The notes under the pieces were generated by a model that was not told where the DNA came from, searched no databases, and saw nothing but the letters and a program-made list of their open reading frames with translations. DNA of 64,000 bases from Neorhizobium vignae. GTDB lineage: Bacteria; Pseudomonadota; Alphaproteobacteria; Rhizobiales; Rhizobiaceae. Both the position numbers and the translations under genes were made by a program. The DNA is taken from NCBI RefSeq assembly GCF_000732195.1, contig NZ_JNNU01000015.1:1-64000 (forward strand), in the 5' to 3' direction. Shown one piece after another: positions 1 through 64,000 of the stretch (position 1 is its first letter; each line of letters begins with the position of its first letter).

Positions 1-78
1 AGCGGCAACATCTGTCGATGCGGCGCCTATTCCAACATCGTGGATGCCATCACGGAAGTCGCGGGGACAAAAGCATGA
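1..78 (+). CDS. paoA: Aldehyde oxidoreductase [2Fe-2S] subunit, C-terminal fragment (PaoA/YagT-like)
   Basis: The reading frame is open from the window edge and ends in TGA at 76-78, giving the last 25 residues of a protein. The fragment contains Ile-Cys-Arg-Cys-Gly-Ala-Tyr, the C-x-C half of the second [2Fe-2S] cluster motif of xanthine-dehydrogenase-family iron-sulfur subunits. Its stop overlaps the ATG of the FAD subunit at 75, so the two are translationally coupled. Together with the next two genes it makes a three-subunit periplasmic PaoABC-type enzyme that oxidises aldehydes to acids. In PaoA proteins the N-terminus carries a Tat signal, which lies outside the window. The family is clear; the exact substrate is not. 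Confidence 0.85.
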
Positions 79-1025
79 GAGTCTTCACCTACGAACGTGC
101 CTCCTCGATCGAGGCCGCGGCCAGGGCGGCCGCTTCCAGCCCAACCGCGAAGTTCATTGCCGGCGGTACGAACCTGCTCGATCTGATGAAGCTCGAGATC
201 GAGGCGCCGACGCACCTGATCGACATCAACACTCTTGGCCTCGACACGATCGAGAAAACCCCCGAAGGCGGCTTGCGCATTGGCGCGCTGGTGCGCAATA
301 CCGATCTTGCCGCGAATGATATCGTTCGCCGCGATTACGGGCTGCTCTCCCGCGCGCTGCTGGCAGGTGCCTCGGGTCAGCTCCGCAACAAGGCGACGAC
401 CGCGGGTAATCTCCTGCAACGCACCCGCTGTCCGTATTTCTACGATACCAACCAGCCCTGCAACAAGCGGCAGCCTGGCAGCGGCTGTTCGGCTATTGGC
501 GGTTTCAGCCGCCAGCTGGGAATCGTTGGGGTCAGCGATGCGTGTATCGCGACACACCCGAGCGATATGGCGGTCGCCATGCGCGCTCTCGATGCGGTCG
601 TGGAAACCGTGAAACCGGACGGGCGTCGTCATGCGATCCCGATCGCGGAGTTTCATCGCCTGCCGGGCGACACGCCGCATCTCGAAACCGTCCTGGAGCA
701 GGGTGAGTTCATAACCGCCGTCGTTCTGCCGGCGCCGATCGGCGGACGTCACATCTACCGCAAGGTCCGCGACCGTGCGTCCTATGCCTTTGCTCTTGTT
801 TCCATCGGTGCGGTTATTCAGCCCGATGGTACCGGGCGTGTCGCAGCCGGCGGGGTGGCCCACAAGCCCTGGCGGCTTGAAGCGGCCGACGCCGAGCTTG
901 CGAAGGGAGCCAAGGCGACCTCCGCGGCGCTTCTGGCAGATGCGCGGCCGACAGAGCAGAACCGGTTCAAGATAGATCTGGTCGAGCGTACGCTCGGGTC
1001 CGTGATCGCAGAAGCGAGGGGTTGA
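75..1025 (+). CDS. paoB: Aldehyde oxidoreductase FAD-binding subunit (PaoB/YagS-like)
   Basis: A 316-residue FAD-binding subunit of the xanthine dehydrogenase family. The N-terminal FAD domain has the [14 protein letters not shown] pyrophosphate-binding loop at about residues 29-42 and [14 protein letters not shown] at about 110-123. The segment [20 protein letters not shown] followed by Cys at about 119-139 supplies the extra cysteines that in E. coli PaoB hold a [4Fe-4S] cluster, which ordinary xanthine dehydrogenases lack. The start at 75 is chosen because it overlaps the upstream stop (ATGA); an upstream in-frame extension would run into the paoA frame. The molybdenum subunit follows 3 nt after the stop. 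It passes electrons between the iron-sulfur and molybdenum subunits. Confidence 0.88.
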
Positions 1026-1028
1026 GCC

Positions 1029-3227
1029 ATGAAGTTCGACACACCAGCAACGACCAACCCGATCGACCAGCTTAAAGTGGTCGGGCAGCCCATCCACCGT
1101 ATAGATGGTCAATTGAAGACAACAGGCCGAGCGAAATACGCTTACGAGTGGCACGACACCCAAATTCCCTACGCCTACGGCTATCCGGTCGGCGCATCGA
1201 TTGCCAAGGGCCGGATCAGATCGATGGACGTCGCAGCAGCGCAAACTGCGCCAGGTGTTCTCGCGGTTGTCACCACGCTCAGCGTCGGCGACCGCGAGAA
1301 GGGGAAATTCAATACCGCGAAGCTGTTCGGCGGCGACGAGGTGCAGCATTACCATCAGGCGATCGCCGTCGTGGTCGCCGAGACCTTCGAACAGGCCCGT
1401 GCCGCAGCGGCGTTGGTCAAGGTCGACTACGCCGTGGAGGCTGGTGCCTTTGACTTGAAGGAGGCGATGAAAACCGCCGAAAAGCCGGCTGAATCACAGC
1501 AGCCAGACACCGCAGCCGGCAATTTCGACGACGCCTTTGCAAGCGCCGCGGTCACATTGGACGAGACGTACACAACGCCGGACCAGTCCCACGCGATGAT
1601 GGAGCCGCATGCATCGATCGCGGCATGGAATGGTGATGAGGTCACCGTTTGGACTTCCAGCCAGATGATCGACTGGTGGCGAAGCGACCTTGCCACAACG
1701 CTTGATATCGACAAGGAAAAGATCCACCTGATGTCGCCGTTTATCGGCGGCGGGTTCGGCGGCAAGCTCTTCCTGCGAGTGGATGCCGTTTTGGCGGTTT
1801 TGGGAGCCCGTGCGGCGAAGAGGCCGGTCAAGGTCGCCCTGCCGCGTCCGTTCATGATCAACAACACCACGCACCGCCCGGCGACGATCCAGCGGATCAG
1901 GATCGGGGCAGAGCGTGACGGAAAGATCACGGCGATTGCGCACGAAAGCTGGTCGGGTGACCAGCCCGGGGGCCAGCTCGAAACCGCGGTCGCTCAGACC
2001 CGTCTGCTTTATGCCGGGGCGAACCGGATGACGGCGATGCGGCTTGCGACACTGCATCTTCCCGAGGGCAACGCGATGCGCGCGCCTGGGGAAGCTCCGG
2101 GGTTGATGGCGCTTGAGATCGCGATCGACGAGATGGCCGAGAAGCTGGGCATGGATCCGGTGCAGTTCAGAATCCTCAACGATACGCAAGTGGATCCCGA
2201 GAAGCCCCAGCGTCCTTTCTCTCACCGCGACCTTGTCGGCTGCTTGAAGCTTGGCGCCGAACGTTTCAGTTGGGACAGCCGAGGCAGGCCAGGGGCTCGC
2301 CGAGACGGGAACTGGTTGATTGGCCACGGGGTCGCGGCAGCGTTCCGCAACAACCTCGTCCTGCCGTCTGGAGCCCGTGTGCGACTGAATCGCGAGGGTA
2401 TCGTCACGGTCGAAACGGATATGACGGATATCGGTACCGGCAGCTATACGATCATCGCCCAGACGGCGGCCGAAATGTTGGGCCTACCCCTCGATAAGGT
2501 AGCGGTGCACCTCGGGGATTCGCGCTTCCCGGTGTCTGCTGGTTCCGGTGGGCAGTTTGGGGCGAACTCTTCGACGTCCGGCGTCTATGCCGCCTGCGTC
2601 AAGTTGAGGGAGGCCATAGCGGCGAAGCTTGGCTTCAACTCCGCTGATGTCGTGTTCGAAAACGGCGAAGTGCGCTCCGGGAACCGCTCCGTTCCGCTTT
2701 CGCAGGCAGCAGGCGAGCAGGGGCTTGTCGGTGAAGACACGATGACGTGGGGCGATCTGACCGAGACGCATCAGCAATCGACATTCGGCGCCCACTTCGT
2801 CGAGGTCGGTGTCGATGTCGCGACTGGCGAAAGCCGTATCCGCCGCATGCTTGCCGTCTGCGCCGCAGGTCGTATCCTCAATCCGATCACCGCACGCAGC
2901 CAGGTAATTGGTGCCATGACAATGGGAGCGGGTGGGGCGCTGTCGGAGGAACTGGCGGTCGATACGCGTCGTGGCTTCTTCGTCAATCACGACCTGGCAG
3001 GCTATGAGGTGCCAGTGCATGCGGACATTCCGCATCAGGAAGTGATATTCATGGATGAAACCGACCCGATGTCGTCGCCTATGAAGGCAAAAGGTGTCGG
3101 TGAACTCGGTCTCTGCGGTGTGGCCGCAGCCATTGCCAATGCCATCTATAACGCATCGGGCGTCAGAGTACGCAGCTATCCGATCACGCTCGACAAGCTG
3201 ATCGGAGGGCTTCCTGAAATTGCCTGA
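1029..3227 (+). CDS. paoC: Aldehyde oxidoreductase molybdenum-cofactor subunit (PaoC/YagR-like)
   Basis: A 732-residue catalytic subunit of the xanthine dehydrogenase / CO dehydrogenase large-chain family. Recognisable pieces are GGGFGGK at about residue 240 (the molybdopterin-binding glycine loop), NAMRAPGEAPG at about 348, and KGVGELGLCG at about 691, which carries the Glu used as catalytic base in this family. There is no signal peptide, as expected for a subunit that rides across the membrane on a Tat-exported partner. It is the last gene of the operon and is followed 8 nt later by a strong hairpin. A PaoD-like cofactor-insertion chaperone is not present downstream, so it must be encoded elsewhere or upstream. 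Confidence 0.9.
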   Translation: MKFDTPATTNPIDQLKVVGQPIHRIDGQLKTTGRAKYAYEWHDTQIPYAYGYPVGASIAKGRIRSMDVAAAQTAPGVLAVVTTLSVGDREKGKFNTAKLFGGDEVQHYHQAIAVVVAETFEQARAAAALVKVDYAVEAGAFDLKEAMKTAEKPAESQQPDTAAGNFDDAFASAAVTLDETYTTPDQSHAMMEPHASIAAWNGDEVTVWTSSQMIDWWRSDLATTLDIDKEKIHLMSPFIGGGFGGKLFLRVDAVLAVLGARAAKRPVKVALPRPFMINNTTHRPATIQRIRIGAERDGKITAIAHESWSGDQPGGQLETAVAQTRLLYAGANRMTAMRLATLHLPEGNAMRAPGEAPGLMALEIAIDEMAEKLGMDPVQFRILNDTQVDPEKPQRPFSHRDLVGCLKLGAERFSWDSRGRPGARRDGNWLIGHGVAAAFRNNLVLPSGARVRLNREGIVTVETDMTDIGTGSYTIIAQTAAEMLGLPLDKVAVHLGDSRFPVSAGSGGQFGANSSTSGVYAACVKLREAIAAKLGFNSADVVFENGEVRSGNRSVPLSQAAGEQGLVGEDTMTWGDLTETHQQSTFGAHFVEVGVDVATGESRIRRMLAVCAAGRILNPITARSQVIGAMTMGAGGALSEELAVDTRRGFFVNHDLAGYEVPVHADIPHQEVIFMDETDPMSSPMKAKGVGELGLCGVAAAIANAIYNASGVRVRSYPITLDKLIGGLPEIA

Positions 3228-3235
3228 GTAGGAGA

Positions 3236-3261
3236 GGCGGCGGCTTTATCAAGCCGCCGCC
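3236..3261 (+). terminator. Hairpin after the pao operon
   Basis: A perfect 11-bp stem (GGCGGCGGCTT at 3236-3246 pairing with 3251-3261) closes a 4-nt TATC loop 8 nt after the paoC stop. No T-run follows, so it may act as a 3'-end stabiliser or factor-assisted terminator rather than a classical intrinsic terminator. The remaining stretch to 3449 holds nothing recognisable. Confidence 0.6.
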
Positions 3262-3449
3262 ACATTCGCACCTGGCGCGCGCACGGCATGGCACGCTCAT
3301 CCTTCAGGCCGGACGATCCTTGTCACTGCAAGGCTTTGGTCTGGTGCAGACGATTGGCTGACGATCGAAAACCTGTTTCCTTCGTCGCGTTCTCCGGCGA
3401 GGCTGCTGAGGAGCCGCCGGGTGCCATAACAGAATGTTTTGCGAACAGC

Positions 3450-3869
3450 TCAGCGAGCTTTTTCGACTTTGACGGTGAGTTTGCCAGGTCGGTCAAAGAT
3501 CGAGACGTCGCCTTGGATCTGACCCAGAATCACGATGCCGGGCTGCGGTACACGCCCCTCCCGGTAGTAGATGACGAAATCGCCCGAACTCCAAAGTCCG
3601 AGTGTACCGGCGGAGAAATCTCGCTGACGGGGAGCGGCTGGCAGGGCGGTGGGCAGGTCCCCTGTCTTTTCCTGACGAAGATGATCGTCCATCTCGATCG
3701 TCAGCGGCAGCATCGCCGCAAGCGCTCGAGCGGCCGCGTTGTCAGCCAGTTCGGCGGTGACGTTGCCCCAATCAGATGAAATCACAATGCGGTCCTGCGC
3801 CAAGGCGGATCCTCCCAGGTTAAGCGTCAGAACAGCTGCGAGAAAAGTCGCACCCATGATCTGTTTCAT
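3450..3869 (-). CDS. Secreted cyclophilin-like fold protein
   Basis: A 139-residue protein with a clear signal peptide (hydrophobic core AFLAAV-type, cleavage near SALA-QD at about residue 25). The mature part of about 115 residues resembles the small 'cyclophilin-like' family: an N-terminal ITVELADNAAARAL-like segment (here VTAELADNAAARALAAMLPL at about 37-56), a central GTLGLWSSGDFVIYY strand-turn-strand at about 88-102, and a GIVILGQIQGDVS strand. These proteins have the fold but usually not the catalytic residues of peptidyl-prolyl isomerases. Its ATG overlaps the stop of the upstream DUF4405 gene by 4 nt, so the two are co-translated. Function unknown; possibly a redox or cofactor partner of the cytochrome genes before it. 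Confidence 0.72.
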   Translation of the reverse strand: MKQIMGATFLAAVLTLNLGGSALAQDRIVISSDWGNVTAELADNAAARALAAMLPLTIEMDDHLRQEKTGDLPTALPAAPRQRDFSAGTLGLWSSGDFVIYYREGRVPQPGIVILGQIQGDVSIFDRPGKLTVKVEKAR

Positions 3870-4564
3870 GTCTCACCCTTCGTTGCCGGAATACGCGCCC
3901 TGTTAACTGCTCTCAGACAGAGCATCGCGTAGTGCGAAATCACAACCACGCCTGCCATCACAGCCGTCCAGTGCGCGAAAAAAGGCGCCACCGAGCCGGT
4001 GAAATCCCAGAATTCCAGACTGTAGCCGAACATCAGCTTGGTCGAGACGCCGAGAGCCGCAAAGCTCCAGGCGCCGAAGCACAGGAGCAGCACAGCGATC
4101 AGCCGTAAAGCAGCGGTTCCGATCCCAGACGGAGAAACTCTGAAAACGGTTCCCGCCACCGTCATCACGCGCGCCCAATGGGTGCCGGCATGAATTGCAA
4201 CGATTATCGCGACCCAATAGGCCGAGAACCAGTGAAGCTCTATGACGCTCACATTGTTGGTGAACTGCGTGAAGCTCAGCACCGAGCGTGAGATCAGCAC
4301 GCTGGTTACCACCAGTACCGCCATGGTGATCCCAAGCCAGACATGTATCACAACGACCATCCAGCGACGAACATCGTAACGACCGCTACGGAGCTTCAAG
4401 AACCAGCGCCTGTTCATGGTCAGGTGCCATCCAAGAAGCCCGAACATGGTCGTTCCAAAGATCTCATGTGGACCGTTGTCGAGCCACCAGTAGGCGAGAG
4501 CCAGCATAAGCAGCGCCGCCATGCTTGCGGGAAGAACGAGGCGATCGGTCACCAATCGAAGCAT
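3866..4564 (-). CDS. DUF4405-family membrane protein (b-type cytochrome-like)
   Basis: A 232-residue integral membrane protein with about six hydrophobic segments and histidines placed within or next to them: GLLGWHLTMNRRW near 43-55, VVIHVWLGITM near 71-81, VIELHWFSAYW near 107-117, AIHAGTHWARV near 123-133 and VVISHYAML near 207-215. This spacing is typical of DUF4405 proteins, thought to be b-haem membrane cytochromes related to formate dehydrogenase gamma and cytochrome b561. It lies 18 nt after the cytochrome P460 gene and overlaps the cyclophilin-like gene. A membrane b-haem protein next to a periplasmic c-type cytochrome suggests an electron-transfer pair; the partner enzyme is not evident. 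Confidence 0.75.
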   Translation of the reverse strand: MLRLVTDRLVLPASMAALLMLALAYWWLDNGPHEIFGTTMFGLLGWHLTMNRRWFLKLRSGRYDVRRWMVVVIHVWLGITMAVLVVTSVLISRSVLSFTQFTNNVSVIELHWFSAYWVAIIVAIHAGTHWARVMTVAGTVFRVSPSGIGTAALRLIAVLLLCFGAWSFAALGVSTKLMFGYSLEFWDFTGSVAPFFAHWTAVMAGVVVISHYAMLCLRAVNRARIPATKGET

Positions 4565-4582
4565 TCCACTACCTCGTCGGCG

Positions 4583-5056
4583 TCAAAGCGGATCATCATC
4601 GGAAATGGCCCCGCTCAGCGTGAACATGAACTGCTCGGACTGACGCGAACGATGGCAGGAGTAGCAACGCGCGACATTTTCGTCGGCCTTGACGGTCCGA
4701 TCCGGCCAGAACCACTGGTACTCCCATTGATCCGCGCCGGCTCCGATCTTCTGTGCCACGAGATAGCGCGTCAGAACGTCGCTTTGATAATCGACGAGAA
4801 CCATATGGGTGCCGGTCGGAACAGGTTGCCCGGCTCGCAGCGCCGAGAGAGCGGCAGGGTTGGTCAGCATATGCTCGCGGGTGATCCCCCGTCGGACCGT
4901 CGTATAATGCTCGAGCTGTTCGAGAGGCGGAAACGTAACCGAGTTGGATGCCGCAAGCGCTGAGGTCGGCGATAGCTCGGTCTCAACGACGAAATAGCCT
5001 GTCAGGACAACCGCGAGGGGCGCAGCCACCAAGCCGGACCAGCGAAAGAATGTCAT
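4583..5056 (-). CDS. Cytochrome P460-family c-type cytochrome
   Basis: A 157-residue exported protein. Residues 1-36 form a signal peptide or N-terminal anchor (AAPLAVVLTGYFVVE core). The body matches the cytochrome P460 family: a central HMVLVDYQSD strand at about 84-93 and a C-terminal haem c site RCYSCHRSR at about 130-138 (C-x-x-C-H). P460-family proteins include hydroxylamine- and NO-oxidising haem enzymes with a Lys-haem crosslink, but many small rhizobial members have unknown roles and a crosslinking Lys cannot be assigned from this sequence alone. It is first in a three-gene unit with DUF4405 and the cyclophilin-like gene. An AAAGGG ribosome-binding site precedes the ATG. Confidence 0.78.
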   Translation of the reverse strand: MTFFRWSGLVAAPLAVVLTGYFVVETELSPTSALAASNSVTFPPLEQLEHYTTVRRGITREHMLTNPAALSALRAGQPVPTGTHMVLVDYQSDVLTRYLVAQKIGAGADQWEYQWFWPDRTVKADENVARCYSCHRSRQSEQFMFTLSGAISDDDPL

Positions 5057-5203
5057 GAGTTTTACCCTTTAAGTGGATCGTGAAAGGGCAATACGCCCAT
5101 CTGCTCGGTCCGCCGCTACACAGACTGCTGAACTCGGGATTGGAGTCTTCCCGCGCGTCTCGACCGGATGCCGAACAGACACCAGCCGAGACGAGGCGGG
5201 GAT

Positions 5204-5237
5204 GGAGCCAGGAAGCCTCATTTGACGTCCTGGCTCC
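5204..5237 (-). terminator. Inverted repeat downstream of the hydrolase gene
   Basis: Perfect 9-bp arms (GGAGCCAGG at 5204-5212, CCTGGCTCC at 5229-5237) around a 16-nt loop, starting just past the stop of the minus-strand hydrolase gene at 5242. No T-run is present. It is placed to separate the hydrolase from the cytochrome unit. The rest of 5057-5203 is featureless. Confidence 0.4.
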
Positions 5238-5241
5238 TGGC

Positions 5242-6351
5242 TTAGGCGAGGTGCTGGTCGAAGAAGCCCTTCAGCTTGTCGAAGGGGATGAGGTCGACGC
5301 GGTCATAAAGATCGACATGGCCAGCACCCTTGATCCAGACAAGTTCCTTCGGCTCCGAAGCCCGGTTGTAGGCATCCTGGCTGAATTCCTTCGAATGGGC
5401 CTGGTCGCCGGAGATGAACAGCATCGGGCGGGGCGAGATCGTCTCGATGTCGTTGAACGGATAGAAATTCATGAACTTTACGCTGCTGCTGAGCGTCGGC
5501 TTCGTCGTCGTCTGTCGGGTCGCTCCAGCAGGCGTGTATTCACCACGAGACGTCCGGTAGAAGTCGTAGAACTCGCGCTGTATGGGATCTGTATTGGCCG
5601 TCAGTTCGAGCGTGGTGCCGCCGATATACCGGATGTCAGCACCGCTGGACTCTGCCCAGCGCTGTTCGGCAGCTGTGGCGATGAACTGCTTGCGCTGTTC
5701 GACCGTCTGCGACTTGTTGAGCGCATGACGGAAAGCAGCGCCCATGTCGTACATGCTGACCGTGGCGATCGCCTTGATGCGCGGATCGATCTTGGCGGCG
5801 CTTATAACAAAGCTGCCGCTACCGCAGACCCCGATCGCGCCGATATTCCCTCGGTCCACGAACGCGTGCGAACCGAGGAAGTCGACGCCCGCGCTGAACG
5901 CTTCGGCGTAGGCCTCGGGAGATACGAGGTTGCGCGACCTTCCTTCGCTCTCGCCCCAGAACGGAAGGTCGATCGACATCGCGACAAAACCCTGCTCGGC
6001 CATTTTGGTGGCATAGAGGTTTGCGCTTTGCTCCTTCACCGCTCCCATGGGGTGGCCGACGATGATGGCCGGGTTTTTCACCGCCTGGTCGATGTCCTTG
6101 GGGAGAAATAGATTGCCCGCAACATCGGTCTGGTACTGGGTCTTGAACCTGACCTTCTGCAGGGTCACGCGATCACTGGTATAGAAGTTGGATGCGCCTT
6201 TGGACATGTCTTGGGCCTGTGCGAAAGTGGTGTCGAAGATGGACATGGCGCCGAGAGCCGCTGCGCCAGCGCCTGCCATCTTGAGCAAGTGGCGGCGATC
6301 GATCCCGGTGTTCGAGGCCTGTGCGTCGTCTTGGTTTGTTGCGATGGTCAT
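5242..6351 (-). CDS. Tat-exported alpha/beta hydrolase (dienelactone hydrolase-like)
   Basis: A 369-residue protein. The start at 6351 is chosen because AAGGAG sits at the right distance upstream; a frame extension back to 6540 is only antisense to the MFS gene. Residues 18-45 are a Tat signal (twin Arg in DRRHLLKMAGAGAAALG, cleavage near FAQA). The body is an alpha/beta hydrolase of the DLH/YcjY type: NPAIIVGHPMGAVKEQ oxyanion-side strand at about 87-102, IDLPFWGES at about 122-130, nucleophile elbow GAIGVCGSGSF at about 174-184, acid region FISGDQAHS and catalytic His in KGAGHVDLYD near the C-terminus. The elbow has Cys where most esterases have Ser, as in true dienelactone hydrolase. It precedes no cofactor genes; it may act on a lactone or ester in the periplasm. 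Confidence 0.78.
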   Translation of the reverse strand: MTIATNQDDAQASNTGIDRRHLLKMAGAGAAALGAMSIFDTTFAQAQDMSKGASNFYTSDRVTLQKVRFKTQYQTDVAGNLFLPKDIDQAVKNPAIIVGHPMGAVKEQSANLYATKMAEQGFVAMSIDLPFWGESEGRSRNLVSPEAYAEAFSAGVDFLGSHAFVDRGNIGAIGVCGSGSFVISAAKIDPRIKAIATVSMYDMGAAFRHALNKSQTVEQRKQFIATAAEQRWAESSGADIRYIGGTTLELTANTDPIQREFYDFYRTSRGEYTPAGATRQTTTKPTLSSSVKFMNFYPFNDIETISPRPMLFISGDQAHSKEFSQDAYNRASEPKELVWIKGAGHVDLYDRVDLIPFDKLKGFFDQHLA

Positions 6352-6412
6352 CTGCACGTCTCCTTGAGTGGCAATGTTATGGAAAATGATCCCGATGGTG
6401 CGCTGTTGATGT

Positions 6413-7645
6413 TCAGCGGTGTGTCGAACGCCATGCTGCTGCGGCGAGAAGGGAAGAGCCGGCCAACAGGGATGCGGCGAACAGGAAGGTCGTCCACCAG
6501 CCCACGGCGTCGAATAGGGCGCCGCCTGTGGACGCTCCAAGCGTAATGGCGAGTTGGATGGTCGCGACCTGAAGCCCGCCTCCTGCCTCCGCGTCGTCAG
6601 GCATGGTGCGGCTCAGCCACGTGCCCCAGCCAACCGGTGCGGCCGTGCCGAACAGACCCCAGCCGATCAGAAGGATGGCGGTGAAGGCGGCAGATGAACC
6701 GAGTGCGATCAGCCCCAGTGCAATCACGCCCATGATCAGTGGGATCGCGACAAGAATGCTGAACAGGCGCTTCTGCAGCAGATGGCTGACGAGGTATGTT
6801 CCGGCGACCCCGGCCAAGCCCATCAGCAGGAGCAGCAGGGAAAGCGTGGATATCGATACGGCTGTCACTGTCTCCAGAAATGGCCGCAGATAGGTGAACA
6901 AGGCGAACTGCCCCATGAACAGGAGCGTGATCGATCCCATGCCGATCGCGACCTGCGGGCGAATAAGAAGCCGAAAGACATTGGCCGACCTCTCGTTGCG
7001 ACGCGGTGGTAGAGACGGCAGGCTGGCCCACTGCCACACGAGAGCCAGAAGGGCGAGCGGAACGACCGCAAAGAAGGCGCCTCGCCACCCGATATAGCTC
7101 CCGAGCAGACTTCCCAGCGGCGCGGAGATTGTCGCGGCAACGGCATTGCCCGCGTTCAGCATAGCCAGTCCCTTGGGTACAGAGTCTTCGGGAACCAGCC
7201 GCATGACGATCGAGGTCGACATCGACCAGAAGCCACCGATGGCGATACCCAGCATCGCGCGCCCGATCATCAGCACGAGATAATTCGGAGCAAAGGCGAC
7301 GATCGTTCCGGAGACCATCAGGATCAACGAGAAGGATGCGAGGACCAGCCGCCGATCCAGCCGCCGCGTCAGACCCGTCACCAAGACGCTCGTGACCACA
7401 GCGAAAATGCCGGAAACCGAGATCGCCTGGCCGGCGCGGCCTTCCGTGACGCCAAGTTCGGTTGCGATCGGCGACAGGAGGCTGACCGGCATGAACTCCG
7501 ATGCGATCAGGACAGCAACGCACAAGGCCATCGAGACAACTGCGCCCCAGGCGGGGTTCGGGATGGCTGAATCCGTAGTTGTCCACGGGTCCAGTTTCGT
7601 GTCGTCATCCTGAAATTCGGATCGTGTGAGAGCTTGCTGTGTCAT
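6413..7645 (-). CDS. MFS exporter (DHA1 / SotB-like)
   Basis: A 410-residue major facilitator with twelve predicted membrane segments. Family marks are SEFMPVSLLSPIATELG in TM1-TM2 (typical of the sugar-efflux/drug-efflux DHA1 members such as SotB and YdeA), a GLTRRLDRR loop after TM2-3, and MIGRAMLGIAIGGFWS in TM4. Start 7645 is preferred; an in-frame ATG at 7675 is a possible alternative. The gene is transcribed away from a LysR regulator with a palindrome in the shared promoter, so it is probably controlled by that regulator and may share the inducer with the hydrolase gene 61 nt downstream. Substrate unknown. Confidence 0.82.
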   Translation of the reverse strand: MTQQALTRSEFQDDDTKLDPWTTTDSAIPNPAWGAVVSMALCVAVLIASEFMPVSLLSPIATELGVTEGRAGQAISVSGIFAVVTSVLVTGLTRRLDRRLVLASFSLILMVSGTIVAFAPNYLVLMIGRAMLGIAIGGFWSMSTSIVMRLVPEDSVPKGLAMLNAGNAVAATISAPLGSLLGSYIGWRGAFFAVVPLALLALVWQWASLPSLPPRRNERSANVFRLLIRPQVAIGMGSITLLFMGQFALFTYLRPFLETVTAVSISTLSLLLLLMGLAGVAGTYLVSHLLQKRLFSILVAIPLIMGVIALGLIALGSSAAFTAILLIGWGLFGTAAPVGWGTWLSRTMPDDAEAGGGLQVATIQLAITLGASTGGALFDAVGWWTTFLFAASLLAGSSLLAAAAWRSTHR

Positions 7646-7709
7646 GGCGGCAATATATGTCGGCCTCAGTTCCATGATTAGCCATTGCAATTCGCTTGGA
7701 CTTATCGAT

Positions 7710-7723
7710 GATTGACATCAATC
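7710..7723. promoter_or_regulatory. Palindrome in the MFS/LysR divergent promoter
   Basis: GATTGA-CA-TCAATC is a perfect 6+2+6 inverted repeat lying between the divergent MFS and LysR genes, 19 bp before the LysR start. Position and symmetry fit a LysR-family binding site, although the classic T-N11-A spacing is not exact. Confidence 0.4.
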
Positions 7724-7742
7724 GTGATGTTATGAGGCGACC

Positions 7743-8630
7743 ATGAAGCGGGAAGATCTCAACGACATGCTTTGGTTTCTGGCGGTTGCGGAAGAGCGGA
7801 GCTTTACGAAGGCGGCTGCGAAACTTGGCACATCGCAATCGACGATCAGTCATACGATCAAGAAGCTCGAAATGCGATTGGGACTGCGCCTTCTGACCCG
7901 GACCACCCGCAGCGTCGTCCCGACGCAAGCGGGTGAGCGGCTCATCCGCTCGCTTGCACCGCGAATTGCAGAACTCGAAACCGAAATCGACGAGCTGATG
8001 GAAATCAGGGACAAGCCCTCGGGATCCGTGCGGATAACACTGTCGGATCATGCATTGCAAAGCGTCGTCTGGCCGAAACTGCGTCCGGTCCTGCGGGACT
8101 ATCCCGATATCAAGGTCGAGCTGAACAGCGATAACGGTTTCAGGAACATCGTCGAAGAGAAGTTCGACGCGGGCGTACGCCTCGGCGAGAGCGTGGACAA
8201 GGATATGATTGCGGTTCGAATAGGGCCTGATTGGCGCCTGGTCGCCGTTGGGTCTCCCAAGTATTTCGCGGCCCGCTCGGTTCCTGAAACACCGCCGGAT
8301 CTGGTCGGTCATGACTGTATCAACCATAGGCAGTCGCAGTTGGGCGGTTTGTACGGCTGGGAGTTTGAGAAGGATGGTCGGGAGCTTCGGGTGCGCGTTG
8401 CCGGACAACTGACGTTCAACACCTCCTATGCCATGATCGACGCTGCCGTCAGCGGCTACGGCATCGCCTATGTGCCTGAGAACCTCGTTGAGCGGGAACT
8501 CGCTTCCGGACAATTGGTGCAGGTTCTCGATGACTGGACGCCGCCGTTTCCCGGATATTACCTCTACTACCCCAGCAGGCGACAGAATTCGCCGGCGTTC
8601 AAGGTTGTTGTTGAAGCACTCCGCGGCTGA
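7743..8630 (+). CDS. LysR-family transcriptional regulator
   Basis: A 295-residue LysR-type regulator. Residues 1-66 form the winged helix-turn-helix (FLAVAEERSFTKAAAKLGTS followed by QSTISHTIKKLE), a linker helix follows, and residues 90-295 are the periplasmic-binding-like effector domain (SGSVRITLSDHALQSVVWPK onward). Overall it belongs to the group regulating divergently placed transporters and small-molecule enzymes. The neighbouring MFS exporter and Tat-exported hydrolase are the natural targets. The effector is unknown. The 218 nt that follow to the TetR gene contain nothing convincing. Confidence 0.88.
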   Translation: MKREDLNDMLWFLAVAEERSFTKAAAKLGTSQSTISHTIKKLEMRLGLRLLTRTTRSVVPTQAGERLIRSLAPRIAELETEIDELMEIRDKPSGSVRITLSDHALQSVVWPKLRPVLRDYPDIKVELNSDNGFRNIVEEKFDAGVRLGESVDKDMIAVRIGPDWRLVAVGSPKYFAARSVPETPPDLVGHDCINHRQSQLGGLYGWEFEKDGRELRVRVAGQLTFNTSYAMIDAAVSGYGIAYVPENLVERELASGQLVQVLDDWTPPFPGYYLYYPSRRQNSPAFKVVVEALRG

Positions 8631-8848
8631 GGCCATTCCGAACGATGATTTCTGTTCAAGGCTTGATCATCGCATGGAGGGCTTTTTCAACGGTATCTCC
8701 TCGACCATTTCCCAAAAATGCGCGTGGCAATCTGCGACATCGCCCGCGCAGAAAACGCGACGCATCCGCTGTTTCCGCACCTTCGAGAAGAAACGTTTTC
8801 CGGTAAAGCGGCCGGCTTTCAGATCAACCGAGCACCCGTCTCACCCGA

Positions 8849-9466
8849 TCAGCTGCGAGCGGCTGCGAGACCGTGCAAAACCAGATCAAGATGGGCCTGG
8901 ATATATCGCGGCGTTTCAAGATCGAGACGACCGTCGTGGATCAGCCCTTCGACAATCAAGGCCAACGCAGGCGCAAGTATGACGCGTGCAACCGCCGCAG
9001 GCCCGTCCCGGAACTCACCCTGACGGATACCTTCGTCGATCAGAGCCTGCCCCGTAACGAGGATCGGCACGACGAGTTCCGCATAGTGGTCGTCAATGAG
9101 CTGGGGGAAACGCATACCCTCCGAGATAGCGAAGCGGAGCAGCTCCCGGGTTCTGCGGTCTTCAGTCACCCGCTTGTAAAAAAGCAGGATCAAGGATCTC
9201 AGCCGCTCGGCGTAACTTCCGGTGAGTTCCCTGGCGTCGGCCAGAACGTCCTCGAACGGTACCGCGATATGTCGCGCCATGGCAGAAAAGAGAATCTCCT
9301 TCGTGGGGAAGTAGACGTAGACCGTCCCTTTCGTCACTCCTATGCGGGCGGCGATATCTTCCATCCGCGCCGCCGTGAAGCCTTGTTCAATGAACTCCTC
9401 GAACGCGGCGTCGAGAATCTGCGCAGGCCGTAGAGCCTTCTGTTCAGCGCGCGTCAGCTTTTTCAT
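8849..9466 (-). CDS. TetR-family repressor of the RND efflux operon
   Basis: A 205-residue TetR regulator. The start at 9466 has a GAGG ribosome-binding site; a longer frame from 9505 would begin with a non-ATG codon. The helix-turn-helix at about residues 12-58 reads ILDAAFEEFIEQGFTAARME then DIAARIGVTKGTVYVYFPTK, a standard TetR DNA-binding domain. The C-terminal ligand domain is of the AcrR/YfiR type (TetR_C). It is divergent from a two-adaptor RND efflux operon with overlapping palindromes on the promoter, so it almost certainly represses that operon and itself until a pump substrate binds. Confidence 0.87.
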   Translation of the reverse strand: MKKLTRAEQKALRPAQILDAAFEEFIEQGFTAARMEDIAARIGVTKGTVYVYFPTKEILFSAMARHIAVPFEDVLADARELTGSYAERLRSLILLFYKRVTEDRRTRELLRFAISEGMRFPQLIDDHYAELVVPILVTGQALIDEGIRQGEFRDGPAAVARVILAPALALIVEGLIHDGRLDLETPRYIQAHLDLVLHGLAAARS

Positions 9467-9520
9467 GTTCACATTCCTCACCAACAGGTCCTGCGGCTTC
9501 AACACGGCAGCATTATTTCA

Positions 9521-9564
9521 TTGACTTTCCGGTTAGTCAATTATAATCGGCTTCAAAACCGATT
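9521..9564 (+). promoter_or_regulatory. RND operon promoter with two TetR-type palindromes
   Basis: A promoter-like pair lies here: TTGACT at 9521-9526 and TATAAT at 9542-9547 (15-bp spacer). The -35 is the left arm of TTGACT-N8-AGTCAA (9521-9540). A second palindrome, AATCGG-N8-CCGATT (9545-9564), starts inside the -10. Both are 20 bp with 8-bp spacers and contain a related half-site (CCGGTTAG and CCGATTAG). The layout lets the divergent TetR protein cover the promoter. Confidence 0.6.
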
Positions 9565-9577
9565 AGAGAGGCGGCTT

Positions 9578-10651
9578 ATGGGACAGTTAACAACAGGCAT
9601 ATTATTGGGGGTTTCCATCGCATGCCTCGCGGCTTGCGCTCCTCAGGAAGAAGCTCGACAGAAGAGCGCGCGGCAGGTGGAGACGGTGACCGTGCAAGCG
9701 GTACCGGTGTCGGAAACCATTTCGACGACGGGCGAGATCAGGGCCAGGGTCCAGTCCGACCTTTCATTCCGCGTCAGCGGTCGGATTATCGCACGGCTGG
9801 TCGATGTCGGCGATCACGTCAAGGCCGGCCAGGTTCTCGCGCGTCTCGATACTCAGGAACAGACGGCTGACCTCCAGGTGGCACTTGCCAATCTCCAATC
9901 TGCGGAGGCGCAGGAAACGCAGGCCCGGCAGGCATTCGACAGGCAGCAGAGCCTGTTCACCACAGGCGTAACCACGCTGGCCGCCCTCGATAACGCACGC
10001 GAAGCCCTTTTAACCACGCAGGCCACGGTTCAGTCCGCGCAGGCCCAGCTGGATACGGCCCGCGACACGCTTGGCCAGACGGATCTCAAGGCGGATGCCA
10101 ACGGAATCATTACCGCCAGAAGTGCGGAAGTCGGTCAGGTAGCGCAGGCCGCCCAGCTTATTTTCACACTCGCCCATGATGGTCCTCGAGACGCCGTGAT
10201 CAATGCCAACGAGTCCGCCCTTCTCGGACGCGCGCTTGAGGACGTTGCCGATGTCAGGCTCCTGTCGGGCAGCGACAGGTTTCGGGCCAGGGCCCGCGAG
10301 ATCTCGCCCACCATCGACACCACGACGGGGACGATCCGGGTGAAGCTCGCTCTCGAAGATGCGTCGGACGCTCCCCTGGGGAGCGCCGTGGTTGCAACCG
10401 CGCGCTACAAGCCTGAGACCGTCATCGAATTGCCCTGGTCGGCAATGGCTTCGCGTGCGGGGCGGACGGCCGTCTGGCTCGTCGATCCGAAGACGAGCGC
10501 CGTCTCCCTCCATCCCGTGGGGGTCGGGGCCTATGCCAGCGGGCGCTTCTCCGTCGAATCCGGCCTGTCTGCCGGCGACATTGTCGTTTCCAACGGCACG
10601 AAGTTTCTGAGCGAGGGCGACCTCGTGTCTTATGAAGGAGCTGCAAGATGA
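9578..10651 (+). CDS. RND efflux periplasmic adaptor, first of two (lipoprotein)
   Basis: A 357-residue membrane-fusion protein. The start at 9578 is set by GAGAGGCGG just upstream and by the lipoprotein signal peptide that follows directly (LAAC lipobox with Cys at about residue 22). Order of parts: barrel-sandwich half-motif SFRVSGRIIARLVDVGDHVK at about 59-78 followed by AGQVLARLD, an alpha-helical hairpin rich in Ala/Gln at about 90-165, the second lipoyl half (DLKADANGIITAR), then beta-barrel and membrane-proximal domains. It links an inner-membrane RND pump to an outer-membrane channel. The stop overlaps the next gene's ATG. Confidence 0.88.
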   Translation: MGQLTTGILLGVSIACLAACAPQEEARQKSARQVETVTVQAVPVSETISTTGEIRARVQSDLSFRVSGRIIARLVDVGDHVKAGQVLARLDTQEQTADLQVALANLQSAEAQETQARQAFDRQQSLFTTGVTTLAALDNAREALLTTQATVQSAQAQLDTARDTLGQTDLKADANGIITARSAEVGQVAQAAQLIFTLAHDGPRDAVINANESALLGRALEDVADVRLLSGSDRFRARAREISPTIDTTTGTIRVKLALEDASDAPLGSAVVATARYKPETVIELPWSAMASRAGRTAVWLVDPKTSAVSLHPVGVGAYASGRFSVESGLSAGDIVVSNGTKFLSEGDLVSYEGAAR

Positions 10652-11733
10652 AAATCGATCCCCGCCTGACGGCGCTTCTGGCGGCGGCCGCGATGCTGTC
10701 GGCTTGCCAGAAGGAAGAGGACGCAGCATCGCTGCCTCCCCGCCCGGTCCTATCTCAGTTGGCCGAACCGGTCCCGCAGACGGCATTCACCTTGCCCGGC
10801 ACTGTCCAGGCCCGTATCGAGACCGAGTTCAGCTTCCGCATCCTTGGCCGGGTCATCGCCCGCAACGTCCAGGTGGGCGACCTCGTCAGAAAGGGCGACG
10901 TCCTGGCAGCCATCGATCCGGTGGCTCTCGAGCTGGCGGTCAAAAGCGCGCGGTCCGACCTTGCCAACAGCCAGGCGCAACTTGCCAACGCCCGCATCAC
11001 AGAAGACCGGCAGAGAACTCTGCTCGAGAGACAGAGCGGGGCCAGGGCCACCTTTGAAACTGCCGAGTTGGAGCGCAAAACCGCAGAAGCAGCGGTCGCC
11101 AAGGCTCAGGCAAATCTGGACAAGGCGAACGAACAGCTGAGCTACTCGCGTCTGCTCGCCGAATTCGACGGCGTGGTCACCGCGACCGCCGCCGAGGTGG
11201 GCCTTGTCGTCTCTCCCGGGCAGAGTGTTGCCACCGTCGCGCGACCGGAAGAGCGCGACGCCGTGGTCGACGTGCCCGAAGCTGCCGGCGACCATTTGAA
11301 GCCCGGCGTATCCTTCGACGTCGCCTTGCAACTTGACCCCCGCATTCACGCCAGGGGCGTGGTCCGCGAGATCGCGCCCGAAGCGGACGACGCGACGCGG
11401 ACGCGACGCACGCGGTTGACGCTGATCGATCCGCCTGAGGCCCTCAGGCTCGGCTCGGTCATAACAGCCAGTTCCATGGGTGAGGCGAAGACCTTTATCC
11501 GGCTGCCCTCCTCCGCGATCCGGACAGAGGGATCGGAGGCATTCGTCTGGATCGTCAACACCGCGACAGGGAAGGTCACCTCCGCCCCGGTCACGCTTGC
11601 TGAAGAAGCCGTCGCAAGTGGGCCCGTCACGGTGACCGACGGGATCAAACCCGGTGACAGGATCGTCACCGCTGGCGTCAACACCCTCGTAAACGGCCAG
11701 ACCGTTCGTATCGATCAGGAGACCCTCAAGTGA
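10648..11733 (+). CDS. RND efflux periplasmic adaptor, second of two (lipoprotein)
   Basis: A 361-residue membrane-fusion lipoprotein (lipobox LSAC, Cys at about residue 20) preceded by AAGGAG and overlapping the first adaptor by 4 nt. It has the same architecture: lipoyl half-motif FSFRILGRVIARNVQVGDLV at about 62-81, coiled-coil hairpin at about 95-170 and second lipoyl half (RLLAEFDGVVTATAAEVGLV). It is clearly homologous to the preceding adaptor, so the pair arose by tandem duplication and may form a mixed adaptor ring. It overlaps the RND permease gene by 4 nt. Confidence 0.88.
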   Translation: MKIDPRLTALLAAAAMLSACQKEEDAASLPPRPVLSQLAEPVPQTAFTLPGTVQARIETEFSFRILGRVIARNVQVGDLVRKGDVLAAIDPVALELAVKSARSDLANSQAQLANARITEDRQRTLLERQSGARATFETAELERKTAEAAVAKAQANLDKANEQLSYSRLLAEFDGVVTATAAEVGLVVSPGQSVATVARPEERDAVVDVPEAAGDHLKPGVSFDVALQLDPRIHARGVVREIAPEADDATRTRRTRLTLIDPPEALRLGSVITASSMGEAKTFIRLPSSAIRTEGSEAFVWIVNTATGKVTSAPVTLAEEAVASGPVTVTDGIKPGDRIVTAGVNTLVNGQTVRIDQETLK

Positions 11734-14700
11734 AATCCTTCAATCTCTCGGACTGGGCGCTCGAGCATCGTTCGCTCGTCTGGTATTTCATGATCGTCTT
11801 CATCCTGGCGGGCACATTTTCCTACCTCAACCTCGGCCGTGAAGAAGATCCAGCGTTCACCATCAAGACGATGATCATCAATGCGCAGTGGCCGGGTGCG
11901 TCCGCTGAAGAAATGACCCGTCAGGTGACGGACAGGATAGAGAAGAAGCTGGAGGAACTCGACGCGCTGGACTACACGCGAAGCGAAACGGTCGCCGGGC
12001 AGACTACGGTCTACGTCGAATTGCTTGCGACCACCAAAGCAAGGGACGTGACGGGCAACTGGCTTCGCGTCCGCAACATGATCAACGACATCAAGGGCGA
12101 ATTTCCCAGTGGCGTCGTCGGCCCGTTCTTCAATGACACTTTTGGCGACGTCTATGGCAACATCTACGCCTTCAAATCCGACGGCCTGACGCAGCGCCAG
12201 CTCCGCGACCTGGTGGAAGACGCGAGAGCGAAGCTTCTGACGGTTCCGAATGCCGGCAAGATCGACATTATCGGGGCGCAGGACGAAGCCGTCTATCTCG
12301 AATTCTCGACCCGCAAGATCGCGGCGCTCGGCATCGACCGCCAGGCCGTTATCGAAACGCTTCAAGCCCAGAATGCGGTAGCGCAATCCGGCTTCGTGGA
12401 TGCGGGACCCGAGCGCATCGCGTTGCGCGTCGGTGGCCAGTTTACGACCGAAGAGAGTTTGCGGGCCATCAATCTCAGGGTGAATGATCGCTTTTTCCCG
12501 CTCACCGACGTCGCGACCATCAAGAGAGGGTATGTCGACCCGCCGTCCGCGCTCTTCCGCTTCAACGGACAGCCCGCAATAGGCTTGGCAATTGGCATGA
12601 CGGCAGGAGCCAACCTCACGAATTTCGGTGAGGCGATGGACGAGGAGATGAAGCGGGTCGTGGCCGATCTTCCGATCGGCGTGAATGTGGAGCGGGTTTC
12701 CGACCAGCCGGCCGTCGTGGAAGAAGCCGTGTCCGGCTTTACCAAGGCGCTGTTTGAGGCAATCGCCATCGTCTTGGCGATCAGCTTCATCAGCCTTGGG
12801 CTGCGCGCCGGGCTGGTGGTCGCGATCTCGATCCCGCTTGTTCTGGCGATCACTTTCGTCGTCATGGCATATACGGGTATCTCGCTGCAGCGCATTTCGC
12901 TCGGCGCCTTGATCATCGCGTTAGGGCTCCTCGTGGACGATGCCATGATCGCCGTCGAGATGATGGTGGCGCGCCTGGAGTCAGGCGACGATCTGCGCAA
13001 AGCCGCCACCTATGTCTATACGTCGACCGCCTTTCCGATGCTGACGGGTACGCTCGTCACCGTCGCCGGTTTTATCCCGATCGGCCTCAACAACAGTGCG
13101 GCGGGTGAATTTACCTTTACCCTGTTCGTCGTGATTGCGGTTTCGCTCGTGGTGTCCTGGGTTGTGGCCGTCCTCTTCACGCCGTTGCTGGGCGTGGCGA
13201 TCCTGCCCAAGACGATGAAGTCCCACCACGAGCGCAAGGGACGCGCCGCGCGGGGATTTGCCTGGCTCCTGGCAGCTGCCATGCGTTGGCGCTGGGTCAC
13301 GATCACCGCCACCATCGCTGTTTTCGGTCTCTCGCTTGGCGGTCTTGGCCTCGTGCAGCAGCAGTTCTTCCCGGCGTCCGACCGCGTTGAACTGATCGTC
13401 GACTGGAGCATGCCGCAAAACAGCACGATAGCGGAGACGAACCGCCAGATGACGCAGTTCGAGCAGGAGAAACTCGTCGGCAACCCCGATGTCGACCATT
13501 GGTCCACCCATGTCGGGGAAGGGGCGCCGCGTTTCATCCTGTCTTACGACGTGCAGACCCCGGCTGTCTGGTTCGGGCAGATCGTCATCGTCGCCAAGGA
13601 CCTGGAAGCCCGGGACAAGCTGCGCGCGGACCTGCAGGACTATGTCGCAAAGACCTTTCCCGGTACCGACGCTTTCGTCAAACTCCTGGATATCGGTCCG
13701 CCAGTGGGCAAGCCAGTCCAGTACCGCGTCAGCGGCCCGGATATCCAGACGGTGCGCGAGCTGTCGCATCGCTTTGGAGCCATCGTCAACCGGCATCCTC
13801 TCATCGCCAACATGACCTATGACTGGAACGAGCCCTCGCGCGTCGTGAAGGTGGATGTGCTCCAGGACAAGGCTCGCCAGCTTGGCGTCTCCTCGGAGGA
13901 TATCGCGAACGTGCTCAACAGCATCGTCGAAGGGTCTTCGGCAACGCAGATCCGCGACGGCATCTACCTGATCAACGTGATCGGCAGGGCGCAGGACGCC
14001 GAGCGAGGTTCGATCGAAACGCTGCGAGACCTTCAGCTTCCCGGATCGAACGGCAAGTCCGTCCCGCTTTCCGCAGTTGCCAAGTTCCGCTACGAGCTCG
14101 AACAGCCGATGATCGCGCGAAGGGATCGGATTCCTACGGTCACGGTGAAGGCCGCGGTCACCGGGTCGACGCAGCCCGCTACAATCGTGGAGCAGCTCAA
14201 GCCCGAGGTCGAAAAGTTCACGAAAGCCCTTCCTGCAGGATACAAGGTCGAGGTTGGGGGCTCGGTGGAATCGAGCGCCGATGCGCAGGGGCCGATCGCC
14301 GCAGTTGCCCCGCTCATGCTGTTCGCCATGGCGACGATCCTGATGATCCAGCTCCAGAGCTTCAGCCGCCTGTTCCTGGTTTTCGCAGTCGCTCCCCTTG
14401 CTCTCATCGGCGTCGTAGCGGCACTACTTCTCAGCAACGCTCCGATGGGCTTCGTCGCGATCCTCGGCGTGCTCGCACTGATCGGCATCCTGATCCGCAA
14501 TTCGGTGATCCTCGTGGTCCAGATCGAACATCTGCGCAGCGAGGGCATGCCGCCGTGGCGTGCGGTGGTCGAGGCGACGGAACACCGGATGCGGCCGATC
14601 TTGCTGACCGCCGCGGCCGCGACGCTCGCCCTCATCCCCATCTCCCGGGAAGTCTTCTGGGGACCAATGGCATATGCCATGATGGGCGGGATCGTCGTCG

Positions 14701-14801
14701 GTACGGTGCTGACGCTTCTCTTCCTGCCGGCCCTTTATGTGGCCTGGTTCCGGATACCGCGCGAGGAACCGAATATCTCCCCGGAAGCTGCACAAGCTTG
14801 A
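11730..14801 (+). CDS. RND family multidrug efflux permease
   Basis: A 1023-residue RND pump of the AcrB/MexF superfamily. Residues 14-34 are the first membrane helix, followed by a large periplasmic porter domain with EEDPAFTIKTMIINAQWPGA at about 36-55. TM4 holds the proton-relay pair in GLLVDDAMIAVEMM at about 402-415. The second half repeats the plan, with GSVESSADAQGPIAAVAPLM at about 848-867 and the late helices ending around 1010. It is the third gene of a tightly overlapped operon under the divergent TetR regulator. No outer-membrane channel gene is present, so it must borrow a TolC-type protein. Substrates unknown. Confidence 0.92.
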   Translation: MKSFNLSDWALEHRSLVWYFMIVFILAGTFSYLNLGREEDPAFTIKTMIINAQWPGASAEEMTRQVTDRIEKKLEELDALDYTRSETVAGQTTVYVELLATTKARDVTGNWLRVRNMINDIKGEFPSGVVGPFFNDTFGDVYGNIYAFKSDGLTQRQLRDLVEDARAKLLTVPNAGKIDIIGAQDEAVYLEFSTRKIAALGIDRQAVIETLQAQNAVAQSGFVDAGPERIALRVGGQFTTEESLRAINLRVNDRFFPLTDVATIKRGYVDPPSALFRFNGQPAIGLAIGMTAGANLTNFGEAMDEEMKRVVADLPIGVNVERVSDQPAVVEEAVSGFTKALFEAIAIVLAISFISLGLRAGLVVAISIPLVLAITFVVMAYTGISLQRISLGALIIALGLLVDDAMIAVEMMVARLESGDDLRKAATYVYTSTAFPMLTGTLVTVAGFIPIGLNNSAAGEFTFTLFVVIAVSLVVSWVVAVLFTPLLGVAILPKTMKSHHERKGRAARGFAWLLAAAMRWRWVTITATIAVFGLSLGGLGLVQQQFFPASDRVELIVDWSMPQNSTIAETNRQMTQFEQEKLVGNPDVDHWSTHVGEGAPRFILSYDVQTPAVWFGQIVIVAKDLEARDKLRADLQDYVAKTFPGTDAFVKLLDIGPPVGKPVQYRVSGPDIQTVRELSHRFGAIVNRHPLIANMTYDWNEPSRVVKVDVLQDKARQLGVSSEDIANVLNSIVEGSSATQIRDGIYLINVIGRAQDAERGSIETLRDLQLPGSNGKSVPLSAVAKFRYELEQPMIARRDRIPTVTVKAAVTGSTQPATIVEQLKPEVEKFTKALPAGYKVEVGGSVESSADAQGPIAAVAPLMLFAMATILMIQLQSFSRLFLVFAVAPLALIGVVAALLLSNAPMGFVAILGVLALIGILIRNSVILVVQIEHLRSEGMPPWRAVVEATEHRMRPILLTAAAATLALIPISREVFWGPMAYAMMGGIVVGTVLTLLFLPALYVAWFRIPREEPNISPEAAQA

Positions 14802-14808
14802 TCCACGA

Positions 14809-14830
14809 AAGGGCGCTTGCGAGCGCCCTT
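14809..14830 (+). terminator. Hairpin at the end of the RND operon
   Basis: A perfect 9-bp stem (AAGGGCGCT / AGCGCCCTT) with a TGCG loop begins 7 nt after the RND stop. The following CCTTCTCC is a weak T-stretch. The hairpin covers the most upstream possible start of the next gene, which supports the downstream ATG at 14856. Confidence 0.6.
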
Positions 14831-14855
14831 CCTTCTCCAGATTCAGGGCGCATCG

Positions 14856-15989
14856 ATGCACTTCTTCCTCTCGATCTACGCTTGCAGGGCACGCTGCAGC
14901 CTTGTCGTTCTTGCCGTCATGGTCAGCCTGGCCGGATGCGCCTCCCGCCCATCAGCCGAGGTGCTTCAGCCCGCCGCGATCCAGCAGGTCGAAAGCGAGA
15001 AGGTTACCCTGCTTTCTGTCACCAACCGCAACAGGGTCAAGGAAGACGGCGGTTTTGGAAGTCAGTGGGCCAGCGACCTGACCTACGAACGGTACGCCTT
15101 CTCAATTCCCGGCGATCGCAAGGGAAGCGCCATCATCTATCCCTCGGAAAGGCCGGATCCGCGCCGCCAGTTCGTCGTCACCGGGCGGGATCAACTGACA
15201 CGCAAGGCCTGGATCGACGACGCGACCCGTTCGGTCAACTTCGACGGGACCGTGGCGGTCTTCGTCCACGGCTACAACACCAACTATCAGGAGGCGCTGT
15301 TCAGGGCTGCGCAGATGGCAGCCGACGCCGACACGCTCAGCCCGCCGATCCTGTTTTCCTGGCCTTCTGCGGCAAGCGTGGCCGGGTATGTCACCGACCG
15401 AGACGCAGCTCTCTATTCCAGAAGTGAACTCGAAAACGTCTTGAAGGCGCTGGCCGAAACTCCGAAGATCAAGCGCGTCGTGCTGTTCGGGCATAGCATG
15501 GGCGGTTTCTTGTCCATGGAGGCGGCAAGGCAGCTGAAGCTTCAGGGGCGTGACGACGTCGTCGGCAAGCTGCAGGTCATTCTCGCCGCGCCGGACATAG
15601 ACGTCGACGTGTTCAGGTCCCAGTTGCGTGACATCGGCATGCTGCGGAACCCGATCACATTGCTCGTGTCAAAAACCGACCGAGCTCTGGCGGTGTCCAG
15701 CATCCTTGGCGGCGAGCGTCCGCGCGTCGGCCGCATTGATATCGATGATCCCGTGGTTCGCAGTGAAATAAAGGCCGCTCGTGTCAGCGTCATCGACATA
15801 TCGTCCCTCAGTTCATCCGACGGCCTTGGTCATGATCGCTATGCCGCGCTTGCCCGGTTTGGTGGCGAGCTTGTCAAGGCGGAAGCGCGTGCGCGCAGCA
15901 GCGGAGACGTTGGAGTGTTGGTCTTCGATGCGGCGGGCGCGGCTGCGGCAAGTCCTTTCAGGCTGGCCGGGAAAATTGTGGGGCATTGA
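14856..15989 (+). CDS. Alpha/beta hydrolase lipoprotein (DUF900 family)
   Basis: A 377-residue protein. Choosing 14856 puts a lipoprotein signal at the very N-terminus (LVVLAVMVSLAGC, Cys at about residue 29). The catalytic domain is of the DUF900 type: VAVFVHGYNTNYQEALFRAA at about 131-150, nucleophile elbow VVLFGHSMGGFLSMEAARQL at about 207-226 (Ser in GHSMGG), and AAPDIDVDVF at about 243-252 following the acid strand. DUF900 members are esterase-like proteins of unknown substrate, often in envelope or secretion contexts. It stands alone between terminators and is probably separately transcribed. Confidence 0.8.
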   Translation: MHFFLSIYACRARCSLVVLAVMVSLAGCASRPSAEVLQPAAIQQVESEKVTLLSVTNRNRVKEDGGFGSQWASDLTYERYAFSIPGDRKGSAIIYPSERPDPRRQFVVTGRDQLTRKAWIDDATRSVNFDGTVAVFVHGYNTNYQEALFRAAQMAADADTLSPPILFSWPSAASVAGYVTDRDAALYSRSELENVLKALAETPKIKRVVLFGHSMGGFLSMEAARQLKLQGRDDVVGKLQVILAAPDIDVDVFRSQLRDIGMLRNPITLLVSKTDRALAVSSILGGERPRVGRIDIDDPVVRSEIKAARVSVIDISSLSSSDGLGHDRYAALARFGGELVKAEARARSSGDVGVLVFDAAGAAAASPFRLAGKIVGH

Positions 15990-16085
15990 CCCGTCGCCGG
16001 AGCAAATCAAGAAGTCGCCAGCCGACGGGACTAGGTCCGCATCGCATGCCACCTTCGAGATGAGGTTGTCATTCGGCGGGATTTC

Positions 16086-16391
16086 CTAAATCCCTGACCC
16101 GTCGAATTGCTGTGTGTCGCGGCCTTCCCAGGGTGAGGGCAGCGACAGACGATTGAGGCTGGCCGAGGGCAACGGCATCCAACACTTCAATTCCGGCTCG
16201 GCATATTCGATGATGTGGCCGGGCGAGGAATCAGAAGCGCGCCAGCCTTCTCCACCGAATTGATCGCCATTCGACCAGTACGCGAGATCAACTTCTGCCG
16301 GCCCCTGTTCGGATGGCCGGATGGTGACCAGGATCCGACTACCATCCTTCGGTGCGCTTGCCATATGGCGCCAGCGATCTGTCTCGTCCAT
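16086..16391 (-). CDS. Small DUF551-like protein
   Basis: A 101-residue protein with a perfect AGGAGG ribosome-binding site 7 nt upstream. Its pattern, W-x-x-M-x-[ST]-A-P-K-D-G-[ST]-R-I-L near the start (here WRHMASAPKDGSRIL), an internal W, and a W-x-P-L-P-like end (CWMPLP at about 70-75), is that of the small DUF551-type proteins common in phages and proteobacteria. Residues 76-101 are extra and low in complexity. Function unknown. No phage genes are nearby. Confidence 0.65.
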   Translation of the reverse strand: MDETDRWRHMASAPKDGSRILVTIRPSEQGPAEVDLAYWSNGDQFGGEGWRASDSSPGHIIEYAEPELKCWMPLPSASLNRLSLPSPWEGRDTQQFDGSGI

Positions 16392-16451
16392 CGTTTTTCC
16401 TCCTGCCTTGCTGCAGGTGCAACTGTCGTCTCGCCATCGAAAACGGTCAAC

Positions 16452-16580
16452 TCAAACTTTGCAGAACCATCCTCCGTCGATCGACGCGGGTTCGCCGGAA
16501 GCCATAAGCTTCGTGACTGCCGAGGTTTCCGTTTCGATCACGGTAGCAGCGGTGGCCTTTTCCTCGATGACAATGGTCAT
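16452..16580 (-). CDS. Possible 42-residue protein coupled to purU
   Basis: An open frame beginning with ATG 2 nt after the purU stop and ending at 16452. The product starts MTIVIEEKATAATVIETETS and ends in GGWFCKV; it is acidic and Thr/Ala-rich with a Gly-Gly-Trp-Phe-Cys tail. The tight spacing would allow coupled translation with purU, and GGGG lies about 6-9 nt before the start. No family is recognised. It could equally be untranslated sequence. Confidence 0.33.
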   Translation of the reverse strand: MTIVIEEKATAATVIETETSAVTKLMASGEPASIDGGWFCKV

Positions 16581-16582
16581 GT

Positions 16583-17467
16583 TTACCCCATGCGCTCGGA
16601 GGCATAGGAACCCGGGCTTGCCGGGAAAACGACGGTGCGATGTCCGTTGATGAAGGTGCGGTGATGGATATGGGCGTGGATGGCGCGCGCCAGCACCTGG
16701 CTTTCGACGTCGCGGCCGAGAGAGACATAGTCTTCCGGAGACTGCGCATGGGTGACGCGCACCGTGTCCTGCTCGATGATCGGGCCTTCGTCGAGATCGG
16801 CGGTGACGTAATGGGCTGTGGCGCCGATCAGCTTCACGCCGCGTTCGAAAGCCTGCTTGTAGGGATTGGCTCCCTTGAACGACGGCAGGAAGGAATGGTG
16901 GATGTTGATGATCCGGCCGGACATCTTCTGGCACATCTGATCGGACAGGATCTGCATGTAGCGGGCCAGCACGATGAGTTCGGTGCCGGTCTGTCTGACG
17001 AGGTCCATGATGCGCGCCTCGGCCTCAGGCTTGTTGGCCTCGGTCACTGGAATATGATGGAAGGGGATATCGTGATTGACCACGACCTTCTGGTAGTCGA
17101 AGTGGTTGGAGACGACGCCGACGATCTCGATCGGCAGTGCGCCGATCTTCCAACGATAGAGCAGGTCGTTCAGGCAATGGCCGAAGCGCGATACCATCAG
17201 CAGGACCTTCTCCCGCTTGGCGGCATCATGCAGGCTCCAGTTCATGCCGAAACGCTCGGCGATAGCGGGGAAGCCCTGTGCGAGCGTCGCTTCATTGGCC
17301 TCTTCCTCGGAGATGAAGGAGACGCGCATGAAGAACCGACAGGTGCCGAGGTCGTCGAACTGGGACGAATCCACGATGTTACAGCCCTGTTCGGCGAGAT
17401 AGCCGGAGACTGCAGCGACGATGCCGCGGGTCGACTGACAGGAAATGGTCAAAACGTATGTCTTCAT
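16583..17467 (-). CDS. purU: Formyltetrahydrofolate deformylase
   Basis: A 294-residue PurU, the usual length. The start at 17467 gives the normal MKTYVLTISC N-terminus; an ATG two codons upstream is possible. Residues 4-85 are an ACT-like regulatory domain (TISCQSTRGIVAAVSGYLAE). The C-terminal formyl transferase fold shows GVVSNHFDYQK at about 118-128, IINIHHSFLPSFKGANPY at about 190-207 (catalytic Asn/His region) and ATAHYVTADLDEGPIIEQD at about 220-238 (catalytic Asp). PurU hydrolyses 10-formyl-THF to formate and THF, balancing the one-carbon pool and, in many bacteria, dealing with demethylation products. Its nearness to the moc-like locus, where O-demethylation would release one-carbon units, may be meaningful. 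Confidence 0.93.
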   Translation of the reverse strand: MKTYVLTISCQSTRGIVAAVSGYLAEQGCNIVDSSQFDDLGTCRFFMRVSFISEEEANEATLAQGFPAIAERFGMNWSLHDAAKREKVLLMVSRFGHCLNDLLYRWKIGALPIEIVGVVSNHFDYQKVVVNHDIPFHHIPVTEANKPEAEARIMDLVRQTGTELIVLARYMQILSDQMCQKMSGRIINIHHSFLPSFKGANPYKQAFERGVKLIGATAHYVTADLDEGPIIEQDTVRVTHAQSPEDYVSLGRDVESQVLARAIHAHIHHRTFINGHRTVVFPASPGSYASERMG

Positions 17468-17528
17468 GGTCATCTCGTGAATGGCCTGTGACGGCGTCAT
17501 CTCAATTGCAAGACGGGTGCATAAGGGG

Positions 17529-17589
17529 GAGGCGGTGCAGGTTGTTCGGAACCGGCACCGCCTCGGCGCCTGAGGAGGTTTTCAGGCGC
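17529..17589 (-). terminator. Double hairpin between the CUT2 permease gene and purU
   Basis: Two successive perfect stems follow the minus-strand permease gene. The first, GCGCCTGA (17566-17573) with TCAGGCGC (17582-17589), includes the permease stop codon. The second has arms GAGGCGGTGC (17529-17538) and GCACCGCCTC (17555-17564). Neither has a strong T-run. They isolate the importer operon from purU. Confidence 0.55.
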
Positions 17590-18664
17590 GGGATTTCTTG
17601 CGTTGGCGGTGCACGTCAATGACGACTGCCGCGACGATGATCGCGCCCTTGACGATCTCCTGGTAATAGGCGCCGACCTTGAGGAAGGTGAAGCCGGAGG
17701 TCACCACACCGAGAATAATCGTACCGATTACCGTCCCGGTGATCCGGCCGACGCCGCCGGAGAGCGAAGCGCCGCCGATGACGGCCGCCGCGATGGCGTC
17801 GAGTTCGAAGGAAACGCCCATGTTCGGCTGGCCGGACTGGGCGCGGGCAGCGAGCATAACGCCGGCGACACCGGAGAGAAGGCCGGCGACTGCATAGACC
17901 TTGATCAGGTGCTTGCCGATATCGATCCCCGAGACGCGTGCAGCCTGGCTGTTGGCCCCGATGGCATAGGTGAACTTGCCGTATCGGGTATAGGACAATG
18001 CAATGTGGAAGATGATCGCCACGACGAAGAAGACGATGACCGTTCGCGGGACGGGAAAACCCCAGAGATTGAAGCTCTGGCCGAGCCAGGCGAAGTTTTC
18101 ATTGAGCAAAGCGACGGGCTGGCCTTCCGTATACCATTTGGCTAGGCCACGAACTGAAACCATCATGCCAAGAGTGGCAATGAAGGGTGGAATGCCCGTC
18201 TTGGCGATGAGAAGGCCGTTCAGAAAACCCAGGAATGCGCCGAGCAGCACGCCGACCAGAAGCGGCCAGAACGGGCTTGAATCGATGAACCAGTCCAGGC
18301 CGAAAGCCGCGTATTCGGGTTGCAGGAAGACGGCGCGGGCATTCAGCGAGGTCTGGGCGAAGCTTGCGGCCACCATGGCGATAAACCCGACCATGGAGCC
18401 GGACGAGAGATCGACACCACCGGTGATGATGACCTGCGTTACGCCGACGGCGATGATCCCCGTGACGGCGACCTGCAGGACGATGATGGACAGGCGCTGC
18501 TTGTTCGCCAGAAAGCTTTCGCCCACGACGTACCAGCCGATCACTTCGAAGATAAGGGCGATCCCGATCAGGACGGCGAGGATCGAGAATTCCGGCGGAA
18601 GTCGCCGAACCTTCTTCAAGCCCGTCTTGGAGGTCTCCCCCAGTTCGTTGATGGCATCAGACAT
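17582..18664 (-). CDS. CUT2 sugar ABC transporter permease (RbsC-like)
   Basis: A 360-residue inner-membrane permease of the ribose/inositol class (BPD_transp_2). About ten hydrophobic segments are visible; family marks are GGVDLSSGSMVGFIAMVAAS at about 86-105 and GLLIAKTGIPPFIATLGMM at about 150-168, and ARVSGIDIGKHLIKVYAVAG late in the protein. It has a GGGAGG ribosome-binding site and lies 21 nt after the ATPase gene. It is the last gene of the TIM-barrel / binding protein / ATPase / permease operon. The binding-protein sequence points to an inositol- or rhizopine-type substrate. Confidence 0.9.
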   Translation of the reverse strand: MSDAINELGETSKTGLKKVRRLPPEFSILAVLIGIALIFEVIGWYVVGESFLANKQRLSIIVLQVAVTGIIAVGVTQVIITGGVDLSSGSMVGFIAMVAASFAQTSLNARAVFLQPEYAAFGLDWFIDSSPFWPLLVGVLLGAFLGFLNGLLIAKTGIPPFIATLGMMVSVRGLAKWYTEGQPVALLNENFAWLGQSFNLWGFPVPRTVIVFFVVAIIFHIALSYTRYGKFTYAIGANSQAARVSGIDIGKHLIKVYAVAGLLSGVAGVMLAARAQSGQPNMGVSFELDAIAAAVIGGASLSGGVGRITGTVIGTIILGVVTSGFTFLKVGAYYQEIVKGAIIVAAVVIDVHRQRKKSRA

Positions 18665-18685
18665 GATATCCTCCCGGCTGTGTCG

Positions 18686-20239
18686 TCAGCGCGACGCCAG
18701 CTCCATTATCTTGACTTGATCGGCTTCGGCCCTATCCAGGATGCCTGTGACCCGCCCCTCATGCAGCACGACGATGCGATCACTCATGCCGAGCACCTCG
18801 GGCATCTCCGACGAGATCATGATGATCGCCACACCCTGGCCCGCGAGCTGCGAGATCAGCCGGTGGATCTCGGCCTTGGCGCCGACATCTATGCCGCGTG
18901 TGGGTTCGTCGAGGATCAGGATCTTCGGATCGGTCATCAGCCAGCGACAGATCAGCACCTTCTGCTGGTTGCCGCCTGACAGGTTGATGATCGGCTCCCG
19001 CATGTCGGGCGTGCGGACCCTGAGGCGGTTGGCCATGTCGGTGGCCGCCTTCCGCAGCTTGTCCTGCCGTACGAAACCGAGCTGCACATAGTGCTGTTGA
19101 AGCACCGCCATCTGCGCGTTTTCCTGTATGTCGAGCAGCAGGAAACAGCCGGTCTCCTTTCGATCCTCCGTCAGAAACGCCATGCCATGCGCCATGGCTA
19201 CAGAGGGCGAGGAGATGGTCAATTGCTTGCCGAAGAGCTCGATCGTCCCGGAATTTGCAGGCGTCACGCCGAAGATTGTTTCCGCGACGTTGGACCGGCC
19301 CGAGCCGACGAGGCCGGCAAATCCGAGGATCTCGCCTGCCCGGAGATCGAAGGACACGTCGCGGAAGACGCCGTTCAACGTCAGCCCCTTTACCGACAGC
19401 ACGACGTCGCCGATCTGCGCCGGTTCTTTTGGGAACATCTGAGTGATCTCGCGCCCGACCATCATGCGGATGATGTCTTCGCGGGTCACCTCCGAGGAAT
19501 TGCAGGTTGCAACGTACTTGCCGTCGCGAAAGACGGAGAACTCGTCGGCGATCTCGAAGAGTTCGTTCATCTTGTGCGTGATGTAGATGATGCCCTTTCC
19601 CTCCTCGCGAAGGGAGCGGATGATCCGGAAGAGGTGGTTCACCTCCCTCTCGGTGAGGGCCGATGTCGGTTCGTCCATGATGAGGACATCGGAATCGAAG
19701 GATACGGCCTTGGCGATCTCGACCATCTGGCGGTTGGCCACGCTGAGCTTGCCGACCTTGATTTCCGGATCGATCTCGATCCCGAGGCGCTCAAACAGCG
19801 CGTCCGTTCGACGGTTCATTTCGGCATGGTCCACGATACCAAAACGACCGAGCGGCTCACGGCCGATCCAGATGTTTTCCGACACGGTCATGGGCGCCAT
19901 CAGATTCAGTTCCTGATGGATCATCGCGATTCCGTTCTGGAGCGCGTCGAGCGGATTCTTGAGCCGGATGTCGACGCCACGCAGTTTGAATGAGCCGCTG
20001 TCGGGCGTGTAGATGCCGGCCAGGATCTTCATCAGCGTGGACTTGCCCGCGCCGTTCTCGCCCATGAGAGCATGTACCGTCCCGCGTTTCAGCTTCAGCT
20101 GCACATTATCCAGAGCAACGACACCTGGAAATTCCTTGCGCACGTCCTCGACTTCCAGAAGATATTTGCTGCCCGGGACAGCGCCGCTCCTGCGAACGGC
20201 CTCCATGGTCTGCGGACTGATGATGCGTTCAGCCGACAT
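18686..20239 (-). CDS. CUT2 sugar ABC transporter ATPase with two nucleotide-binding domains
   Basis: A 517-residue double ATPase of the RbsA/MglA/IatA type. The first domain has Walker [10 protein letters not shown] at about 58-66 and Walker B region [16 protein letters not shown] at about 184-199. The second domain has the degenerate P-loop GLVGSGRSN at about 309-317, signature NLSGGNQQK at about 422-430 and Walker [17 protein letters not shown] at about 441-456. Degeneracy of the second P-loop is normal in this family. Strong GGAGGAGG ribosome-binding site. It powers the permease encoded next. A long hairpin lies between it and the upstream binding-protein gene. Confidence 0.93.
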
Positions 20240-20261
20240 GGTGGTCCTCCTCCACGAGAGT

Positions 20262-20289
20262 GATCCGCTGCCTCGCGAGGCAGCGGATC
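20262..20289 (-). other. 28-nt perfect palindrome between binding-protein and ATPase genes
   Basis: Arms GATCCGCTGCCTCG and its exact complement meet without a spacer, so the transcript can form a long GC-rich stem with a CGCG loop 13 nt after the binding-protein stop. Such hairpins protect or attenuate so that the binding protein is made in excess over the membrane parts. Confidence 0.65.
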
Positions 20290-20302
20290 GGCCCTTCCAC
20301 GG

Positions 20303-21226
20303 TCAATTCTTCGTCGTGAACTGGGCCATGTTTTCAGGCGTCACGAGCTGGAACGGGATCCAGACCTTGGCGTCCACTTTCTCGCCCTTGGCGAGCTTTA
20401 TGGCAGCGGCGACCGCACCCGAGCCTTGACCGAAGGCATCCTGGAATACGGATACATCCAGATTGCCCGCCTTCATGTAGGCGAGTGCTTCCTGGGTGGC
20501 GTCGATGCCTGCCACGACCACATCCTTCATATTCCAACCGGCAGCTTTCATGGCGTTGATCGCGCCGATTGCCATGTTATCGTTGTTGGCGATGACAGCC
20601 GCCGGCTTGTGACCGGCCGCGATCCAGTTGGTCATCAGGTCCTGAGCCTTGACCGGATCCCACACGGCGGTCTGCTGGTCGAGGATCTTGATGCCCTTGC
20701 AGTCCGGCGTCGCGATCACGTCGTGGATGTCCTTCGTGCGCTGGACGGCAGCCTGGTTGGCAAGATCGCCGACCATGACGAGGATATTGCCCTTGCCACC
20801 CAGGAGGCGACATACTTCCTTGGTCTGCAGCGTGCCGGACTGAACTTCGTCGGAGGCGACGAATGCCCCCTTGGGGCCAAGCTTGTCCACGTCTGCCGGC
20901 ATCCGGTTGACATAGACGATCGGGATGCCGGCATCGTTCGCCAGCTTCGTCATCGGCGCCGTTGCCGTGGTGTCGACGGCATTGACGATGATCGCATCGA
21001 CCTTCGAGGCGATGAAGTTCTGGATCTGGGAAAGCTGCTTCTGAACGTCATCATCCGCGATCTCGATCTGGACCGGCTGTTTTGCTTCGGCCGCGGACTT
21101 CTCGATACCCTTGCGCAGAACGGTCAGGAACGTGTCGGAATTGGCCATGGACACGCCAATATTGCCCGCATGAGCACTCGACGCCATCAGAACGCCGAGC
21201 ACGGCACCCGCCAAAAATTTCTTCAT
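20303..21226 (-). CDS. CUT2 sugar-binding protein (inositol/rhizopine-binding type)
   Basis: A 307-residue periplasmic binding protein. The start at 21226 follows GAGGAGG; the signal peptide ends near SSAHA. The mature protein begins GNIGVSMANSDTFLTVLRKG and contains QKQLSQIQNFIASKVDAIIV at about 65-84 followed by NAVDTTATAPMTKLA, and CRLLGGKGNILVMVGDLANQ at about 140-159, then AVIANNDNMAIGAINAMKAA and GIDATQEALAYMKAGNLDVS. From memory this closely follows the myo-inositol / rhizopine-binding proteins of rhizobia (IbpA, MocB) rather than ribose- or xylose-binding proteins. An alignment would be needed to choose between them. It sits next to genes resembling mocDEF, which favours an inositol derivative. 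Confidence 0.85.
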   Translation of the reverse strand: MKKFLAGAVLGVLMASSAHAGNIGVSMANSDTFLTVLRKGIEKSAAEAKQPVQIEIADDDVQKQLSQIQNFIASKVDAIIVNAVDTTATAPMTKLANDAGIPIVYVNRMPADVDKLGPKGAFVASDEVQSGTLQTKEVCRLLGGKGNILVMVGDLANQAAVQRTKDIHDVIATPDCKGIKILDQQTAVWDPVKAQDLMTNWIAAGHKPAAVIANNDNMAIGAINAMKAAGWNMKDVVVAGIDATQEALAYMKAGNLDVSVFQDAFGQGSGAVAAAIKLAKGEKVDAKVWIPFQLVTPENMAQFTTKN

Positions 21227-21339
21227 CTCTTCCTCCTCTGAAACGGTGCCCGGCGAACACCTCAAAAAAGCCGGTCGCCTCCTCCCCGAAGGCAATCTCA
21301 CGAACCGGTCCGGTCACTCCCACCGGATCGGCGAAGACG

Positions 21340-22152
21340 TCAAAGTCTGTCCCGGATTAGCTCCATGCTCTTGCGGATCATCGCTTGCGGATCGCTTGAT
21401 GCGTGAACGGATGGCGCGAACGGTTCGAACGAGAACGGGCCGGAATAACCAGCTTCGACGAGCGCACGGATCTGACCGACATTGTCCAGCCGGTCCCGGG
21501 CCGTCACCATCACGCGATGCGGATCGCGCATGGCGTCGATGCTGACTTCCTGATCATCGACGCCTGAAATGTGGACCAGCCCCGTCAGATCCGGAAATAT
21601 ATCCGGCTCGCCAGCGAGCACGTGGTGGAAAGTATCATGAACCAGCCTGAAGCTCTCGCTGCCATCGATCGCGGCGATCGCTTCCGCGGCTTCCTTCTTG
21701 GAACGAAGCGAACAGATCTGGAAACCGAGCGGCTCCACGAGGCCGATGAGGTCATTGGCCTGCAGGACAGGTTTCAGTGCCTTGAGCGCAACGCGCAAAT
21801 TTCCCTGACGCTCTCCCTCCAGCCTGCCGCTTCCATCGTTGACGGGCACGAGGACCAGAGCCTTGGCGCCGCAGGCGGCGGCATAAGCGGCTAGTTCCCT
21901 GGCTTCCGCTTCCCGTTCCGGCGTCCATTCGTTGAAGCGCTGCAGGGCATTGATCGAAATGATTTCGGTTCCGTGCGCCTTTGCCAGGTCGCGGACCGTC
22001 TCAGGTGAAGTCCCGTCGAGTATGGCATTATCCGCAAGATCGTTGCGGATTTCGAATTGCCGAACATGGAGCGATATGCCCAGCTCGAAAAAAGCGCCGA
22101 GCGGCATGTGTGGCGCAACCATGTGGTTGAGCGCGAAGGTAAGCGCGGCCAT
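21340..22152 (-). CDS. Sugar-phosphate-isomerase-type TIM-barrel protein (IolI/MocC-like)
   Basis: A 270-residue protein of the AP-endonuclease-2 / xylose-isomerase-like TIM-barrel group. The start at 22152 follows GGGAGA; a frame extension to 22233 would cover the operator and is rejected. Metal-ligand regions are visible at LIGLVEPLGFQICSL (Glu, about 150), SFRLVHDTFHHVLAG (Asp and His, about 181-195), GLVHISGVDD (His, about 204) and PFSFEPFAP (Glu, about 244). Inosose isomerase IolI and the rhizopine protein MocC belong to this superfamily. It is first in the importer operon, 113 nt before the binding-protein gene, and downstream of a perfect palindrome, so it is probably a LacI-controlled catabolic enzyme acting on the imported substrate. 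Confidence 0.75.
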   Translation of the reverse strand: MAALTFALNHMVAPHMPLGAFFELGISLHVRQFEIRNDLADNAILDGTSPETVRDLAKAHGTEIISINALQRFNEWTPEREAEARELAAYAAACGAKALVLVPVNDGSGRLEGERQGNLRVALKALKPVLQANDLIGLVEPLGFQICSLRSKKEAAEAIAAIDGSESFRLVHDTFHHVLAGEPDIFPDLTGLVHISGVDDQEVSIDAMRDPHRVMVTARDRLDNVGQIRALVEAGYSGPFSFEPFAPSVHASSDPQAMIRKSMELIRDRL

Positions 22153-22237
22153 GAGTTCTCCCGAAGTTTGGCGCGGCCGGCTTCCTCCTCCGTCCCGCTG
22201 CACGAAGTCATCAGGTTTCGTGGCATTGGTCAAAGAA

Positions 22238-22258
22238 GAAATAGAAATATTCTATTTC
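22238..22258. promoter_or_regulatory. Perfect 21-bp palindrome upstream of the TIM-barrel/importer operon
   Basis: GAAATAGAA, a 3-nt ATA spacer, and TTCTATTTC. It lies 86 bp before the operon start and 51 bp after the LacI-family gene ends. The related ATAGAAT sequence recurs in the lacI/mocD promoter, so both may be bound by the LacI regulator. Confidence 0.55.
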
Positions 22259-22308
22259 ATTTATGAAAGAATTTGCAGATTGCTATGATGGTTTTTCGTC
22301 ATCTCAGT

Positions 22309-23340
22309 TCAGATGTTTTCCGGCACGTAAATTTCAAGCGGCAGGAAAGTCTGGCCAGGCGCCGTCGCGGGACCGGTATCCACAGCCTCGACCATTAGCT
22401 GGACCAGTTCACGGCACAGATTGGCAAGCGGTGTCGAGATCGCCATGGTCACGATGTCATCGGCCAGCGCTGCGCGGGAAATTGGCGTCAGCTCGTTGAC
22501 GACGATGACATGCTTGCCGCCGAGCTTTTCTTCCCGGATGGCTGAGATGGCGCCTTCCATTCCGCCGCCGGCAACATAGAAACCCACAAGATCCGGATGG
22601 CGGTGCAGCAGATCCAGCGTCGCCTCGTGGGTGATTTCGACCGTTTCCAGGTTTACCAGCGTGTCCAGAACCTCGAAATCGGGAGCGTGTTCGCGGAAGT
22701 AGGACCGAAAGCCGATCTCGCGCAGTTCGTGACCGTGAAAGCGATGGCTGCCAACGAAAACGGCCACCTTCCCGGGTTTTTTCGCAGCCTTCGCGATCAT
22801 CCAGGCTGCCGTCCGGCCGGCCTTGCGGTTGTTGAGCCCGACATAGCCCTCGCGGATGCCGGAGGCGAAATCGGACAGGATTGAGAATACCGGGATGCCC
22901 CTTGCCTTCAGTTCTTCCACTGCCACCGTCAGGGCCGGATAGTCCGGGGATGTCATGGCGACCGCCTGATTCCTGGCGCCCACCTCTCTCAGCTTGTCGG
23001 CCAGTTCGCTCGGTGTCTGGTTGGCGCAGAATTCGATTTGCGCAACGCCGCGAATGCCGGGATGATTCTGGACGGCGATCTCCAGCTCCCGCTTGAAGCT
23101 CTGGTAGAAATGATGGTTGGGCTTCTGCAGGATGAAGCCCAACCGGTATTGCGGCAGCCCCTCGAACACTCGCTGCCGCAACAACCCGACGGCATGGAAG
23201 CCAATCTCGTTTGCTGCCTCATAGACGCGCCGCGCCGTGTCCTCGCGCACCTTGTGCCGCCCGTTCAACACGCGGTCCACGGTAGCGACGCTCACTCCCG
23301 CAGCCTTGGCCAGGTCCGCGATCGTCGGTCTTGATCCCAT
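22309..23340 (-). CDS. LacI-family transcriptional regulator
   Basis: A 343-residue regulator. The start at 23340 follows GGAGGAG and gives the standard N-terminus: TIADLAKAAGVSVATVDRVL at about 5-24, then NGRHKVREDTARRVYEAANE. Residues 60-343 are a periplasmic-binding-like effector domain with FILQKPNHHFYQSFKRELE at about 68-86 and GFYVAGGGMEGAISAI at about 239-254. The V-D-R-V-L recognition-helix variant is shared with regulators of inositol and rhamnose-type loci. It lies between the importer operon, which it precedes, and the divergent mocDEF genes, with a palindrome on each side. A GAAACGTTTC operator 18 bp upstream of its own start suggests autoregulation. Confidence 0.88.
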   Translation of the reverse strand: MGSRPTIADLAKAAGVSVATVDRVLNGRHKVREDTARRVYEAANEIGFHAVGLLRQRVFEGLPQYRLGFILQKPNHHFYQSFKRELEIAVQNHPGIRGVAQIEFCANQTPSELADKLREVGARNQAVAMTSPDYPALTVAVEELKARGIPVFSILSDFASGIREGYVGLNNRKAGRTAAWMIAKAAKKPGKVAVFVGSHRFHGHELREIGFRSYFREHAPDFEVLDTLVNLETVEITHEATLDLLHRHPDLVGFYVAGGGMEGAISAIREEKLGGKHVIVVNELTPISRAALADDIVTMAISTPLANLCRELVQLMVEAVDTGPATAPGQTFLPLEIYVPENI

Positions 23341-23357
23341 CTGCTCCTCCATCAGGT

Positions 23358-23413
23358 GAAACGTTTCTATCATGGAATAAATCAAGAATGATAGACTTTG
23401 ATAGAATATATCA
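23358..23413. promoter_or_regulatory. LacI-type operators in the lacI/mocD divergent promoter
   Basis: Three symmetric elements lie close together. GAAACGTTTC (23358-23367) is the classical LacI-family core with a central CG. TCTATCAT and ATGATAGA (23366-23373 and 23388-23395) form an inverted repeat with a 14-nt spacer. TGATA-N5-TATCA (23399-23413) resembles the palindrome at 22238. They lie between the divergent lacI and mocD genes. Confidence 0.5.
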
Positions 23414-23512
23414 TACGTGGATTGTGATCTGCCAGAACAACGATAATCCTCAAGCTCAGATGCCGTGCGGCGCCTTTGATGGCGACCGCATCGAAACTGA
23501 CGGAGGAGATCG

Positions 23513-24604
23513 ATGGCGAGGACAGCGGCTAAGCGCGACTACAGCCTGCTTGGGCGCGATGCGCAGGCGGCGGTGGCCAATGGGCTCGCGGCGGCGCAGT
23601 GGTACCATACCGAGATTGCGCGCAAGCAGATGAAGGAGTTGATGAAGCGGGAGGATGGGCCGGCCCTCCGGGATACGGCGATCTGGCTCGGCTGCATGGT
23701 CGTGTTTGCAGGGCTTGGCATCTATTTCTGGGGCAGCCTCTGGGCGATCCCTTTCTTCCTCGCCTATGGCGTATTCTACGGGTCGGCCTCGGACAGCCGC
23801 TGGCATGAATGCGGTCACGGCACGGCGTTCAAGACGATGTGGATGAACAACTTTGTCTACCAGATCGCCTGTTTCATGATCATGCGCAATCCGGTGACCT
23901 GGCGCTGGAGCCATACCCGGCACCACACCGATACGGTCATTGTCGGCCGGGATCCGGAAATCGCCGTCATGCGCCCGCCGGATCTGGTTCGGCTGGTCCT
24001 CAACTTTTTCGGCCTCCTGGATGCCTGGCATGCGGTGATCGACATGGTCCGCAACGCGTTTGGCGTCATCAGCGCCGAAGAGAAGGTCATCATTCCCGAG
24101 ACGGAGCAGCCGAAGGCGATCCGCGTCGCGCGCATCTGGCTTGCGATCTATGTGGCGACCGTCGCGCTCGCGGTCGGCCTGAATTCGATCCTGCCTCTGA
24201 TGCTGATCGGCATGCCGCGCCTTTATGGAGCCTGGCACCATGTCATGACCGGCCTGTTGCAGCATGGCGGCCTTGCCGACAACGTCATCGACCACCGGCT
24301 AAACAGTCGCACGGTCTACATGAACCCGATCAGCCGCTTCATCTACTGGAACATGAACTATCACGTGGAGCATCACATGTTCCCGATGGTGCCCTATCAC
24401 GCGCTGCCGAAGCTGCACGCGATGATCAAGGACGATCTGCCGGTACCCAACCCGTCGATCCTCGACGGTTATCGCGAGATGATCCCGGCCTTCCTGCGCC
24501 AGCTCCGGAACGAGGATTACTTCCTGAAGCGCGAGTTGCCGCCGACGGCAAAGCCCTATCGCGAAGACTTCCACAATGACGCCATGGCGCCGGCGGCGGA
24601 GTGA
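23513..24604 (+). CDS. mocD: Membrane fatty-acid-desaturase-type oxygenase (MocD-like)
   Basis: A 363-residue membrane di-iron oxygenase of the desaturase/alkane-hydroxylase superfamily. The three His boxes are intact: HECGH at about 98-102, HTRHH at about 134-138 and HVEHH at about 283-287. Hydrophobic segments at about 56-90, 113-123 and 205-235 anchor it. GGAGGAG precedes the ATG. It is followed by a Rieske ferredoxin and a ferredoxin reductase, exactly the mocDEF order described for O-demethylation of the rhizopine 3-O-methyl-scyllo-inosamine in Rhizobium leguminosarum. The functional assignment rests on this gene order and overall resemblance. Homologues may act on other substrates. Confidence 0.78.
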   Translation: MARTAAKRDYSLLGRDAQAAVANGLAAAQWYHTEIARKQMKELMKREDGPALRDTAIWLGCMVVFAGLGIYFWGSLWAIPFFLAYGVFYGSASDSRWHECGHGTAFKTMWMNNFVYQIACFMIMRNPVTWRWSHTRHHTDTVIVGRDPEIAVMRPPDLVRLVLNFFGLLDAWHAVIDMVRNAFGVISAEEKVIIPETEQPKAIRVARIWLAIYVATVALAVGLNSILPLMLIGMPRLYGAWHHVMTGLLQHGGLADNVIDHRLNSRTVYMNPISRFIYWNMNYHVEHHMFPMVPYHALPKLHAMIKDDLPVPNPSILDGYREMIPAFLRQLRNEDYFLKRELPPTAKPYREDFHNDAMAPAAE

Positions 24605-24648
24605 CGCCGGCGTCTGACAAAACAAGCCATTATGGGGAGGAGAACCCG

Positions 24649-24963
24649 ATGAGCATCTGGATCGACGTCTGCGACAAGGACGAGATCGATGAAGAGGATG
24701 TCATCCGCTTCGATCACGACGGCAAGAGCTACGCCGTCTATCGCAGCCCGGAAGACAGTTTCCACGCGACCGACGGACATTGCACGCACGAGAATGTCCA
24801 TCTGGCCGATGGTCTGGTGATGGACGACATCATCGAATGTCCGAAGCACAACGGCCGCTTCAACTACAAGACCGGCCAAGCCAAGGGCGCCCCCGTCTGC
24901 GTCAACCTCAAGACATATGCGGTCAAGGTCGATGGTGGCCGCGTCTTCATCCAGGTCGGCTGA
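24649..24963 (+). CDS. mocE: Rieske [2Fe-2S] ferredoxin (MocE-like)
   Basis: A 104-residue Rieske ferredoxin. Cluster ligands are in CTHENVHLADG at about 45-55 and ECPKHNGRF at about 63-71, the C-x-H ... C-x-x-H pattern. The start at 24649 follows GGGGAGGAG; a longer frame from 24601 only overlaps the desaturase stop. Coupled in an operon between the oxygenase and the FAD reductase, it is the electron carrier of the three-component system. Unlike ring-hydroxylating systems, its oxygenase partner is a membrane di-iron enzyme. Confidence 0.85.
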   Translation: MSIWIDVCDKDEIDEEDVIRFDHDGKSYAVYRSPEDSFHATDGHCTHENVHLADGLVMDDIIECPKHNGRFNYKTGQAKGAPVCVNLKTYAVKVDGGRVFIQVG

Positions 24964-24964
24964 T

Positions 24965-26185
24965 ATGGGTGATAGAGGCATGGTGATCGTCGGCGCCGGC
25001 GAAGCGGGCGTGCGCGCGGCCTTTGCCCTGCGGGAGCGGGGTTACCAGGGAACCGTGACGCTGATCGGCGACGAGCCGCATCTCCCCTACGAGCGTCCGC
25101 CCTTGTCGAAGGCGGGCGAGGAAGCAGAGACGGTCCGGGCGATCGTCGCAAACGAACGTTTTGCCGAGGCGGGGATCACCTTTCTGCGAGGGCAGCGGGC
25201 CATCTCGCTCGACCCGGCACGCCATGCGCTGCTACTGGAAGCCGGCGAAACGCTGTCCTACGAACGGCTGCTGCTCGCAACCGGCGCCGCGCCGCGCCAG
25301 TTTCCAGGCATTGCCACAAGTGATCGCATCCATGTGCTGCGGACCGTCGAGGACGCATCCGCCATTCGCCGCCAGATGCGGGAGGATGGCCGCCTGGCCA
25401 TTCTCGGCGGTGGCTTCATCGGGCTCGAACTGGCCGCGATGGGCCGGAAACTCGGCACGGCCATCACCTTGTTCGAGGCGCAACCGCGCGTGTTGATGCG
25501 TGGCGTTCCCGAAAAGCTGGCGCTCGCCTTGCAGGCGCGGCATGTGGCAGAAGGCGTGGAACTCCTCTGCGGCGTGGGGATCGAGACCATCGCCGATGGC
25601 GAGAGCGGCGTTGCCATCGGGTTCGCCGATGGTCGCCAGATCAAGGCCGATGCGCTTGTGGTCGGGATCGGTGCTGAGCCCAACACCCGTCTTGCCGCAG
25701 AAGCGGGGCTTGCGATCGACAACGGCATCGCCGTCGATCGCCATCTGGCGACCAGCGATCCGCACATCTTTGCCGCCGGCGACTGCTGCTCCTTTCCCGT
25801 CGCCGCCTATGGCGGCCGGCGCGTCAGGCTCGAGTCCTGGCGCAACGCGCAGGAACAGGGCAGCGTCGCGGCGGCCAACATGCTGGGCGAGGCCGCACCC
25901 TTCGATGCGGTGCCCTGGTTCTGGTCGGACCAATACGACCTGACGCTGCAGGTAGCCGGCCTGTCCGACGGCGCAACATCGACCGTCGGCCGGACGCTGT
26001 CCCCGGAAGCCGAGATCCTGTTTCACCTGGATGCGGATGGGCGATTGCTGGCAGCCAGCGGACTTGGCCGAGGCGGTGCCGTTGCCCGCGACATTCGACT
26101 GGCCGAGATGCTGATCGCCAGGGGCACGTGTCCCGATCGAGCGGCACTCGCCGACCCCTCCGTCAAACTGAAATCCCTTCTGTGA
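24965..26185 (+). CDS. mocF: NAD(P)H:ferredoxin reductase, FAD-dependent (MocF-like)
   Basis: A 406-residue reductase of the BphA4/rubredoxin-reductase family. FAD site GMVIVGAGEAGVRAAFALRE at about 5-24, PYERPPLSK at about 43-51, NAD site AILGGGFIGLELAAMGRK at about 150-167, and the second FAD motif HIFAAGDCCSFPV at about 263-275. The start at 24965 is 1 nt past the mocE stop; an internal ATG five codons on is possible. It has a full-length C-terminal interface domain. It would deliver electrons from NAD(P)H to the Rieske protein. Confidence 0.85.
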   Translation: MGDRGMVIVGAGEAGVRAAFALRERGYQGTVTLIGDEPHLPYERPPLSKAGEEAETVRAIVANERFAEAGITFLRGQRAISLDPARHALLLEAGETLSYERLLLATGAAPRQFPGIATSDRIHVLRTVEDASAIRRQMREDGRLAILGGGFIGLELAAMGRKLGTAITLFEAQPRVLMRGVPEKLALALQARHVAEGVELLCGVGIETIADGESGVAIGFADGRQIKADALVVGIGAEPNTRLAAEAGLAIDNGIAVDRHLATSDPHIFAAGDCCSFPVAAYGGRRVRLESWRNAQEQGSVAAANMLGEAAPFDAVPWFWSDQYDLTLQVAGLSDGATSTVGRTLSPEAEILFHLDADGRLLAASGLGRGGAVARDIRLAEMLIARGTCPDRAALADPSVKLKSLL

Positions 26186-26210
26186 GCCCGTGACGCCAAA
26201 GGATGCACCA

Positions 26211-27003
26211 ATGAAATCCAACCGTCCCACCGTTGCCGATATCCTGGCGCTCAAGGGCAAGCGCCCACTCAGCATGCTTCGTGTCGTCACGCTCGAAGAG
26301 GCGGAAGCCGCCGAGAAGGCCGGGATTGAAATGGTTTCCGTGCCGCCGGCGCTCCTCGGACCTGCGTTCCGGGAGGCGGCGCCAGGTGTGTTTGCGGTGC
26401 CGGGGCTCGAATATGGCGACTTCGTCACGACGGAGGAATATCTACGGCGCCTTCAAGGCGATGCGGGCCGGTGGCGACGCCGTCTATTGCGCGGCCAGCC
26501 TCCGGATCATCCGAGGGCTCAGGGACGAGGGCATACCCGTCTGCAGCCATGTCGGTCTCATTCCCTCGAAGGCAACCTGGACCGGTGGCTTCAAGGCGGT
26601 CGGCAAGACGGCCGACAGCGCGATGGCGATCTGGAATGCCGTCAAGGCCCTCGAGGAGGCTGGTGCCTTCGCCGCCGAAATCGAGGTGGTTCCCGCCGAA
26701 ATTGCCTCGTTGATCAGCGCCCGTAAGTCTCTTTTCATGATCTCGATGGGGGCGGGCGCCGGTTGCGACGCGCAATATCTCTTTGCCGATGACGTGCTCG
26801 GACAGAACCGCGGGCACGTGCCTCGACACGCGAAGACCTATCGCAACTTCAACGCTGAATTCGACCGCCTGCAGCACGAGCGCATCGCAGCCTTCCGGGA
26901 ATTCCGCCAGGACGTCGAGAGCGGAGCCTATCCGGCGGAGCCCCACAATGTCGGCGTGGGGAGCGGGGAGTTCGCCCGCTTCCGCAATATGATCGACGGT
27001 TGA
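26211..27003 (+). pseudogene. Frameshifted PanB-family (ketopantoate hydroxymethyltransferase-like) gene
   Basis: The gene starts with ATG after AAAGGA, 25 nt beyond mocF, and reads well as a PanB-type TIM barrel until about residue 76 (FVTTEEYLR). The correct reading then continues one base later (AFKAMRAGGDAVYC onward) to the stop at 27003. Removing one C in the CGGCGCC at about 26448-26454 restores YLRAFKAM. The second part shows PanB landmarks: SHVGLIPSKATWTGGFKAVG, EEAGAFAAEIEVVPAEIA and SMGAGAGCDAQYLFADDVLG. Either this is a recent 1-bp insertion or a sequencing error; the rest is intact at about 263 residues. A hydroxymethyltransferase could handle the C1 unit released by demethylation, but that is inference. 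Confidence 0.75.
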
Positions 27004-27157
27004 TCGGGCCACAGGAGACCAACCTTACCCTTCTCGGTGCGGGCCGCATCGACTGGGTTGAGCGACCCCTTGAATATCCATGGATGGTTTTGCCGTCGCC
27101 CTAACAACAAGGGAAGGCAAGGCTGCAATCATTTTGCCTCCCGTTGCGAATCCTTGT

Positions 27158-27178
27158 TGCAATTAATTCGCAATTGCA
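27158..27178. promoter_or_regulatory. Mur-box-like palindrome 1 upstream of sitA
   Basis: TGCAATT-N7-AATTGCA, a perfect 7+7+7 inverted repeat. A -10-like TATAAC lies at 27188-27193. It resembles the Mn-responsive Mur (Fur-family) sites known in pairs upstream of rhizobial sitA. The stretch 27004-27157 before it has no gene. Confidence 0.6.
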
Positions 27179-27255
27179 GAATATGAATATAACGAGAGTG
27201 CCCATCGTTGTTGCAGACAATCTCCAGCTGCGACGAGGCCATTTCGAACGTTGAC

Positions 27256-27276
27256 TGCAATTAAGTCCCATTCGCA
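27256..27276. promoter_or_regulatory. Mur-box-like palindrome 2 upstream of sitA
   Basis: TGCAATT-N7-ATTCGCA repeats the left arm and spacing of the site at 27158 with a partly degenerate right arm. It ends 13 nt before the sitA start, so a bound repressor would block the transcript start or early elongation. Confidence 0.55.
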
Positions 27277-27289
27277 AAAGGAGGCGTGC

Positions 27290-28204
27290 ATGCTTGAAAA
27301 GATACGATGGCTGGTCCTGACCGGAATGGTGGGGACGGCGTTCGCCGCCGTTCTGACGGCAATGCCGGCATCGGCTCAGGACAAGTTCAAGGCGGTGACG
27401 ACTTTCACGGTGATCGCCGACATTGCGAAAAACGTCGCCGGCGACGCCGCAGTCGTCGAATCCATTACCAAGCCCGGCGCGGAAATACACAACTACCAGC
27501 CGACACCCGGCGACATCCAGCGGGCGCAGGGCGCCAAGCTCGTCTTCTGGAACGGGCTCAATCTCGAGCTCTGGTTCGAGAAGTTCTTTCAGAACTTGAA
27601 GGACGTGCCGGGCGTCGTGGTCTCGACAGGCGTCGAGCCGATGGGCATCGCCGAAGGCCCGTATGTGGGCAAGCCCAACCCGCATGCCTGGATGTCTCCC
27701 ACCGCGGCGCTGATCTATGTCGACAACATCCGCGATGCCTTCGTGAAGTACGATCCGAAGAGTGCCGCGACCTACAAGGCCAATGCGGAATCCTACAAGC
27801 AGAAGATCAAGGCGGCCATAGATCCCATCAAGGCCGAACTCGCCAAGGTGCCGGAGGACAAGCGGTGGCTTGTGACGAGCGAAGGCGCCTTCTCCTATCT
27901 CGCCCGCGATTTCGGCTTGAAGGAGTTTTATCTGTGGCCGATCAATGCAGACCAGCAGGGCACACCGCAGCAGGTTCGCAAGGTGATCGACGCCGTTCGG
28001 AAGAACCGGATCGGTGTCGTTTTCTCGGAGAGTACGATTTCGTCGAAGCCAGCCGAACAGGTGGCGCGGGAAACCGGCGCCAAATACGGCGGCGTTCTTT
28101 ACGTGGATTCGCTGAGCGAGGCCGATGGCCCGGTTCCGACATATCTCGATCTGCTGAAGGTAACTTCGGATACTATCGCCAAGGGCCTGGTCGTCTCGCA
28201 GTGA
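27290..28204 (+). CDS. sitA: Manganese/iron ABC transporter substrate-binding protein
   Basis: A 304-residue cluster A-I (ZnuA/TroA/SitA) binding protein. AAGGAGG sets the start at 27290; the signal peptide ends near ASAQ. The four metal-ligand regions are visible: EIHNYQPTPGD at about 67-77 (His), GKPNPHAWMSPTAAL at about 127-141 (His), VTSEGAFSYLARDFG at about 197-211 (Glu) and FSESTISSKPAEQ near 247-259 with the final Asp in YVDSLSEADGP. There is no His-rich loop, which fits Mn/Fe rather than Zn uptake. First gene of sitABCD with two Mur-like boxes upstream. Confidence 0.92.
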   Translation: MLEKIRWLVLTGMVGTAFAAVLTAMPASAQDKFKAVTTFTVIADIAKNVAGDAAVVESITKPGAEIHNYQPTPGDIQRAQGAKLVFWNGLNLELWFEKFFQNLKDVPGVVVSTGVEPMGIAEGPYVGKPNPHAWMSPTAALIYVDNIRDAFVKYDPKSAATYKANAESYKQKIKAAIDPIKAELAKVPEDKRWLVTSEGAFSYLARDFGLKEFYLWPINADQQGTPQQVRKVIDAVRKNRIGVVFSESTISSKPAEQVARETGAKYGGVLYVDSLSEADGPVPTYLDLLKVTSDTIAKGLVVSQ

Positions 28205-28273
28205 TTCTGGTCGTGCGCCCATTCGCGACCCGGCGGGCGGGCTGCATTTGTCGTTTTCAAGAGGATGTTTCCA

Positions 28274-29173
28274 ATGAATGCTCAACCCCCTTGGCCGAAC
28301 CATGCTCCTTCCGGGTCTGACGGAATCATGGTCGACGGCGCGACCGTAACCTACCGCAACGGCCATACGGCCCTGCGGGATGCGAGCTTCCGCATCCCGC
28401 AGGGAACGATCACCGCTCTGGTGGGGGTCAACGGTTCCGGCAAATCCACGCTGTTCAAGGCGATCATGGGTTTTGTGCGCCTGGCGAAAGGCGACATCCG
28501 GGTGCTCGGCATGTCGGTCAAGGAGGCGCTGCGCAAGAACCTCGTCGCCTATGTGCCGCAGTCGGAAGACGTCGACTGGGACTTTCCGGTGCTGGTCGAG
28601 GATGTCGTCATGATGGGCCGCTACGGCCATATGGGCATGATGCGCATTCCAAAAGCCGCCGATCACGAGGCCGTGGCGACGGCGCTAGCCCGTGTCAGCA
28701 TGAGCGAATTCCGCAAGCGCCAGATCGGAGAGTTGTCGGGCGGGCAGAAGAAGCGGATTTTCCTGGCGCGTGCACTGGCGCAGGACGGTCGCGTCATCAT
28801 GCTCGATGAGCCCTTCACCGGCGTTGACGTCAAGACGGAGGACCAGATCATCACCTTGCTTCGCGAGTTGCGCGACGAGGGCCGGGTCATGCTGGTCTCC
28901 ACGCACAATCTGGGCTCGGTGCCGGAATTCTGCGACCGGACCATCCTGATCAAGGGGACGGTGCTCGCCCATGGGCCGACTGTCGAGACCTTTACCCAGG
29001 AAAACCTGGAAAAGACCTTCGGCGGCGTGCTGCGTCATTTTGTGCTCAACGACGCGCAGAACGGAAGATCGACGTCGATCGGCCTGCTCAGCGACGATGA
29101 GCGGCCCTTGGTGCTTCGAGGCGGGAAGGCGACCAACCGTGCATCGGACGAGGAAGGCGGAGGCCGCGAATGA
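28274..29173 (+). CDS. sitB: Manganese/iron ABC transporter ATPase
   Basis: A 299-residue ATPase. Start 28274 is chosen over 28265 because only it has a purine-rich site (AGAGGA) at proper spacing. Walker A GVNGSGKST at about 48-56, Q-loop VPQSEDVDWDFP at about 93-104, signature ELSGGQKKR at about 154-162 and Walker B RVIMLDEPFTGVD at about 174-186. The C-terminal 50 residues are a Ser/Arg/Glu-rich extension usual for SitB. It overlaps sitC by 4 nt. Confidence 0.93.
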   Translation: MNAQPPWPNHAPSGSDGIMVDGATVTYRNGHTALRDASFRIPQGTITALVGVNGSGKSTLFKAIMGFVRLAKGDIRVLGMSVKEALRKNLVAYVPQSEDVDWDFPVLVEDVVMMGRYGHMGMMRIPKAADHEAVATALARVSMSEFRKRQIGELSGGQKKRIFLARALAQDGRVIMLDEPFTGVDVKTEDQIITLLRELRDEGRVMLVSTHNLGSVPEFCDRTILIKGTVLAHGPTVETFTQENLEKTFGGVLRHFVLNDAQNGRSTSIGLLSDDERPLVLRGGKATNRASDEEGGGRE

Positions 29174-30030
29174 TCGCCGTTCTTATCGAACCCTTCACCT
29201 ACAGCTATATGCTGAATGCCATGTGGGTCTCGGCCCTTGTCGGCGGCGTCTGCGCCTTCCTTTCCTGTTACCTGATGCTGAAAGGCTGGTCGCTGATCGG
29301 GGATGCGCTCTCGCATTCGATCGTTCCCGGCGTGGCAGGCGCCTATATGCTCGGACTTCCGTTTTCAATAGGCGCCTTTTTCTCCGGAGGGCTCGCTGCG
29401 GCCACGATGCTTTTCCTCAACCAGCGCACCAAGCTGAAGGAAGATGCCATCATCGGCCTGATCTTCTCCTCCTTCTTCGGGCTGGGGTTGTTCATGATCT
29501 CCCTGAAGCCCATGGCGGTGAACATCCAGACGATCGTGCTCGGCAACATCCTCGCCATCACGCCCGAGGACACGCTGCAACTCGCGATCATCGGCTTCGT
29601 GTCGCTGGCAGTTCTGCTCGTCAAATGGAAGGATCTGATGGTCACCTTCTTCGACGAGAGCCACGCCCGATCGATCGGCCTCAATCCGACCGCGCTCAAG
29701 ATCGTCTTCTTCACTCTGCTGTCGGCTTCGACGGTCGCCGCGCTCCAGACGGTCGGTGCCTTCCTGGTCGTCTGCATGGTGGTCACGCCGGGGGCGACCG
29801 CCTACCTCCTGACCGACCGTTTCCCGCGCCTCCTCGTTCTGGCGGTGATCATCGGGTCGATCACCAGCTTTGTCGGCGCCTATGCGAGTTATTTCCTCGA
29901 CGGGGCGACCGGCGGCATTATCGTGGTGATGCAGACGGCAATCTTCCTGATCGCATTCGTGCTGGCGCCGAAGCACGGGATCCTGGCGGCGCGCAGGCGG
30001 GCAGCCCAGGCACTGGAGGCAGGGTCATGA
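29170..30030 (+). CDS. sitC: Manganese/iron ABC transporter permease 1
   Basis: A 286-residue ABC-3 family permease with about eight membrane segments: start LIEPFTYSYMLNAMWVSALV, conserved LKGWSLIGDALSHSIVPGVA at about 40-59 (the ABC-3 signature) and cytoplasmic coupling segment PTALKIVFFTLLSAST at about 175-190. Overlaps sitB and sitD by 4 nt each, so translation of the operon is coupled. Paralogous to SitD. Confidence 0.93.
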   Translation: MIAVLIEPFTYSYMLNAMWVSALVGGVCAFLSCYLMLKGWSLIGDALSHSIVPGVAGAYMLGLPFSIGAFFSGGLAAATMLFLNQRTKLKEDAIIGLIFSSFFGLGLFMISLKPMAVNIQTIVLGNILAITPEDTLQLAIIGFVSLAVLLVKWKDLMVTFFDESHARSIGLNPTALKIVFFTLLSASTVAALQTVGAFLVVCMVVTPGATAYLLTDRFPRLLVLAVIIGSITSFVGAYASYFLDGATGGIIVVMQTAIFLIAFVLAPKHGILAARRRAAQALEAGS

Positions 30031-30872
30031 CCATTGTCGATACGCTTCTTTCACCGTTCCAGTTCGGCTTCATGGTCAATGCGCTGCTGATCTCGGTGCT
30101 GATTGCCGTGCCGATGGCTCTTCTGTCCTGCTTCCTTGTCTTGAAGGGCTGGTCGTTGATGGGTGATGCGATCAGCCATGCCGTGTTTCCCGGCGTGGTG
30201 ATCGCCTATATCGTCGGTATGCCTCTTGCGATCGGCGCTTTCGCAGCCGGCATGTTCTGCGCCATCGCGACCGGTTTCCTGAAGGACAACAGCCGCATCA
30301 AGCAGGATACGGTGATGGGCATCGTGTTCGCCGGCATGTTCGGGCTCGGCCTCGTCCTTTATGTGAAGATCCAGTCCGACGTGCATCTCGATCATATCCT
30401 GTTCGGCGACATGCTCGGCGTCTCCTGGCGTGACATCGCAGAGGCGGCCGTCATCGCGGCGATCACGGCCGGCATTCTCGGCGTGAAATGGAAGGACTTC
30501 CTGCTGCACGCCTTCGATCCGGCGCAGGCAAGGGCCGTGGGACTGAGGGTCAATTTCCTGCATTACGGTCTTCTCGCTCTCATCTCGCTGACGATCGTCG
30601 GTGCCCTGCAGGCGGTCGGCATCATCCTTTCGATCGCCATGCTGATCGCGCCGGGGGCCATCGCCTTCCTGCTGACCCGCAAGTTCAGCACCATGCTGGT
30701 CCTGTCCATCGCCATTGCCGTGGCCGGTTCGTTCGCCGGCGTCTATCTGTCCTTCTTCATCGACAGTGCCCCGGCCCCGACCATCGTGCTCCTGATGGCA
30801 ATCGGTTTCGTGCTCGCCTTCATCCACGCTACGCGCAAGGCGGCCCGGGTCGAGACGACCGAAACGATCTAG
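30027..30872 (+). CDS. sitD: Manganese/iron ABC transporter permease 2
   Basis: A 281-residue ABC-3 permease beginning MTIVDTLLSPFQFGFMVNAL, with LKGWSLMGDAISHAVFPGVV at about 38-57 and LHYGLLALISLTIVGALQAV at about 178-197. The start is fixed by the ATGA overlap with sitC; a much longer open frame reaching back to 28971 runs through sitB and sitC out of frame and is not real. Pairs with SitC as the membrane channel. No terminator is obvious after it. Confidence 0.93.
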   Translation: MTIVDTLLSPFQFGFMVNALLISVLIAVPMALLSCFLVLKGWSLMGDAISHAVFPGVVIAYIVGMPLAIGAFAAGMFCAIATGFLKDNSRIKQDTVMGIVFAGMFGLGLVLYVKIQSDVHLDHILFGDMLGVSWRDIAEAAVIAAITAGILGVKWKDFLLHAFDPAQARAVGLRVNFLHYGLLALISLTIVGALQAVGIILSIAMLIAPGAIAFLLTRKFSTMLVLSIAIAVAGSFAGVYLSFFIDSAPAPTIVLLMAIGFVLAFIHATRKAARVETTETI

Positions 30873-30978
30873 CGAGAGGGAGACAGCGCCTCCGCCGGCC
30901 GCGGCCACGCCGAACCTGAGTTGATCATCCGGCCTTTGTCGGCCATGTGTAGGCGCAGCCGCTCGACGCAAGCCGGAG

Positions 30979-30992
30979 TTGACGCGCATCAA
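30979..30992. promoter_or_regulatory. FNR/FixK-type anaerobox upstream of the copper genes
   Basis: TTGACGCGCATCAA matches the TTGAT-N4-ATCAA consensus at 9 of 10 positions. A CATAGA -10-like element lies at about 31014-31019, which puts a start site about 41 bp downstream of the box centre, the spacing of FNR-activated promoters. The next gene starts at 31096. Confidence 0.6.
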
Positions 30993-31095
30993 AGAGCGCT
31001 GTGGCGGAAGGGCGCATAGACAGAACTGACTGTGCCGTGCCAATAACGGACGTTCAGGTCGGACATCGCCGGCCGACCGCAACTGATGAGGGACC

Positions 31096-31482
31096 GTGAA
31101 GAACCGCAGAGCACCTGCCTGGAGTGTTGTGTTCGCGTCGATCGCGGCCTATGCGCTCGTCGTGCAGATGGTGCTTGGCTCCGTCCTTCTCGGTTCAGCG
31201 GTTGCGGGGCCTGTCGTCGATGATTTTGGAAACCCGCTTTGCATTACCCATGCGGGCGGCAGCGGCCAATCCGATCACAAGGACGGCCCAAAACTGCCCG
31301 AGTGCTGCACCCAGGCATGCAGCGTTCTCGCTCCGGTGCTCGCGCCGCAGTTTTCCGACAATTTTCTGAGCAACCGGCTGGAGGCCACCGCCACGCCGGT
31401 TCCGGCCGAAGCGGATACAGGTCCCTTCGAACGCCCCGAGACCTCTCCCGGAAACCCCCGCGCGCCGCCCCGGGCAGCCTGA
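31096..31482 (+). CDS. DUF2946-type copper-associated small protein
   Basis: A 128-residue protein starting at GTG after GAGGG. A hydrophobic N-terminal segment at about 10-38 is a signal or anchor. The following region, CITHAGGSGQSDHKDGPKLP and ECCTQACSVLAP at about 49-79, has the closely spaced Cys and His residues of DUF2946 proteins, which occur next to YcnI, CopC/CopD and TonB-type copper genes. The Pro/Ala-rich tail is not conserved-looking. It is first in the copper group and nearest the anaerobox. Probably a periplasm-facing copper-binding protein; binding is inferred. Confidence 0.65.
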   Translation: MKNRRAPAWSVVFASIAAYALVVQMVLGSVLLGSAVAGPVVDDFGNPLCITHAGGSGQSDHKDGPKLPECCTQACSVLAPVLAPQFSDNFLSNRLEATATPVPAEADTGPFERPETSPGNPRAPPRAA

Positions 31483-31732
31483 AAGCTTGCCGCGCAGGCG
31501 AATCCGAAGGATCGCAAGGCGCTTCAGGTCGGGCACCCCCCGTTTCGTGAACGTTTCGGCCAAACGGCAATGACGCGGCATAAGCCGTGTATCGCGCCCC
31601 GGCGGCCAGCGGGCTCGGAGCCAAGGGCAGATCGCCTTTTCAAACCATCAATCCACCCGGACCGGCGCCTTCACGGCTGCTCGGCACCTGAAAATCGGGC
31701 CGTCCAACGCGCGGCCAAGCATGGAGATTCAC

Positions 31733-32260
31733 ATGTTGAAGAAAATCACGACAACCGCCGCCATCCTCGTGGTCGGCAGCACCGCCGCTCTGGCGCATGT
31801 CACCCTGGAAGCAAAGGAAGCTCCTCTAGGCTCGACCTACAAGGCGGTGCTGCGCGTGCCGCACGGTTGCGAGGGCAAGCCGACGAACACCGTGCGCGTC
31901 CAGATCCCGGAAGGCTTCTACGGAGTGAAGCCGCAGCCTAAGGCCGGATGGACGCTCGACAAGGTCAAGGGCGCCTATGCCAAGGCCTACGACAATCACG
32001 GCTCTCCCGTCACCGAAGGGGTCAAGGAAGTGGTCTGGAGCGGCGGCAGCCTCGGCGACGACGAGTATGACGAGTTCGTGCTGCGGGGCACGATTGCCGC
32101 GGACCTGAAAGCCGGCGACATGCTCTATTTCCCGGTGATCCAGGAATGCCCGGAAGGCCTCAAGGAACGCTGGATCGAATTGCCGGCCGCAGGCCAGAAG
32201 GCTTCGGATCTCGAACTCCCAGCCCCCGGCGTCAAGCTTCTTCAGAAGGCTGGCAACTAA
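31733..32260 (+). CDS. YcnI-family (DUF1775) copper-binding protein
   Basis: A 175-residue exported protein. Start 31733 follows GGAG; the signal peptide ends ALA so that mature residue 1 is His in HVTLEAKEAPLG. That N-terminal His, with the conserved Trp in KAGWTLDKVKG and a nearby Glu, is the copper site described for YcnI. The domain is full length (VRVQIPEGFYGVKP, GGSLGDDEYDEF, MLYFPVIQECPEG). It precedes the CopC-CopD fusion by 31 nt. The 250 nt between DUF2946 and this gene hold no gene, so it could have its own promoter. It acts as a periplasmic copper chaperone for import. Confidence 0.85.
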   Translation: MLKKITTTAAILVVGSTAALAHVTLEAKEAPLGSTYKAVLRVPHGCEGKPTNTVRVQIPEGFYGVKPQPKAGWTLDKVKGAYAKAYDNHGSPVTEGVKEVVWSGGSLGDDEYDEFVLRGTIAADLKAGDMLYFPVIQECPEGLKERWIELPAAGQKASDLELPAPGVKLLQKAGN

Positions 32261-32291
32261 GCGATCCATCCACTCCGGAGCATGAAGGCCG

Positions 32292-33908
32292 ATGACGCCG
32301 CTTTGCTACAAGGCACTTTCACTGACCGGCACTCTGCAGCGGTTCGTGTCCGCGATCCTGCTGTGGTCGGTCATGACGGCGGCGGCATACGCCCATGCGT
32401 CCCTCAACACGACCGAGCCGCGCGATGGCTCGGTCGTGTCCGTTGCCCCGCGCGTGATCACCCTGATGTTCAGCGAGCCCGTTTCGCCGACCAGCCTCAG
32501 GCTCACGCGGCCGGACCGCAGTTCAGTCAATCTCAAAAACTTCGTCCTGAAGGACAGTACGGTCGAGATTACCCCGCCGGACGACCTTTTGGACGGGAGC
32601 TATCTTCTCTCCTGGCGGGTCGTTTCAGAAGATGGCCACCCGATCGGCGGCTCGGTCGTCTTCTCGATCGGACAGCCGAATGCCAACGCTCGGGGCGCTG
32701 CTGCGGATATCGACTGGCCAGTCCGCGCCGGTCTCTGGGCCGGCAAGATAGCGCTCTATATCGGTCTCTTCCTGGGCGTCGGCGGGGTGTTTGCCATTCA
32801 CTGGTTCGCGGACGGTTCCGGGAAGGCACTGAGGCAGACCGCAGTCACCCTTGGCGTCGGCTTCGTGGGTGCGCTGCTTTCGGCCGGCTTCCAGGGTCTC
32901 GATACGGTTGGCGAGCCCATTTCGCGGCTCTTTGCACCGGCTGTCTGGAAGGCGGGAATGACCACGAGCTTCGGGCCGACGGTCATTTTTGCGATCGCGG
33001 CGCTGGCGCTTGCGGGGCTTGCTCTGGCAAGCGGCCGGGGCAGGGACGCCCGCTGGATCTCCATATCAGCCCTCGTCACGGCGGCATTTGCCCTTAGCCT
33101 CAGCGGTCATGCGAGTGCGGCAGACCCGCAATGGCTGATGCGCCCGGCCGTTTTCCTGCATGTTGCGGCCATAGCTGTCTGGGCCGGCGCGCTGCTGCCG
33201 CTCCTGGCCGAGTTCGGAAAAGACAAAGAAGCGGCCGGCGCGGCATTGCACCGCTTCTCGGTCTTCATACCATGGGCCGTCCTGGTCCTTGCCCTGGCGG
33301 GCGGCGTGCTCGCCGTCGTTCAGGTCCGCACTCCAGCTGGACTGGTGACGACGGCGTATGGGATCGTATTCCTCGTCAAGCTCGGGCTGCTCGTCCTGCT
33401 GTTTGCCCTGGCAGCCGTCAACCGGTGGAAACTCACCTCCGGTTCGAAGAAGGGAGAGCCTGCAGCGATCCGCCAGCTCGTTCGTTCGATCGCTGCGGAG
33501 ACCGTCATCCTGCTCCTCGTCTTCGCGGTGGCTGCGACGTGGCGCTTCACGCCGCCCCCACGCACCTTGATCGCCGACGTCCAGAAGACTGCCGTGGTTC
33601 ACTTGGAGACCAGTAAGGCAGTGGCTGAGGTTAAGATCACGCCGGACAGGGTAGGGGAGGTCGCGATATCCGCGGCCATCGCCAAAAGCGACCGGTCGCC
33701 GCTCGATCCGCAGGAGGTGACGGTTGTGCTGTCGAACCCGGGGGCGGAGATCGAGCCGATCAGGCGGAAGGCCGAGAAAGGTAAGGACGGCTGGGCGGTG
33801 CCCGATATCGTGCTTCCTGTTCCCGGGCGGTGGCGGCTGCGCCTTGACGTGATCATCAGCGATTTTGAAATCACCAGGATGGAAGGCGAGATCGAAATCG
33901 CACCGTGA
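32292..33908 (+). CDS. Copper importer, CopC-CopD-YtkA-like fusion (YcnJ-type)
   Basis: A 538-residue membrane protein with three parts. Residues 1-34 are a signal peptide ending AYA, so mature residue 1 is His (HASLNTTEPRDGS). Residues 35-130 form a CopC beta-barrel with VVSEDGHPIGGSVVFSIG carrying the second copper ligand region. Residues 145-430 are a CopD membrane domain with about eight helices. Residues 450-538 are a soluble domain like YtkA/FixH (AEVKITPDRVGEVAISAAIA ... LPVPGRWRLRLDV). The same fusion, YcnJ, imports copper in Bacillus. With YcnI and an upstream anaerobox this looks like copper supply for low-oxygen enzymes. Confidence 0.85.
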   Translation: MTPLCYKALSLTGTLQRFVSAILLWSVMTAAAYAHASLNTTEPRDGSVVSVAPRVITLMFSEPVSPTSLRLTRPDRSSVNLKNFVLKDSTVEITPPDDLLDGSYLLSWRVVSEDGHPIGGSVVFSIGQPNANARGAAADIDWPVRAGLWAGKIALYIGLFLGVGGVFAIHWFADGSGKALRQTAVTLGVGFVGALLSAGFQGLDTVGEPISRLFAPAVWKAGMTTSFGPTVIFAIAALALAGLALASGRGRDARWISISALVTAAFALSLSGHASAADPQWLMRPAVFLHVAAIAVWAGALLPLLAEFGKDKEAAGAALHRFSVFIPWAVLVLALAGGVLAVVQVRTPAGLVTTAYGIVFLVKLGLLVLLFALAAVNRWKLTSGSKKGEPAAIRQLVRSIAAETVILLLVFAVAATWRFTPPPRTLIADVQKTAVVHLETSKAVAEVKITPDRVGEVAISAAIAKSDRSPLDPQEVTVVLSNPGAEIEPIRRKAEKGKDGWAVPDIVLPVPGRWRLRLDVIISDFEITRMEGEIEIAP

Positions 33909-33959
33909 CCAAGCGCCGGCCGGATGTTTCTCCAGGGCTGAGCATCTGTAAGCCAGTTC

Positions 33960-34126
33960 TTACTCTTCCACCTGCCGCCGCACGCTGGTCAGCATTCGAG
34001 GACAAAGAGGCCGAAACCGGCAAGCCATGCGGCGCCGGACAGTGAATAGATCAGGCTCGTAAATTCCGGAAAAGCCCGGCGCTTGGCCAGCCGCGGCCTG
34101 GCCGTCCCTGCCGCCCTCCTGATTTA
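33960..34126 (-). pseudogene. Decayed C-terminal fragment of an nnrS-like gene
   Basis: On the minus strand an open stretch reads RPRLAKRRAFPEFTSLIYSL followed by SGAAWLAGFGLFVLE and then hits a TGA. One base out of frame the sequence continues MLTSVRRQVEE and stops at 33960-33962. Together they look like the last membrane helix and tail of NnrS (…WxxxFGLFxxxYGPML…), with about 10 nt lost where Tyr-Gly-Pro would be. NnrS is a haem/copper membrane protein tied to nitric-oxide stress and commonly sits near hemN and nnrR. The upstream part of the gene is absent. This is recognition from memory over a short stretch. Confidence 0.45.
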
Positions 34127-34148
34127 GCAACGGCGCATCCGGGGAAAG

Positions 34149-34203
34149 TTGCGTCGGGACAAATATTTTGCAGAAAGAGGACGCTGTCGTTGATTTCGCA
34201 CAA
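34149..34203. promoter_or_regulatory. Possible anaeroboxes upstream of hemN
   Basis: Two TTG-N8-CAA elements: TTGCGTCGGGACAA (34149-34162) and TTGATTTCGCACAA (34190-34203). The second keeps the full left half TTGAT and the CAA of the right half, 58 bp before the hemN start. FNR/FixK control of hemN is usual in rhizobia, but these matches are imperfect. Confidence 0.35.
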
Positions 34204-34261
34204 AGAGAGGCGGCCGCGGGGCAGATAGATGCTTTCCGATGAAAACTGGAAAGGAGCCCAT

Positions 34262-35614
34262 ATGTCCGCGGCGATAATCGAGAAATATGGCGATGCGCGG
34301 TTGCCGCGCTACACGAGCTATCCGACGGCTCCGAACTTCAGCTCGGATTTCGACGCCCTCGACTATCCGGTCTGGCTCAAGCGGCTGCCCGAAGGACAAC
34401 CGACCTCGCTCTATATCCACATTCCCTTCTGTCGGTCGATGTGCTGGTATTGCGGCTGTCACACGACGATCACCGAGCGCGACAGGCCCATTCTCGACTA
34501 TATCGAGATCTTGCACCGGGAGATCGAGCTTCTGGCATCCGCTCGAGCCGACAGCTTCAGCCTCGGGGAAATCCATTTCGGCGGCGGCACGCCGACGATC
34601 ATCAAGCCGGATGAATTCATCGCGCTGATGGATGCGTTTCGCAACCGTCTCGGTTTTGCAAAGGTGGTCAATGCGGCGGTCGAAATCGATCCGCGCACCT
34701 TGACCCGAGAGATGGCGATGGCGCTCGGGGAGTCGGGCGTCACCCGCGCGAGCCTAGGCGTCCAGAGCTTCGACCCGACGGTCCAGAAGGCGATCAACCG
34801 CGTCCAGAGCGTCGAGACGACGATGGATGCGGTGGAGCATCTTCGCCATAACGACATCAACGCGATCAACTTCGACCTGATCTACGGGCTGCCGTTTCAG
34901 ACCGTCGAATCCTGCGTCGAGACGGTCGAAGCGGCCGTCAGCATGCGGCCGGACCGTCTTGCCGTCTTCGGTTACGCGCATGTCCCGAGCTTCAAGAAAC
35001 ACCAGCGTCTCATCGACGAGGCGGCGCTTCCCGACGCACGGGAGCGCGCGCTTCAGGCATCCGCGATATCAGACGCCCTGGTGGCGGCGGGCTATGTCAG
35101 GATCGGCCTCGATCATTTCGCGCTGCCCGGTGACGAGCTCTCGCTTGCGCAGGCCGAAGGCCGGCTGCACCGGAATTTCCAAGGGTACACGACGGATGCC
35201 TGCGAGGCGCTGATCGGGCTCGGTGCCTCCTCGATCGGCCGGTTGCCGCAGGGATATATCCAGAACGAGGTTCCGCCCGGCCTCTATGCGACGCGGGTTT
35301 CGAAAGGCGAACTGCCGGTCGCCAAGGGCTATCGCCTCACACTGGAAGACCGTCTGCGCGGCGAGGTGATCGAAAGGCTGATGTGCGACTTCGCGGTGGA
35401 TGTCGCCGCACTTGCGGCGGCGCACGGCTTCGATGCCGACCTTCTGTTGCGGGGCAATGATCGGCTGGATGAGCTTGAACGGGACGGGCTGATCGAGCGT
35501 CAGGGCGGGAATATCCGCGTCTCGGAGGATCACCGGTTCATCGTCAGAGCCGCAGCCTCCGCGTTCGATGCCTATCTGAACAAGAGCGGCAGGTCCTTCA
35601 GCAAGGCGGCATAG
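34262..35614 (+). CDS. hemN: Oxygen-independent coproporphyrinogen III dehydrogenase
   Basis: A 450-residue radical SAM enzyme of HemN length. AAGGAG sets the start at 34262, giving MSAAIIEKYGDARLPRYTSY, the true HemN N-terminus with the RYTSYPTAP motif. The [4Fe-4S]/SAM site is HIPFCRSMCWYCGCHT at about 58-73 (C-x3-C-x2-C plus the fourth Cys that marks genuine HemN). IHFGGGTPT follows at about 113-121, and QGYTTDACEALIGLGASSIG at about 314-333. It oxidises coproporphyrinogen III without O2, allowing haem synthesis under low oxygen. Neighbouring copper genes and DUF6522 fit a microaerobic or denitrification setting. Confidence 0.95.
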   Translation: MSAAIIEKYGDARLPRYTSYPTAPNFSSDFDALDYPVWLKRLPEGQPTSLYIHIPFCRSMCWYCGCHTTITERDRPILDYIEILHREIELLASARADSFSLGEIHFGGGTPTIIKPDEFIALMDAFRNRLGFAKVVNAAVEIDPRTLTREMAMALGESGVTRASLGVQSFDPTVQKAINRVQSVETTMDAVEHLRHNDINAINFDLIYGLPFQTVESCVETVEAAVSMRPDRLAVFGYAHVPSFKKHQRLIDEAALPDARERALQASAISDALVAAGYVRIGLDHFALPGDELSLAQAEGRLHRNFQGYTTDACEALIGLGASSIGRLPQGYIQNEVPPGLYATRVSKGELPVAKGYRLTLEDRLRGEVIERLMCDFAVDVAALAAAHGFDADLLLRGNDRLDELERDGLIERQGGNIRVSEDHRFIVRAAASAFDAYLNKSGRSFSKAA

Positions 35615-35656
35615 GGGCATTCAGCTCGTTCGATCGCCGCATGGGCCGTATCGGCG

Positions 35657-35932
35657 TCATGATCCGTTAGGTCGACCTCTGCCACGAACGAAGGTCACGG
35701 CTTCGTTTTGAACCTCGCCTTCATTGTTCAGGACGGCGCGCCACAGGCGGTTTCCGAGACGAACGCTCAGGCGGGACGTGCCGATGTCCTCAGCTTCGCC
35801 ACGCTCCACGGTGCTCGTCACGAGACCCTGGCGGATCCTCTGCCGGAATTCGTCGCGAGACAGCCCGAACCGGCCGGCGATCTCGCCGGACTCCAGGATA
35901 AAGTCGCCGTTCGGGTCGCGTTCGATATGCAT
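35657..35932 (-). CDS. DUF6522-like small protein
   Basis: A 91-residue protein preceded by AGGAAGAG. It starts MHIERDPNGDFILESGEIAG, has a short helix-turn region FGLSRDEFRQRIRQGLVTST at about 23-42 and RLSVRLGNRLWRAVLNNEGE at about 54-73. The pattern fits the DUF6522 family, found beside denitrification and haem genes in Rhizobiales. Convergent with hemN. Function unknown. Confidence 0.68.
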   Translation of the reverse strand: MHIERDPNGDFILESGEIAGRFGLSRDEFRQRIRQGLVTSTVERGEAEDIGTSRLSVRLGNRLWRAVLNNEGEVQNEAVTFVRGRGRPNGS

Positions 35933-36078
35933 CGCTCTTCCTCAGGTCGATGATGTTGAGGCGAGGTTCGCTGTTCAACGCTTTTTACGTTCTACGACAC
36001 TGATCGAAGTCATGGAAAGGTCTGGCCGACAACGATTTCGTCGCAAGTGTGCCGGTCGCCATGGCGAGCCGGCCTTAT

Positions 36079-37137
<1,059 letters not shown>

Positions 37138-37164
37138 GAAGTTCGATCCTGTTTGTGAGCCCGC

Positions 37165-38016
37165 TCAGCCGCCCTTGACCGCGCCGGCCGTCAGGCCTGC
37201 GACGATCTGCTTCTGGGCGAACAGGGTGAGTACCAGCACGGGGAGGGTGACGATCAGTGCGGCCGCTGCCAGCGGCCCCCAGCTGACCTGTTCGAAGGAA
37301 AGCATGTTGTAGACGGCGACCGGCAGCGTTCGCGTGGTGCGGCTTGCAAGCACGATGCCGAAGACGAAGTTGTTCCAGGAGAAGATGAGCGCCAGGATGA
37401 AGGCAACCACGATGCCGGGCTTGGCGATCGGCAGCGCCACGAGGCGGAACACCTGCCAGGGCGTCGCGCCGTCGATGCTGGCGGCCTCCTCGAGTTCCAT
37501 CGGCGTCGTCTCGAAATAACCGATCATGATCCACACGACGATCGGCACGGTGACGACGAGATGGATGATGATCTGCGGCCAGAGCGTGCCGAGCAGGTTC
37601 AGCCACTGGAACAGCAGGAAGAGCGGAATGAGGAAGGAAAGGCCGGGCGTCATGCGGGCGATCATGATGACGATCGCCGCCTTCTCCGCCTTCAGCCGTG
37701 CGATGCCGTAGCCCGCCGGCACGCCGATGATGAGCGCCAGCAGCGTCGCGGCCCCCGTCACCAGCACGGAGTTCCAGAAATACAGGAAGAAATTGTTCTC
37801 GCGGAACACCTGCACATAGTTCGACCAGGCGAAGTTTTCCGGAATGAGGATCGGCGGATAGGCGCCGTTGTCGATCTCGTATTTGAGCGACAGCGAGATC
37901 ATCCAGAGGAAGAACAGCACGACCGGCGACACCATGACGAGGGCCGCGAACAACAGGCCGATGCGATCGAGGGTCCTGCGTCTTATGAGGGGGCGTTTGG
38001 TGAGAGGGCGTTCCAT
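37165..38016 (-). CDS. CUT1 sugar ABC transporter permease 2 (MalG-like)
   Basis: A 283-residue permease with six membrane helices. The EAA-type coupling loop is MELEEAASIDGATPWQVFRL at about 189-208, followed by VALPIAKPGIVVAFILALIF. The ATG at 38016 shares its A with the TGA of the preceding permease (TGATG). A longer open frame back to 38817 runs out of frame through that permease and is not real. Carries out sugar translocation with its partner. Confidence 0.92.
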   Translation of the reverse strand: MERPLTKRPLIRRRTLDRIGLLFAALVMVSPVVLFFLWMISLSLKYEIDNGAYPPILIPENFAWSNYVQVFRENNFFLYFWNSVLVTGAATLLALIIGVPAGYGIARLKAEKAAIVIMIARMTPGLSFLIPLFLLFQWLNLLGTLWPQIIIHLVVTVPIVVWIMIGYFETTPMELEEAASIDGATPWQVFRLVALPIAKPGIVVAFILALIFSWNNFVFGIVLASRTTRTLPVAVYNMLSFEQVSWGPLAAAALIVTLPVLVLTLFAQKQIVAGLTAGAVKGG

Positions 38017-38951
38017 CAGCGCGTCTCCATGTCCGACCAGTTCGTCCGTGCGCGGACCATCATCAGCACGAGGGAGAGCGCGACGATGATCACGAAGAAG
38101 ACGACCGCCATCGCCGAGCCGTAGCCGATGTCGTAGTATGAGAAGGCGGTGTTGTAGAGGTAGATGTTGATCGTCTCGGACGCCGTGCCGGGCCCGCCTT
38201 GCGTCATCGCGTAGATGATGTCGAAGCTCTTGATCGCGTCGATCGCGCGGATGATGACGCCGATCATCAGGAAAGGTGCGATCATCGGAAGCGTCAGGTA
38301 GCGGAATTTCTGCCAGGCGTTGGCGCCGTCGATCTCCGCGCTTTCGTAGGGCTCGCGCGGGAGCGAGGCGAGGCCGCCGAGCACGATCAGCATGATCAGC
38401 GGCGTCCATTGCCAGGTTTCGACGAGGACCAGCGAGGGGATGACGCTGTAACGGTTGTAGATCCATTCCTGCGGGCCGATGCCGACCAGCGACAGGAGAT
38501 AGTTGAGCACGCCGAGCTGCGGATGGAACATCATGGTCCAGACGAGTGCGATGGCGACCGGGGTCGCCATCATCGGCATGACGAAGACGCCGCGCAGGAA
38601 GCCTCTCAGCGGAAATTGAGCATCGAAGATGAGTGCTGCGAGCGTGCCGAGAAACAGCGGCGCCACGACCGCGAGCACGGTAAAGATCAGCGTGTGCCAG
38701 AGCGATTCCCAGAAGCGGAAATCGGTCGCCAGCCGGATGTAGTTGTCCAGCCCGGCAAAGGTCTGCTCCTGTCCCAGCGTCCAGCTGTTCACGCTCATCC
38801 AGAGGGTGAACACCCACGGGAAGACGATGACCGCGCCGATAACGATGAGGGCGGGAACGACGAAAGGCCAGTAGTTGGGAGCAAGCCTATTTGGCTTGCT
38901 CCTCTTGTTGGCGGTTTCCGTCCGTGCTGTTTCGATGCTCACGGAGGCCAT
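38016..38951 (-). CDS. CUT1 sugar ABC transporter permease 1 (MalF/UgpA-like)
   Basis: A 311-residue six-helix permease. The N-terminus has a basic stretch (TANKRSKPNRLAPNYWP) before the first helix FVVPALIVIGAVIVFPWVFT. EAA loop: EPYESAEIDGANAWQKFRYL at about 210-229, then TLPMIAPFLMIGV. Its start overlaps the binding-protein stop (TAATG) and its stop overlaps the next ATG, so the membrane parts are translationally coupled. No hairpin separates it from the binding protein, unlike the other three importers here. Confidence 0.92.
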   Translation of the reverse strand: MASVSIETARTETANKRSKPNRLAPNYWPFVVPALIVIGAVIVFPWVFTLWMSVNSWTLGQEQTFAGLDNYIRLATDFRFWESLWHTLIFTVLAVVAPLFLGTLAALIFDAQFPLRGFLRGVFVMPMMATPVAIALVWTMMFHPQLGVLNYLLSLVGIGPQEWIYNRYSVIPSLVLVETWQWTPLIMLIVLGGLASLPREPYESAEIDGANAWQKFRYLTLPMIAPFLMIGVIIRAIDAIKSFDIIYAMTQGGPGTASETINIYLYNTAFSYYDIGYGSAMAVVFFVIIVALSLVLMMVRARTNWSDMETR

Positions 38952-40282
38952 TATCCCTCGCTCTTGGCAAGCACCGGTTCGAACTGTGCCGTTGCCGTCT
39001 TGAGTTCCGTCGCCGGGTCGGCACCGCCGATCATGTTGGTCAGGCCGACGCCGTAGATGTCGCGGAATTCCGTGACCGGGATGATGACCGGCAGCGCAAG
39101 CTGCGACACCTTGCCGGAAGCGGCAACCGCATCAACCCATGCGCTCGGCATGGTGACACCCTTGCGGACTTCCGCATCGGCGAGGATCGACTGGCGGAAG
39201 GGAACGCCGGCACCGGCCTGCAGCAGGCGTGCCCCCATCTCCTTCGAGATGACCCACTGGCAGAACAGATAGGCCGCTTCCTTCTTCTGGCTCCCCGCGG
39301 TGACGCCGATGCCGTCGCCGGTCGTGGCGGCTGCCTGCGCCTTCGGTCCCTTCGGCATGACGCCGTAACCGACCTTGCCGACGACGCGCGACTTCTGCGG
39401 GTCTTCGAGCGGCGGAGCAAATCCGACGCCGTCCAGCCACATGCCGACCTTGCCCTGCAGGAAGGCCGACTGGGATTCCGCCCAGTTGAAGCCGGAAATG
39501 CCGGCCGGTGCCGATTTGGTCATCAGGCGCTGGTAAAGCTTGGCGGCTTCGACGGCCTCGTCGGAGGTCGTGCGCAGCTTGCCATCCGGACCGAGGGGCG
39601 TCGCGCCATAACCGAGCATGAGCGTCGTCCAGACCGGAACGTTGGCGTTCTTCAGGCCGCGGGCGACGAAACCGTAGGTATTGGTGCTCTTGTCGGTCAG
39701 CGCTTCGGCTGCCGCCGCCATCTCGTCGAAGGTCTTGGGGTAGGCGAGGCCCTTCTTCTCGAAGAGCTCCTTGTTCCAGTAGACGATCCAGTAGTCGACC
39801 GAGAAGGGCAGGGAGCGCAGCTTGCCGTCCTTGTCCTTGGCAAAAGTGAGGCCGGCTTCGGCGAAATCGCTTTCGGTCAGCGACGGGTCGGTGAGCGTCG
39901 GATCTTTCAGGAAGCCGCTGATATCGGCAAGCCAACCGCCCTTTTCGAACTGGCGCTTCTGGACGTGGTAGCTGAGGTGGATGACGTCGAAGCTCGGCTT
40001 GCCGGACGAGAGCTCGATCGTCGCCTTCTGGCGCTGCTGCTGTTCGGGGGTCGCTTCGGCATTGACCTTGATACCGGTCAGTGCCTCGAACTCGGCCAGA
40101 TACTTGATGACGGTGTCGCCGCGCGGGCTTTTGACGAGGTTCACTTCCAGCGTGGTGCCGGCAAAGCGCTTCCAGTCGACGGCGGCCGATGCCGGGCGCG
40201 AACCGACCAGTCCGGCGGCGCCGAGCGCGGCCGAGCCGGCCAGGAAGCTGCGGCGGGTGGGCTTCCAGAACGAAGATGACAT
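38951..40282 (-). CDS. CUT1 sugar ABC transporter substrate-binding protein
   Basis: A 443-residue extracellular sugar-binding protein of the SBP_bac_1 family. A Tat signal is present (PTRRSFLAGSAALGAAGLVG, cleavage near PASA). The mature protein has the usual FAGTTLEVNLVKSPRGDTVI start and AAVTTGDGIGVTAGSQKKEA-like C-lobe segment (here AAATTGDGIGVTAGSQKKEA at about 310-329). Tat export suggests folding in the cytoplasm. The neighbouring aldolase and GntR genes suggest a sugar-acid or keto-sugar ligand, but the ligand cannot be named from sequence. Confidence 0.9.
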   Translation of the reverse strand: MSSSFWKPTRRSFLAGSAALGAAGLVGSRPASAAVDWKRFAGTTLEVNLVKSPRGDTVIKYLAEFEALTGIKVNAEATPEQQQRQKATIELSSGKPSFDVIHLSYHVQKRQFEKGGWLADISGFLKDPTLTDPSLTESDFAEAGLTFAKDKDGKLRSLPFSVDYWIVYWNKELFEKKGLAYPKTFDEMAAAAEALTDKSTNTYGFVARGLKNANVPVWTTLMLGYGATPLGPDGKLRTTSDEAVEAAKLYQRLMTKSAPAGISGFNWAESQSAFLQGKVGMWLDGVGFAPPLEDPQKSRVVGKVGYGVMPKGPKAQAAATTGDGIGVTAGSQKKEAAYLFCQWVISKEMGARLLQAGAGVPFRQSILADAEVRKGVTMPSAWVDAVAASGKVSQLALPVIIPVTEFRDIYGVGLTNMIGGADPATELKTATAQFEPVLAKSEG

Positions 40283-40331
40283 GCTATTTCCTCCTCCTAT
40301 GCGCCGGATACCCTTGTCTCCGGCTCTTTTT

Positions 40332-41012
40332 CTAAAGTCTGATCGCGCGATCCCTCGCGTGATTGATATGGGCGACGAGTGCCGCGACCGCTTCCTCCAC
40401 GGAGCGCCGCTCGATCGCTTCGAGCACTTTCAGATGCTCGTTCATGACGGGGCCGACCCGGCCGTCGATGCGGAACCGCTCCTGCTTGATCAGCCGCATC
40501 TTGATGGAATTCACCCGGTAGACGTTCGAAATGATCGTGTTGCCGAGCGCATCGATGAAGGCGTCGTGCATGCCCCAGTCGACCGCCTGCGCATGGAGCT
40601 CCAGCTCGCGGCTGTCATTGCCGTCCTGGATAGCCTGGACGATCTCGCGATGCTCCTTCAAAAGCCTGGCGACCGCCTGATCGGAGGCCGAACGGGTGAA
40701 AAGCGCAACGGCTTCCTTTTCCAGGAAGACGCGAAGCTGGAAGGCTTCACGGATGAGGTTGAGGTCGATATGGGCGATCTGCAGCCCGCGTTGCGGTACG
40801 GTCTTGATCAGCCCCTCGGCCTCGAGCCTCGGCACGAGTTCACGGATGGCGCCCAGCGTCAGGCCCGTCAATTCCACCAGCCGACGCTGCGAGACGAACT
40901 GGCCCGGGCGAACGTCACGCGCCAGAAGATGGCGCGTGAAGCTCTCGTAAGCCTTCTCCCTCAGCGTAGACGGCTCCTCGACCGGACTTTCCGTTGGGGG
41001 CGCCTGATCCAT
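40332..41012 (-). CDS. GntR-family (FCD domain) regulator A
   Basis: A 226-residue regulator. The start at 41012 is the first ATG with a usable AAAGGCGG site; a longer open frame to 41381 is antisense-type sequence over the aldolase. The winged helix is AYESFTRHLLARDVRPGQFV then SQRRLVELTGLTLGAIRELV at about 25-64, and the FCD effector domain follows (FQLRVFLEKEAVALF). It closely resembles the regulator at 44092 (shared RPGQFVSQR, GAIREL/GALREL, PQRGLQI/PQRGIQI). It lies between the aldolase at 41018 (5 nt away) and the CUT1 importer and probably controls both. Confidence 0.88.
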   Translation of the reverse strand: MDQAPPTESPVEEPSTLREKAYESFTRHLLARDVRPGQFVSQRRLVELTGLTLGAIRELVPRLEAEGLIKTVPQRGLQIAHIDLNLIREAFQLRVFLEKEAVALFTRSASDQAVARLLKEHREIVQAIQDGNDSRELELHAQAVDWGMHDAFIDALGNTIISNVYRVNSIKMRLIKQERFRIDGRVGPVMNEHLKVLEAIERRSVEEAVAALVAHINHARDRAIRL

Positions 41013-41017
41013 GGTTT

Positions 41018-41896
41018 TCAGGCCGCCTTTGAACGGAACAGGGTGTCGAAGGCCGACACCAGCAGGCGCCGACCCTCGTCGGTGATCGAAACAAGCGGCG
41101 GCCGCACCGTCAGCCACGACGGATCGTTCGAAAGATGGGCGATCATCACCTTCACGGCCGGAATGACGGGATATTTCAGCAATTCCACGACGAGATCGAC
41201 AATCCGCTGATCGTCCTCGCCATCCACGGCCATGCGGCGGACTTCGCGCGGGGCGAAATTTGCGACACCGGAGATCGCACCCTGTCCGCCGAGACGTACG
41301 CCCTGGGCCAGATGCCGCTCGTCGCCGATCAGGATGATGAGGTCGCCATGTTCCTTGAGCAGCTTCTCGGTGAAGGCCCATTCGCCGCCGGAATCCTTCA
41401 CCCCGGTGACAATGCCGGGAAATGCATGGCGAAGCCGGCCAATCAGCGCGTGGCTCAGCGGCACCATCGTGACCGACGGGATGTGGTAGACGATGATGTC
41501 ACGGGCCTTGTCGCCCAGAAGCGCGAATACGGTGGAGAACCAGCCGAACAGGCCTTCGTCGCTGACGTTCTTGAAATAGGAGGGCGGGGCCAGAAGAACG
41601 TTGCGCGCACCCATGGACAGGGCGTGTGCGGCCTGTTCAGCGGCGTCCCCGGCCGCATCGACAAGAACACCCGCAACGATCTGGCGCGGCGCGATGCCGC
41701 CGGAAATCATGGCGGCGAGGACCCTTTCCCGTTCGCCATCGCCGATCGAGGCGCCTTCACCGGTCGTGCCGAAAACCGTGACGCTGTCGCAGCCGGCATC
41801 GAGGCTGCGGCGAGCTTGGGCGACCATCGCGTCGAGCACGATCCTGCCGTCTTTGTCAAAAGGGGTCGCGAGTGCGACGGAGAGCCCGAAACTCAT
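41018..41896 (-). CDS. DHDPS/NAL-family aldolase or dehydratase A
   Basis: A 292-residue class I aldolase of the dihydrodipicolinate synthase superfamily. TVFGTTGEGAS at about 39-49 is the substrate-carboxylate loop, Tyr in IIVYHIPSV at about 131-139 and the Schiff-base Lys in TGVKDSGGEW at about 158-167 are in place. It is unlikely to be DapA itself, given its setting with a GntR regulator and a sugar importer; KDG aldolase, keto-deoxy sugar-acid dehydratase or similar is expected. The GGAGG upstream is 14 nt from the ATG, unusually far. A TGTT-CC-AACA palindrome at 41922-41931 lies in its leader. Confidence 0.85.
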   Translation of the reverse strand: MSFGLSVALATPFDKDGRIVLDAMVAQARRSLDAGCDSVTVFGTTGEGASIGDGERERVLAAMISGGIAPRQIVAGVLVDAAGDAAEQAAHALSMGARNVLLAPPSYFKNVSDEGLFGWFSTVFALLGDKARDIIVYHIPSVTMVPLSHALIGRLRHAFPGIVTGVKDSGGEWAFTEKLLKEHGDLIILIGDERHLAQGVRLGGQGAISGVANFAPREVRRMAVDGEDDQRIVDLVVELLKYPVIPAVKVMIAHLSNDPSWLTVRPPLVSITDEGRRLLVSAFDTLFRSKAA

Positions 41897-42170
41897 GTTG
41901 GTTTATTTATCCTCCCGGTATTGTTCCAACATTTGCATACTGACATGTTAGAAATCAAGTAAGTAATTTGATTGGAGTTGAGGTGTGATCATTGGCTACT
42001 GTTCGTTGATGGATCCCAGCGGCGTTCGGTCTCTTCCCCGGAAAGGAGGTGGCTTGGCAGCGAGCCCTGCAGCCCCCACCCCGGCCGCGTCGAACACGCT
42101 GCTTGCGCACCTCCCGTCCCGACATCGACGCTGACGAAATTACGTCATCGCCAAATCCCCCAAGGTCGCG

Positions 42171-42908
42171 TCAGCTCAGGTCGAGGACGAACCGCTGTCC
42201 GCCCATGTTCACTTCGATTCTCCCCGGCTCGGCGACCGGGATCAGTCCGCACAACGTGCCCGTCGTCATCACCTGTCCGGCCTTGAGCATGGAGAAGGAG
42301 GAGAGCTGGTTCTGGTTTGCCAGCACGACCATGGTCTTCAGCGGGTCGCCATCGGCATGCGCCGCCGGCTTGTCGAAGCCGACCTGTCCGTTGATGATAA
42401 CCGACAACTGACCGATCGACGCGCCCTCGTCCAGCAGGCTCCGATCCAGCGACGGGCCAAGGACATAGCCGATATTGCTCATCATGTCGGCGGCGGCGAG
42501 GGCCGGATCGCCCCGGGAGCCGCCCTGGTAACGGCTGCGGAGAAGTTCCACGCCGATCCGTACCGAACCGATCGCGTCGACGATATCCTGGCGGGTCACC
42601 TTGCCCTCGCTGGCCACGACATCCTTGGTCAGCACGAAAGCCAGTTCCACTTCCACCGAAATGCCCGGCTGGTGGGCATGGCCGGTTTCCTCATTGACGA
42701 ACAGAAGCGGTGCGCTCTGGCAGAAATCGCCCTTCAGGGTGAGCTTGGCGCCCTTGAACGGCTGGCCGAGCGCGCGAAACACATCGGTCTGTACCGTATA
42801 GGCATCCGCCAGGGGCAGCCCGAGAAAGGGCTCCGGTTCAAACACGGTCCTCGACAGGATGGAATTGCGGATGGCAGTCGCGAGGCGGGCCGGGAGCGTG
42901 TCGGGCAT
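42171..42908 (-). CDS. FAH/2-keto-4-pentenoate-hydratase-family protein
   Basis: A 245-residue protein. Start 42908 follows AAGGAAA; the upstream frame to 43010 has no site. Family features: LPLADAYTVQTDVFRALGQP at about 32-51, the metal-site Glu pair in GISVEVELAFVL at about 83-94, and SFSMLKAGQVMTTGTLCGLI at about 206-225 (MhpD/HpaH-like). Such enzymes hydrate or decarboxylate 2-keto-enoic acids or split fumarylacetoacetate-like substrates. It lies between the two DHDPS-GntR modules, so it may act in the same sugar-acid route (for example on a 2-keto-3-deoxy acid). Single gene with about 270 nt of leader on the aldolase side. Confidence 0.82.
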   Translation of the reverse strand: MPDTLPARLATAIRNSILSRTVFEPEPFLGLPLADAYTVQTDVFRALGQPFKGAKLTLKGDFCQSAPLLFVNEETGHAHQPGISVEVELAFVLTKDVVASEGKVTRQDIVDAIGSVRIGVELLRSRYQGGSRGDPALAAADMMSNIGYVLGPSLDRSLLDEGASIGQLSVIINGQVGFDKPAAHADGDPLKTMVVLANQNQLSSFSMLKAGQVMTTGTLCGLIPVAEPGRIEVNMGGQRFVLDLS

Positions 42909-43105
42909 AGCGTCAGTTTCCTTGGTTCGAGATGAAAGCTTGAGGCAGTCACGATCAGTACCCATAGCCGAGCATTGAGGGCATCCTAACAAAATCAATC
43001 GAGCCGGCACACTTCAAATATCCCCCCCGGCAGTAGCGCATCCGTTCCTCCATCGCCAATCCCGGGCGCAACATGCCGCAGCCGGCGACTGATGTAAATA
43101 TATAT

Positions 43106-43139
43106 TTGACGACTGATAACTACATTGATTATATCAGTC
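43106..43139 (+). promoter_or_regulatory. Promoter with operator-like inverted repeat before aldolase B
   Basis: TTGACG (43106-43111) and TTATAT (43129-43134) form a promoter with 17-bp spacing. GACTGATA (43111-43118) and TATCAGTC (43132-43139) are perfect inverted arms that overlap both elements. A GntR repressor bound here would block transcription; the downstream GntR at 44092 is the likely ligand. Confidence 0.55.
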
Positions 43140-43159
43140 CTATAACGAGGAACCAGTTT

Positions 43160-44059
43160 ATGTCGAATGCAGCGCTTAAGGGCATTGTTGCCGCCTCCGT
43201 CACGCCGGTGACGACCGATTTCCGTATCGATACCGTCCGGCTGAAGGCGCATATCGACCGTCTCCTGGCAAATGGCTGCAGCTTCATTTCGACGTTCGGC
43301 ACGACGGGCGAAGGCGCATCTTTTTCGACCACCCAGAAGCTCGAAGCTCTCGAAACGCTGAAGGCGGGCGGGGTGGATATGGACCGTCAGCTGCCGGCGA
43401 TCATGACCGCGAGTTTCGATGATGCGGTCACGTCGCTGATCGCCTATGGAGACCTTGGCTGTCGCGCAGCCCTGGTCCTGCCGCCCTTCTATTATGGTGC
43501 GAGCGAGGATGGCGTTGCGGCTTTCTTCGATGCGCTGATCGAGCGTACCAAGGCGCATACGGCAATCGACCTCGTGCTCTACAACATCCCGCAGCTCAGC
43601 CGGGTCCGCTTCACGCAGCAGCTGATCGCGGCCCTGATGCGCAAGCATGGCAGCCGCATCGCCGGGATCAAGGATTCGACCGGGGATCTCGACAACGGAC
43701 TGATGCTGGTGAAGTCCTTCCCGGAACTTGCCGTCTTCACGGGCGACGACCGGGTTCTGCCCACGCTCGTCAAGGCTGGAGGCGCCGGGATGATCGGCGG
43801 CATGCCGAACCTCTTTGCCGGCGACCTGAAGGCTCTTTACGACAATCCCGACGATGCCGGCATTCTGGAGAAGCAGTCGCGGCGCATCGAGGCAGTGGAT
43901 GCCTACGGATCGCTCGTTGCCCTCAAGGCGGCTCTTGCCCATTATCGCAACGACGAAAGTCTGGCATATGCGGTGCCGCCTCTGGTTGCTCTCAGCCAGC
44001 GCGATCGTGTTATGCTCATTGAATTGTTTGAGCGGACGGGTTATCGCGCCGCTGCTTGA
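43160..44059 (+). CDS. DHDPS/NAL-family aldolase or dehydratase B
   Basis: A 299-residue class I aldolase. Start 43160 has a GAGG site; an upstream frame from 43073 spans the promoter and is rejected. STFGTTGEGAS at about 42-52, LVLYNIPQL at about 141-149 and Schiff-base Lys in AGIKDSTGD at about 172-180 are intact. It is homologous to the protein at 41018 but has an extra C-terminal helical segment (LVALSQRDRVMLIELFERTG). Followed 32 nt later by its GntR partner, the same gene order as the 41018/40332 module. Confidence 0.85.
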   Translation: MSNAALKGIVAASVTPVTTDFRIDTVRLKAHIDRLLANGCSFISTFGTTGEGASFSTTQKLEALETLKAGGVDMDRQLPAIMTASFDDAVTSLIAYGDLGCRAALVLPPFYYGASEDGVAAFFDALIERTKAHTAIDLVLYNIPQLSRVRFTQQLIAALMRKHGSRIAGIKDSTGDLDNGLMLVKSFPELAVFTGDDRVLPTLVKAGGAGMIGGMPNLFAGDLKALYDNPDDAGILEKQSRRIEAVDAYGSLVALKAALAHYRNDESLAYAVPPLVALSQRDRVMLIELFERTGYRAAA

Positions 44060-44091
44060 CCCGCCCGGTGCATGCCGGCGATAGGAGACAG

Positions 44092-44775
44092 ATGAGCGCA
44101 CGTACTGCACCGCCCGGCACCGAACAGCCAGAACTCCGCTCGGTCAAACAGATCGCCTATGAGCGGTTTCGCGAGGCGCTGTTCGATGGCCGGCTGCGGC
44201 CGGGTCAGTTCGTGTCCCAGCGAGAGCTCGTCGCGCTGCTCGGTCTTTCGATCGGCGCTCTGCGCGAACTCCTGCCGCGCCTGCAATATGAGGGTCTCCT
44301 GGTGGTCATGCCGCAGCGAGGCATCCAGATCACCCAGATCGATCTCTCGATCATCCGCCAGGCTTTCCAGGTGCGCATGGCGCTGGAGCGCGAGGCGGTG
44401 CTGACCGCCGTCAGGCGCATGCCGGACGCCATCCTCGACGAACAGGCCAGGCTTCACCAGTCGATCCTCGACGAGGTCCGCAATGCTCCCTCGCCGGATG
44501 TCTTCGAGCGCGGCCAGAAGGTCGACGACGGGTTTCACAACCTTCTCATCGAGGCGACCCAGAACGACCTGCTGATCCAGGCCTATGCGGTCAATGCGAT
44601 CCGCATGCGGCTCATCAAGCTCGACAGGATCAGCCTTTCCGAGCAGGTCCTGCCGCCGGCCTTCGCCGATCATCTGGCGATCATCGACGCCATCAAATCC
44701 CGCGATCCGCATGCGGCGGGCGACGCCATCGACCGCCACATCATGCATGCCCGCGAGCGGGCGATCGAGCTCTGA
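44092..44775 (+). CDS. GntR-family (FCD domain) regulator B
   Basis: A 227-residue regulator with AGGAGA at the start. Winged helix AYERFREALFDGRLRPGQFV then SQRELVALLGLSIGALRELL at about 20-59; FCD domain from about 85 (FQVRMALEREAVLTAVRRMP) with His in IDRHIMHARERAIEL at the end. A paralogue of the regulator at 40332 with the same partner gene type. Likely regulates aldolase B and possibly the Dpp-type operon downstream, where a GT-N3-AC palindrome is found. Confidence 0.88.
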   Translation: MSARTAPPGTEQPELRSVKQIAYERFREALFDGRLRPGQFVSQRELVALLGLSIGALRELLPRLQYEGLLVVMPQRGIQITQIDLSIIRQAFQVRMALEREAVLTAVRRMPDAILDEQARLHQSILDEVRNAPSPDVFERGQKVDDGFHNLLIEATQNDLLIQAYAVNAIRMRLIKLDRISLSEQVLPPAFADHLAIIDAIKSRDPHAAGDAIDRHIMHARERAIEL

Positions 44776-44892
44776 CAATCCCTCGTTTTATGTAACGGAC
44801 TGCCGGTTCGGCTGCGCCTGCTTACGCAGGCGGAGGTCCCCAGGCAGGCCGTCGGCCTTGATGTATGGCTGATCATGTCGGTCTTCATAAAA

Positions 44893-44905
44893 GTTGTCGA
44901 ACAAC
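44893..44905. promoter_or_regulatory. FadR/GntR-type palindrome
   Basis: GTTGTCGAACAAC is a perfect 5+3+5 inverted repeat containing the GT-N3-AC core (T-n-GT-n3-AC-n-A) typical of FadR-subfamily GntR operators. It lies downstream of regulator B and about 290 bp before the Dpp-type operon. Confidence 0.5.
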
Positions 44906-44989
44906 ATGTTTGCGGGTTCGAATCTTGTTGCATGGTGAAGCTGTCAAGCATCTGACGCTTTGGGAGAGTCAATTCAGGGAGGACCGAGC

Positions 44990-45075
44990 TTGGCGCGTCT
45001 GGAGCTATCCAACGTTTCGAAAAACTACGGGGCATTCGACGCCATCACGGACGTATCGCTTGCCATCGAGGACGA
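44990..45075 (+). pseudogene. Truncated N-terminus of a MalK/UgpC-type ABC ATPase
   Basis: After GGGAGG and a TTG (or lost ATG) start, the frame reads LARLELSNVSKNYGAFDAIT then DVSLAIEDE, the first beta strands of a MalK-class ATPase (compare MATVTLQNIQKRFGAVNVIE at 37137). Before the Walker A motif the match stops and the frame wanders to an end near 45187. Only about 28 codons remain. It is a relic of a sugar importer operon cut off at this point. Confidence 0.6.
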
Positions 45076-45183
45076 GTCGGTGAAGCGGTATTTCGGATTG
45101 ACAGGTGTCGTAAGACATCATATCTCTTGGATTGCGATTATCTACCTGCCGGGAGGAGACCGGCAATCCAAGGGAGGACGGCC

Positions 45184-46788
45184 ATGACGCCGCTATCGAG
45201 AATAATGGGACCGGTATTGCTCGGTTCCGCTCTGTTTTTCCAGCCTGCCTATGCCGAAACCCCGCCCAATATGCTGGTCGTCGGCTTCTCGATGACCAAT
45301 ATCCTGACGCTCGATCCCGCTGCCATCACCGGCAAGGAGACCGTACAGGTTCTCACAAACATATATGATAACCTTGTGGCGCTTGACGCCGTCAATCGCG
45401 CCCAGGTCAATCCGCAGCTGGCGGAGAGCTGGACGATCGCCGACGACAACGGCTCGATCACCTTCAAGCTGCGCAAGGGAGCGACCTTCGCTTCCGGAAA
45501 CCCGGTCACTTCGGCGGACGTGGTCTGGTCCTTCAAGCGGTTGATGAAGCTCAACCTGGCGCAGGCGTCGTTCCTGAAGACCCACGGCTTCTCTGCAGCC
45601 AATGCCGATGCAAGCTTCACCGCTCCGGACGACGGCACTGTTGTCATCAAGCTGCCGAAGAAGGTCGATCCGCAGGTCATCGTACAGACGCTCGGCATCG
45701 TCGGTCCAGGCTCCATCCTCGACATGAAGGCGGTCATGGAGCACGACAAGAACGGCGATATGGGCGCCGCCTGGCTCACCAACAACTCCGCCGGCTCCGG
45801 TCCGTTCACGCTTGGCCAGTGGCAGTCGAACGAGCGCGTCACGCTCGAGCAGAACCCGAAATACTGGGGCGACAAGCCGGCCATGCGCCGGATCATGATG
45901 CGCCATCTGGCCGAATCGCAGAGCCAGCGGCTGATGCTCGAAAAGGGCGATATCGACATCGCCTTTTCCATGTCGGCAGCGGACCTCAAGGCGCTCGAGA
46001 GCAGCAAGGACGTCAAGATCCAGACGAACGGCGGCAGCGGCTTCTATTATCTCGCAGTTTCCATGAAGGACGAGAAGTTCCAGAAGCCGAAGGTTCGCGA
46101 GGCGCTGCGTTATCTCATCGACTACCAGGGCCTGAACGACAGCGTGCTGCCCTATTTCGGCAAGCTGCGCGATCGTCCCGTTCCTGCAGGAATCTTCGGC
46201 GCCCTGCCGAATGCGGGCTACAAGCTCGACGTCGCAAAGGCCAAGGCGCTGCTTGCCGAGGCCGGTTATCCGAACGGCTTCTCGACCACGCTGCGCGCCA
46301 TTTCCGACGTGCCGTTCATGAGCCTTGCGACCGCCATCCAGGCGACGCTGGCGCAGGCCGGCATCAAGGCCGAGATCGTCACCGGTTCCGGCGACCAGAT
46401 CTACGGCGCGATGCGCGAACGCAAATATGAGCTCCTGGTCGGTCGCGGCGGCGGCGGCCAGTTGCCGCATCCGGACTCGAACTTCCGCGCCATCGTCTAC
46501 AATCCCAACAATGCGGATGAGGCGAAGCTCACGAATTTCCAGGGCTGGCGCACGTCCTTCTATGATGAGAAGATCAACAAGATGATCGATGACGCTCTCG
46601 TCGAAGGCAACAAGGACAAGCAGATCAAGCAATATCAGGACATCCAGACCTACTACGCGGATATCGTCCCGGCGATCCAGCCCTTCTCGGAAGTGGTCGA
46701 CAGCGTCGGCTTCCGGGCCGACATCAAGGGTCTCGAGCTGAACCCGTCCTGGTCCACCCAGCTTCGCACCGTGAAGAAAGAACGATAA
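45184..46788 (+). CDS. Dpp/Opp-type ABC transporter substrate-binding protein 1
   Basis: A 534-residue family 5 (SBP_bac_5) binding protein. Start 45184 follows AGGGAGG; signal peptide ends near PAYA. Typical features: LTNIYDNLVALDAVNRAQVN at about 58-77, QLAESWTIADDNGSITFKLR at about 79-98, SGPFTLGQWQSNERVTLEQN at about 204-223 and DNLVALD-type N-lobe. The family binds peptides, but rhizobial members also carry opines, oligosaccharides and sugar acids. First gene of a five-gene importer. A hairpin follows directly after the stop. Confidence 0.9.
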   Translation: MTPLSRIMGPVLLGSALFFQPAYAETPPNMLVVGFSMTNILTLDPAAITGKETVQVLTNIYDNLVALDAVNRAQVNPQLAESWTIADDNGSITFKLRKGATFASGNPVTSADVVWSFKRLMKLNLAQASFLKTHGFSAANADASFTAPDDGTVVIKLPKKVDPQVIVQTLGIVGPGSILDMKAVMEHDKNGDMGAAWLTNNSAGSGPFTLGQWQSNERVTLEQNPKYWGDKPAMRRIMMRHLAESQSQRLMLEKGDIDIAFSMSAADLKALESSKDVKIQTNGGSGFYYLAVSMKDEKFQKPKVREALRYLIDYQGLNDSVLPYFGKLRDRPVPAGIFGALPNAGYKLDVAKAKALLAEAGYPNGFSTTLRAISDVPFMSLATAIQATLAQAGIKAEIVTGSGDQIYGAMRERKYELLVGRGGGGQLPHPDSNFRAIVYNPNNADEAKLTNFQGWRTSFYDEKINKMIDDALVEGNKDKQIKQYQDIQTYYADIVPAIQPFSEVVDSVGFRADIKGLELNPSWSTQLRTVKKER

Positions 46789-46798
46789 TCCTCGGTTG

Positions 46799-46836
46799 GC
46801 CGCGGCGCGGGCCTCGTGGTCCGGCAGCGCCGCGGC
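46799..46836 (+). other. Hairpin after substrate-binding protein 1
   Basis: GCCGCGGCGC (46799-46808) pairs perfectly with GCGCCGCGGC (46827-46836). It starts 11 nt after the binding-protein stop and ends 26 nt before the permease start; no T-run. A position typical of mRNA-stabilising stems in importer operons. Confidence 0.6.
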
Positions 46837-46862
46837 ATCCGGTACGGTCCTGAGGAAGTCCC

Positions 46863-47879
46863 ATGAACAACGAGCGTCTCACCGCTTTCACGCGGCAGGC
46901 CGGCACCATATTGGCAACCCTTCTCGGATTGCTGATCCTGACCTTCTGCATCGGACGGCTGATGCCTGTCGATCCGGTCCGCGCCATTGTCGGCGAAGAG
47001 GCCGACCAGGCCACATACGACACGGTTGCGGAACGGATCGGCGCGAACCTTCCTCTCTACCAGCAGTTCTTTCGCTACGTGAGCGATCTGCTGCATGGCG
47101 ATTTCGGGACGTCGATCCGGACCGGGCAACCGGTCATCAACGACATCCTGCATGTCATGCCAGCGACGATCGAGCTTGCGACCTTCGCGATCATCGTCGG
47201 GGCGGGCCTGGGTATTCCGCTCGGCATTCTCGCCGCCGTGCGCCGCAACCGTCCGGTCGACCACATCATCCGGTTCCTCACCCTGATCGGCCATTCCATG
47301 CCGATCTTCTGGACCGGCATGATCGGCCTGATCATCTTTTACGCGGCGCTGGATCTGGTCGGCGGCGGCGGCCGTCTGTCGGATTATTATATCGGCATCG
47401 TGCCGGAAACGACCGGCTTCCTGCTGATCGACGCGATCATCGCCGGCGACTGGGAAGTCTTGCGGGATGCGGTCAACCATCTGCTTCTGCCGGCGAGCAT
47501 CCTCGGTTATTCGTCGATGGCCTATATCACCCGCATGACCCGCAGTTTCATGCTGGACCAGCTGAACCAGGAATATGTTACCACGGCGCGTGTGAAGGGG
47601 CTCTCGAAGGGCCGCACCATCTGGCACCACGCCTTCGCGAATATCCGCGTACAGCTGGTGACGATCGTGGCGCTCGCCTATGGCAGCCTGCTGGAAGGCG
47701 CGGTCCTCATCGAGACCGTGTTCTCCTGGCCGGGCTTCGGCCAATACATCACCAACAACATGCTGATCGGCGACATGAACGCGGTGATGACCTGCGTGCT
47801 ACTGGTCGGTATCATCTTCATTGCGCTCAACCTGCTTTCCGACGCGCTTTACAAGATCTTCGATCCGAGGACGCGGTGA
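46863..47879 (+). CDS. Dpp/Opp-type ABC transporter permease 1a (DppB-like)
   Basis: A 338-residue permease. First helix AGTILATLLGLLILTFCIGR; MPVDPVRAIVGEEA at about 36-49 is the DppB N-terminal loop; DFGTSIRTGQPV at about 80-91 is the conserved D-x-G-x-S motif; coupling loop YVTTARVKGLSKGRTIWHHA at about 238-257; end region FSWPGFGQYITNNMLIGDMN. Six helices. Partner of the permease at 47881. Confidence 0.92.
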   Translation: MNNERLTAFTRQAGTILATLLGLLILTFCIGRLMPVDPVRAIVGEEADQATYDTVAERIGANLPLYQQFFRYVSDLLHGDFGTSIRTGQPVINDILHVMPATIELATFAIIVGAGLGIPLGILAAVRRNRPVDHIIRFLTLIGHSMPIFWTGMIGLIIFYAALDLVGGGGRLSDYYIGIVPETTGFLLIDAIIAGDWEVLRDAVNHLLLPASILGYSSMAYITRMTRSFMLDQLNQEYVTTARVKGLSKGRTIWHHAFANIRVQLVTIVALAYGSLLEGAVLIETVFSWPGFGQYITNNMLIGDMNAVMTCVLLVGIIFIALNLLSDALYKIFDPRTR

Positions 47880-47880
47880 C

Positions 47881-48786
47881 ATGGCAGCTCAATCTCTCGA
47901 CATGCAGGACGTGGCCATGAACGGTACTCGCTCAAACCCAAATTCGGCCTTCCGCCGACTGCTCGCCGTCATCCGCGAGCTTCTCGGCAACCCGTCTTCG
48001 GGTTTCGGCCTCGTGGTCATCACCATCCTGGTCCTGACGGCGATCGTCGCACCGCTGATCGCGCCCTATGATCCGAATGTCATCAACCTCGGCAATACGC
48101 TGAAGCCGCCGAGCGCCGAGCACTGGTTCGGGACCGACGAGCTCGGACGCGACATCATGAGCCGCATCATCTACGGCACGCGCATCAGCCTGACGATCAT
48201 CACCATCGTCTCGGTCATCGTCGGTCCGATCGGGCTTTTGGTCGGCACGACGGCCGGTTATTTCGGCGGCTGGTACGATACGATCATGATGCGTATCACC
48301 GATATCTTCCTGTCCTTCCCGAGCCTCATCCTGTCGCTCGCCTTCGTGGCGGCCCTCGGCGCCGGCCTCGAAAATGCGATCATCGCCATCGGTCTCACCA
48401 CCTGGCCGCCGATCGCCCGCCTGGCCCGCGCCGAAACGCTGACCTTCCGCGGTGCCGACTATATCTCGGCCTCGCGCATGCAGGGGGCATCGGCGCTGCG
48501 CATCATCATCAAGTCGATCATGCCGATGTGCCTGCCGTCGGTCCTGGTGCGCATCACGCTGTCGATGGCGACCGTCATCCTGACGGCTGCGGGCCTCGGT
48601 TTCCTCGGTCTCGGCGCCCAGCCGCCGCTGCCCGAATGGGGGGCGATGATCGCTACCGGCCGGCGCTACATGCTGGACAACTGGTGGCTGGTCGCCTTCC
48701 CGGGCGGCGCCATCCTGCTCGTCAGCCTTGCCTTCAACCTTCTCGGCGACGGCCTGCGCGACGCGCTGGATCCCAAGCAAAGATAG
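47881..48786 (+). CDS. Dpp/Opp-type ABC transporter permease 1b (DppC-like)
   Basis: A 301-residue DppC-like permease beginning 1 nt after the previous stop. HWFGTDELGRDIMSRIIYGT at about 80-99 is the family signature, and DYISASRMQGASALRIIIKS at about 197-216 the coupling loop, followed by ILTAAGLGFLGLGAQPPLPE at about 239-258. An alternative start lies six codons downstream. Confidence 0.92.
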   Translation: MAAQSLDMQDVAMNGTRSNPNSAFRRLLAVIRELLGNPSSGFGLVVITILVLTAIVAPLIAPYDPNVINLGNTLKPPSAEHWFGTDELGRDIMSRIIYGTRISLTIITIVSVIVGPIGLLVGTTAGYFGGWYDTIMMRITDIFLSFPSLILSLAFVAALGAGLENAIIAIGLTTWPPIARLARAETLTFRGADYISASRMQGASALRIIIKSIMPMCLPSVLVRITLSMATVILTAAGLGFLGLGAQPPLPEWGAMIATGRRYMLDNWWLVAFPGGAILLVSLAFNLLGDGLRDALDPKQR

Positions 48787-48812
48787 GCCCGAAACAGTGT
48801 TAGGATTCCACC

Positions 48813-49670
48813 ATGGATAACAGCCAGGCACTCCTGAAGGTCGAAAATCTCCGCGTCAGCTATCGCAGCGGCAAGACCTACAACACCGTCGTCAAGGGCG
48901 TCTCCTTCGATCTCGGCCGCGAGCGGCTCGGCATTGTCGGCGAGTCCGGCTCCGGCAAGTCGACGATCGGCCGCGCGCTGCTGAAGCTCCTGCCGACCGC
49001 GAAGATCGAGGCCGACCGGATGGATTTCGGGGGCATCGACCTCATCTCCGCCAGCGAAAAGCAGATGCTGACGATCCGCGGCCGACGCATTTCGATGATC
49101 CTCCAGGATCCGAAATTCTCGCTCAACCCGGTGCATCGCGTCGGAGACCAGATCGCCGAGGCCTATCGTGTTCACTACAGGGCCTCGGCGCAGGTCGCCC
49201 GGCAGAAGACGCTGGAAATGCTGGAGGCGGTGAAGATCCGCGATCCGGAACGGGTGTTCGGCCTTTATCCGCACGAAGTCTCGGGCGGCATGGGCCAGCG
49301 CATCATGATCGCCATGATGCTGATCCCCGAGCCGCAGATCATCATCGCCGACGAGCCGACCTCCGCGCTCGACGTCACCGTGCGCATGCAGGTCCTCAAC
49401 ATCCTGAACGAGCTGGTGACCAACAAGGGCATCGGCCTCATCATGATCAGCCACGACCTCAACCTGGTGCGCAATTTCTGCGACCGGGTTCTGGTCATGC
49501 GCCATGGCGAGGTCGTCGAGGAACGGGCGGCCCGGGACATGCGCAACTGCACGCATCCCTATACTCAAGGGTTGCTTGCCGCGCAGCCGCATATCGGCGG
49601 CAGCCGCAAGCCGCTTCCGGTCCTGAACCGCCAAACCATCTCCCAAGAGACCAAAGAGGTGCGCGCATGA
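48813..49670 (+). CDS. Dpp/Opp-type ABC transporter ATPase 1a (DppD-like)
   Basis: A 285-residue ATPase. Walker A GESGSGKST at about 45-53, ILQDPKFSLNPVHRVGDQIA at about 96-115, signature EVSGGMGQR at about 154-162, Walker B IIIADEPTSALDVTVR at about 174-189. The C-terminal oligopeptide-transporter domain (CTHPYTQGLLAAQPHIGG) is present but short. Overlaps the next ATPase gene by 4 nt (ATGA). Confidence 0.92.
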   Translation: MDNSQALLKVENLRVSYRSGKTYNTVVKGVSFDLGRERLGIVGESGSGKSTIGRALLKLLPTAKIEADRMDFGGIDLISASEKQMLTIRGRRISMILQDPKFSLNPVHRVGDQIAEAYRVHYRASAQVARQKTLEMLEAVKIRDPERVFGLYPHEVSGGMGQRIMIAMMLIPEPQIIIADEPTSALDVTVRMQVLNILNELVTNKGIGLIMISHDLNLVRNFCDRVLVMRHGEVVEERAARDMRNCTHPYTQGLLAAQPHIGGSRKPLPVLNRQTISQETKEVRA

Positions 49671-50425
49671 CCGCCATCGACGTCCGCAACCTCTCGATCG
49701 ATCTGGGTTACAGCTCGGCGAAGAAGCGCATTCTCGGCGATGTCTGCTTTTCGGTCGAGGCAGGCGAATCCTTCGGGCTTGTCGGCGAGTCCGGTTCCGG
49801 CAAGTCGACCATCCTGCGCTGCATCGCCCGTCTCCTGAATCTCTGGGAGGGCGACATCCAGCTCGAGGGACGGTCGGTCAACGACATGCCCTTCGTCGAA
49901 TATTGCCGCGCGGTCCAGATGGTCTTCCAGGATCCCTACGGTTCGCTGCATCCGCGCCAATCGATCCGCACCGCGCTTCAGGAGCCGCTCCGCATCCATC
50001 GCATGGACCGCCAGGTCGAACGCATGGAGCGGGCTCTGATCGATGTCGGTCTCGATCCGGCCTTCCTGTCGCGTTTTCCGCACGAGCTTTCCGGCGGCCA
50101 GCGCCAGCGCGTGGCGATTGCGCGCGCACTCATTCTCGAACCGCGCATCCTGCTTCTCGACGAGCCGACCTCGGCACTCGACGTCTCGGTGCAGGCGGAG
50201 GTGCTCAATCTGCTCGCCGATCTGCGTGCAAAACGCAACTTGACCTATCTCTTCGTTTCCCATGATCTTGCAGTGATCGATCATATGTGCGAGCGGCTGG
50301 CGGTAATGCAGCATGGTCGCGTGGTCGAGGTGATGAGCCGAGACGTGCTGGCGACAGGTCAGGCCAAGGATCCCTATGCCCGCGAACTGATCCAGGCGAG
50401 CCTCGAATACGACCACGCTGTCTGA
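49667..50425 (+). CDS. Dpp/Opp-type ABC transporter ATPase 1b (DppF-like)
   Basis: A 252-residue ATPase with Walker A GESGSGKST at about 43-51, MVFQDPYGSLHPRQSIRTAL at about 85-104, signature ELSGGQRQR at about 142-150 and Walker B ILLLDEPTSALDVSVQ at about 162-177. It ends soon after the AKDPYARELIQAS helix, without a long C-terminal domain. Last importer gene; the GntR gene follows 31 nt on. Confidence 0.92.
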   Translation: MTAIDVRNLSIDLGYSSAKKRILGDVCFSVEAGESFGLVGESGSGKSTILRCIARLLNLWEGDIQLEGRSVNDMPFVEYCRAVQMVFQDPYGSLHPRQSIRTALQEPLRIHRMDRQVERMERALIDVGLDPAFLSRFPHELSGGQRQRVAIARALILEPRILLLDEPTSALDVSVQAEVLNLLADLRAKRNLTYLFVSHDLAVIDHMCERLAVMQHGRVVEVMSRDVLATGQAKDPYARELIQASLEYDHAV

Positions 50426-50456
50426 GTTTCACATCCGAGACGCCATGGAGTGCCCG

Positions 50457-51191
50457 ATGACAGCCGAAGCCCCATCCTCTACCTGGCGCCGCAGGGAGAC
50501 CCTGAGTTCGCAGGTCGTGCGCACGATCGCCGAGCGGATCAAGCTTGGGGACTATCCGCGCGGATCGAAGCTTCCGACGGAAAAGGCGCTGATCGACGAA
50601 CTGGGCGTCAGCCGGACGGTTGTCCGGGAGGCGATCGCCAACCTTCGGGCAAGCGGCCTCGTCTCGATTCATCACGGGATCGGCGTCTTCGTTCGTCAAG
50701 ACGCGGGTGTAACGCCTTTCCGCCTTGGCGACGAAAACCTGATGCTGGTCGAGAACCTGGTAAAGGGCCTCGAGCTGCGTATCGGCATCGAATCGGAAGC
50801 GGCAGCACTTGCCGCAGACCGGCGGACACAGGCGGATATCCAGGCCATGACCGCGGCCTGCAAGGCGATGGATGTCGCCGTCCGTCGTGCAAGCCGGGAC
50901 ACGCAGGCGGATTTCGATTTCCACCGCTCCGTTGCTACCGCCAGCCATAACGAGCATTTTTTCCGTATTTTCAACTATCTCGGCGAAACCCTGATGCCGC
51001 GCATGCGGCTTTCGACCCATGCGGTCGATGACGCGAGTCTCTCCGTGCATCTCAAGCGCGTCAATGAAGAACACCGTGCCATTCTGAACGCAATCGAAGC
51101 CCGTGACGTGGAAGGCGCGCGCGGGGCGATGCGCAAGCATCTGGGCGACAGCCGCGACCGGATGCTCGAACGGTTACGGCAGGAGCCATGA
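50457..51191 (+). CDS. FadR-subfamily GntR regulator C
   Basis: A 244-residue regulator. Start 50457 has GGAG in front; an ATG four codons upstream is possible. Winged helix QVVRTIAERIKLGDYPRGSK then LPTEKALIDELGVSRTVVRE at about 16-55, with GVFVRQD wing end; FCD domain from about 95 (KGLELRIGIESEAAALAADR). FCD metal His residues are in DFHRSVATASHNEHF and RKHLGDSRDRM. It is in the same transcription direction as the importer and overlaps the hydrolase gene by 4 nt, so it probably regulates this operon. Similar in type to the regulator at 54621. Confidence 0.88.
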   Translation: MTAEAPSSTWRRRETLSSQVVRTIAERIKLGDYPRGSKLPTEKALIDELGVSRTVVREAIANLRASGLVSIHHGIGVFVRQDAGVTPFRLGDENLMLVENLVKGLELRIGIESEAAALAADRRTQADIQAMTAACKAMDVAVRRASRDTQADFDFHRSVATASHNEHFFRIFNYLGETLMPRMRLSTHAVDDASLSVHLKRVNEEHRAILNAIEARDVEGARGAMRKHLGDSRDRMLERLRQEP

Positions 51192-52246
51192 TCGACAGCG
51201 AGAACATGTCGAGCCTCGCAGCGAGGCTGCGCGACAATCTCTCGTTCGACTGGAATTTTCACCCGGCCGCGGAAAGCTTTCCAGACTGGAAGGACCGCAC
51301 ACGAAACAAGGTGCGGCAGGCACTCGGCGTCGGGCGGATCTCGCCCGCAAGCGCGTCGGTCCTCGCGGAGTGGACCGAAGACGGACGCATGGGCCAAGAG
51401 TTCGAACTTGGTTTTTCGAACGGCGAAACGACGAGAGCCTATCTCCTTCGTCCCGATACGAATGACGTTACGCCTGCCGTGCTGCTGCTGCACGACCACG
51501 GCTCGTTCTTCTCGATCGGCAAGGAGAAGATGATCCGCCGCTCCGGCGAGACTTCCGAGGTCGCAGCGGACACGGATCGATGGGCGGCCAGACTTTACGG
51601 CGGCCGGCATGTCGGCAACGAACTCGCCCGGCGCGGTTATACCGTGCTCTGCGCCGACGCGCTCGGCTGGGGCAGCCGGAAAGGCAACGGTTACGAAGCG
51701 CAGCAGGCGCTCGCCGCCAATCTCATGCAGTTCGGGGTTTCCTACGCCTCCGTCATCCTGCTCGAGGACCTCGAAGCGATGGCCTGGCTTCGCGCACTGC
51801 CCGGCGTCGATGGAAACCGTGTGGCGAGCTTCGGGTATTCGATGGGCGGCTCGCGCGCGTGGCAGTTGGCCGCACTGTCGGACGATGCCAGGGCCTGCGT
51901 CGCCGGCGGCTGGATGGGGACGCTGCAGGGCCTCATGCAGCCGGGCAACAACCAGCTTCGTGGGCAGTCGGCCTTTTCCCTGCTGCATCCGCCGATCGCC
52001 GGAAAGCTCGATTACCCGCATTTTGCAGGGCTTGCCGCGCCGAAACCCGCGCTGATCTTCAGCGGTGCCGAAGACCGGCATTTTCCCCCGCCTGCCGCCG
52101 TGGCGGCGCAGGAGCAACTTCATGCGATCTGGATGGCCGCGGATGCGGAACATGGCCTCGAGACGCGGCTTTGGCCCGGCGCGGCTCATGCATTCCCGGT
52201 CGATCAGCAGGACCATGCGATGGACTGGCTCGATCGGGTGATGTGA
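51188..52246 (+). CDS. Alpha/beta hydrolase (acetyl-xylan-esterase-like)
   Basis: A 352-residue cytoplasmic hydrolase with no signal peptide. PAVLLLHDHGSFFSIGKEKM at about 97-116 is the oxyanion strand, CADALGWGSRKGNGYE at about 154-169, nucleophile elbow VASFGYSMGGSRAWQL at about 210-225 (Ser in GYSMGG), acid region LIFSGAEDRHFPP at about 290-302 and catalytic His in LWPGAAHAFPVDQQ at about 327-340. The acetyl-xylan-esterase / dienelactone-hydrolase-like group deacylates sugars. It may process the compound imported by the upstream transporter. Start overlaps the GntR stop. Confidence 0.82.
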   Translation: MIDSENMSSLAARLRDNLSFDWNFHPAAESFPDWKDRTRNKVRQALGVGRISPASASVLAEWTEDGRMGQEFELGFSNGETTRAYLLRPDTNDVTPAVLLLHDHGSFFSIGKEKMIRRSGETSEVAADTDRWAARLYGGRHVGNELARRGYTVLCADALGWGSRKGNGYEAQQALAANLMQFGVSYASVILLEDLEAMAWLRALPGVDGNRVASFGYSMGGSRAWQLAALSDDARACVAGGWMGTLQGLMQPGNNQLRGQSAFSLLHPPIAGKLDYPHFAGLAAPKPALIFSGAEDRHFPPPAAVAAQEQLHAIWMAADAEHGLETRLWPGAAHAFPVDQQDHAMDWLDRVM

Positions 52247-52302
52247 GGGTGGGCTGGAGGGCAAGTCCTTCGCGGATGGTGATCACATATGAATGCATGG
52301 GG

Positions 52303-52484
52303 CGGTGCGAGGAGCCCCTCCCGCTTGTGGGGAGAGGTTGGGGAGGAGACTCATCCAGCATCAAAACCCCTCCCGCCTGCCGGCCACCCTCCCCACAAGG
52401 GGGAGGGTTAAGGATGCCGCGCTGCCTCACCCCACCCTTGAGGGGGAGATGTCCGGCAGGACAGAGGGGGGTAAGGCGGGATGC
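52303..52484. repeat. GC-rich mosaic intergenic repeat (rhizobial RIME-like)
   Basis: Several short palindromic blocks follow one another: CCCCTCCCGCTTGTGGGGAG, then ACCCTCCCC-N5-GGGGAGGGT around 52386-52408, then CCCACCCTTGAGGGGGAG, with CCTGCCGG and TCCGGCAGG copies in between. This is the style of the mosaic palindromic intergenic elements spread through Rhizobium and Agrobacterium genomes. Copy number cannot be judged from one window. Confidence 0.6.
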
Positions 52485-52686
52485 AGCTTCCAATACTGTC
52501 TTTCGGTGTTCGCCCCGTGGACAATTCATCGCAGCCTTCCAGCATCCCCAATGACTTAACCGCGTCATCATCCACGCCCTTTGAACCCATGCCTACAATT
52601 GCCCCGCTTCCGTCGCCGGAGTGTTTCGCGAGACGTTCGCGGGCAGGCGGAGGCCGGCGCTTTCATCGGAACCGTAACGTGCGGGG

Positions 52687-52869
52687 ATGGTGGAAGAGGT
52701 GAAAGCCATGGAGTGCTGGTCGAAAGACGAACATTCCTATCAAGCCTTCCCCTGGCCACCGGGCCGGGTTCGGTTGAGCCGTGCAAGTGGCAAGGTTTCC
52801 CGAAAGGAGATCGTGAACGAAGCCATGCAGCGAGGCGAGGTGATCACCTGTAGGGGCCGGAAGCCCTGA
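52687..52869 (+). CDS. Possible small protein, 60 residues
   Basis: An open frame from ATG with an internal ATG at 52708 that has GAGG before it. The product is basic and Trp/Pro-containing (MECWSKDEHSYQAFPWPPGR onward, ending CRGRKP). No family is recognised and there is an open frame on the other strand of the same length, so coding is doubtful. Confidence 0.22.
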   Translation: MVEEVKAMECWSKDEHSYQAFPWPPGRVRLSRASGKVSRKEIVNEAMQRGEVITCRGRKP

Positions 52870-52884
52870 CAAGACGCCGAAGGC

Positions 52885-52938
52885 CACGCGAATGCGGAGC
52901 CACCATTAAAAAATCAATTGAGGTTCCGCATTCGTGTG
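52885..52938. repeat. Imperfect inverted repeat around an A/T-rich centre
   Basis: CGAATGCGGA (52889-52898) and TCCGCATTCG (52925-52934) are exact inverted arms; allowing two mismatches the arms extend to about 17 bp on each side. The 26-nt centre is A/T-rich (TTAAAAAATCAATTG). Much lower GC than the surroundings. Confidence 0.55.
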
Positions 52939-53097
52939 GGCTCTCCGATCTTTAAAAAACCACGGCAGGAGACTGCGCGGGCTCCAGAATGTTGGCCGAA
53001 GGCCGGAAATCAACGGGTCTGATTCCATCGACGGAGGCGAGCACGTCCTGCGCGAAGGCTTGTAATCTCCGGGACTGGACGACAAGCTTGTTACGAC

Positions 53098-53138
53098 AGC
53101 AAAAAAACAAGAAACCCGGCCCCAAAAGGGACCGGGCT
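53098..53138 (-). terminator. Intrinsic terminator after the enolase-family gene
   Basis: Read on the minus strand: AGCCCGGTCCC, TTTT loop, GGGGCCGGGT, then TTCTTGTTTTTTT. A stable stem with a T-run about 33 nt past the stop at 53171. Confidence 0.85.
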
Positions 53139-53170
53139 CCTCTTCCTGCTTGGGAGGCAGAATAAACGGT

Positions 53171-54319
53171 TCACTCAACCAGATTGGCGTTGATGAAGTC
53201 GAAGTTGATGTCTTCGCCCATGCCCGGCTTGTCGGAGATATGCACGAAACCGTCCTCGTCCATCGGATCGACGAGGGCGTTCAGGTATTCGAAGCCGTCG
53301 TCATATTCGAGGAACGGGTGCAGGAGGCCGCGCTCATACCATTTCGCGTTCTTGGTGCAGGCCGCGACGATCAGGTTCGGAGCGCCATTGCCGTGGATTT
53401 CGCAGTTCATGCCGAAGGATTCGGCCAGGTGCATGGTCTTCATCGCCGGGCTGATGCCGCCGACGTCATGGACGCCGGTGCGCAGGATGTCGCAGGCTTT
53501 TCCGGTGATCCATTCCGCGCGGCTGAAATGCTTGCCGCCCGCGCTTTCCGGACCGAGGACCGGAATGTCGAGGTTTTCGGCAAGCCAGGCGTAGGAGGCT
53601 GAGCTCTGCTCGTCCATCGGCTCCTCGATCCAGTCGAAGCCGAGCTTTTCGAGGCCCCTGCCGAGTTCCAGCGCTTCGGTGCGGGTATACCAGTGGAAGG
53701 CATCGATCATCAGGTGGATATCCGGGCCGACCGCCTCGCGGACCGCGGCGCAGGCCTTGAGGTCCATCTTGACATCAGGCGCCCAGGAGACCGGCGGCAT
53801 CCAGGTGTGCAGCTTGATGCCCTTGTAGCCGCGCTTGACGAGCTTTTCGCCGAACCGGCCGTAATCTTCCGGGGTTGCGAGGCCGTTTTCCAGCTCGTCG
53901 CCGCACATGATCGAGCCATAGGCCGGGATCTTTTCGCGGTAGGTGCCGATCAGTTTGTGAACCGGCATGTTCAGCTTGCGGCCGGCAAGGTCCCAAAGGG
54001 CGCAATCGACGATCGCGAGCGCCCGGTCGGTCAGCTGCATCGCGCTGCCGCGCTGCCAGTGAGCGAGGTCCTGCCACAGTCTTTCGCGGGCGAACGGATC
54101 CTCGCCGATCAGCACCTTCTTGACGAACTTGTCGATCACATGCGGGCGCACGACTTCCGGCGGGGCAAAACAATAGCCTTCCGCGCCGTCGTCATCGACA
54201 ATGGTCAGCAGCGCCAGGTTGACCTTGTGCGGCGGGCCTGGATGAGCATGGCCGGCGGTATCCTGGTGACGGCGCGTGGTATGAGAGAATACGCGCACAT
54301 TGACGTCTACGATCTTCAC
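53171..54319 (-). CDS. Enolase-superfamily dehydratase/racemase (mandelate racemase family)
   Basis: A 382-residue protein beginning at GTG (54319) behind a perfect AGGAGG; an upstream frame to 54361 has no such site. It has the capping domain (KIVDVNVRVFSHTTRR start) and a TIM barrel with GIKLHTW at about 168-174 (K-x-H where most family members have K-x-K), metal ligands in MIDAFHWYT at about 206-214, WIEEPMDE at about 234-241 and LGPESAGGKH at about 258-267, and the catalytic His region MNCEIHGNGAPN at about 305-316. It likely dehydrates or isomerises a sugar acid. Divergent from a GntR regulator and kdgD, which supports an aldarate/uronate route. Confidence 0.85.
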   Translation of the reverse strand: MKIVDVNVRVFSHTTRRHQDTAGHAHPGPPHKVNLALLTIVDDDGAEGYCFAPPEVVRPHVIDKFVKKVLIGEDPFARERLWQDLAHWQRGSAMQLTDRALAIVDCALWDLAGRKLNMPVHKLIGTYREKIPAYGSIMCGDELENGLATPEDYGRFGEKLVKRGYKGIKLHTWMPPVSWAPDVKMDLKACAAVREAVGPDIHLMIDAFHWYTRTEALELGRGLEKLGFDWIEEPMDEQSSASYAWLAENLDIPVLGPESAGGKHFSRAEWITGKACDILRTGVHDVGGISPAMKTMHLAESFGMNCEIHGNGAPNLIVAACTKNAKWYERGLLHPFLEYDDGFEYLNALVDPMDEDGFVHISDKPGMGEDINFDFINANLVE

Positions 54320-54512
54320 GAAATTCCTCCTGTCAGAAGCAGAGGGACGAACCTCCGCCATTTCATGTCGGGACCCGGCAAAGGCCGGATCAGAGCCGCC
54401 CGTCGGGCGACGGAAGTCTGCCCATACTCCCCGCGGTGCCGGTCAAAAGCAGTCTCTTGAGCATTCTTTCCTCGTGGGCGGGCCGGTGAATATGCGCCGG
54501 TTCGCCGTGTCA

Positions 54513-54549
54513 TCATACCTCATAGGTCATCTCATACTATAGGTCCATC
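54513..54549. promoter_or_regulatory. Tandem direct repeat, probable operator
   Basis: Two copies follow directly: TCATAC-CTC-ATAGGTC-ATC (54513-54531) and TCATAC-T-ATAGGTC-CATC (54532-54549). The first contains the palindrome ACCT-CAT-AGGT (54517-54527). It lies in the divergent control region, closer to the minus-strand promoter. Confidence 0.5.
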
Positions 54550-54580
54550 GCCGGACGTCAATAAATTTCTTGACCGGCGC

Positions 54581-54606
54581 TTGACAATGCGGTGGGGTTT
54601 TACCCC
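54581..54606 (+). promoter_or_regulatory. -35 element and GntR-type palindrome before GntR D
   Basis: TTGACA at 54581-54586 is a perfect -35. GGGGTTTTACCCC at 54594-54606 is an inverted repeat with the FadR-subfamily core GT-N3-AC, sitting where the -10 would be. Suggests autoregulation of the GntR gene that starts at 54621. Confidence 0.45.
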
Positions 54607-54620
54607 TCTAAGTGACTGAA

Positions 54621-55385
54621 ATGCCAAAGCGAGGGAGCGGGCAGACGTTGAAGAGAGCAGATAAAATCACCGGGGAGGCGCCCTCGCGAAAAGGCCGCAA
54701 TCTGGTCGAGACGGTTGGCCGGCGGATGCGCGATGCGATTGCGAGCGGCGCGTTGAAGCCCGGTGACAAACTGCCCACGGAGAGCGGGCTGACGCTGCAA
54801 TACGAGGTCAGCCGGACGGTCATCCGCGAGGCGATCGCTTCGTTGCGGGCCGACAATCTCGTCGAGGTCCGCCACGGCGTCGGCGTCTTCGTTCTGGCGC
54901 CGCAAGGCGGGCTGCAGGCGGGCTTCCGCACCGTGGATGCCAACCGCGTGTCTTCCATCATCGAAATGCTGGAGGTTCGCGCCGCCATTGAAATAGAGGC
55001 TGCGGGTCTCGCTGCGGTCCGGTCGTCACCGGCGCAACAGGAACTGATCTTCGAATGTCTCGAGACGATCAAGCGGCAGATCGCAGCCGGTGCGGCAACG
55101 GTTGAAAGCGACCGGGCTTTCCATTTGGCCATCGCGGACGCGACCAACAACCCGCGTTTCCGGGAATTGCTGGAGGCGATCGGCAAGCAGATGATCCCGC
55201 GATCGCTGCTGCAGGAAGGCGAGGCCGAGATTTCGCCGCCTGAATACCTGGCGCAGATCCAGGATGAACATGCCCGTATCGCCGGCGCAATCACAGATGG
55301 CGATGATTCGGCTGCTCGCGAGGCCATGCGCATGCATCTCAAGGGGAGCCAGCAGCGCTATCGTTCGTTGATCCGGCGTCCCTGA
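54621..55385 (+). CDS. FadR-subfamily GntR regulator D
   Basis: A 254-residue regulator; ATG at 54621 taken, a GTG three codons upstream is possible, and neither has a good ribosome-binding site, so it may be leaderless or weakly translated. Winged helix LVETVGRRMRDAIASGALKP then GDKLPTESGLTLQYEVSRTV at about 28-67 and wing DNLVEVRHGVGVFVLAP. FCD domain from about 110 (IIEMLEVRAAIEIEAAGLAA) with metal-binding His in HLAIADATNN and MRMHLKGSQQR. Located between the enolase-family gene and kdgD, it probably controls both. Confidence 0.88.
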   Translation: MPKRGSGQTLKRADKITGEAPSRKGRNLVETVGRRMRDAIASGALKPGDKLPTESGLTLQYEVSRTVIREAIASLRADNLVEVRHGVGVFVLAPQGGLQAGFRTVDANRVSSIIEMLEVRAAIEIEAAGLAAVRSSPAQQELIFECLETIKRQIAAGAATVESDRAFHLAIADATNNPRFRELLEAIGKQMIPRSLLQEGEAEISPPEYLAQIQDEHARIAGAITDGDDSAAREAMRMHLKGSQQRYRSLIRRP

Positions 55386-55410
55386 TGTGCCCCTGAAGAT
55401 AATACAACTA

Positions 55411-56406
<996 letters not shown>

Positions 56407-56441
56407 GCGTCCTCCCTCCACGCCTCTTCCCCATGAGCATC

Positions 56442-56470
56442 AGCCGGCAGGTCCACCCTGCCGGCTTTTT
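56442..56470 (+). terminator. Intrinsic terminator of kdgD
   Basis: AGCCGGCAGG and CCTGCCGGCT form a perfect 10-bp stem with a TCCAC loop, followed by TTTTCG. Confidence 0.88.
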
Positions 56471-56645
56471 CGTTTCCGTGGCCCGAGCGCTCGCAGCCAA
56501 TAAAACGCCCGCGACCCAAGCCTCGGGCGCTCGTCCCGAGAGGGACTTGCAGGTTTTATGATCCGCGGGTTGGGCAACGTGACCGTTACGGCGCCATCCG
56601 GGCTTAGGCCGACGCAAAAGCGGGCCGCAGCAAACTCGAAACCGT

Positions 56646-56659
56646 TTGTCGTACGTCAA
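56646..56659. promoter_or_regulatory. FNR/NnrR-type box upstream of pseudoazurin
   Basis: TTGTCGTACGTCAA is a near-perfect TTG-N8-CAA palindrome. A TAGTGT -10-like element at 56681-56686 would start transcription about 41 bp from the box centre, the spacing used by FNR/NnrR-family activators. Pseudoazurin genes are commonly under this control. Confidence 0.5.
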
Positions 56660-56728
56660 AGAGGGCCGGCGTTTTTGCTCTAGTGTGAATTCAACGAAGC
56701 CGAGGGCTTCCAGACAAGGAGTAAGAAA

Positions 56729-57175
56729 ATGAAGAAGATTTTGGCATCCCTGGTCGGTGCGGTGATCGCCACGGCCGTCTGCGCCACGGCGGCGTCGGCC
56801 GCCGATTTCGAAGTGCATATGCTCAACAAGGGCAATGACGGCGCGATGGTATTCGAACCGAGCTCCCTCAAGATTGCCAAGGGCGACACCGTTACCTTCG
56901 TCCCGACCGACAAATCTCACAACGCCGAAACCATCGACGGCCTGATCCCGGAAGGCGCAAAGCCGTTCAAGGGCCAGATGAATGAAAGCGTGAAGATCAC
57001 GTTCGACGTCGAGGGGGCCTATGCCGTGAAATGCGCGCCACACGTGGGCATGGGCATGATCGGCCTTGTCGTTGTCGGCAACGCTCCTGCCAATGTGGAA
57101 GCCATCAAGACCGCGAAACTGCCCAAGAAGGCGCGCGAACGTCTCGACGCGGATATCGCTGCTTCCGGCGTTTAA
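56729..57175 (+). CDS. Pseudoazurin (type I copper protein)
   Basis: A 148-residue exported blue copper protein. The signal peptide ends ASA before [11 protein letters not shown]. All four copper ligands are present: His in DKSHNAE at about 70, then Cys and His in [11 protein letters not shown] at about 109-119 with Met at its end. [17 protein letters not shown] and [11 protein letters not shown] are typical. It carries electrons in the periplasm to copper nitrite reductase, N2O reductase or cytochrome c peroxidase. None of these enzymes is in the window. Single-gene unit with AAGGAG start and its own promoter. Confidence 0.93.
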
Positions 57176-57188
57176 GCGGGGGGCGTTC

Positions 57189-57223
57189 AGCGGCGGCCAT
57201 TCCCTCTCCCCCTGGCCGCCGCT
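57189..57223. terminator. Hairpin between convergent pseudoazurin and esterase genes
   Basis: AGCGGCGGCCA (57189-57199) and TGGCCGCCGCT (57213-57223) form a perfect 11-bp stem with a 13-nt pyrimidine-rich loop. It could end transcription from either side; no long T-run. Confidence 0.55.
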
Positions 57224-57256
57224 GCGCTCATTCTCCCGGCTTGATCCTGCGCGAAG

Positions 57257-58339
57257 TCAGCGCATCAGGCCGGCCATGCGAAGCGCATTTTCGATGATCT
57301 GCTGGATACCTTCAGGCTCTTTTGCTTCCGGGGAGGGAGCCGATGCCCGCCTGGGTCGGTCGCTCTCTGCCCGCAGCGGCTCCACGCCTTCGCGAAGCAG
57401 TCCCCAGCGGTTTGCCGAGTGAAGCGTCGACGATATGCCGACATCCAGCAGGTAGGGCGCGGCGTTCTCATAACCGAGCGTCGGGTCGATGGGTGTCCCG
57501 TGGCCCATACCGGCAATGCTGTAATATTCGATGACCTGCCGGCCGCGGGGATCCTTCCAGACGGCTTTCGACCGGCCGTCGACCTTTTCCTCCAGGTCCG
57601 GCCGTGAGCCGACCTCGTGAACGCCACGCCACTGGTCGATGATCGCCTGCGCGTTTGCTTCCGCGACCGTATTGTCCTGGGTGCCCTGCCATACCGAGAT
57701 GGTCGGCCAGGGTCCCTGATGGGTGGAAGCGGCCTTCAGCCGCGACTGAAGCGCCGATGGTGCCGGCAGGCCTTGCCCGCGCATGCGGTCGAAGGCTTCG
57801 GGAACCGTCGCGGCGACGCCATAGGGCAGGCCGGCGATGATCGCTCCACCGGCGAAAACCTCCGGATAGGTGGCCAACATGATATTGGCCATCGCACCCC
57901 CTGCGGACAACCCGCTCACATAGATGCGCGAAGGGTCGATCCCATGCCGGGAGACGACGGCGTCGATCATCTGGCGGATCGAGTGCGCTTCGCCCTGGCC
58001 GCGGCGCGTGTCCCCGGGAAGGAACCAGTTGAAGCAGAGGTTGCCGTTGTTGGCCCGGACCTGTTCGGGGAAAAGGACCACAAAGCCGTGGTGTTCGGCG
58101 AGCTTCGACCATCCGGTACCGTGATCATAACCGGACGCGGTTTGCGTGCATCCGTGCAGAACGACGACGAGGGCGGGGCCTTTGGGAAGCAGGGAGGGAA
58201 CATATACCCTGGCTCCCAGCGCCCCGGGGTTGGAGCCGAAACTGCTCAGTTCCTCCAGATGGCTGGGCGTGTCGGTCTGTTCCCGACCGAGTGATTTCAA
58301 GCGGGCAAGCCGCTCCAGCGTATCCGACAACGATCTCAT
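57257..58339 (-). CDS. PHB-depolymerase-family esterase (LpqC-like)
   Basis: A 360-residue hydrolase. Start 58339 follows AGGAG; an upstream TTG at 58354 is less likely. GPALVVVLHGCTQTASGYDH at about 54-73 is the oxyanion region, FNWFLPGDTRRGQGEA at about 104-119, nucleophile elbow IYVSGLSAGGAMANIM at about 138-153 (Ser in GLSAGG), acid in SVWQGTQDNTV at about 218-228 and catalytic His in IAGMGHGTPI at about 275-284. No clear signal peptide, so probably cytoplasmic like many proteobacterial homologues acting on short esters. The last 50 residues are a Pro/Glu-rich linker and short helix. Confidence 0.87.
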   Translation of the reverse strand: MRSLSDTLERLARLKSLGREQTDTPSHLEELSSFGSNPGALGARVYVPSLLPKGPALVVVLHGCTQTASGYDHGTGWSKLAEHHGFVVLFPEQVRANNGNLCFNWFLPGDTRRGQGEAHSIRQMIDAVVSRHGIDPSRIYVSGLSAGGAMANIMLATYPEVFAGGAIIAGLPYGVAATVPEAFDRMRGQGLPAPSALQSRLKAASTHQGPWPTISVWQGTQDNTVAEANAQAIIDQWRGVHEVGSRPDLEEKVDGRSKAVWKDPRGRQVIEYYSIAGMGHGTPIDPTLGYENAAPYLLDVGISSTLHSANRWGLLREGVEPLRAESDRPRRASAPSPEAKEPEGIQQIIENALRMAGLMR

Positions 58340-58434
58340 ATTGGCTCCTGGCAATCATTGCCGGGATGGCAGTGATCAGCGACAACGTTCCCTATATGGG
58401 TAATGTTGCTGCACTGCACAAATATTTTCTACCG

Positions 58435-60096
58435 TCACGAGACGGCGGGAGCCGAGAGGTTCGCTGCCCGCGAGGTCTTGCGTCCGCTTTCGATCAGCGC
58501 CTTGGTGTATTCGTGCTGAGGCGACAGGAAGAGGGTTTCCGTTTCGCCCTGTTCGACGATCTCGCCCCGTTTCATCACGATGGTCCGGTCGCAGATCTGG
58601 CGGATGACGGCGAGATTGTGCGAGATGAAGACATAGGTGAGGTCGAGTTCGGCGCGCAATTCCTGCAGGAAATCGAGCACCTGCGCCTGTACCGAGATGT
58701 CGAGCGCCGAGGTCGGTTCGTCGAGGATCAGCAGGCGCGGATTGAGGGCGATGGCGCGGGCGATGCAGATGCGCTGCTTCTGGCCGCCGGACAGTTCGTG
58801 CGGGTAGCGATACTTGAACATTTTCGGCAGCTGGACGATGTCGAGCAGCGCTTCGACGCGCGCCTCGATATCGCGTCGGCTCATGCTTGTCTGGATGCGT
58901 AACGGTTCGCCGATTGCGTCGCCGATCGTGTGACGGCCGTTGAGCGCCGAATGCGGGTTCTGGAAGACGAACTGCATGTGCCGGCGCATCAATCGCAGCG
59001 GTTCGCCGGTCAGGCCGGAAATGTTACGGCCGTCGAATATGATGTCGCCGGAGGTCGGCTCGATGAGGCGCAGCAGCATGCGCGCCAGCGTCGACTTTCC
59101 TGAACCGGATTCGCCGACCACGCCGAAGATTTCGCCGGTCGCGACCGAGAGGTTGATGCTGTTGACCGCCGTCACTTCGGTGCCGGACTGGCTGCGGTAG
59201 ACTTTCTTGAGGTCGATCGCTTCCAGAAGCACGCCGGGTTTCGCCGGCTCTGCGATCGCCGGTTGGGCAGCTACCTTGGTTGCCGCGGTATCGATGTCCG
59301 GCACGGCGGCGAGCAGCCGTTTCGTATATTCGTGCTTGGGGGCGCTCAGGATATCCGCCGTCAGGCCCTGTTCGACGATCTCGCCCTTGTACATGACCGC
59401 GCAGCGCTTCGCGATCGTGGCGATGGCGCCGATATCGTGGCTGATCATGATGACGGTGAGGTTGAGCTTCTCGACCAGCGAATTGATGAGGTCGAGCACC
59501 TGAGCCTGGACCGTGACGTCGAGCGCGGTCGTCGGTTCGTCGGCGATCAGCAGGTCCGGTTTGCCGGACAGCGCCATGGCGATCAGCACCCGCTGGCGCA
59601 TGCCGCCGGAAAGCTGGTGCGGATACTGGTCGAACAGCATGCTCGGGTTCGGCAGGCCGACCTGGTCGAGCAGGTCCTCGGTGCGGGTGCGGCGGGCGGC
59701 CTTCGAGGAAACGCCGTGGCCCCCCGCCTTTTCATGGGCGGCGATGACGTCGGAGATTTGCTGCCCGATCGTGAAGAGCGGGTTCAGATAGGTCATCGGA
59801 TCCTGGAAGATCATCGAGATGCGGATGCCGCGGATCTTCGTCCAGTCCTTTTCGGGGAGCGCGGTGATGTCCTGTCCGTCGAAGGCGATCTTGCCTTCGA
59901 CCACTTTCGATGCCTTCGGGCCGATGCCGAGCACGGAGCGCACCAGCACCGTCTTGCCGGAACCGCTTTCGCCGACGATGCCGAGCGTATCGCCGCGATT
60001 GACGGTCAGGTTGATGTCTTTCAGCACATGCACCGGGCCGTCGAACGTGGCGATGTCGAGCCGGTAGTTGTGGATGTCGAGAAGAGGTCCGGTCAT
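58435..60096 (-). CDS. Dpp/Opp-type ABC transporter double ATPase 2 (DppD-DppF fusion)
   Basis: A 553-residue protein with two complete ATPase domains. Start 60096 overlaps the permease stop by 4 nt. First domain: Walker A GESGSGKTV at about 40-48, SMIFQDPMTYLNPLFTIGQQ at about 88-107, QLSGGMRQR at about 150-158, Walker B LLIADEPTTALDVTVQ at about 170-185. Second domain: Walker A GESGSGKST at about 320-328, ELSGGQKQR and LLILDEPTSALDISVQ at about 445-460. The linker at about 270-285 carries the KHEYTKRLLAAVPDID oligopeptide-transporter segment. Same function as the separate pair at 48813 and 49667. Confidence 0.93.
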   Translation of the reverse strand: MTGPLLDIHNYRLDIATFDGPVHVLKDINLTVNRGDTLGIVGESGSGKTVLVRSVLGIGPKASKVVEGKIAFDGQDITALPEKDWTKIRGIRISMIFQDPMTYLNPLFTIGQQISDVIAAHEKAGGHGVSSKAARRTRTEDLLDQVGLPNPSMLFDQYPHQLSGGMRQRVLIAMALSGKPDLLIADEPTTALDVTVQAQVLDLINSLVEKLNLTVIMISHDIGAIATIAKRCAVMYKGEIVEQGLTADILSAPKHEYTKRLLAAVPDIDTAATKVAAQPAIAEPAKPGVLLEAIDLKKVYRSQSGTEVTAVNSINLSVATGEIFGVVGESGSGKSTLARMLLRLIEPTSGDIIFDGRNISGLTGEPLRLMRRHMQFVFQNPHSALNGRHTIGDAIGEPLRIQTSMSRRDIEARVEALLDIVQLPKMFKYRYPHELSGGQKQRICIARAIALNPRLLILDEPTSALDISVQAQVLDFLQELRAELDLTYVFISHNLAVIRQICDRTIVMKRGEIVEQGETETLFLSPQHEYTKALIESGRKTSRAANLSAPAVS

Positions 60097-61004
60097 CGGT
60101 CGCGGCTCCGGGGATCGAGAATGTCGCGCAGGCCGTCGCCCAGAAGGTTGAAGCCGAGCACGGTCAGGAAGATTGCGGCACCCGGGAAGAGCGAGTACCA
60201 CCACCAGTCCGGCATGTAGGTGCGGGCGACCGAAATCATCGCCCCCCATTCGGGCGCCGGCGGCTGGGCGCCGAGACCGATGAAGCCGAGGCTGGCGGCC
60301 GACAGGATCGCCATGCCCATGTCCATGCTCATCTTGACGATGATCGGCGACATGCAGTTCGGCAGGATGTGATGCCAGAGGATCCAGGGCGTTTTGGCGC
60401 CGATCGAGCGGGCCGATTCAACGAACAGTTCTTCCTTGACGGAAAGCGTCTTCGCCTCCACGAGGCGCACGTAACCCGGCCACCAGACGAGCGACAAGGC
60501 GACCACGCAGTTGGTGATGCCGGGGCCGAGCGCCGCGACGATCGCCAGGGCAAGGGCCAGTCCCGGCACGGCGAGGAAGAGTTCAGTGATGCGCATGATG
60601 ACGGCGCGCACCCAGCCACCGCGATACCCGGCGATGATGCCGAGCGGCACGCCGATGATGGCGCCGACGCCGGTGATGATCAGGCCGATCCACAGCGAGG
60701 TGCGGGCGCCGATGATGACGCGCGAAAGGATGTCGCTGCCCATTTCGTCGGTGCCGAACCAGTGGGCGGCGGTTGGCCCCATCAGCTTGTTGGCCATGTT
60801 GAAGGCGCCGACGGTGTCTTCCGGATAGGGCGCAAGCCAAGGCCCCAGGGCTGCAAGCAACAGGAAGAGCACGACCAGGCCGAGGCCGAGCATGGAGGAA
60901 AAGCTCTTGCCGAACATATGCGCATAGAGCCGCCACTGGCGGATCTTGCTTTCATGCCGTTCGCGGAAGGTGAGGGGCCGGGAGAGTTCCACGGGCGTCG
61001 TCAT
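60093..61004 (-). CDS. Dpp/Opp-type ABC transporter permease 2b (DppC-like)
   Basis: A 303-residue permease with AGGAG at its start. LTFRERHESKIRQWRLYAHM N-terminus, HWFGTDEMGSDILSRVIIGA at about 81-100, coupling loop ELFVESARSIGAKTPWILWH at about 196-215, and AILSAASLGFIGLGAQPPAP at about 236-255. Overlaps the upstream permease stop and the downstream ATPase start. Confidence 0.92.
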   Translation of the reverse strand: MTTPVELSRPLTFRERHESKIRQWRLYAHMFGKSFSSMLGLGLVVLFLLLAALGPWLAPYPEDTVGAFNMANKLMGPTAAHWFGTDEMGSDILSRVIIGARTSLWIGLIITGVGAIIGVPLGIIAGYRGGWVRAVIMRITELFLAVPGLALALAIVAALGPGITNCVVALSLVWWPGYVRLVEAKTLSVKEELFVESARSIGAKTPWILWHHILPNCMSPIIVKMSMDMGMAILSAASLGFIGLGAQPPAPEWGAMISVARTYMPDWWWYSLFPGAAIFLTVLGFNLLGDGLRDILDPRSRDR

Positions 61005-62011
61005 CAGGCGCTCCTGAGGCGGGGATCGATCCACGCATAGGCGAGATCGACGAGGGTGTTGGCGACGATGAAGAAGAAGCCGATCACCAGCGTGACGCCG
61101 ATGACGGGCTTGAAATCCGATGAAAGCGCCGAAGAGACGGCATAGAGGCCGATACCCGGCCAGTCGAAGACGGTTTCGACGAGCACGGTGGAGCCGAGCA
61201 TCCAGCCGAAGCGCAGGCCGATCATTGCAAGCGTCGGCAGCAGCGCGTTCTTCAGCGCATAGATGGCGACGATGCGGAACGAAGCGATGCCGTGGGCGCG
61301 TGCGGCGACGATATAGTCGGACTGCAGCACCTCGATCATCTCGGCGCGGTTGACGCGCAGGATCGAGGCGAGGCAGGGGAAGGAGAGCACGATCGCCGGG
61401 AGGATGATGTGCCGCAGCGCCGTCCAGAACGTATCCAGCCGGCCGGCGAGCAGGCTGTCGACGAGCAGCAGGCCGGTGACCGTTTCCGGCGGGCGGGTGA
61501 CCAGCGGCAGGCGGCCGGAGACCGGCAACCAGCCGAGATCGACCGCAAATGTCAGCTGCAGGATGATGCCGAACCAGAAGGCCGGCAGCGCGACGCCCGA
61601 GATCGAGAAGATGCGGGTGATATGGTCGATCGGGCCGTCCTTGTAGACGGCCGACAGCATGCCGAGCGGCACGCCGACGATGATGCCGATGGCCATGGCG
61701 ACGAAGACCAGTTCCAGGGTTGCCGGCGCATAACGCAGCACTTCTTCCAGCACCGGTCTTGTGGTGACGATCGACTGGCCGAGATCGCCGGTCATGAGGT
61801 CGCCCATATAGACGACGAACTGCTCGGGAAGCGACTTGTCGAGGCCGTATTCGGTGCGGATGGTCGTCACCATGTCCTCGGTCGCATTGGGGCCGGCGAC
61901 CAGGCGGGCCGGATCGCCCGGCGCGACGTTGGTGATGACGAAGGTAAGTGCCGCAATGCCGATCATGGTTCCGACCAGCGTCAGCACTTTGCGGAAGGCG
62001 AATGCCAACAT
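61004..62011 (-). CDS. Dpp/Opp-type ABC transporter permease 2a (DppB-like)
   Basis: A 335-residue permease. First helix VLTLVGTMIGIAALTFVITN, NVAPGDPARLVAGPNATEDM at about 28-47, DLGQSIVTTRPV at about 75-86, coupling loop YIVAARAHGIASFRIVAIYA at about 232-251 and VFDWPGIGLYAVSSAL at about 280-295. Separated from its binding-protein gene by a hairpin with a T-run, so it is probably made at lower level. Confidence 0.92.
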   Translation of the reverse strand: MLAFAFRKVLTLVGTMIGIAALTFVITNVAPGDPARLVAGPNATEDMVTTIRTEYGLDKSLPEQFVVYMGDLMTGDLGQSIVTTRPVLEEVLRYAPATLELVFVAMAIGIIVGVPLGMLSAVYKDGPIDHITRIFSISGVALPAFWFGIILQLTFAVDLGWLPVSGRLPLVTRPPETVTGLLLVDSLLAGRLDTFWTALRHIILPAIVLSFPCLASILRVNRAEMIEVLQSDYIVAARAHGIASFRIVAIYALKNALLPTLAMIGLRFGWMLGSTVLVETVFDWPGIGLYAVSSALSSDFKPVIGVTLVIGFFFIVANTLVDLAYAWIDPRLRSA

Positions 62012-62034
62012 CGTCTTCTCCGGTGGCTATCTTC

Positions 62035-62082
62035 TAAAAAACTGCGCATGGCCCGGCCGGTTGGGATGGCCTGGCCATGCGC
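62035..62082 (-). terminator. Partial terminator between binding protein 2 and its permease
   Basis: On the minus strand GCGCATGGCC (62082-62073) pairs with GGCCATGCGC (62053-62044), followed by AGTTTTTTAG. This is a full intrinsic terminator placed inside the operon, 36 nt after the binding-protein stop and 33 nt before the permease start, so read-through must supply the rest of the transporter. Confidence 0.75.
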
Positions 62083-62118
62083 ATCATGCTGGCTGCAGGA
62101 GGGGACGCAAGCCAGTTT

Positions 62119-63711
62119 CTATTCGGCCTTCACCCACATCGGGTAAAGATCGACCTCGCCGGTGAAGCGGACCGGGCTGAACTTGAAGCCCTGCAGATAG
62201 TCGCGATGCGCCCAGCGGCGGTTCTGGAGCATGCCGAAGACTTCCGGCTGGTCGGCGACGATCTGCTTCTGGATGTCGGCATAGAGCTTGGCGCGGTCGT
62301 CCCAGTTGGTGGCGGCGCGGGCCTGGTCGATCATCTCCGAAACCTTCGGATTGTCGTAGAACATCATCGCGTAATACTGGCCCCAGCTCGCCTTGTGGTA
62401 CTGGTAGGCGACGGCATCCGGGTCGGTCGAAACCGGCGTCGTGAATACCGAGGTCATGGCCGGCGAGGTCTCGACCTTGGAACCGGCGGCGACCATGTTT
62501 GGCCACTGTTCCGGCTTGACCTCGACGGTGATGCCGAGTTCCTTCAGGTTGTCGAGCAGAACGAGGCCGATGCGGCGGGCTTCTTCGAGGCCTGCGACAT
62601 GGACATAAGGCAGGGTTATGCCGCCGTTCGGATAAGCCGATTTTGCCAGGTATTCCTTCGCCTTGGCGAGATCCTTGCGTGGCATGCCGGGAACGGCGAC
62701 ATGGCCCTTCATGGCGTCCGGCAGCGGGCTGGTCTCGAGCGAGGCGGCGCCGTTATAGATCTGGATCAGCGCATCGTAGTCGAGCGCATAGGCGATCGCC
62801 TTGCGCAGGTTGATGTCGGCTGTCGGACCCTTCTGGGTGTTGAACTTGATCCCGAAAGTGGTCATGCCCTTGTGGTCCTGGATGACCACGCCGGGGACGC
62901 GCTTGATCTGGATATAGTCGTCCGGCGTCAGACCTTCGACGATATCGGCTTCGCCGCGCTGCAGGGCAGCCTTCTGGGCGGCAGGTTCGCGGATGATCTT
63001 GTAGATGACGCCGGCCGGGCGGTTCTTTTCGCCCTGCGGCCAGCCCTTCCAGTAGCCAGCATTCGCTTCGATCTCATAAAGAACGTTCGGTTCCCAGCGG
63101 CCGAGCTTGAACGGGCCGGAGCCGGCGGCATGGTCGGTCAGCCACTTCTGGCCGTAGTCGCCATCCACCTCGTGGGCCTTCACCTCAGCCGGGTTGACAA
63201 CGAACCACCAGGGCAGGAAGGACAGGAATGGTGCGTAGGGCGCCCTGAGGTCGAAGCGGACGGTGTTGGCATCGACGGCGACGATGTTTTCCGGCGCGAG
63301 GAAGTCCTTGAGCATCCAGGCGACGCCCTTGTTGAGCTTCAGGCCGCGCTCGAAGGAGTAGCGCACGGCTTCGGCGGTCACCGGATCGCCGTTGTGGAAT
63401 TTGGCGTTCTTGGCGAGGTGGAAGGTCCAGCTCTTGCCATCGGCGCTGGTTTCCCACTTTTCGGCGAGCCATGGCTTGATCTCGGCCGGGTTGCCTTCGT
63501 ACTTGACCAGGGCGTCATAGACCGACTGCTGGATCATGCGCGTCGACCAGTCGTAGCGGATGTGCGGATCGAGGACCGGGATGGCCTGGCGACCGCCGAA
63601 GACGATGACATTGCCCTTGTCGGTACGCTCGAAGGCGTCGGCGGGCGCGGCGAGGATCGAAGAGGCGAGCAGCCCCGCGACCGCAACGTTTTTCAGGATT
63701 TTTCCGAACAT
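62119..63711 (-). CDS. Dpp/Opp-type ABC transporter substrate-binding protein 2
   Basis: A 530-residue family 5 binding protein with a signal peptide ending near PADA. MIQQSVYDALVKYEGNPAEI at about 53-72, KPWLAEKWETSADGKSWTFH at about 73-92 and GSGPFKLGRWEPNVLYEIEA at about 193-212 are family features. GAGGGAA precedes the ATG. It belongs to the dipeptide/oligopeptide/opine group; the ligand is unknown. It is only distantly like the binding protein at 45184. Confidence 0.9.
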   Translation of the reverse strand: MFGKILKNVAVAGLLASSILAAPADAFERTDKGNVIVFGGRQAIPVLDPHIRYDWSTRMIQQSVYDALVKYEGNPAEIKPWLAEKWETSADGKSWTFHLAKNAKFHNGDPVTAEAVRYSFERGLKLNKGVAWMLKDFLAPENIVAVDANTVRFDLRAPYAPFLSFLPWWFVVNPAEVKAHEVDGDYGQKWLTDHAAGSGPFKLGRWEPNVLYEIEANAGYWKGWPQGEKNRPAGVIYKIIREPAAQKAALQRGEADIVEGLTPDDYIQIKRVPGVVIQDHKGMTTFGIKFNTQKGPTADINLRKAIAYALDYDALIQIYNGAASLETSPLPDAMKGHVAVPGMPRKDLAKAKEYLAKSAYPNGGITLPYVHVAGLEEARRIGLVLLDNLKELGITVEVKPEQWPNMVAAGSKVETSPAMTSVFTTPVSTDPDAVAYQYHKASWGQYYAMMFYDNPKVSEMIDQARAATNWDDRAKLYADIQKQIVADQPEVFGMLQNRRWAHRDYLQGFKFSPVRFTGEVDLYPMWVKAE

Positions 63712-63744
63712 GTGGTTCCCTCTGTTTTTAATGTGGCTCGGTAA

Positions 63745-63999
63745 TCAGATCATCTGGCGGACGACGCCCGCGACGACGCGGCGCGACAACAGGACTGGGG
63801 CATCGACGGCGCGGCGCACCTCGTCCAGCATCCCGGCGGAATAACCCATGCAATGCATGACGATGAGGTCGCAGCCTTCGAGCGTCTTCGCCCGCTCACC
63901 CATATCGTCGCCGGCATAGGGCGAGGCGGCCACGAATTTGGGCTCGCCGCTGAAGACGTGGCGATCGGCGAAATCCTTGACCTGCCGTTCGAGTGGCAG
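63745..63999 (-). CDS. AroM-like protein, C-terminal part
   Basis: The frame is open to the window edge; 84 codons are visible and the start is outside. It contains GDDMGERAKTLEGCDLIVMH followed by CMGYSAGMLDEVRR and a hydrophobic end VLLSRRVVAGVVRQMI. The D-L-I-V-x-x-C-M-G-Y/F pattern is that of AroM family proteins, related to Asp/Glu racemase-like folds and often found beside Dpp-type importers. It lies 33 nt upstream of binding protein 2 and is probably in the same operon. Confidence 0.65.
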   Translation of the reverse strand: MPLERQVKDFADRHVFSGEPKFVAASPYAGDDMGERAKTLEGCDLIVMHCMGYSAGMLDEVRRAVDAPVLLSRRVVAGVVRQMI

Positions 64000-64000
64000 G

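Follow-up and report, generated by a model that had tools for sequence, protein, structure and literature searches.

The window analysed here is the whole stretch of 64,000 nucleotides from Neorhizobium vignae (contig NZ_JNNU01000015.1, positions 1 to 64,000). Near its middle it carries a small leader-like ORF followed by two copper-related genes, with a putative FNR/FixK-type promoter in front of them. The features of this locus are as follows:

30979..30992, + strand: FNR/FixK-type box TTGACGCGCATCAA, a 9/10 match to the anaerobox, backed by conservation and by spacer-specific enrichment before RAPP/RGPP leaders
31015..31020, + strand: -10-like element CATAGA, starting 22 nt after the box and shared by the 13 boxed congeneric loci
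31096..31482, + strand: leader ORF, CruR/CutF-like, a candidate copper sensor (an export-like segment and CCTQAC, then RAPP after 46 residues, with three more to the stop)
31400..31479, + strand: C-over-G stretch at the 3' end of the leader, a candidate rut region (37 C and 22 G in 80 nt)
31483..31732, + strand: gap between leader and ycnI, long, of a length that varies among relatives and with no unusual fold
31733..32260, + strand: ycnI (DUF1775), encoding a periplasmic copper protein; the likely start is ATG 31733, preceded by GGAG and chosen by eye
32292..33908, + strand: copC-copD fusion (YcnJ-like), a candidate copper importer with CopC and CopD domain matches; a YtkA domain is unsupported

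The ORF spanning 31721-32260, for which ATG 31733 is the likelier start, matched the DUF1775/YcnI model with 157 bits. It adjoins the CopC-CopD gene in a YcnI/YcnJ-type arrangement. An earlier sequence-only reading of this DNA had described a YcnI-type protein and a CopC-CopD-YtkA fusion. The DUF1775 match and the CopC and CopD matches within 32292-33908 agree with that description; its YtkA part was not recovered, as the C-terminal 115 aa of the fusion matched no YtkA model at E values up to 1. The same 115 aa gave a weak FixH match (E 0.063), below the cut-off. A comparable pair of proteins, also linked to copper starvation, is encoded by ycnKJI of Bacillus subtilis. As far as PMC8424229 and PMC13344008 describe it, this operon differs in being controlled by the repressor YcnK and in having a YtkA domain in its YcnJ. 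According to the same sources, YcnI binds Cu(II) (PMC8424229) and YcnJ matters for oxidase function in B. subtilis under copper starvation (PMC13344008).

The first ORF of the operon, as judged from gene order, encodes 128 aa. It had been read as an ordinary DUF2946 gene of the operon. An ORF is indeed present before ycnI and matched Pfam DUF2946 with 21.2 bits, under the curated cut-off of 23.7, but its anatomy is that of a leader ORF. It comprises an export-like N-terminal segment (judged by eye) and a cysteine motif, CCTQAC (CCxxxC), which is separated by 46 residues from RAPP, itself three residues from the stop. C outnumbers G over the last 150 nt in 108 of 111 leaders (some duplicates included). 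The distance from the leader to the ycnI ORF is 238 nt (250 nt to ATG 31733) and ranges from 207 to 301 nt across seven aligned relatives. The fold of this gap is ordinary (z-score -0.38), no better than that of shuffled sequences. A CutF-like stem-loop shielding the ribosome site of ycnI was also considered, and none was evident by eye.

This layout resembles that of CruR, a DUF2946 protein of Bordetella pertussis that acts as a copper-responsive upstream ORF. Its RAPP motif stalls the ribosome, copper at a CXXC motif relieves the stalling, and Rho then terminates transcription before the next gene (as outlined in PMC9426467). The same source gives 45 residues between CXXC and RAPP and three residues from RAPP to the end. 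It also reports that cruR homologues stand first in operons encoding YcnI, CopC and PCuAC, and that one of them heads a copper-starvation operon of B. japonicum. RAPP and RGPP are further described as strong arrest motifs, over-represented in small ORFs before ycnI and PCuAC genes (PMC12992588). The leader of the window has in common with that of cruR-bfrG that it is an exported small ORF and the first gene of a copper operon. Both also have about 45 residues between a cysteine motif and RAPP, three residues from there to the stop, a long gap to the next gene and a C-rich region. The leader of the window differs in carrying CCxxxC where CruR has CXXC, in preceding ycnI-copCD where the CruR operon encodes a TonB transporter, and in the FNR/FixK box in front, none being mentioned for CruR in the accessible part of PMC9426467.

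A second relative is CutF, the leader of Rhodobacter capsulatus cutFOG, which shares a CxxxC motif, an export signal, a proline-rich end and a position upstream of copper genes. In the available account of CutF (PMC9973294), copper acts in the opposite direction to CruR. It turns on a periplasmic multicopper oxidase via a ribosome-site stem-loop, whereas here a long gap is found and no such stem-loop is evident. Since CCTQAC has the CxxxC form of CutF and not the CXXC motif of CruR, and since the DUF2946 score is below threshold, we call this ORF CruR/CutF-like rather than CruR. By analogy with both systems, the "DUF2946" gene looks like a leader whose nascent chain would sense copper. RAPP with three residues to the stop, the C-rich 3' end and the long gap with an ordinary fold favour the CruR direction, in which copper would turn the operon off.

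The box at 30979-30992, TTGACGCGCATCAA, has one mismatch to TTGAT-N4-ATCAA, the anaerobox as given in PMC7888657, and belongs to the TTGA-N6-TCAA type. The 22 nt between the box and CATAGA correspond to class-II spacing, the arrangement expected when a site is centred at -41.5, and the predicted transcription start lies near 31027. The -10-like element had been called correctly spaced, which it is; as a promoter element it is poor, with 3/6 positions only in common with TATAAT and no promoter reported by a sigma-70 scan of 30850-34300. In favour of CATAGA, GCGCATAGACA is present in 13/13 boxed congeneric loci. The window contains 27 box matches with at most two mismatches, against 18.2 expected, a number reached by 5 of 100 shuffles, and four matches with one mismatch. 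A lone 9/10 box is therefore weak evidence, and conservation has to decide.

Six related loci, all from Neorhizobium or Rhizobium records, encode CopCD proteins 75-91% identical to that of the window. The box is present in 7/7 aligned upstream regions (the window included). In this alignment the box and the next ~40 nt are largely invariant, while the DNA 5' of the box diverges. Among 57 congeneric genomes searched, 15 (that of the window included) have a ycnI of the window's type, with a threshold of at least 65% identity. At 13 of these 15 loci, again including the window, the box and GCGCATAGACA occur at an identical distance, so that the 9/10 match claimed by the sequence-only reading is both real and kept in the genus. 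The box is absent at the two remaining loci, G250 and G234. A tRNA-Arg gene lies directly upstream at G250, where the box is gone and the downstream stretch is still recognisable by eye.

The survey of leaders and boxes covered 187 distinct ycnI loci. These were the window, 89 of the 93 other places from the family search (the four omitted were short partial hits), 31 congeneric places absent from the family set, 61 of 72 places outside the family, and five in-family places from the order search. Thirteen duplicates were dropped to reach this number, namely seven repeats and six records that, from leader text and spacing, apparently repeat genus genomes. Duplicate loci remain in the totals of the family and genus samples, in the 200-locus control and in the set of 111 leaders. 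A leader was defined as an ORF that ends at most 450 nt from ycnI and has R-any-P-P at its C-terminus, with a cysteine motif 38-55 residues ahead of it. Leaders were present at 100 of the 187 loci (75 RAPP, 24 RGPP and one RSPP); in the set with duplicates, the same search gave 1/200 on the opposite strand and 0/200 downstream. The other 87 loci include that of one leader (L174) which the pattern did not pick up, its stop lying further on, and at least eight loci with a RAPP ORF more than 450 nt upstream of ycnI.

The FixK2 consensus given in PMC9104804, TTGM-N6-KCAA, was sought between -650 and -330 relative to the leader stop, a region covering the promoter and first codons. This pattern was found at 41 of the 100 leader loci, and wrong spacers (2, 3, 4, 5, 7, 8, 9 or 10) at 0-3 of them. 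Among the 87 loci that have no near leader, a search of the 330 nt preceding ycnI found the pattern once (other spacers, 0 to 4). The contrast gives a Fisher p of 2.5e-12 for loci that are related, with a comparison stretch that differs in kind, as the promoters of the 87 loci may lie further upstream. When leaders were clustered at 65% identity, 23/66 clusters had a box (other spacers, 0 to 3). Taking one locus per cluster, 20/66 had a box, where simulated sequence gave 2.0 on average and 7 at most. The position is also restricted, with 45 of 50 sites between -510 and -441 from the leader stop in the set with duplicates. Boxes are carried by both ycnI-copCD and ycnI-PCuAC fusion operons: 25/49 loci have one where ycnI identity is at least 53% and 16/51 below this value, and a DUF1775-PCuAC fusion was found at all ten of the boxed loci tested in the latter group.

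The pairing of box and leader is recurrent, not universal. The box is missing at 59 of the 100 leader loci and at the eight loci, counted among the 87, where a RAPP ORF lies 650-1410 nt before ycnI; an oxygen gate is therefore not general. By sample, it is found at 18/53 leader loci of the family, 19/33 of the genus (with duplicates) and 4/18 outside the family, three of these four coming from one genus (other spacers, 0 to 2). A check suggested with the sequence-only reading, to look for the box in orthologous promoters, had a divided outcome: it is kept in the genus and a box recurs at 23 of the 66 leader clusters, and none is present at 35/53 leader loci of the family sample. Outside the genus, many boxes have the form TTGC/GCAA. 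The pattern TTGM-N6-KCAA is common to FixK, NnrR and other FNR-family sites and does not discriminate among them.

Across the 6.34 Mb genome, TTGAYNNNNRTCAA was used to count sites of this class; it occurs 48 times, and the backward-read control three times. Besides that of the window, 31 sites are intergenic and 16 lie inside predicted genes, as judged with an approximate gene caller, which can overlook real genes or call false ones. These sites adjoin ccoN, a pseudoazurin, 5-aminolevulinate synthase and ccmC (all above NCBIfam cut-offs), as well as an OmpW-like gene and a pyruvate phosphate dikinase truncated by the stretch end (below these cut-offs). Several other neighbours have no known oxygen link, among them an O-acetylhomoserine enzyme, choline sulfatase and 3-oxoadipate enol-lactonase, and not every box need therefore be a target. 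Candidate regulators are encoded at C9, with a FixL-like kinase, two ORFs and then a FixK-like gene, and at C18, where a second FixK-like gene is followed by a PAS kinase and adjoins a copper P-type ATPase and fixNOP (cbb3 genes). The two FixK-like proteins and the FixL-like kinase are model matches that all fall below the NCBIfam equivalog cut-offs. A Crp-family gene at C2:306808 has a box of its own. No FnrN-type N-terminal cysteine cluster was seen by eye in six Crp-family proteins (of 22 matches listed).

Conservation, spacing, the FixL- and FixK-like genes and the boxes at ccoN and a pseudoazurin gene make low-oxygen control a well supported prediction for this promoter. To this extent the original proposal stands, but it had overlooked the copper leader. 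It had also invoked a nearby pseudoazurin; the genome does have a pseudoazurin gene with a full box, but on another contig, and it is not the one of the window. As the DUF2946 ORF looks like a copper-sensing leader, the operon would not simply have been shifted from copper to oxygen and appears to obey both. A second case was found in the same genome, at C7, where a PCuAC gene (141.6 bits) comes after a leader whose last residues are RSRAPPISI. TTGACCTAATGCAA lies 487 nt before the stop of this leader, which scored 12.8 bits only against DUF2946.

Oxygen control of a copper operon has a published counterpart. In Bradyrhizobium diazoefficiens, FixK2 activates bsr7087-blr7088 (PCuAC), whose expression is reported as 53.8- and 8.1-fold lower without FixK2, and hemN2 adjoins (PMC9104804). 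The likeness to the present operon, as described there, is that it codes for a copper chaperone and has a FixK2 box of its own, TTGC-N6-GCAA. No convincing RAPP leader was found at eight PCuAC loci from six genomes of one genus, candidate relatives of bsr7087-blr7088. In a reconstruction of the FixK/FnrN regulon in Alphaproteobacteria, a word search of the main text returned no occurrence of copper (PMC4999443).

We consider it probable, at roughly 60%, that two gates act in series before ycnI-copCD, namely a FixK-type oxygen gate at the promoter and a CruR-like copper gate at the nascent leader. This reading starts from what can be read in the DNA itself: the box, its spacing, the leader anatomy, the gene order and the conservation. 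When oxygen is low, FixL or a hybrid FixL would drive an activator of the FixK type, which would bind the box at 30979 and start transcription near 31027, a step that we infer from the site, its spacing and its conservation. The leader would then be translated. Under copper shortage, the ribosome would stall at RAPP and shield the C-rich 3' end from Rho, allowing read-through into ycnI-copCD; copper on the nascent CCxxxC motif would relieve stalling and let Rho end transcription. The stalling and Rho steps, and with them the direction of the copper effect, are modelled on CruR from the leader anatomy. YcnI would hand Cu(II) on to CopCD at its CopC part, and copper would be imported for the cbb3 oxidase and other low-oxygen cuproenzymes, as the B. 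subtilis work on YcnI and YcnJ suggests. The net effect would be that expression requires both low oxygen and low copper.

The same box could also work in front of a CutF-like leader, in which copper would strengthen stalling and turn the operon on, YcnI-CopCD then serving copper handling or tolerance and not uptake. The leader has the CxxxC motif of CutF and not CXXC, and the names CopC and CopD were originally given in connection with copper resistance (cf. Pfam's name for CopD). We nonetheless find this unlikely. RAPP with three residues to the stop, the C-rich 3' end and the gap of 238-250 nt are CruR-like, the gap folds no better than shuffles and has no clear ribosome-site stem by eye, and YcnI and YcnJ are reported to aid growth of B. 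subtilis under copper limitation (PMC13344008).

Two further explanations concern the box. It could be a chance match, with the promoter driven otherwise and the leader alone controlling the operon; a single 9/10 box is not rare in the window, and leader loci without a box are the majority in the family sample. We judge this highly improbable, given that the box is kept in 13/15 congeners while the DNA 5' of it diverges, and that its recurrence across leader clusters is specific to the spacer. The outline TTG-N8-CAA, in turn, is common across the FNR family, and another member (of the NnrR/DNR or FtrB type, such as the C2:307 kb protein) might bind the box in response to NO or another signal, or as a repressor. 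The box borne by the Crp-family gene at C2:306808 itself would fit such a regulator. This alternative seems quite unlikely in view of the activation-type spacing between box and -10 element, the sibling boxes before cbb3 and haem genes, and the FixL- and FixK-like genes in the genome.

For the combined oxygen and copper control that we prefer, each half has been published separately, as CruR leaders before ycnI and as FixK2 control of a PCuAC operon, and we found no precedent for the joining. Among the titles and abstracts of the matches listed, in a search of open articles, none connected FNR or FixK with a leader of the DUF2946/RAPP kind. For the Rhizobiaceae, and perhaps a neighbouring family, the odds seem even that FNR/FixK boxes have repeatedly come to stand before RAPP/RGPP copper leaders and form an oxygen-AND-copper gate in two operon types, ycnI-copCD and ycnI-PCuAC fusions. 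The promoter would there sense respiratory demand and the nascent peptide copper supply. If this is true, acquisition of a toxic metal would be tied to the moment when low-oxygen enzymes need copper, and one short leader would combine two sensors, one at the level of the DNA and one at that of the nascent peptide. This suggests that published FixK regulons and CruR-type operons are worth re-reading side by side.

Besides the copper promoter, we noted the following elements of the window:

27251-30872, metal ABC transporter operon, same strand as the copper operon and directly 5' of it
34190-34203, box-like element TTGATTTCGCACAA ahead of hemN
34262-35614, hemN, the next gene 3' of the copper operon
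56729-57175, pseudoazurin gene, with a looser TTG-N8-CAA site at 56646-56659
7708-7721, further box ATGATTGACATCAA with one mismatch to TTGAT-N4-ATCAA, 21 nt upstream of a gene predicted at 7743

The metal ABC transporter operon ends 106 nt before the copper promoter box. Its first gene belongs to the ZnuA family, and the remaining genes were assigned by eye. Upstream of hemN, AGAGAGGCGG comes after the box-like element, with GATAGA at a distance of 20 nt, and a near-identical copy of this arrangement was found in two of the six named loci scanned (L005 and L007). The hemN element also closely resembles the copper promoter of the window. The full box, TTGM-N6-KCAA, was absent from the 340 nt upstream of the window's pseudoazurin gene, where the looser site, TTGTCGTACGTCAA, is followed by AGAGGG; it is present at a second pseudoazurin gene, on contig C2 of the same genome.

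Among the leader operons surveyed, AGA often directly follows the box (CAAAGA) in otherwise unrelated operons (examples: L041, L062, L077, L179, L181 and L270). At locus L247 of the congeneric genome G250, the box is gone while the leader and ycnI are retained, and a tRNA-Arg gene (2455-2531 of that locus) lies just 5' of the expected box position.

Two other leader-like ORFs were found in the genome of the window:

L154 (contig C7), 1163-1621, second RAPP leader, CEVC then RAPPISI, ahead of a PCuAC gene
L155 (contig C24, about 5 kb), third DUF2946-like ORF, CCTDYC and C-terminal HRPPNI, 15.3 bits

Upstream of the L154 leader lies TTGACCTAATGCAA. The L155 ORF is perhaps a copper efflux leader; the gene after it, judged by eye, resembles one for an outer-membrane channel.
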